Source: a virus
Virus record (IMG/VR): IMGVR_UViG_3300035670_001362
Span: 1 to 21,818 of that record
Strand: one strand, 5' to 3'
DNA: 21,818 nt
In this document: one piece after another, positions 1-21,818 of the stretch
Numbering within the stretch: position 1 is the stretch's first letter
How the letters are laid out: each line of letters opens with the position of its first letter
Program-made: the position numbers and the translations under genes
The notes under the pieces: model-generated
The model's input: the letters and a program-made list of their open reading frames with translations, nothing else
Databases searched by the model: none
Told to the model about the DNA's origin: nothing

Positions 1-856
1 CTTCGTAATCGTCCATAGATAAGATACCTCTTTCTTTACCTAATTTATTTGCTTTTTCGGTAACATCATGTAAATCTAGGTCTTTTTGAGCATCTTCTCT
101 AGCATATTCTAGCATACGAAGGAATAAAGGAATATCCATTGTGATTGTATCAACGGCATCTTCTTTTTTAGCTTCATTCATAGATTTATTTTTTTCATCG
201 GCTTTTTTCTGTGCTTCTTCTTTTGAATATTCACCTTCGATTTTACCACCGTTTGTGATACCATAGAAACCTTTACCGTTGTAAGCTATTTTATATTTAC
301 CTTTAGCTTCTTTTAAAGCTGGTCTTGGTTTAATAAGAGCTAATACATCAGCATAAGGAACTGTTTTATTATTTTTAGTAAAAGTTACAGTCCATTTAGC
401 TTGGTCTTCGGAATTATTTTTATTGATTGTTACAGGATGACCTGCTACTTTGTATTCAGTTTCAGATACTTCGTTTACAGGTTTAATAGCACCGCTTTTA
501 AGATTAATATTTGATGCTTTAGTTCGACCTTGTCCTTTATCGTAAGCTACACTATATGTAATTTCACCTGTCATTTCTTTATTAACAGCTGTAATTTCAC
601 CTGGGTGTCCAAGGTAAGTTACTTTATCACCTTTTTTGAATTTAGGTTGATTTTCTTCTTTTACCAATCTTCTTAATTCATGGTCAACTGGTTTTTCGTC
701 TCCGAAATCAACAACAGCTATATCTCCTTTTATTGATTTTACTTTTCCAGTTTTATCTTTATAGTAATAGATTTTACTTTTAACAGTATCTCCGGGTTTG
801 ATAGAATTATCTGATGATTCAGAAAAGAATTCTTGGATTTTCTTTAAGTCTTTCAT
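1..856 (-). CDS. Multi-module SH3-like protein with packaging-like leader (partial)
   Basis: The frame opens at ATG 856 and runs off the left window edge after 285 codons, so the C-terminus is missing. The start shares one base with the upstream stop (TAATG). The N-terminus, MKDLKKIQEFFSES, resembles the capsid-targeting peptide of T4 internal proteins. Residues about 18-65 (IKPGDTVKSK, then GDIAVVDFGDE) and 72-120 (FKKGDKVTYLGHPGEI) look like two tandem SH3/KOW-type small barrels. A third module, about 187-225, has the pattern KYKIAYNGKGFYGI. A helical acidic module begins near 235 (DIPLFLRMLEYAREDA). Short LKEA (181-184) and MNEA (226-229) motifs sit between modules, like the possible protease sites in the polyprotein gene at 2554-5148. 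No catalytic residues were seen. A packaged internal head protein or host-acting binding protein is inferred. The coding call is secure; the function is unknown. Confidence 0.8.
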   Translation of the reverse strand, partial: MKDLKKIQEFFSESSDNSIKPGDTVKSKIYYYKDKTGKVKSIKGDIAVVDFGDEKPVDHELRRLVKEENQPKFKKGDKVTYLGHPGEITAVNKEMTGEITYSVAYDKGQGRTKASNINLKSGAIKPVNEVSETEYKVAGHPVTINKNNSEDQAKWTVTFTKNNKTVPYADVLALIKPRPALKEAKGKYKIAYNGKGFYGITNGGKIEGEYSKEEAQKKADEKNKSMNEAKKEDAVDTITMDIPLFLRMLEYAREDAQKDLDLHDVTEKANKLGKERGILSMDDYE

Positions 857-1146
857 TATTTGCTAAATACGATTCGTGGATAAAAATATCTATCATCATC
901 ATAATCAAATTGATTATCTGATTGAGATTGAGAAACTTTATAACCTAAACCTTCAACAAATTTTACCATATCTGAAAATTCACTTGGGTGGATATCATCT
1001 CTAAGGATAATTTGGATTGTTCCTGAATTTCCGTATAGTGAGACTGAAACGCGGAAATCTGGGAATGCTGATTTGAATTTGGATTCTAAATCATTTGCTT
1101 CTTGATTTTCAGCAATATCGGGAAAGTATTCTTTAAGACTAATCAT
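856..1146 (-). CDS. Small conserved-looking protein, unknown function
   Basis: A 96-residue protein beginning MISLKEYFPDIAENQEAND. The frame is open upstream as far as an ATG at 1356, but those 70 extra codons encode a Lys/Leu-rich stretch that is only another frame of the upstream K/E-rich gene. I therefore place the start at ATG 1146, which overlaps that gene's TAG stop by 8 bases. The stop TAA shares one base with the next ATG at 856. The body alternates predicted strands (FRVSVSLYGNSGTIQIIL) with a helix (HPSEFSDMVKFVEGLGY), suggesting a small alpha/beta fold. It ends with an acidic-aromatic segment (DYDDDRYFYPRIVFSK). No known family was recognised. Its N-terminus only loosely resembles the leaders of neighbouring genes. 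Confidence 0.65.
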   Translation of the reverse strand: MISLKEYFPDIAENQEANDLESKFKSAFPDFRVSVSLYGNSGTIQIILRDDIHPSEFSDMVKFVEGLGYKVSQSQSDNQFDYDDDRYFYPRIVFSK

Positions 1147-1372
1147 TGGAAATATTTTTAATATTAATTTTTGGTTTTTCAATTGTTTGAGTCTCCTTAG
1201 ATTTATTTTCTTTTTTAGGTTCCTCTTTAATTTCTTCTTTAGGTTCCTCAATAGTTTGTTTTTCTTCTTCTTGAGGGGGGTTAGCTTGATTAACAAAAGT
1301 ATCCCTAATAACTGTTTGTTGGCTATTTCGGGTGAAAAACGTTCTGCTATTTTCAAAAGGATTTAACTTCAT
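1139..1372 (-). CDS. Small Lys/Glu-rich low-complexity protein
   Basis: A 77-residue protein whose ATG overlaps the stop of the GAF-like gene by four bases (ATGA), typical of translational coupling in this operon. Its N-terminal 35 residues are ordinary (MKLNPFENSRTFFTRNSQQ). From about residue 34 onwards it is almost entirely E, K, P, Q, T and N, with an approximate repeat: QTIEEPKEEIK near residues 39-49 and QTIEKPKINIK near 62-72. This looks like a disordered charged linker. No domain, membrane segment or catalytic motif is visible. It could be a scaffold-like or decorating peptide, but nothing in the sequence proves a role. Its coding status rests on tight spacing and start-stop overlaps on both sides. 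Confidence 0.6.
   Translation of the reverse strand: MKLNPFENSRTFFTRNSQQTVIRDTFVNQANPPQEEEKQTIEEPKEEIKEEPKKENKSKETQTIEKPKINIKNISND
1211..1249. repeat. Imperfect direct repeat inside the K/E-rich gene
   Basis: TTTAGGTTCCTC occurs at 1214-1225 and again at 1238-1249, a 24-base (8-codon) period. On the minus strand it encodes the repeated EEPKE segments of the 77-residue protein. It is probably slippage or duplication within a low-complexity coding stretch rather than a regulatory repeat. Confidence 0.7.
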
Positions 1373-1980
1373 TTTTTATTATTTAAGTACTCGTCAAGTA
1401 ATGTACCAATCACACCTGCCTTCTGTCGTATAAATATCCAATCTTCTTTAGATAATTTATATTCTGTGTTAAAGGCAATGGATAATACACCAATAAATTT
1501 ACCATGCAAATCATCTAACGCAATCATATAAAATGATTTTGTGCCATAAGGAGATGAAACACCAGTTAAATCATAATCTTCACCTTCATATGTTGGAATA
1601 GCTAATTCACCTTCTTTATAAAGTTGAGCCAATGCTTTTGGGAATAAAGAAACAGGTACATTTTGAAAAGTATGTTGTACTGTTATAACCCCAGGAGCTA
1701 TTTTTTCATAAAATATAGAAAATTTCTGGATGGATTTACCTGTTGGGTAGAAATGTCCACCATTATGGAATTGGGCAACCCATACTCTATCTGCTTCTAA
1801 TTCTTGCATTAATACATCTAATTGCTCATCAACTAATGTATTTAAATCAATTGCTTCTTCTATTTGATTTACTTTAACAGGGGCTTCAAATTGTTTTTTA
1901 GCCCATGCTACTGCTATTGGACCTATTACGGCAGTAATTAAAGCAACAGCTATGGTAGTTAACATCATGAATGGTTCCAT
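1369..1980 (-). CDS. Membrane-anchored GAF-like domain protein
   Basis: A 203-residue protein. Residues about 4-27 form a hydrophobic segment (MMLTTIAVALITAVIGPIAV) followed by Lys residues, consistent with an uncleaved N-terminal signal anchor. A short linker and helix (about 38-62) lead to a GAF-like alpha/beta region (about 63-195). Visible features are DRVWVAQFHNGGHFYPTG, then SIFYEKIAPGV, the strand SFYMIALDD, the strand GKFIGVLSIAF and a closing helix. GAF domains usually bind small molecules or serve as dimerising sensors; the ligand here is unknown. The stop TGA overlaps the next ATG by four bases, and the start lies one base after the stop of the zinc-ribbon gene. It may act at the host inner membrane. 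The domain call is from fold-like pattern recognition; the topology is better supported than the function. Confidence 0.6.
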   Translation of the reverse strand: MEPFMMLTTIAVALITAVIGPIAVAWAKKQFEAPVKVNQIEEAIDLNTLVDEQLDVLMQELEADRVWVAQFHNGGHFYPTGKSIQKFSIFYEKIAPGVITVQHTFQNVPVSLFPKALAQLYKEGELAIPTYEGEDYDLTGVSSPYGTKSFYMIALDDLHGKFIGVLSIAFNTEYKLSKEDWIFIRQKAGVIGTLLDEYLNNKK

Positions 1981-1981
1981 T

Positions 1982-2557
1982 TTATTTTTTTAGAGATTTT
2001 AAAAATTTAATTGTTTCTTCTTTATTTTCAAGCATTTTTTGCTTAGCAGAACCAACCCAAGTTTCAATATCTCCGGCTTCAGTAATATAAGATTCATTAG
2101 AGGCATTTAGTTCTTCTTCAAACCATGTTTCAAATTCTTTAATTAAATTATCAACATTATCTCCAATAAATACATCATTGTATTGTTCCCATAAACCTTC
2201 TAATTTAAGTTCAGTTTCAAAATTTACTTGGCAATCCAAACATCTTTTAAACTGGATAAAGAAGCGTTTATCTAGGTGTTTTTTCATTAGTGTGTTACAA
2301 GATGGGCAAAATAAAGGAATAGTAACTGCCTTTTTAGCTTCATCTAATTTAGTAATATTTTGTTTTACTCCATCTTTTATTGTCCATAAACGCCCGTCTT
2401 GAGCTTCCCATACATCTCCTTCATTATGGAATTCTTCTTGTTTAGTATAACCAATACCTGATAAGGTACGGTCTCCATATTTGCCTGTTACTAGGTTACG
2501 AAGACGTTGAACATCTTTTTCTTTAAACTGTTTATTTAAAACTGATTCTTTACTCAT
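1982..2557 (-). CDS. Zinc-ribbon protein, phage hypothetical
   Basis: A 191-residue protein. The N-terminal third (KDVQRLRNLVTGKYGDRT, then EEFHNEGDVWEAQDGRLWTI) is followed by a four-cysteine zinc ribbon: CPSC near residues 84-87 and CLDC near 106-109. The C-terminal half is acidic and helical (LEGLWEQYNDVF, ETWFEEELNAS, ESYITEAGDIETWVG). From memory, proteins of this layout occur in other T4-like phages of aquatic bacteria without an assigned function; I could not check this. The start overlaps the stop of the upstream polyprotein gene by four bases (ATGA), so the two are probably translated together. The ribbon suggests nucleic-acid or protein binding. No enzymatic motif was seen. Confidence 0.65.
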   Translation of the reverse strand: MSKESVLNKQFKEKDVQRLRNLVTGKYGDRTLSGIGYTKQEEFHNEGDVWEAQDGRLWTIKDGVKQNITKLDEAKKAVTIPLFCPSCNTLMKKHLDKRFFIQFKRCLDCQVNFETELKLEGLWEQYNDVFIGDNVDNLIKEFETWFEEELNASNESYITEAGDIETWVGSAKQKMLENKEETIKFLKSLKK

Positions 2558-5148
2558 AAACCTAATTCATTTAATTCTTTTATCGTTTGTTCTGTGGATA
2601 TAAATAATATACCTATACCTCCTTTTGAACGCCATTGTTCAATGTTTGATGGTCTATCATCAATCAAAATACTTTTATTATTAGCATAATTTTGTTTGTT
2701 TTCAGCATTAGCTAAAATTAATTTTGTTCCAGGGATATTATTTTTAACCCAAAGACGTTTTCCTAAACGTGATTCATTCTGGCGCGAAGGGGCTGAAAGT
2801 AGGGTTGGGTTGTATTGTTTGATATAATCCCAAAGTTTTTTTCCATTTGGCATCCAAGGCATTCCTACCCAAAAACCAACACCATTTTCATTATCTATTA
2901 GATTCCAAAATGCTTCTTTGCCATTTTTTTCTTCATACTCACGTGGTGGAATACCACCTGATGCTTTTTCAAATTGCTTATCAAAGTCTGTAAGTACACC
3001 ATCCATATCACAATAGATAGTATATTTTTGTTCTGTTTCTTCTTCTTTCATAACCTTTTTCAGTTTATATTTTACCTCAAATAATGGTAAAGATAATGCC
3101 TTTACTCTGCCCCTCCAACGAGTTTTAATCTCTTCTTTTTCTTCAGGTTCTAAACCTACTTTATCAAGGTAATCATCAATAACATCACCAAATGGCGTTC
3201 TTGATTTTTTAGCTTTAAAATACATGCCCTGAAGCATAGCGTCTACTTCTTTATCTAACATAAAGTAGTTTTTAGGAGCAAGTATTTTATATTTTTGAAT
3301 CATATCACGAATGGCAGAATCATCAGCCATTTCTTTATCATCACGAACATTCCAACCACCTTGAGTTAAATGCTCTAACTCGTGGCGTAAAACATCACGA
3401 ATATCCATAGCAATAGTAGACCACATTTGAGGTAATTCTCTAGGATCTACCTGGAAGTTAAGGGCAACAAATCCTTCTGTGTCATCATCACCTTCATTTG
3501 CTCCACCATCAACTTTGTATTGTCTATCTTTAGTTTTCTTGAAATCAATTTTAGCTAAAAGATCAAATTCCATTGGGCGACCTTTAGCATCTTCCATTTC
3601 GTAGTTTGTATCAAGCACAGCAAATGGGTAAGTTGGCTTTTTGTCGTGTTGTGATTTCCACGCGTTTATAACGTCTTTAGATAGTTTAGAAACGATGGAA
3701 TCATATACACCTTCATTTAGTATATCTTCTAATAAACCAAATGGATCTTTATTTTTCTTTTCTTGTAAGCTATCAGTCCAATTTCTAAAAGTCATTGTGC
3801 CTTTTAAATTGGCTTCTTTTTCTAGATCATTTATATGATCGTCTTCTTGAGTATTTGTAGTTGTAATATCACCTAAACGATCCTCCATGTTTTGCATATG
3901 ATGAATCATTTCGTGAGCATACGAACGAGCAATATCTTTTGGATGACGTCCTTCAGTATAAAGAACAATCATTTTTTCATTTGGATCGTAATATGCCGTT
4001 TTACCAAAGAAATCTTTAGCGTTTTCTATATCACCATCAACTAATTTTAACCCAGGTAAAGGTTCAATTTTGTAACCTTTATCAATCATATGTTGAGTTA
4101 ATTTAGCTAGTAGAGGTAATAGATCAATATGATTAGAGTAAGTAGCATTTTCATTTAATTGTTTAGGAGTATTATTATGCCCACATTTATGACAAATATA
4201 CAAATCATCTCCACCATCTGCTATTTTCCATTCCCAACCACAATTATCACAAATAATATCTGTATCTGTTACTAATTCAGTCATCATCGATGAAGGTGTA
4301 ACTAAATATTCTGCTTTAAATAATTTAATTAAGGCAGCAGCAATAAATCCACCTGGGAGGGTGGCAATTGCTGTTAAACCTATTAATTTTAAAACATCTT
4401 TTAATTGATTACCTATTTCTTTTTTCTGGGTTTCTGTTAAATCAATATCACCTTTAGCTGATTTAATCAGTAAAGATACCGCTTCTTTGGTTTCTTTACT
4501 TTCTTGTTTAATAGCAGATATAAATTTAGTAAATTTTGATTTTAAATCTTGTATAAAACCTTCATTTAATTGTTTTTCAGTTACAATATCTTGAATATAA
4601 CTAAAAACTTCCATTCGTTCATTATCACTTAAATTTGATGGAAGATATTTATAAAAATCCTCAGGGGATATTTTAGCAGCTTTACGAGCATTAGTTCCAC
4701 TCATGCCATCTCCTGGGGTTGATATTAATTTAATTTTTGCATTAGGGTATTTATCTTCTACTCCTGAGGTTCTTAGGGCTACATCTTTTAAATCATCTTC
4801 ATTTCCTTGACGAGCACCTATAACAAAATATACAACTTCTTCGGGATTATTTTTAGCATAGCGTAAAATATCACCAATGGGTGCTTTTGAGGGTTGGATT
4901 TCTACTTTATCCCCTAAATATTTTTTATAAATTTCCCAAATCAATAAGGATTCTTCTTGAGTAATCCCATTACGCTCCCCAGATCCCACATAAATAATAA
5001 ATTTATCTATTTCGGGAAATTCAGCTAGCGCTTTTTGAACTACTTCAAAATGACCTTTTGTTGGTGGTTTAAATCCTCCGCCATATACAGCAGTAACAAC
5101 ATTATCACCAACCAACTCTGAGATTAGAGATTTGGTTAAGTTATTCAT
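2554..5148 (-). CDS. Multi-enzyme polyprotein: NTase, LETM1-like, zinc ribbon, two HExxH, HAD
   Basis: An 864-residue protein with at least six segments. Residues 17-190 form a cytidylyltransferase-like domain (GGGFKPPTKGH 23-33 and SGTNARKA 150-157, the ISSTxxR-like site); the first His of HxGH is Thr30. Residues 198-290 resemble LETM1, with a hydrophobic stretch LIGLTAIATLPGGFIAAALI. Residues 300-322 form a zinc ribbon (C300, C303, C319, C322). Residues 334-476 hold the metallopeptidase motif HEMIH (412-416) with E443/E445 as possible third ligand. Residues 480-688 hold a second motif, HELEH (589-593), with ExDA at 634-637. Residues 708-864 are a HAD/5'-nucleotidase-like domain (DMDGVLTD 714-721, LLSAPS, LIDDRPSN). 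LNE at 194-196, 331-333 and 477-479, and LFE at 689-691, fall at or near segment boundaries. This suggests prohead-protease processing into separate packaged enzymes, which is inference. It starts directly after the upstream stop. Confidence 0.75.
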   Translation of the reverse strand: MNNLTKSLISELVGDNVVTAVYGGGFKPPTKGHFEVVQKALAEFPEIDKFIIYVGSGERNGITQEESLLIWEIYKKYLGDKVEIQPSKAPIGDILRYAKNNPEEVVYFVIGARQGNEDDLKDVALRTSGVEDKYPNAKIKLISTPGDGMSGTNARKAAKISPEDFYKYLPSNLSDNERMEVFSYIQDIVTEKQLNEGFIQDLKSKFTKFISAIKQESKETKEAVSLLIKSAKGDIDLTETQKKEIGNQLKDVLKLIGLTAIATLPGGFIAAALIKLFKAEYLVTPSSMMTELVTDTDIICDNCGWEWKIADGGDDLYICHKCGHNNTPKQLNENATYSNHIDLLPLLAKLTQHMIDKGYKIEPLPGLKLVDGDIENAKDFFGKTAYYDPNEKMIVLYTEGRHPKDIARSYAHEMIHHMQNMEDRLGDITTTNTQEDDHINDLEKEANLKGTMTFRNWTDSLQEKKNKDPFGLLEDILNEGVYDSIVSKLSKDVINAWKSQHDKKPTYPFAVLDTNYEMEDAKGRPMEFDLLAKIDFKKTKDRQYKVDGGANEGDDDTEGFVALNFQVDPRELPQMWSTIAMDIRDVLRHELEHLTQGGWNVRDDKEMADDSAIRDMIQKYKILAPKNYFMLDKEVDAMLQGMYFKAKKSRTPFGDVIDDYLDKVGLEPEEKEEIKTRWRGRVKALSLPLFEVKYKLKKVMKEEETEQKYTIYCDMDGVLTDFDKQFEKASGGIPPREYEEKNGKEAFWNLIDNENGVGFWVGMPWMPNGKKLWDYIKQYNPTLLSAPSRQNESRLGKRLWVKNNIPGTKLILANAENKQNYANNKSILIDDRPSNIEQWRSKGGIGILFISTEQTIKELNELGL
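4150..4164. repeat. Linker repeat, copy 1 (encodes KQLNE)
   Basis: The 15-base sequence TTCATTTAATTGTTT recurs exactly at 4561-4575. On the minus strand both copies encode KQLNE (residues 329-333 and 192-196 of the polyprotein), at the end of the zinc ribbon and of the nucleotidyltransferase domain. A related shorter copy encoding LNEG lies near 3711-3720. Confidence 0.75.
4561..4575. repeat. Linker repeat, copy 2 (encodes KQLNE)
   Basis: Exact second copy of TTCATTTAATTGTTT (the other is at 4150-4164). It encodes the junction between the nucleotidyltransferase-like domain and the LETM1-like segment. A linker shared at the DNA level would fit modules being added or swapped through common junction sequences. 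Confidence 0.75.
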
Positions 5149-5526
5149 TTATTGTTTTAGCTTTTGGATTTTTTCTTTAGCTATTGCTTTCTTTTCTTCA
5201 ATATCTTTTTTAGCACCACGGAAAGCTTCCATAGCATCTTCCATTTCCTTAAGAGTATCTTGAAATGCTTTCAAAGCTTCAGTTCCTGCTCTACGAGCAT
5301 CTGATTTTTGTTTGTAAACACCTAAAATGTTTTTAATATCTAATCCACCTTTAATTTGAAGTGCAAATTCAGGAAGATCTAATTCATAAACCACATCATC
5401 CATTTCTGAATCTTTAGTTGGTTTTTCAACGATAAAGAATTTACCAATTTCGTCCGTAGGGATACCTACTGCTTCTTTTACTACTTCGGCTTTTTCAACC
5501 TCGTTTAATAGATCTAATAATTTCAT
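5149..5526 (-). CDS. Coiled-coil protein with packaging-like leader, unknown
   Basis: A 125-residue protein beginning MKLLDLLNEVEKAEVVKEAV, an amphipathic leader with LNE at residues 7-9. A central part (about 27-72) contains predicted strands and an acidic motif (DSEMDDVVYELDLPEF). The C-terminal half (about 73-125) is a long charged helix, probably a coiled coil (TLKEMEDAMEAFRGAKKDIE and then K/E heptads to the end). The ATG overlaps the stop of the kinase gene by four bases, and the stop directly abuts the polyprotein start. Location and leader suggest an internal head or core protein; a scaffold-like role is also possible from the coiled coil. No family was recognised. Confidence 0.65.
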   Translation of the reverse strand: MKLLDLLNEVEKAEVVKEAVGIPTDEIGKFFIVEKPTKDSEMDDVVYELDLPEFALQIKGGLDIKNILGVYKQKSDARRAGTEALKAFQDTLKEMEDAMEAFRGAKKDIEEKKAIAKEKIQKLKQ

Positions 5527-6326
5527 GATTGTAAAAATTTATTTAGTTTTGATTGTGCTTCCTCTGTGGAAACTATATGTTGGATGTGTTTTTCTACTTG
5601 TTCCTTAGACATTAAATCTTTAATATCTTTTTCAATTTTTTCTTTTTGCTTATCAGCACTTGCTTGTTGTGCTGGGGTTTTTGGTTTTGTGTCTTTTGGA
5701 GTGTATGGTTCTATATACTTTTTAAGAATATCTTCTAAAGAATCAGCATCTACTAAATTTTTATCGGTAGTAGTAGCGACAAAATTTTCACCAAATAAAT
5801 TAAGGTAAGGAATAAAGTTTTTAGTAACTCCAGCCCACGTTTGCATTACAATAAAAGGCATTAAACTTCTATCTTCACCTCCAGAACGCTCAAACCTATC
5901 TTCATTTTTACGGAGTGATTTTTCTAATGAAGAATACACATAAACCATAAATACTTCATAACCAGCATTTTCAAGAGTTTCTTTTAATTGCTCTGTTTTT
6001 TTATACGAAGCTGCAGTACCATCAATTACGATATTACCTCGTTTTTCAATTTCTTGTTCCAATTCAGAAGCATATGTTTTTTGAGCAGCTTGCATTGCTA
6101 TTGCTGCTTTGCTTCTTTCTTCAGGTCCACCTTTTTTCAGGTCTAGAGAAACATTTGCGTCTTTTAAATTTTTGATAAAATGATCATCTATATTAAGAAC
6201 CTTAAGACCCATTCCTGAAATAATGTTGCCGACTATTGATGATTTACCGGCACCAGGAGCACCAGCCAGTATAACAGCTTTAGGGGTATTTGTTGCCTCT
6301 TTAAGAAGTCGCATCAATGAAATCAT
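5523..6326 (-). CDS. P-loop kinase, zeta-toxin/AAA_33-like, with packaging-like leader
   Basis: A 267-residue protein. The leader MISLMRLLKEATNT has LKE at residues 8-10. A core P-loop kinase follows: Walker A GAPGAGKSS at 22-30, an acidic motif LNIDDHF at 45-51 in the position where zeta-type kinases hold the catalytic Asp, a second strand NIVIDGTAAS at 98-107, the strand VFMVYVYSS at 125-133, and an Arg-containing lid region about 136-153 (SLRKNEDRFERSGGEDR). The C-terminal tail after about 210 is Lys/Gln/Glu-rich and helical. Zeta-type and AAA_33 enzymes phosphorylate small molecules or nucleic-acid ends; the substrate here cannot be read from sequence. There is no antitoxin-like partner upstream, so a toxin-antitoxin role is unlikely. 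The start lies after a 31-base gap carrying a TATTTATA element. Confidence 0.75.
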   Translation of the reverse strand: MISLMRLLKEATNTPKAVILAGAPGAGKSSIVGNIISGMGLKVLNIDDHFIKNLKDANVSLDLKKGGPEERSKAAIAMQAAQKTYASELEQEIEKRGNIVIDGTAASYKKTEQLKETLENAGYEVFMVYVYSSLEKSLRKNEDRFERSGGEDRSLMPFIVMQTWAGVTKNFIPYLNLFGENFVATTTDKNLVDADSLEDILKKYIEPYTPKDTKPKTPAQQASADKQKEKIEKDIKDLMSKEQVEKHIQHIVSTEEAQSKLNKFLQS

Positions 6327-6343
6327 TTAGTCCAAGTATTTAA

Positions 6344-6351
6344 TATAAATA
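6344..6351 (-). promoter_or_regulatory. Candidate promoter element in gap before the kinase gene
   Basis: The 31-base gap 6327-6357 contains TATTTATA on the minus strand (TATAAATA, the T4 late-promoter consensus, on the plus strand). The same octamer lies in the gaps before the genes starting at 11602 and 21387. In the sense direction it ends 17 bases before the start codon. Its orientation relative to T4 late promoters is reversed, so the reading as a promoter is uncertain. Confidence 0.3.
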
Positions 6352-6357
6352 TGGTAA

Positions 6358-6642
6358 CTACTCTGTTTCTTCAAATTTCATCGTAACAACATGGTGTTCA
6401 TTTATATATTCTACCTGACCAGCACATCCATTATATCGAGTAAATTCTGGGTTGGGTAAAACTTCAAAATAACATTTATCATCTTGAATGTAAAGAAGTT
6501 TACCTAAATAGGTAGGTAATAGGCATGTACGAAGAGTACGTCCTATCATTTTAGTTAAATCATCATTAACTTTGTGACGCACAGTAACTTTGTGACGTCC
6601 CATGTACATGTACTCGTAACCGTCTTTATTTGTAATACTCAT
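6358..6642 (-). CDS. Small unknown protein, 94 residues
   Basis: A 94-residue protein beginning MSITNKDGYEYMYMGRHKV. It is rich in predicted beta strands (HKVTVRHKV, KLLYIQDDKCYFEV, HHVVTMKFEE) with a short central helix, suggesting a compact beta barrel of SH3-like size. Two Cys residues (in RTCLLP and DKCYF) are not arranged as a zinc site. It is one of the few genes here with non-coding DNA on both sides (55 bases upstream, 31 downstream) and may therefore be separately regulated. No family was recognised. Confidence 0.65.
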   Translation of the reverse strand: MSITNKDGYEYMYMGRHKVTVRHKVNDDLTKMIGRTLRTCLLPTYLGKLLYIQDDKCYFEVLPNPEFTRYNGCAGQVEYINEHHVVTMKFEETE

Positions 6643-6673
6643 AACCTTTATTTATTATATGGTAAATGTACGA

Positions 6674-6689
6674 AGGGGCTTTCGCCCCT
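6674..6689 (-). terminator. GNRA-loop hairpin between exonuclease and 94-residue genes
   Basis: On the minus strand AGGGGC-GAAA-GCCCCT forms a perfect 6-bp GC-rich stem with a GAAA tetraloop, striking in such AT-rich DNA. It begins 8 bases after the exonuclease stop. No U-run follows directly in the sense direction (TCGTACATTTACC), so it may be a weak terminator, an mRNA 3'-end stabiliser or a processing signal rather than a classical intrinsic terminator. Confidence 0.45.
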
Positions 6690-6697
6690 CCACATTT

Positions 6698-7471
6698 TTA
6701 ATCTTCTCTTTTAACTTGTGTTTTGAACTCAGTAAACACAGGTGCTTCGTTTGGATTTTCTAAATCAAATAAACGTTTTACTGTTTTAAAGATTTCAATA
6801 TTTTCTTCTTGTGTGCGAGTTGGTAAAATCATTTCCCATCCTTTACCTTGCATTTTATCTTTTGAACCTTTACGTTTAGAGGATTTCAACCACAAGATGC
6901 CAGTTTTGTCCGGTTTAACTCCAAAACATTCCTCATAACAGTGAGCATAAACAGCTGCCTGTAGCTCGTAAGTTGTTTGAATGTGATTTGATGTTTTATG
7001 GTCAATAATCCAAAGTTCATTATTAATTCTACAAACCAAATCTGTTGTTCCTGCTACCTTAAGTTCATCTGAATAAAGGTGGATTTCTTGGTCAATTAAT
7101 TCAGGTTTATAGGTTTCCCAAAAATCAACAAAACGTAAAAACATTTGCCAAATAAAAGGATCATATTGTGGATGACCCCATTCATTTAGAAAGTTCATTT
7201 CTTTACCTTCCAAATATTCCTCAATCATTTCGTGAACCTTAGTTCCATCTTCAGCTGCTTTTTTTACAATGTAGTCAGCGGAACGACCCATATTTTTAAG
7301 CCATTCTTCAAAATGTTTACCTTTTGGATATGAACCTAATACGTGTGTAATTGATGGATAATACTCCCCATTTCGTCTGTAGTATCTAGAATCTGGGAGT
7401 GTAATTTGTTTTGCATCTTCCGAAATTTCAAGGATACGATTGTTGACTACTTTTACATTTCTTTTTTTCAT
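6698..7471 (-). CDS. RecB/Cas4-like PD-(D/E)XK exonuclease
   Basis: A 257-residue protein with the RecB-family nuclease layout. GTKVHEMIEEYLEG (76-89) supplies the N-terminal His80. E129 lies in IDQEIHLYS. VAGTTDLV (139-146) carries D144, and WIIDHKTSN (154-162) carries the D157-x-K159 pair. YELQAAVYAHCYEE (168-181) is the QxxxY helix typical of RecB and Cas4 nucleases. No four-Cys iron-sulphur cluster is visible, unlike classic Cas4/AddB. Such phage enzymes process DNA ends during recombination or replication, or degrade host DNA. The ATG overlaps the primase stop by four bases (ATGA), coupling the two. An early-region DNA-processing role is likely. The family assignment is strong; the exact polarity is unknown. 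Confidence 0.85.
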   Translation of the reverse strand: MKKRNVKVVNNRILEISEDAKQITLPDSRYYRRNGEYYPSITHVLGSYPKGKHFEEWLKNMGRSADYIVKKAAEDGTKVHEMIEEYLEGKEMNFLNEWGHPQYDPFIWQMFLRFVDFWETYKPELIDQEIHLYSDELKVAGTTDLVCRINNELWIIDHKTSNHIQTTYELQAAVYAHCYEECFGVKPDKTGILWLKSSKRKGSKDKMQGKGWEMILPTRTQEENIEIFKTVKRLFDLENPNEAPVFTEFKTQVKRED

Positions 7472-8397
7472 AGGAATAGTTTTTTCTCAAGTAATTTTGA
7501 GAATGTTAAGGGGTATGTTTCTTGAATTAAATTTGTGAAGTTAGTGAACCCCATTTCACTTGGATCTTTGTCTTCCATATCTACTAAATATACTTCTTTA
7601 CCTTCATTCATAAGTCGTTCACAAAAATCTAATGCTTGTTTTTGAGCATCACGGTCAAGAGCAATATATATTTTTTCAACAGAAGACATTACAATCTTTT
7701 TCATTAAATTTGGTTGTATATTTTTGCCTAACAGCGGGATAACATTTCTTTTAATGGCGATGGCGTCAAATGGTCCTTCGCACAATATAAGCGGTATATT
7801 CCAGTTTATATACAACTCAAATGGTATGATGTCGCGAGATACAGATGGATTTCTATATTTTACAAATGGTTCCTTTTCAAATGAACGACCTGTAAAATAG
7901 TTTAGAGTACCTTTAGAATCGTAAGATGGAATTATAACCATTTTGGCATAGCGACCTGTAGCACAATATCCGATTCCATACTTTAATATATCATCTTCAG
8001 TAATTCCTCTAGATTTTAGATATGCTAGTGCTTGTCTGCCTTCAATATCTGCTTGGGTTAGTCCCTCAAATGTTTCAAATTCTTTAGGTAATTTAACTTT
8101 TTCCTCAGTTTGAACTTTAGTATCAGGACCAATATATTTTACAATAGCTTTCAACTCAGACATTACTTCTGGGGAAACTTCTACTGCTTTAAATAATTGA
8201 TATAGTTTTTTACCTTTTTTATCACAAACCCAACAATGCCAAGCATTTTCACCTTTAGCATTTTCAGTCATATTGACTTCTAGTTTTGGTTTAGGGTGAT
8301 GACATAGAGGACAGTGATAAGCATAGTTGCCCCTCGCTGTTGCTTTACCAGAACCAAGCACCGAATTAGTCAGTGCTACTAGAGATTGATTTATCAT
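7468..8397 (-). CDS. DNA primase, DnaG/T4 gp61 type
   Basis: A 309-residue protein with both hallmarks of a DnaG-type primase. The N-terminal zinc finger is HCPLCHH (28-34) with HCWVC (54-58), giving C29, C32, C55 and C58. The TOPRIM domain has ILCEGPFDAIAI (204-215, E207), IALDRD (245-250, D248/D250) and DKDPSE (276-281). A middle region with YLKSRGITEDDILKYGIGYC (126-145) matches the linker that precedes the RNA-polymerase core in phage primases. T4 gp61 is about 342 residues, so this is a full-length compact version. It makes RNA primers for lagging-strand synthesis, normally with a DnaB-type helicase such as gp41, which is not in the window. A 36-base gap precedes its start. No Shine-Dalgarno sequence is present. 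Confidence 0.88.
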   Translation of the reverse strand: MINQSLVALTNSVLGSGKATARGNYAYHCPLCHHPKPKLEVNMTENAKGENAWHCWVCDKKGKKLYQLFKAVEVSPEVMSELKAIVKYIGPDTKVQTEEKVKLPKEFETFEGLTQADIEGRQALAYLKSRGITEDDILKYGIGYCATGRYAKMVIIPSYDSKGTLNYFTGRSFEKEPFVKYRNPSVSRDIIPFELYINWNIPLILCEGPFDAIAIKRNVIPLLGKNIQPNLMKKIVMSSVEKIYIALDRDAQKQALDFCERLMNEGKEVYLVDMEDKDPSEMGFTNFTNLIQETYPLTFSKLLEKKLFL

Positions 8398-8428
8398 AAG
8401 GGTAATATACGAACTAGATTTCGCTTAT

Positions 8429-8436
8429 CAAAGCTA
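8429..8436 (-). promoter_or_regulatory. Weak candidate Bacteroidota-type -7 box before primase
   Basis: TAGCTTTG on the minus strand matches the TAnnTTTG -7 consensus of Bacteroidota housekeeping promoters. It overlaps the TAG stop of the GIY-YIG gene, 32 bases before the primase ATG. I could not find a convincing -33 element at the right spacing. A chance match is quite possible in AT-rich DNA. Confidence 0.2.
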
Positions 8437-8877
8437 ATCAAAGTCTTTGGTAAAAAACTTACCTAAGATATTGTCGTTAAAAAACTCATCTGGTTTTTCT
8501 ATGACTTCGTATAGTACTTGGAATTTTAACTCATAATAAGTTAATAATTTTTTTGTAGGAGCACATATTAAAATAATACGTTCAAAATTTTCTTTTGGCT
8601 CTGTTTTATATAACTCATTAAGATGTTTGTTTGAACCCCAATATGTTTTCCATGTTGATTCTTTTACTACAAGTTTGTATGAGGGACGTCTACCTACAAC
8701 ACCGGCATATTCAGCTATTTCTTTTTTACCTAATTTTACTTTAGATGTATTTTGAAGTATTTTTTTGCCTATGTAAGATTTTCCTGTAGGTTTATGAGTA
8801 ATTTTGTATACAAAACCATAAGTATTATCTGGGAAGTCTAACATAGACTCCATTATTTTTTGTTTATATAACCACAT
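8434..8877 (-). CDS. GIY-YIG nuclease (SegE-like)
   Basis: A 147-residue protein. The GIY-YIG core is visible as YGFVYKITHKPTGKSYIGKK (residues 20-39), where FVY and YIG are the two signature triplets. Further family features are TYWGSNKHLNELY (78-90), FERIIL (98-103) and a helix LTYYELKFQ (112-120) with the probable catalytic Glu116; an Asn-rich FFNDNILGKFF follows. No DNA-binding tail of the homing type (NUMOD, HTH) is present after the catalytic domain. GIY-YIG enzymes nick or cut DNA; in T4-like phages relatives include Seg homing nucleases and host-DNA-degrading enzymes. It sits in line between structural and replication genes with one base between it and the upstream stop, so it looks like an integrated operon member rather than an inserted homing gene. 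Alternative starts are Met9 or Met12. Confidence 0.78.
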   Translation of the reverse strand: MWLYKQKIMESMLDFPDNTYGFVYKITHKPTGKSYIGKKILQNTSKVKLGKKEIAEYAGVVGRRPSYKLVVKESTWKTYWGSNKHLNELYKTEPKENFERIILICAPTKKLLTYYELKFQVLYEVIEKPDEFFNDNILGKFFTKDFD

Positions 8878-8878
8878 T

Positions 8879-9880
8879 TTAACGATCTAAGTTAATTAAT
8901 ATTGTTGTGTCTATTAAAGGACTTGTTTGTAAGGGAGAAGATAATTTACCTATTGCTAATAAATTATAATTATCATCATATAACCCTACAGATGTAATAT
9001 ATGGGGCAAAATCAGACCCAGTTGCAAAATCACTTATATATTGTCCTGGGGTGTAAAAAGTACCTTGGGAACTAGTAATTTGAGTACTACCTGATGTTAA
9101 TGATGGATTTTGGGAAAAGTTAAATTCATTTGCTCTTGCAGTTGCTTTATATTGTGTTTCAAATATAATTAACGAAGATGAGAATGAACAAGTAACATTA
9201 TTTGAAGTTATAAGATTATTTAAAATTGATAAACCTCCATATATTGCAGAACCATATAACCCACTACCATATCCTCCTAATGTGGTATCATATGTAATAG
9301 TAATTAACCCCTGGTGGTAAAGAATATTTCCTACAATTTCTGCAGAAGATGAAAGAATGATATTTCCTTCACCATCATCAAATATTGTATCACCATCTGC
9401 TTCAAAATAAAAAGATTTAGGAGAAATTTTATTACCATATAATCTTGAAGGTATTGAAATAACACCAATTGTTGCATTTGATCCAGTAGGAAAATACTTA
9501 GCAAATGTTAATGATGATTGAGGATAATTATAGTATCTACCATCAGATTGAGGAGTACCAGTTAATATATCTCCATCAGGTTGTGATCCAGGAAGAATAC
9601 TACCTGTATTAACCGCATCACCATATGAAGAACTTAAATAATTTGAATAATAAAGTTCCTTAATAGAATTATATACTAATCTCTGGTATTGAGAGTTATC
9701 ATATCCTGTTGTTGGATCATATGCTGGGTAGAAAGTTCCAGTAATGTTAGTACCTATAAATCTGTTAATGCTAACATTTGAAGCTTCGAGTTCAGTGTTT
9801 CCCGTAAAGTAAAAGCTTTTATTTACTTCAAATGGTTCGACAATTATGTCTGATGCTAAAAATTGTTTGTATGCACCCAT
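8879..9880 (-). CDS. Structural protein (tail/baseplate-associated), paralogue B
   Basis: A 333-residue Ser/Gly/Tyr/Asn-rich protein with the composition of phage fibre or baseplate components. Its last 80 residues (about 251-333) match the end of the upstream 350-residue protein: EFNFSQNPSLTSGS versus EYNYSENPSFISGS, and ITSVGLYDDNYNLLAIGKLS versus ITTVGLYNDTNELLAVAKLS. This C-terminal module is probably a shared attachment or assembly domain. The N-terminal part differs and is mostly beta. A central region has GGYGSGLYGSAIYGG (202-216). No enzymatic motif or signal peptide was found. It follows the paralogue after five bases and precedes the GIY-YIG gene by one base. The structural assignment rests on composition, order and the paralogy. 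Confidence 0.65.
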   Translation of the reverse strand: MGAYKQFLASDIIVEPFEVNKSFYFTGNTELEASNVSINRFIGTNITGTFYPAYDPTTGYDNSQYQRLVYNSIKELYYSNYLSSSYGDAVNTGSILPGSQPDGDILTGTPQSDGRYYNYPQSSLTFAKYFPTGSNATIGVISIPSRLYGNKISPKSFYFEADGDTIFDDGEGNIILSSSAEIVGNILYHQGLITITYDTTLGGYGSGLYGSAIYGGLSILNNLITSNNVTCSFSSSLIIFETQYKATARANEFNFSQNPSLTSGSTQITSSQGTFYTPGQYISDFATGSDFAPYITSVGLYDDNYNLLAIGKLSSPLQTSPLIDTTILINLDR

Positions 9881-9885
9881 TCATT

Positions 9886-10938
9886 TTAGAAATCTAGCTT
9901 AACACGAATCAATGCTTCTTTAGTGAAGTCTTTTAATAGAGGTCTTGATAATTTTGCTACTGCTAATAATTCATTAGTGTCATTATATAAACCTACTGTT
10001 GTAATATATACTTGAGGATTATTAATAAATGAAGGATATAATACTTCCCCAGTTGAACCTGAAATGAATGATGGATTTTCTGAGTAATTATATTCTGAAC
10101 TTCTAGGTCTTACAAATATAAAATCTGAAGTGATTGTTTCTTCTGAATTTAGTTTGAAATTAGCTGATGCACTTATTGCTCTATATAATTGTGCATTTGC
10201 ATTTGCATTTGAATCATACGATAATGATCCTGAATATGAAGAACCACTATAAACAAATCCAATACCTCCACTGGCTGTAATAGCAGCTAAAGCTCTTGGA
10301 TTCAAGATAATAGTTCCGATATCTGGAAGTAACCATCCATAAGAACCTGAGGTTGTTGTGTATCCGTCAGATGTGTTTCTTGATGTAATAGGGGCTAAAA
10401 CACCTTGTGAACCTGTAATTAATTGGAATACTCTGCCTGCTTCACAGAATTGAACAGCAGTTACATAATTACTATTATCTGTTAAAGTAATAGATCCGGA
10501 TGCTGCACTAAGAGGGTTACTAATAGTTAATGATAATGAACCTAAGAAAATAGATTCTTTATATCTTGCTCTTTCAATAGGTAATGCGAAAAATTCAGAT
10601 GAAGTAATAGCACCAAAAACAAAATCAGTATTTTCATCTCCAATCACTAAATTTTGGTATTGACCATAGATTGTAGATGTAGGTGATTTACCATCAACGG
10701 CTGAATTGTATACTGAACTTCCACTACCATATGAGTTTCCATATGCAATAGCAAATTGGATTGATTCTGATAATACAGTATCATAAACATTTATATAAAA
10801 ATCACCTGATGAACCTCCAACTTGAGAGGATGCTGTGAAAAATGTTGATAAAGTTTGAGTACCATTTGACCATAATGTAGCTGAGATTGAATCAGCTGAG
10901 ATTACGAAATCATCGACTCCTAATTGAGTATAAGACAT
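9886..10938 (-). CDS. Structural protein (tail/baseplate-associated), paralogue A
   Basis: A 350-residue protein starting MSYTQLGVDDFVISADSISA. It is beta-rich. A middle motif (about 65-140: NSYGSGSSVYNSAVDGKSPT, IYGQYQNLVIGDE, LPIERARYKESIFLGSLSLT) looks like a conserved structural-protein core that I recall from T4-like phages of environmental bacteria. The C-terminal module (270-350) is shared with the downstream 333-residue protein. A small coding repeat (NANANA, three TGCATT units at 10192-10209) lies near residue 245. It is preceded by a 10-base A/T spacer with no Shine-Dalgarno sequence. The likely role is a peripheral baseplate or tail component; the exact T4 equivalent is unknown. 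Confidence 0.65.
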   Translation of the reverse strand: MSYTQLGVDDFVISADSISATLWSNGTQTLSTFFTASSQVGGSSGDFYINVYDTVLSESIQFAIAYGNSYGSGSSVYNSAVDGKSPTSTIYGQYQNLVIGDENTDFVFGAITSSEFFALPIERARYKESIFLGSLSLTISNPLSAASGSITLTDNSNYVTAVQFCEAGRVFQLITGSQGVLAPITSRNTSDGYTTTSGSYGWLLPDIGTIILNPRALAAITASGGIGFVYSGSSYSGSLSYDSNANANAQLYRAISASANFKLNSEETITSDFIFVRPRSSEYNYSENPSFISGSTGEVLYPSFINNPQVYITTVGLYNDTNELLAVAKLSRPLLKDFTKEALIRVKLDF

Positions 10939-10948
10939 ATTTTATATT

Positions 10949-11602
10949 TTAAGATACTTGTGTTACTGTAAATGGAATTGTTAATCTTGCACCACTATCA
11001 TTACCAACTACTGTTAAGGTAGCATATAATGCTGTGTTAGTACCAAACAATGTATTAATTGTTGTTGCTCTAACGTTTATTGTAGTACCTACTACTGTTT
11101 TAGATACGTTTGTACCTACAGTTACACTAGCATTTAATGCTTGAACTTGTGGTGTATTAATACCAACTCCTTCAAATGTTGAAGTTAATCTAACATCTGA
11201 AATTGTTGCTGTATATCCTGCAGTTTCTGTGGTATTTCCACCTAAATAATTTAGGGTTTGAGGAGTAATTGCTAAAGAAGCACCTTGTTTAAGAACAATT
11301 GCATTTGTACCTAAATCTAGAATAGGTAATTTAGCTGTACCACGTGGTAAAGTTACTAATTTATATTTCATCATTTGAGTTTCCTGAGGGAAAGCTTCAA
11401 GTAATGGCATGTTTTGAATTGCTTGTCCGTAAAAAGCAGAACCTGATGGGTGGTTTGGGTTGTATAAAGTATAATCAACCTCATCATCTGCTAAAGCAAA
11501 TTGAGTAATTCTGAATGTACCATTGTTTTGGGCTAGTAATTCTCTGCCTTTAGTGGTTAGAATGGCATCAACTGTTACTACCGAGTTATTTAAATATCCC
11601 AT
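10949..11602 (-). CDS. Structural protein, 217 residues, tail region
   Basis: The N-terminus has a distinctive conserved-looking segment, DAILTTKGRELLAQNNGTFR followed by ITQFALADDEVDYTLYNP (about 12-50). The part after about residue 120 is a Thr/Val-rich beta domain (TVGTNVSKTVVGTTINVRAT, LTVVGNDSGARLTIPFTV) resembling an Ig-like or jelly-roll fold. From memory, proteins with this N-terminus occur beside baseplate genes of other myoviruses. It starts a new transcription or translation segment after a 39-base gap that contains the 17-base repeat also found before the gene at 21387. It is probably a virion protein; no specific T4 gp is assigned. Confidence 0.6.
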   Translation of the reverse strand: MGYLNNSVVTVDAILTTKGRELLAQNNGTFRITQFALADDEVDYTLYNPNHPSGSAFYGQAIQNMPLLEAFPQETQMMKYKLVTLPRGTAKLPILDLGTNAIVLKQGASLAITPQTLNYLGGNTTETAGYTATISDVRLTSTFEGVGINTPQVQALNASVTVGTNVSKTVVGTTINVRATTINTLFGTNTALYATLTVVGNDSGARLTIPFTVTQVS

Positions 11603-11612
11603 TTTTTATGTG

Positions 11613-11629
11613 TTTTTCGTTATAAATAT
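11613..11629 (-). promoter_or_regulatory. 17-base repeated upstream element, copy 1
   Basis: The minus strand reads ATATTTATAACGAAAAA, an exact match to 21390-21406. It lies in the 39-base gap between the 1848-residue wedge gene and the 217-residue structural gene, ending 10 bases before the ATG. It could be a late promoter of this phage or a translation-enhancing A-rich leader. The plus strand of the element contains TATAAATA (11621-11628). Confidence 0.45.
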
Positions 11630-11641
11630 ATTGAATTTTAA

Positions 11642-14600
11642 TTATGTTGTAGAAATTAAACCTTTACTTGTAAGATCTTGTATAATATTTGGTAAATTTT
11701 GTTTTAGTAAATCAGACTGGTATTTAGGGAATATAAATCCTGGTCCTATTAATGTTCCGGGACTATTAATTACTAAATTGTCTATTGTAGGGACAAATCG
11801 TCTAATTAAAAAATAATTTATATTAATGTCTGTTGTATCTAAAGGTTCTGTAAGTTGGATTATTAGATTCGATCCTACTATCGATGCTGTACTAATTAAA
11901 GCTGTTTTGGATTCAGTACCATCAAATCTAAGTTCATCATATTGTTGGATTTCAAATGGTAAGTTATTATCAAATCCAGTAGTATTAGGATTAACAAATT
12001 GTATATAACTACCACCATACATTGTTTTTAAATTAGCTGAACCTGTAAGAAAAGTAACGGCTGTTGCTAATTGAGATCCAGTTGTAAAATATGGGCTTGT
12101 TATACTTGTTATTGGAGATAAAGCTTGAATATTAAATATAGAAGCTAATGCTACAACTGTTACGTTACCGGCTGTTGAATTAGTTAAAGCAATTGAATAA
12201 TAATCACCAGCAGTTGCTTGATACGCAGATGTAGATACTGTTACCGAATATGTTCCAGCAGATGTATATGTTGGACCTGTGGCTACAACTGAACCATTAC
12301 GTATAAGAGAAATAGAAACAGGTCCTGCACTCCCAGCATTAATAGTAAAATTAACTGTTGATGAAACTGATAGGTTAATAGGGGAAGAAAAAGGAACCAC
12401 ATATCTATAAAGAGATGAGTCCCAACCACCAGCATCATCTGAGGTTATATTATTCCATGTAATATTGGTTGCTATTCCTGTGTTTGGTATATTATAATTT
12501 CCTGAGAGGGATGCTGCAAAATTGTAATTTGTACTAACATTAGGATTAAATTGAAAATCAATATCTGCTAATGTTCCTGAAATCAGATAATCAGTACCCT
12601 GCGAACCTGTATCTGAATAAAGAACGGGTAAATAGATTCCACCTGGTTTGTCTACTGTAAATTCTGTTTCGGTTAAAGTTTGTGAACCTGTATTTGTAGG
12701 AGACAATACTACTGTAGATGATGCTGGAAAGGCATCATAAAAGTTAGGAATATAATCTGAGCTAGATACATTTGGTTGGATTACTCTTCCTGTTTGGTCT
12801 ATTAAGAATCCTATTTTATAATTACCACTACCTGATCTTTGAGCTAATGTGTTTCCACGTCCACCTGGGGTGTAGGCAAAATATGATGTTAGTTGTTCTA
12901 CCGCTGGTAATGTACTGCCTCCTAAGATATTAAAAGGATATAAATCTGTTCCAAGTGGAGTAGTATTTTTACTACCTAAATATCTTGGATTAATTTGACG
13001 AAGTAGTGTATAATTAGAATCTTGTACTTCTGCTTTTAATGCTGTTTCATCTAAAATAGTCTGTTCGTTTACAGCAGTAATAGCATTAGATGAATAATCA
13101 ACATCAAAATAAACACTACTTGTTCTATTAATTAATGCATTTCCATAAATTGCATTACAATCAGATTCTGGGAATGATTGTGGTACAAATGGTTCTAACA
13201 CAGTTAAAACAGATGATTTATTTGCTACAGAAACAGATCCTGTAGTGAAAGTACCGGTTTGTTGTACTCTAAAGTAAGAACTTTGGTTTGGAACACATTG
13301 GAGGATATAAAATTGATCTCCCGAAAAAGATGTTCTTTCTTGAATATTAGTTATTACTATCGTTGGGTTAGGATTCCCATTCCATGTTTTAAAAGTACTT
13401 CCACTCCAACCAGATAATGTAAAATCAGCAGAAGTATAATTAGCATTTAATACTAATTCAATAACTTGAGGAATATAAGTTTCTAAATCTAAACCATTTA
13501 AGGTTTCTTTGGCAATTGCTATAGCTGATATGAAATATTTAACATCATTTACAAATTCAGCAAATCCAGGATCATAATAATATGATGCTGAGGGTGCAAA
13601 CCAAACAGATAATTCACCATCATTCATTGTATAACCTATAGCAGTATTAAAGCTTCCAAACTCAGTATATAAACTTCCTGATACATCATATAAAGGGGCT
13701 ACTGTACCTGCACTTTTAATAGGATCACATCCTGGGTTGAGTTCACCATTGGTTACTTCAATTATTGATCCACTAAACTCTCCATTATAAAATTCAGCTG
13801 AAGTTGCATCTATGAAAGATACAGATCCTGATAATGATGGGGTACTACCTGACCAACTTTGAGTAATATTTACTACTCCAGGGTATGAATAATCTGTATA
13901 AGCTGATGCACTTTCAAAGGGTATTGTTGATACTAATAAACTAGGCATTACTCCACCTGCACTACCTGTAATTTCATACATTGGGATTGGAGAACCTGTT
14001 ATTAACAGGTCTTCAGTATCATATGAAATAAATTCTCCAGGAGTATTAGTACCTACAATAGCTAAGGAGGATGTAGTACTAACTTGTGGAACAGGATATT
14101 TATTTCTTTCTAAGATGTGTTGTTTGATTACAATACCTGTTGAAAGGGAACTTCTAGCCGGAACATAGTCTTCAATCATTTTAAATAAGGCATTATCATA
14201 ATAATTGATAAGTCTTATGTAATCCCAAATATCATAATTGTGAATATATTCTTCAAAATATGAATCTCGTACTGCATTTAATGCTGGGTAATATTCTGCT
14301 GATGAGGATACTAATCGTGGATCACCAATAAGTTCACCAATATTGAAATATCCTATTTGCGAATTTATATTTTCATTTATCTCATTTTGAGGTGAAAAAG
14401 CTACTTCAACATAGTTAATATCTTCTACATAGCTTGAACTAGGATAAACTTCCTGTTGAACTGATATAAATGGAGTTAATACTGTATTTGAAGGTACGTT
14501 TGCATCAGATCCACTAAATGGTAAAACTATATTTTCTTGTCTTAATTTATCAGATACAATATTTTTTATACCTACTGGGATTTGGTCGAACAATATGTAA

Positions 14601-17188
14601 CTGCGATTAATAGCAAATTCACCATTATCTATAGTAAAGCTATTATTATCTCCAGCAAATGAAGATGTTGCTATCCAAGATCCTGTTACTTTAGGATGCA
14701 TGGATATAGAAGCAGTATACAATTCACCTCCTAATGTAGCTCTGAAAGCAAGTTGATATGGGGATGAGTTGAATGAATTACCCTCAATAGAATAAGGATT
14801 CATTATGTAATCATAAAATACACTTTCTGATAATGGGATTGTGTAGTATCTAATTTCTTGGTAAGAACCACTAAATTTAGAATAATATGAGAATGCTTGG
14901 GAGAATGTAGAGGTAACACCTGTTATCCAATTAGTTTCATCAGCATTTAATGTGGCGGATCCAGTATATGATAATGTATTTCCATCATTTCCATCATATA
15001 TATTACACCCAGCAAATAACTTAAAATCATTACCATCTTTAGTTACAGCAACAGACCACCATTCTTCATTAAAGAAAGGTAAGTAAATACTTGCTGAGGT
15101 ATTATTGGTAATGAATTTTAATGTAGCATATTCATTGAATGTATCCGGAATAGAACCACTATATGAACCTGAGGTATAACCTGATCCTGTATATTCAAGG
15201 ACAATACTAGCATCTGTATCTAAAGTCCATAAACTTTGTGAGTTAGAGGTTAATGCTGAGTCTAATCCAGGAGTTTTAAATTTAAACTCAAGGGTATTAG
15301 GTACATTATCTTGAGATCCCCAATCAGGATTTAATTCCCATTCTGTTTCTATATATCCTGAATCTTGGGTTGTCCAACAATAATTAAATTGATGTTGCCA
15401 TTTATCCCAAGTTTCTCCTTTTTTATCTTTACCACCAAATTCACTAATACGTAAAATAGTATCAGGAACTCCAAATATGTTAATTAAAGCTCTTAAACCA
15501 GCTACTGTACCTTTTTTCTTTAAAAGATATGGTAAGTTAGCATATATTTTTTTATATGAAAGTTTTACAAAATCATCAATTGTAGGTACCTGACTAGTTG
15601 CTATAGAAGATGTTACATAGTTTGTAATATACTGGCTTCCAGTAGAGGGAGATGTTGCTCCAGTTGCTGAGAGTCCAATTATTGAACTATATATGTTTTC
15701 TAAAGTAAATGAACTATCATATATTTTTGTACCTAAAGACTGTAATACTTGGCCTACTAAATCCTTAGAAACACCCTGGTATAAATTAGATTCTGCTTCT
15801 AGTTTAGCAGTAATAGCTTTAGTATATAACCATATTTCATCAAAGAATTGTCCAATCATATTAGTAAACAATATGTAATTCATATTGCTATTATTATATC
15901 TAATAAATGAAGGTACGGCGAATTCTAAGTTATTTTGGTTTTGGTTATCGTATGCCGATGCTGTTGCTATCTGGTCATTAAACCAAGTTGTAGCTTGAAC
16001 ACTTGTTGGAGAGTATAAAACATAAGGAATTACACTATTTGATTTAGGCCATGATTTTGAACCTGAATCATAGTAGAGATAATTTTCATATCCATCAAAA
16101 CTAGCAATTGTTTCTGCTATTTGAGATTCAATTATAAATTTACTAGAAGATACTACTGTTGAATTTGAAGTAGGTCCTGAGATTGTTGAATATAATAAAT
16201 CTAATTGATATTGTGATTGAGAGATAGAAATTACTTTATCTCTAAAATTAGTTAATCTTTGATATGCTGATGAAAAGAATACAAAATCCTCGTAATCGGT
16301 ATAATCAACATTGATATCAGGAGATGACGATGATATGTTATTTATTAATTGGAAGAACGATCCTGAAAGGGTCGTAGTTGTAATATCATCGTAATTTTTA
16401 TATACAGTGGTTGGGCCTATTTCATTTAAAATAGGAATATTATAATTAGCAGGTGCTAATTTAATTGATGTATCCTCAAAGTTAAATTCCTGAGTATAGG
16501 ATAACTGGTAACCTACTGATTCTGCTAATTTTGTAACAATGTAACACTCTGTTTTTAATCCAATATTTGTTGGAAGAGGTTCATATAGTTTTATTAATAA
16601 TGAAGTGGTTTGGGTTTGTTCATCATATTCAAATAATGAATTAATACCTAAAACATATATATTATCTTCAAAATTTAAATAAAATTCATCAAAATAAGCA
16701 CTATTTGTATACTTATCTCTAAAAGAAGAATATTCTAAATAATTTGAACTACTTAAAAATGTTTCTCCTTCGGATAAATTTACTTCAAAAAGTGGGTTTG
16801 AATTAGAACTAAGACGAATTTCTGTTCTTGATGGTGAAATTTGACTTATATATACTCTACTAATTTCAGTTCCTAATTCTGGGGTTATAAAATTATAGAT
16901 AGTTTTAACAATACCTGTGTCATAACCAGCATCTAAAGCATCTTGTTCAGGATTTAAATTAATTTCTAATATATTTCCGGCTGTATTAACTCTAGCGGGT
17001 GTGTATGAAGTTAAGTTATAGTCAGTATGTAAAAGACTATCATTATAATCATATATAAAATATTCAATCCTATCACGTACCGGAACAAACTCTGAAGAGG
17101 TAGTTTGGTTAGGTATAATAATAAAATCCTCTACATTAAATGTTTGTAGAGCTAAACTATTAGGATCTATAGGAGTTATATTAACCAT
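11642..17188 (-). CDS. Giant gp7-like baseplate wedge/fibre protein with LamG-like domain
   Basis: An 1848-residue protein, by far the largest gene. Residues about 535-586 (VKLSYKKIYANLPYLLKKKG, then TVAGLRALINIFGVPDTILR) match the KGT-x-x-GL-x-x-L tail-protein motif seen in gpI/gp7-like wedge proteins of contractile tails. Residues about 630-800 look like a LamG/concanavalin-like sandwich (NTLEFKFKTP, EEWWSVAVTKDGNDFKLFAG, YQEIRYYTIPLSESVFYDYI), a possible carbohydrate-binding insert. Around 931-1031 a conserved-looking region has IGYFNIGELIGDPR and LINYYDNALFKMIEDYVPAR. The C-terminal 800 residues are Ser/Thr/Gly-rich beta domains, including an Ig- or jelly-roll-like part near 1620-1700. 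T4 gp7 is 1032 residues, so this is much larger. The position after gp25- and gp6-like genes supports a wedge role. The start overlaps the upstream gene by 8 bases. Confidence 0.65.
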   Translation of the reverse strand: MVNITPIDPNSLALQTFNVEDFIIIPNQTTSSEFVPVRDRIEYFIYDYNDSLLHTDYNLTSYTPARVNTAGNILEINLNPEQDALDAGYDTGIVKTIYNFITPELGTEISRVYISQISPSRTEIRLSSNSNPLFEVNLSEGETFLSSSNYLEYSSFRDKYTNSAYFDEFYLNFEDNIYVLGINSLFEYDEQTQTTSLLIKLYEPLPTNIGLKTECYIVTKLAESVGYQLSYTQEFNFEDTSIKLAPANYNIPILNEIGPTTVYKNYDDITTTTLSGSFFQLINNISSSSPDINVDYTDYEDFVFFSSAYQRLTNFRDKVISISQSQYQLDLLYSTISGPTSNSTVVSSSKFIIESQIAETIASFDGYENYLYYDSGSKSWPKSNSVIPYVLYSPTSVQATTWFNDQIATASAYDNQNQNNLEFAVPSFIRYNNSNMNYILFTNMIGQFFDEIWLYTKAITAKLEAESNLYQGVSKDLVGQVLQSLGTKIYDSSFTLENIYSSIIGLSATGATSPSTGSQYITNYVTSSIATSQVPTIDDFVKLSYKKIYANLPYLLKKKGTVAGLRALINIFGVPDTILRISEFGGKDKKGETWDKWQHQFNYCWTTQDSGYIETEWELNPDWGSQDNVPNTLEFKFKTPGLDSALTSNSQSLWTLDTDASIVLEYTGSGYTSGSYSGSIPDTFNEYATLKFITNNTSASIYLPFFNEEWWSVAVTKDGNDFKLFAGCNIYDGNDGNTLSYTGSATLNADETNWITGVTSTFSQAFSYYSKFSGSYQEIRYYTIPLSESVFYDYIMNPYSIEGNSFNSSPYQLAFRATLGGELYTASISMHPKVTGSWIATSSFAGDNNSFTIDNGEFAINRSYILFDQIPVGIKNIVSDKLRQENIVLPFSGSDANVPSNTVLTPFISVQQEVYPSSSYVEDINYVEVAFSPQNEINENINSQIGYFNIGELIGDPRLVSSSAEYYPALNAVRDSYFEEYIHNYDIWDYIRLINYYDNALFKMIEDYVPARSSLSTGIVIKQHILERNKYPVPQVSTTSSLAIVGTNTPGEFISYDTEDLLITGSPIPMYEITGSAGGVMPSLLVSTIPFESASAYTDYSYPGVVNITQSWSGSTPSLSGSVSFIDATSAEFYNGEFSGSIIEVTNGELNPGCDPIKSAGTVAPLYDVSGSLYTEFGSFNTAIGYTMNDGELSVWFAPSASYYYDPGFAEFVNDVKYFISAIAIAKETLNGLDLETYIPQVIELVLNANYTSADFTLSGWSGSTFKTWNGNPNPTIVITNIQERTSFSGDQFYILQCVPNQSSYFRVQQTGTFTTGSVSVANKSSVLTVLEPFVPQSFPESDCNAIYGNALINRTSSVYFDVDYSSNAITAVNEQTILDETALKAEVQDSNYTLLRQINPRYLGSKNTTPLGTDLYPFNILGGSTLPAVEQLTSYFAYTPGGRGNTLAQRSGSGNYKIGFLIDQTGRVIQPNVSSSDYIPNFYDAFPASSTVVLSPTNTGSQTLTETEFTVDKPGGIYLPVLYSDTGSQGTDYLISGTLADIDFQFNPNVSTNYNFAASLSGNYNIPNTGIATNITWNNITSDDAGGWDSSLYRYVVPFSSPINLSVSSTVNFTINAGSAGPVSISLIRNGSVVATGPTYTSAGTYSVTVSTSAYQATAGDYYSIALTNSTAGNVTVVALASIFNIQALSPITSITSPYFTTGSQLATAVTFLTGSANLKTMYGGSYIQFVNPNTTGFDNNLPFEIQQYDELRFDGTESKTALISTASIVGSNLIIQLTEPLDTTDININYFLIRRFVPTIDNLVINSPGTLIGPGFIFPKYQSDLLKQNLPNIIQDLTSKGLISTT

Positions 17189-17567
17189 TTATTGTATCTT
17201 GTAATTGTGTTAAAGCTTCAGTAGCAGATTTAGCAACATTATTTGCTAATTCTTGTTGTAAAGCAATATTTTCATTTCTTAATTCAGTTACTTCAGCAAT
17301 CAATGCCTCTACTAGATCATCATTGCCTCCTACTGTACCTATATAAGCTTGACTATTAATAACAAGATACTCATGAGAATTAGTATCTCCAAACTTAGGT
17401 ATAGTATAAAATAAAGTTTGATAATCTTGGAAAAATTGATCTATTGTAGGTGTAGAGGAAGTAGTTACCAACTGAGTAGATGTTGTTAACTCAGAAAATG
17501 AGGTATCTATAGTATTATCGAATGCTTGTTTCTCAAATACTTGTTTATTTAAATTTATTTCCTTCAT
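17181..17567 (-). CDS. Small coiled-coil protein in baseplate operon
   Basis: A 128-residue protein. The N-terminal two thirds are Thr/Ser/Phe-rich (PTIDQFFQDYQTLFYTIPKF, then GDTNSHEYLVINSQAYIG). The C-terminal third (about 83-125) is a heptad-like coiled coil (LVEALIAEVTELRNENIALQ, QELANNVAKSATEAL). It overlaps the upstream DNRLRE-like gene by one base (TAATG) and the gp7-like gene by 8 bases, so translation of the three is probably coupled. The coiled coil may trimerise or bridge wedge proteins, in the way small T4 baseplate proteins do. No homologue was recognised. Confidence 0.6.
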   Translation of the reverse strand: MKEINLNKQVFEKQAFDNTIDTSFSELTTSTQLVTTSSTPTIDQFFQDYQTLFYTIPKFGDTNSHEYLVINSQAYIGTVGGNDDLVEALIAEVTELRNENIALQQELANNVAKSATEALTQLQDTING

Positions 17568-18760
17568 TACCCATTAATTACTTTAAAGTAATATTGATTA
17601 TTAAATACTAAAGTAGATCCATCTATTTCAGTTTGAATTAGAATTTGATAATATCGTTCTGGTTGTAAACCATTCATATTCAAATCGAAGTAACTTCCGT
17701 TAGAGTCGCAACTTAACTGTGTATATGTGGTATCAAAATCGATTACATATTCATTCGTGTCTAGATCTTTTAACGCCCAATAAGACGCTGTAGGAAGAGC
17801 ATAATTAGTTAAATATACTGAAGATGTCTGCCAAACTCTTGGTGGATATTCAGGACGAGCATTAACTCTAAATCTATTTTTACTTTCAGGATAAAATACT
17901 CCCGGATTTTCTGCTAATAAAATAGTAGCTGGGAGAGTATTAAGTACTGAAAGGGATCCAGTTTCATAAGAATAATCTACCCATTTAAATTCTAGTTGAG
18001 GAGGATAAATTGTATTTGTATCTACTGAAAAGAATTTAATTTCGGGTTGGTAGTTATCAGTATCTGACCATTCAACTTTTTGTTTAACTAAAAATCCTTG
18101 GTTGGATGCTGAAATACTACTTGTAGTATTAGTTGATTGGTCTGTGGGATTAGCATAAAAAGGTATAGACCCTGTTAACCAAACATTTACTATATTTTTT
18201 ACACTTACATCTAAATCTTTATCATTAGCATACGTGTATACTTGAGAAGCAGATAAATATATATTCGGTTGACCTGAAGCTGAGTAAATTTGGTTGTACC
18301 AAGTACCTCCACCTAGAGGAGCATAATTTATATCATATGAAGAGGTAACATTTGCTCCTGGGGAGAGAACATTCCATTGGTTACTTCCAGAATAATCTTG
18401 CCAAATCCAAGATGTACCATCTGTTGTAATAGGATCATCTAAGTACTTTCCAGTACCCATATCCCAAGCACCTGAAACTGCAAATATGTCTAGAGTTGTA
18501 GTGTCACTAAGACCTGTTGTTTTTGCTATAAAACATCTTAAATTAACATCCCACTCTGCATTTCCTATTTTATTAGTAATAATATCTTCAATTTTTGATT
18601 GATCAAATTTGATTAAAAATCTACTAACTTGAGGATTAGGGTCGTTTGGTGCTATTGATGTTAATGTAGACTCAATCATTTCATCCAACCCCGTATTCAT
18701 ATTGGGGAACATTGAATATATTGTAGCGTCTTTTTCAGGAAATAATTTATATACTGCCAT
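17567..18760 (-). CDS. DNRLRE-like structural protein of the baseplate region
   Basis: A 397-residue protein. The N-terminus, KLFPEKDATIYSMFPNMNTG (residues 5-24), followed by SRFLIKFD (46-53), matches the DNRLRE pattern (D-x-T-[IV]-Y...N...G, then a fold containing LIKFD). This beta-sandwich fold occurs in surface and fibre proteins. The rest is beta-rich and aromatic (WIWQDYSGSNQW, GGGTWYNQIYSASGQPNIYL, VWLTGSIPFYANPTDQSTNT) and ends with a second sandwich-like region (about 310-397). Position between the gp6-like and gp7-like genes suggests a wedge-associated or peripheral virion protein. It starts 13 bases after the gp6 stop, preceded by AAAATAAAATG with no Shine-Dalgarno sequence. The fold assignment is moderate. 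Confidence 0.6.
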   Translation of the reverse strand: MAVYKLFPEKDATIYSMFPNMNTGLDEMIESTLTSIAPNDPNPQVSRFLIKFDQSKIEDIITNKIGNAEWDVNLRCFIAKTTGLSDTTTLDIFAVSGAWDMGTGKYLDDPITTDGTSWIWQDYSGSNQWNVLSPGANVTSSYDINYAPLGGGTWYNQIYSASGQPNIYLSASQVYTYANDKDLDVSVKNIVNVWLTGSIPFYANPTDQSTNTTSSISASNQGFLVKQKVEWSDTDNYQPEIKFFSVDTNTIYPPQLEFKWVDYSYETGSLSVLNTLPATILLAENPGVFYPESKNRFRVNARPEYPPRVWQTSSVYLTNYALPTASYWALKDLDTNEYVIDFDTTYTQLSCDSNGSYFDLNMNGLQPERYYQILIQTEIDGSTLVFNNQYYFKVING

Positions 18761-18773
18761 TTTATTTTAATAA

Positions 18774-20633
18774 TTAGAAAGGTACTACTTTACCTTGAAT
18801 ATCTGTATCTGGGTATTTTAATTCGAAAATCATAGGATCTAATGATGGGTAAATAACATTATTAGCTGTTGCTGCTACCATATCATATGAATATTCTGAG
18901 TATCCTGTTGCTGTTCCTGTAAGATTTACAATGTCAACTGATTTGACTGTTTGTACCCCATCAATTTCATCTAAAGCCACAAATAAATCTCTTAATAAAA
19001 TAGGTTGATTTATTTGCCATCTATCTATATTAAATATTAACTTGATAGCTTCTATACATTTTAAAAGTACTTCATCTGAGTTGAATGAGGGTAAAGTAAT
19101 TATATCAAAATTAACACCTATATTAATTATAAATGCATCTTTGATTCCTATTGAATCATTAATCATTTTGTATTGAGAAAGATATGTTTGAAGATTTCTT
19201 TTCAATGCTGTTGATGCTGTTGTTAATTGTTTTAAATTGTTGTAAGATAAAACATATAAATCTAAAGTACTATTACTTGCCACCTGTTGCCCAGCTTTAG
19301 GTTTAGTAGCAAACACTTTAGAAATAGTACCATATTGTGGAGGTAAACTTAAAGCTCTAACTACATAATCATCAAATGTTACGTTTCTTAATTGGCTATT
19401 AAAGTTACCTAATGAATTTTGTCTAATTTCATTTATATCATCTCCATCACTACCTCCTGAAGCTGCTTCGGGATTTGTTACTAATAAGGTATTGAATATT
19501 TGATCGGCTAAATTAGAATTAGCTACAGTAGAATTAACAAACGTAACTCCTGTTGTATCTAATCCGGTTAAATCGTTTGATATTACATTTGATGAAACTC
19601 CACCACCTGTTAAATAACGAACGACTAATGTTGTATTAGACGGTGCTATACCGTAAGTATTAGTAAATATAAAGTTAGTTGGGGCATAAGCTGTTGTTAA
19701 CTTATCTTGTTCACTTGGTAATCCCATACCTACATTGTTTGGGTTTGGAATTAATTCCTCAGTAGTATCTGTAGGGTTACCTGATCCAAATTGGATTTGG
19801 AGATTAGTTTTATTTAAAAATCTAGTAGCAAATCTATTTTGAACTTGCTTTAATCTTAATAAATCAGCAACATCCGTATCTAAAACATAGTTAGGATCAT
19901 TTGGATTTGAATTAACTATATCTTCAAATATAGCATCTTGGGCTAAATAATCTACTTCATACCATGTATCCCCTGTGGTTTGATCTGTAATATCTAAAAT
20001 TCCTAAAATATTAGTATCGGTAATTGTTCTAGTATCAAACGGGATTGGGGATTGAAACGCAAAATTAATTGTATTAATAGTTGCTGAGATGGCTTTGGTT
20101 TGTTTCTTTAATAAGAAGTAAGTAGGAATACCACCCGCCGTTTCAAATACAGTAACTACTGTAGGATCCATTGAGCTACTAAAAGCAAAATTAACCTTAT
20201 CTTGAATTAAAAATTTAACAGATCCACTTAAAGCAGCGGTTATTGTTGTATTAGCTGGGATTTGTAAGGCATATGAGTAATCAGGGACATATGTTCCTGA
20301 TCCATCATTTATTGAAGGAACTTGTTGGTAACAATCAATAATTGCTGTTGCTGCTGTTGATGCTTTTGGTTTATAACCCATCATATATGCTAAATCATAT
20401 AAATTTTGGGTTTGACGTGAATATTGAATAAACGTCTCTTGGAATTGATTATCAACATAGAATGATAAAACATCACCTACATATGCTGCCATCTCCATAA
20501 ACATCATTCCTGGGGATGCTGCTGTGAAGTCGCTGTATGTGTTTGGGAAATATGTTTTTGAATAATCTATAAGACTATTTCTTAGGGAAGTAAAATCCCT
20601 ATTTACATATTTTATATCTCTTTTAATAGCCAT
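18774..20633 (-). CDS. Baseplate wedge protein, gp6/J-like
   Basis: A 619-residue protein of the Baseplate_J/gp6 family. The N-terminus is characteristic: YVNRDFTSLRNSLIDYSKTY (9-28), SDFTAASPGMMFMEMAAYVG (34-53), DVLSFYVDNQFQETFI (54-69) and LYDLAYMMGYKP (78-89). A middle domain is beta-rich. The C-terminal third carries the conserved J-like elements NEIRQNSLGNFNSQLRNVTF and DDYVVRALSLPPQYGTISKV, and ends with ILLRDLFVALDEIDGVQTVK. T4 gp6 forms the inner ring of dimers that joins the wedges to the hub; T4 gp6 is 660 residues, close to this length. It follows the gp25-like gene by two bases, the usual order in contractile tails. The identification is strong. Confidence 0.88.
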   Translation of the reverse strand: MAIKRDIKYVNRDFTSLRNSLIDYSKTYFPNTYSDFTAASPGMMFMEMAAYVGDVLSFYVDNQFQETFIQYSRQTQNLYDLAYMMGYKPKASTAATAIIDCYQQVPSINDGSGTYVPDYSYALQIPANTTITAALSGSVKFLIQDKVNFAFSSSMDPTVVTVFETAGGIPTYFLLKKQTKAISATINTINFAFQSPIPFDTRTITDTNILGILDITDQTTGDTWYEVDYLAQDAIFEDIVNSNPNDPNYVLDTDVADLLRLKQVQNRFATRFLNKTNLQIQFGSGNPTDTTEELIPNPNNVGMGLPSEQDKLTTAYAPTNFIFTNTYGIAPSNTTLVVRYLTGGGVSSNVISNDLTGLDTTGVTFVNSTVANSNLADQIFNTLLVTNPEAASGGSDGDDINEIRQNSLGNFNSQLRNVTFDDYVVRALSLPPQYGTISKVFATKPKAGQQVASNSTLDLYVLSYNNLKQLTTASTALKRNLQTYLSQYKMINDSIGIKDAFIINIGVNFDIITLPSFNSDEVLLKCIEAIKLIFNIDRWQINQPILLRDLFVALDEIDGVQTVKSVDIVNLTGTATGYSEYSYDMVAATANNVIYPSLDPMIFELKYPDTDIQGKVVPF

Positions 20634-20635
20634 TT

Positions 20636-21040
20636 TTATACTTGTATGTTAATTTCATCTAAAATTCCAAAATTTTGAACTTGATATTTTATTCCAATAA
20701 ATAAATTATTTACATCTTCTTCAGCTGTTATATTTAATTCTACTAAATTAACAAATGGGAAAAATTGTGATAATTCCTGTTCTATTATTTGTCTAATGTA
20801 TTCATCAGTAATAGGAGTTATTTGTTCAAATACAATTTTAAATAAAGCTGTTCCAAAAAATGGATTAAATACTCTTTCGCCCCTTGCGGTTGAGAAAAAG
20901 TTAAATAAGTTATTTTTAATTGCTTCTCTAGTCACATAATTAGATTTGAATACAGCAGGACCATTAAAGGGTAAATCTACCCCTATTGCTTGTCTACCAA
21001 TACCATCATTTGGAAATCTATTTTGGACTATTATTGCCAT
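20636..21040 (-). CDS. Baseplate wedge protein, gp25-like
   Basis: A 134-residue protein of the gp25/gpW-like family. Visible hallmarks are IGVDLPFNG (18-26), a helix AIKNNLFNFFSTARGERVFN, and PFFGTALFKIVFEQI. The GERVFNPFFG segment is the family's signature turn, corresponding to the EPR-type motif of other members. The C-terminal half (VNLVELNITAEEDVNNLFIG and a closing IKYQV strand) completes the alpha/beta fold. gp25 links wedges to the tail sheath and triggers sheath contraction. The length matches T4 gp25 (132 residues). It overlaps the upstream gene by one base (TAATG) and is followed by the gp6-like gene. The identification is strong. Confidence 0.88.
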   Translation of the reverse strand: MAIIVQNRFPNDGIGRQAIGVDLPFNGPAVFKSNYVTREAIKNNLFNFFSTARGERVFNPFFGTALFKIVFEQITPITDEYIRQIIEQELSQFFPFVNLVELNITAEEDVNNLFIGIKYQVQNFGILDEINIQV

Positions 21041-21387
21041 TATTTTTTCATTAAATTCATTATTTGATCTAATCCAACTGATCCTTCAGGCAATGAACCA
21101 TTCAAAGGATCGATAGGACCATTTGCTTGCATTGTACCAGCATATGCTGTATTAGCAATTCCTCCATTTTGCATTTCACCTAAAATCCCAGAAAACATAT
21201 TTTTACGTTCTTCTGCTGTTAATTGTCTTGGTTTTTCAATATGAGGTTGAGCATAAGTATCTCTTAAAGATTCATGTACTACTGTTTTAGGGGATTTTAC
21301 TGCTTCCAATAAAATATCACGCAACTCCTCTTGGATTGCTTCTTTTACCGCTTCTTTAAGGAGGTTTTTAAGTTCTGAGGTTTTCAT
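21040..21387 (-). CDS. Small protein with amphipathic N-terminus, unknown
   Basis: A 115-residue protein starting MKTSELKNLLKEAVKEAIQE, a strongly amphipathic charged helix that includes LLKEA and then LRDILLEAVK. The middle (about 40-70) is hydrophilic (RQLTAEERKNMFSGILGEM). The end is Gly/Ala/Asn-rich and ends VGLDQIMNLMKK. It sits directly upstream of the gp25-like gene with a one-base overlap (TAATG), so it belongs to the baseplate operon. The leader resembles those of the genes near 5-6 kb, which may reflect a shared packaging signal or simply a helix. The 17-base repeat precedes its ATG by two bases. The function is unknown. Confidence 0.6.
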   Translation of the reverse strand: MKTSELKNLLKEAVKEAIQEELRDILLEAVKSPKTVVHESLRDTYAQPHIEKPRQLTAEERKNMFSGILGEMQNGGIANTAYAGTMQANGPIDPLNGSLPEGSVGLDQIMNLMKK

Positions 21388-21389
21388 TA

Positions 21390-21406
21390 TTTTTCGTTAT
21401 AAATAT
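21390..21406 (-). promoter_or_regulatory. 17-base repeated upstream element, copy 2
   Basis: The minus strand reads ATATTTATAACGAAAAA, then TA and the ATG of the 115-residue gene. It is an exact copy of 11613-11629. If it is a promoter, transcription would start almost at the ATG, giving a near-leaderless mRNA. If it is a translation element, its A-run fits the A-rich start contexts elsewhere in the window. Confidence 0.45.
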
Positions 21407-21410
21407 TAAA

Positions 21411-21818
21411 TTAATATGCTTTTAAATTATCTCTGTCAATTATTATTTTAAGTTCGTTAATTAAAACTAAATCATTTGTAGTAAAAGATAAAGGGGTTTT
21501 AATCAATGGAATTCCTTGTGTGTTGTATCCAACAGCACGTTTTTGATTCACTGTAGGGGTATAAGGTACCTCTTCAATTCTAATAACAAACCCATTATAA
21601 GTTATAGGGTTTTGGTTTTCATAATCATTAGAAACTCCTATTTCTGTGTATTGTAATACCTCAGCGGATAATGTAGATACTTGTTCATTAGGTAAACACT
21701 GTTGTAATTTTGCACTTAACTCTTGTAATATTATTACTATTGGTGATAATATATTTGAAAATACAGATATCATTAAAGCTGATCCTGCTACACCACCAGA
21801 TATTTTTGGTAATCTTGG
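21411..21818 (-). CDS. C-terminal part of an unidentified virion protein (partial)
   Basis: The frame is open to the right window edge, with 15 more codons upstream of the internal Met at 21773 (PRLPKISGGVAGSALMISVF), so the gene begins outside the window. A hydrophobic stretch, VFSNILSPIVIILQEL, is followed by a mixed region and an ordered end: ITYNGFVIRIEEVPYTPTVN, KRAVGYNTQGIPLIKTPLSF, then a closing helix LVLINELKIIIDRDNLKAY. This VGYNxxGIPLI...LINELKxxID tail looks like one I recall from large structural proteins encoded just before baseplate genes in environmental T4-like phages; I cannot name the protein. It is separated by 23 bases from the next gene, a gap holding copy 2 of the 17-base element. 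Confidence 0.65.
   Translation of the reverse strand, partial: PRLPKISGGVAGSALMISVFSNILSPIVIILQELSAKLQQCLPNEQVSTLSAEVLQYTEIGVSNDYENQNPITYNGFVIRIEEVPYTPTVNQKRAVGYNTQGIPLIKTPLSFTTNDLVLINELKIIIDRDNLKAY

Follow-up and report, generated by a model that had tools for sequence, protein, structure and literature searches.

The minus-strand gene at positions 2554–5148 of the window (the whole 21,818-nucleotide stretch analysed) probably belongs to a T4-superfamily myovirus and encodes, judging from its sequence, a polyprotein of head cargo, made of cassettes that would be packaged, cut apart by the prohead protease and injected. A short N-terminal leader would take the chain into the prohead core, like the capsid targeting sequence (CTS) of T4, and a gp21-type prohead protease would cut at the end of the leader and at every join, in each case behind the glutamate of [L/I/V/M]xE. 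Cutting would free about six small proteins, namely a nucleotidyltransferase, a helical/membrane segment, a zinc ribbon, two zinc metallopeptidase-like proteins and a deoxyribonucleotidase-like HAD phosphatase, which would remain in the head and go into the host together with the DNA. Modules could be gained, lost, reordered or freed as separate genes, acting as cassettes because any LxE-flanked module would be released cleanly.

The open reading frame starts with ATG, encodes 864 residues and is confirmed; all features below lie on the minus strand, and a slash marks the putative cut. An earlier sequence-only reading of this DNA, which gave no strand, had described an 864-residue product of several segments at 2554–5148, and there are six modules. 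The leader (residues 1–11, MNNLTKSLISE/; 5116–5148) is CTS-like and ends in IxE; relatives have leaders of the form MNxLTKxLxxxxLxE. Module 1 (residues 12–196; 4561–5115) is a nucleotidyltransferase of the PPAT/NMNAT fold with GGGFKPPTKGH and SGTNARK, and ends in join 1, LNE/G (residues 194–196; 4561–4569), next to an additional site, VTE, at residues 189–191. Module 2 (residues 197–291; 4276–4560), a helical segment with a hydrophobic stretch, ends in join 2, MTE/L (residues 289–291; 4276–4284). Module 3 (residues 292–333; 4150–4275) is a zinc ribbon, CDNCGWEW...CHKCGHNN, and ends in join 3, LNE/N (residues 331–333; 4150–4158). Module 4 (residues 334–463; 3760–4149) is the first HExxH domain, with HEMIHHMQ (H412, E413 and H416) and a later ExEA. 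It is followed by a spacer, KKNKDPFGLLEDILNE/ (residues 464–479; 3712–3759), which has LxE at either side and is found again between modules of relatives. Module 5 (residues 480–691; 3076–3711) is the second HExxH domain, with RHELEH (H589, E590 and H593) and E634; its C-terminal end, LSLPLFE/, contains join 5, LFE/V (residues 689–691; 3076–3084). A second spacer, VKYKLKKVMKE/ (residues 692–702; 3043–3075), is comparable to MKKVMGNLADLLLE, the leader of the free HAD gene in Flavobacterium phage vB_FspM_immuto_2-6A (immuto). Module 6 (residues 703–864; 2557–3042) is a NT5C-like HAD phosphatase of the 5'(3')-deoxyribonucleotidase type with the motif DMDG.

The nucleotidyltransferase-like domain of the sequence-only reading is confirmed by fold: residues 16–191 match PPAT/CoaD with a Z of 18. 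The PPAT/NMNAT signature motifs TxGH and SGTxxR are present. The HAD phosphatase that it also named matches phrog_2643 (E 2.4e-26) and has the DxDG motif, with a score against Pfam NT5C under the family cut-off. The zinc ribbon (CxxC...CxxC) and the two HExxH motifs are likewise present. The LETM1-like label given to module 2 is not confirmed: no LETM1 match is obtained in Pfam (E up to 1) or among PDB sequences. Pfam matches of the HExxH modules are sub-threshold only (Peptidase_M91, DUF6782), and fold matches of module 5 to zinc peptidases are weak (Z about 4). Residues R112, H113, E114, E116, H117 and E158 of module 5 are invariant, which may reflect the gluzincin arrangement of HExxH plus a downstream glutamate on a second helix. 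Sequence searches with modules 2 and 4 and fold searches with module 5 find no close solved relative.

The LNE tripeptides at 194–196, 331–333 and 477–479 and LFE at 689–691 are positioned as the earlier reading had them. It overlooked two motifs: MTE at 289–291, the join that links the helical segment to the zinc ribbon, and an additional LNE, the fourth, at residues 859–861 within the HAD domain. Its claim that LNE[GN] exceeds expectation from composition is borne out: shuffled sequences contain the motif 0.048 times on average, the chain contains it 3 times, and none of 10,000 shuffles reaches 3. A point on the other side is that P1' in the polyprotein is frequently G or N. The broader motif [LIVMF]xE occurs 16 times in the 864-residue chain, at the leader and joins (E11, E191, E196, E291, E333, E463, E474, E479, E691 and E702) and six times inside folded domains (E43, E46, E72, E239, E858 and E861). 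Because of these six, the motif alone is not decisive. In the AlphaFold2 model, built on a 57-sequence alignment, pLDDT falls below 50 only at residues 191–194, 292–296, 328–336, 464–466, 472–479 and 692–706, stretches that coincide with every join, and the pTM of 0.38 indicates domains with no fixed mutual packing. The sequence-only reading had proposed to compare predicted domain boundaries with the motifs; the motifs fall at disordered joins, and the model does not show domains running through them, which that reading had named as a refuting result.

In about 80 relatives, modules are reordered, duplicated, inserted or made separate genes, and the joins retain [L/I/V/M]xE. Before module 5, [LMVI]xE/G stands at one fixed position in 30 of 30 representatives, its glutamate being invariant to the same degree as the HExxH residues. 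Just upstream of the zinc ribbon, [LIVMF]xE is present in 66 of 66 distinct contexts, a count drawn by alignment from the best 80 of at least 555 matches and mildly biased, as the query included the motif. The same motif precedes the HAD module in 51 of 52 cases (26 of 26 fused, 25 of 26 free genes). The motif is missing nearby at 3 of 48 joins of module 4 and 2 of 7 of module 2. The tripeptide [LIV]NE occurs 135 times outside domain cores versus 5 times inside, a 37-fold difference in density. In short linkers it occurs 64 times versus 6.2 ± 2.4 in shuffles, and [LIVMF]xE 199 times versus 98. The mirror motif EN[LIV] (2 versus 6.5 in shuffles) is not enriched, and the controls [LIVMF]xD and [LIVMF]xK are at chance level. 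Chance composition as the source of the motif is ruled out by the shuffles, the mirror motif and the contrast between cores and linkers. Different codons supply L, I, V or M at P3, and the glutamate is invariant. Therefore, the motif is held at the protein level and is not a DNA repeat.

The modules behave as cassettes. Two relatives (L018 and L010) read ...QDVVTE/IVTDTEVICDNC where the window reads ...QDIVTEKQLNE/, the helical module, and MMTE/LVTDTDIICDNC, a clean insertion of the helical module at a motif-bounded point. L221 compared with L170 shows a further clean insertion. On the tree of module 1, the HAD module switches between fused and separate at least 5 times, and presence changes at least 10 times for the zinc ribbon, at least 10 times for module 5 and at least 5 times for module 2; a near relative carries HAD as a separate gene. 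In free genes, a leader plus LxE takes the place of the join of the fused form: MIKLKNILTE/SIVGNKIVCDNC for the zinc ribbon, MYKLTDLYKQIKE/AEVEP..YCDMDG for HAD and MKLMSILTE/AKEQEFKRLPL for superoxide dismutase (SOD). These short LxE-ending leaders resemble the capsid targeting sequences of T4. Modules are thus swapped exactly at a motif that matches the head-protease site, and so the chain is probably packed as one, cut in the head and delivered.

A gene for a gp21-type prohead protease (Peptidase_S77), which the sequence-only reading had proposed to look for, is found in 16 of 17 related records, a count from those records only, the window's own record being a 21.8-kb fragment with no head genes. 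In related records the N-terminus of the major capsid protein (gp23) carries an invariant [IL]VxE followed by a variable stretch, and this VxE stands at the expected processing place. P3 at the joins can also be V or M, as it is in the capsid protein of these phages. The polyprotein gene lies in a late-gene block adjoining tail/baseplate genes. Immediately upstream, a 125-residue gene (5149–5526, minus strand) starts with the CTS-like MKLLDLLNE/V, and a gene for a zeta-toxin-like P-loop kinase (5523–6326, minus strand) has the leader MISLMRLLKE/A; both likely encode further head cargo. In the immuto block flanked by tail and head genes, 81% of the genes encode an LxE in their N-terminal 26 residues, compared with 43% in shuffles and 28–38% elsewhere. 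This N-terminal enrichment is less marked in the nearest long relative (72% versus 55% shuffled).

In T4, gp21 cleaves after L/I-x-E, a ten-residue leader is enough for packaging, and internal-protein cargo enters the host along with the DNA (PMC9026906). The internal proteins IPI–III and Alt share with the window's protein a short N-terminal leader ending in LxE, and the specificity of T4 gp21 is that of a protease type present in relatives of the window phage. However, T4 has one gene and one leader per cargo, whereas here six modules form one chain with a site per join and are swapped as cassettes. Polyvalent proteins, as described in the part of Iyer et al. 2017 (PMC5512222) drawn on here, carry several unrelated enzyme domains per phage polypeptide, with strong mosaicism, a late-gene context and presumed injection, and were likened by those authors to RNA-virus polyproteins. 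They share disparate domains and mosaic exchange with the present protein. Release of their domains by embedded metallopeptidases was proposed there, whereas here a prohead-protease motif marks the joins, even where modules 4 and 5 are absent; that part of the paper contains no link of polyvalent proteins to gp21 sites or CTS leaders. DarA, DarB and DdrB of phage P1 are packaged in the head by N-terminal targeting, and DarA and the capsid protein are cleaved by the prohead protease (PMC9024508, PMC12810830), but only terminal processing is reported, not multi-product cutting at motif-marked joins.

The nearest cultured homologue is immuto gp088/gp087. Gp088 shares modules 1, 4 and 5 but has an extra N-terminal part and neither zinc ribbon nor helical module, and its HAD is unfused: the gene that follows, gp087, encodes it behind a leader of its own. 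In gp088 the putative cut sites are an LxE ahead of module 1, LPE/G and MAE/GRYD, and the gp087 leader has LLE/ES. Among cultured phages, modules 4 and 5 are found in immuto isolates only, and the zinc ribbon has no match. In Kyanoviridae (Pelagibacter phage HTVC008M and Methylophilales phage Melnitz), the same cluster comprises a P-loop kinase, a nucleotidyltransferase-like gene and HAD, the kinase and HAD genes having LxE within the first residues; HAD is a separate gene, and modules 4 or 5 are not found. Our literature search, which did not extend to subscription papers, returned no virion proteomics of immuto or its relatives and no description of LxE-jointed cargo polyproteins, both being weak negatives.

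As the chain contains two HExxH modules, and autoproteolysis by embedded peptidases has been proposed for polyvalent proteins (PMC5512222, in the part drawn on), it might be a polyvalent protein that cuts itself before packaging or after injection. We consider this unlikely. LxE-jointed polyproteins lacking modules 4 and 5 exist (L170, L184, L209, L218 and L221; L196 also lacks both, yet has another HExxH-like motif), and so self-cutting by these domains is unnecessary and, as the sole mechanism, ruled out. In addition, single-module genes without a peptidase have leaders that end in this LxE, and an LxE-type motif is carried by the major capsid protein too. It is extremely improbable that LxE is instead a recombination tag, conserved DNA around LNE serving homologous module exchange with no cleavage. 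Exchange does occur at these points, and one nonamer, TTAAATGAA, is the commonest; however, 13, 11 and 8 distinct nonamers encode the motif at three joins, P3 alternates among L, I, V and M, whose codons differ in first base, and LxE also persists at the end of the leader in free genes, a place that has no exchange partner. The varied codons rule out a tag at the DNA level.

There is only a small chance that the protein is packaged and used whole, with flexible linkers in which LxE is a by-product of leaders from fused tagged genes. If CTS-tagged genes had fused, LxE would remain at the joins with no further cutting needed, and the helical spacers between modules do resemble old leaders. Yet the leader is often gone while LxE is retained (before module 5, both E and G in 30 of 30), and P3 and P1 are under protein-level selection through many accumulated architecture changes, in which relics would decay. 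Cutting by another host or phage protease in the producing cell, for example in late metabolism rather than as head cargo, is very unlikely; packaging is deduced from sequence, which leaves room for such cutting, but the leaders, the late-gene block by tail/baseplate genes and the motif common to the capsid protein argue against it. Separable proteins joined by prohead-protease sites, as the sequence-only reading proposed, agree with all sequence tests, and none of the refuting results that sequence can reveal is found. That proposal is therefore partly supported; its LETM1 label is unconfirmed, and it missed one join.

Across a large set of uncultivated phages in the T4 superfamily, which has cultured kin infecting Flavobacterium, the cassette polyprotein is probably a general system for head cargo that would be packed as one chain, cut into free enzymes, and injected as infection begins. 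The same reading would probably apply to any protein between LxE joints, such as superoxide dismutase, cupredoxin, CCA-tRNA nucleotidyltransferase, metallopeptidases and nucleotidases. If so, the role of the prohead protease would extend beyond maturation to the general release of injected cargo, and a single short motif would be enough to list, by sequence alone, what many uncultivated phages carry as cargo. Polyvalent proteins would gain a directly testable release mechanism, and the presence of ordinary enzymes such as superoxide dismutase in phage heads would be explained.

The polyprotein gene (positions 2554-5148, minus strand; 864 aa) encodes a modular chain with a conserved LxE motif at the joins, the joins are equivalent to the ends of single-gene leaders, and related records encode the prohead protease. 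Module 1 (residues 16-191) has the PPAT/NMNAT nucleotidyltransferase fold (Z 18 in the fold search). Profile and fold searches place after it a helical segment, a zinc ribbon, two successive HExxH domains, and a HAD phosphatase that is kin of 5'(3')-deoxyribonucleotidases; the LETM1 label given to one segment by the sequence-only reading was not confirmed. In the whole-chain AlphaFold2 model (mean pLDDT 80, pTM 0.38), all stretches with pLDDT below 50 (residues 191-194, 292-296, 328-336, 464-466, 472-479, and 692-706) are joins. The LNE and LFE tripeptides are all located where that reading had put them and do mark joins, but one join was missed. The chain contains three copies of LNE[GN], whereas shuffling this protein gives an expectation of 0.048. 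Module 5, the second HExxH domain, is predicted alone with a pLDDT of 93; its fold matches are weak, the best ones being mostly zinc peptidases.

The source is a virus record of 21,818 bases, to which the gene context here is limited. The polyprotein is surrounded by late genes of a T4-superfamily myovirus: those on its right encode baseplate and tail proteins, and the block in between includes a PD-(D/E)XK exonuclease gene and a primase-like gene, followed in this list by genes for a GIY-YIG protein and for a zeta-toxin-like P-loop kinase. The kinase (5523-6326, minus strand; PF06414, E 5.8e-17) starts with the leader MISLMRLLKE/A (slashes mark predicted cuts). In Pelagibacter phage HTVC008M, this cluster likewise includes a kinase with a similar leader, MIPFILKE/G. 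The window-edge gene (2-856, minus strand; 285 aa, open end) resembles small modules strung via LxE (FFSE/, LVKE/E, VNE/V, LKE/A, and MNE/A) and is possibly a second cargo polyprotein.

An IMG/VR scan yielded 104 related stretches, 80 of which were retained, and join statistics were computed on 51 representatives (40,495 residues). [LIV]NE occurs 135 times outside and 5 times inside domain cores, a 37-fold difference in density. Short linkers contain 64 [LIV]NE versus 6.2 when shuffled, whereas the mirror motif EN[LIV] occurs twice versus 6.5; [LIVMF]xE is at twice the shuffled level, whereas [LIVMF]xD and [LIVMF]xK are at chance. [LMVI]xE precedes module 5 at one fixed position in 30/30 cases and is followed by G[R/K]YD or GVYD. 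The first residue of this motif uses seven different codons, indicating that the constraint acts on the protein. The zinc ribbon is present in at least 555 IMG/VR stretches; the best 80 of these comprise 66 distinct contexts, every one with the motif just upstream of the ribbon. This ribbon, C..CxWxW...DGGDDLYxCHKCGHDN, is mobile and very common, and in most contexts LxE flanks it on both sides. A spacer, KDPFGLNQYARELAQGLEExLNE, recurs between modules of the relatives in 26 distinct cases (residues 464-479 here) and resembles an internal leader, with a predicted amphipathic helix and LxE.

The relatives place the nucleotidyltransferase first and HAD at the end or as the next gene; in the cultured Flavobacterium phage vB_FspM_immuto_2-6A (immuto), HAD is its own gene. 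The modules between differ in presence, order, and number. On a quick tree of module 1 with some long branches, HAD changed state (fused or separate) at least 5 times, the zinc ribbon and module 5 were each gained or lost at least 10 times, and the helical module at least 5 times. Other cargo occupies the same joins, namely Fe/Mn superoxide dismutase and cupredoxin in one relative (L013) and a CCA-tRNA nucleotidyltransferase in another (L035). DUF6267 (phrog_455) and other families of unknown function occur as modules or as neighbours with LxE leaders (L196, residues 780-1164; L064, 20455-21729) and are candidates for further injected proteins.

Several modules also exist as free genes. The zinc ribbon at a gene start follows MIKLKxILxE and continues like the fused form past its join, and 25 of 26 free HAD genes carry an LxE-containing leader. 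Superoxide dismutase is the clearest case: free genes begin MKLMSILTE/AKEQEFKRLPL or MIKLLDLLTE/AKDTKFKLPKL, and fused forms read NITE/NTQNQDVKFKRPKL or TLNE/QKEGVKFKRPKL; distant viral homologues (e.g. L275) lack the leader. These pairs make a leader with LxE the single-gene counterpart of a join. Fe/Mn superoxide dismutase genes occur on 55 viral contigs; many begin with a CTS-like leader that has LxE at its end, some are fused in polyproteins (residues 480-697 of L013), and the enzyme is a candidate head-packaged antioxidant. In one genome record (L113, that of L003; ~87.8-93.7 kb), at least six adjacent small genes share the N-terminus MDNFDLKKYLAE/GRLFE/EE and are unrelated in sequence downstream; this leader family is likely a capsid targeting sequence reused across many cargo genes.

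Of 17 related records, 16 encode Peptidase_S77 (gp21), and the remaining one is a 49 kb fragment. The gp23 of these records has an invariant [IL]VxE where the conserved N-terminus meets a variable stretch, the border at which T4-type capsid proteins are cut. In the tail-to-head gene block of immuto, 17 of 21 genes (81%) have LxE in residues 1-26, versus 43% in shuffles and 28-38% in other genes; the excess is smaller in the nearest long relative (72% versus 55%). In the literature, L/I-x-E is the site after which gp21 cuts, and ten residues from the N-terminus of IPIII are enough for packaging (PMC9026906).

Among known concepts, T4 internal proteins that carry capsid targeting sequences and polyvalent proteins come nearest; Iyer et al. 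compared the latter to polyproteins and assigned release to embedded metallopeptidases (PMC5512222). In phage P1, the prohead protease trims the N-terminus of DarA (PMC12810830). In the open-access literature searched, we found no report of a prohead protease that cuts a head-cargo chain at all of its joins. Cutting of the chain by its own HExxH modules is unlikely as a general mechanism, because jointed chains without such modules exist. The finding of the sequence-only reading is real, and its interpretation (separable enzymes, prohead-protease joins, and injection) is the best one, with cleavage as a prediction. It is stronger than a single sequence suggests, because evolution moved modules at these motifs many times. 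The leader would take the polyprotein into the prohead, gp21 would cut it at each join, and the released proteins would stay in the head and be injected. The HExxH modules may act on host targets.
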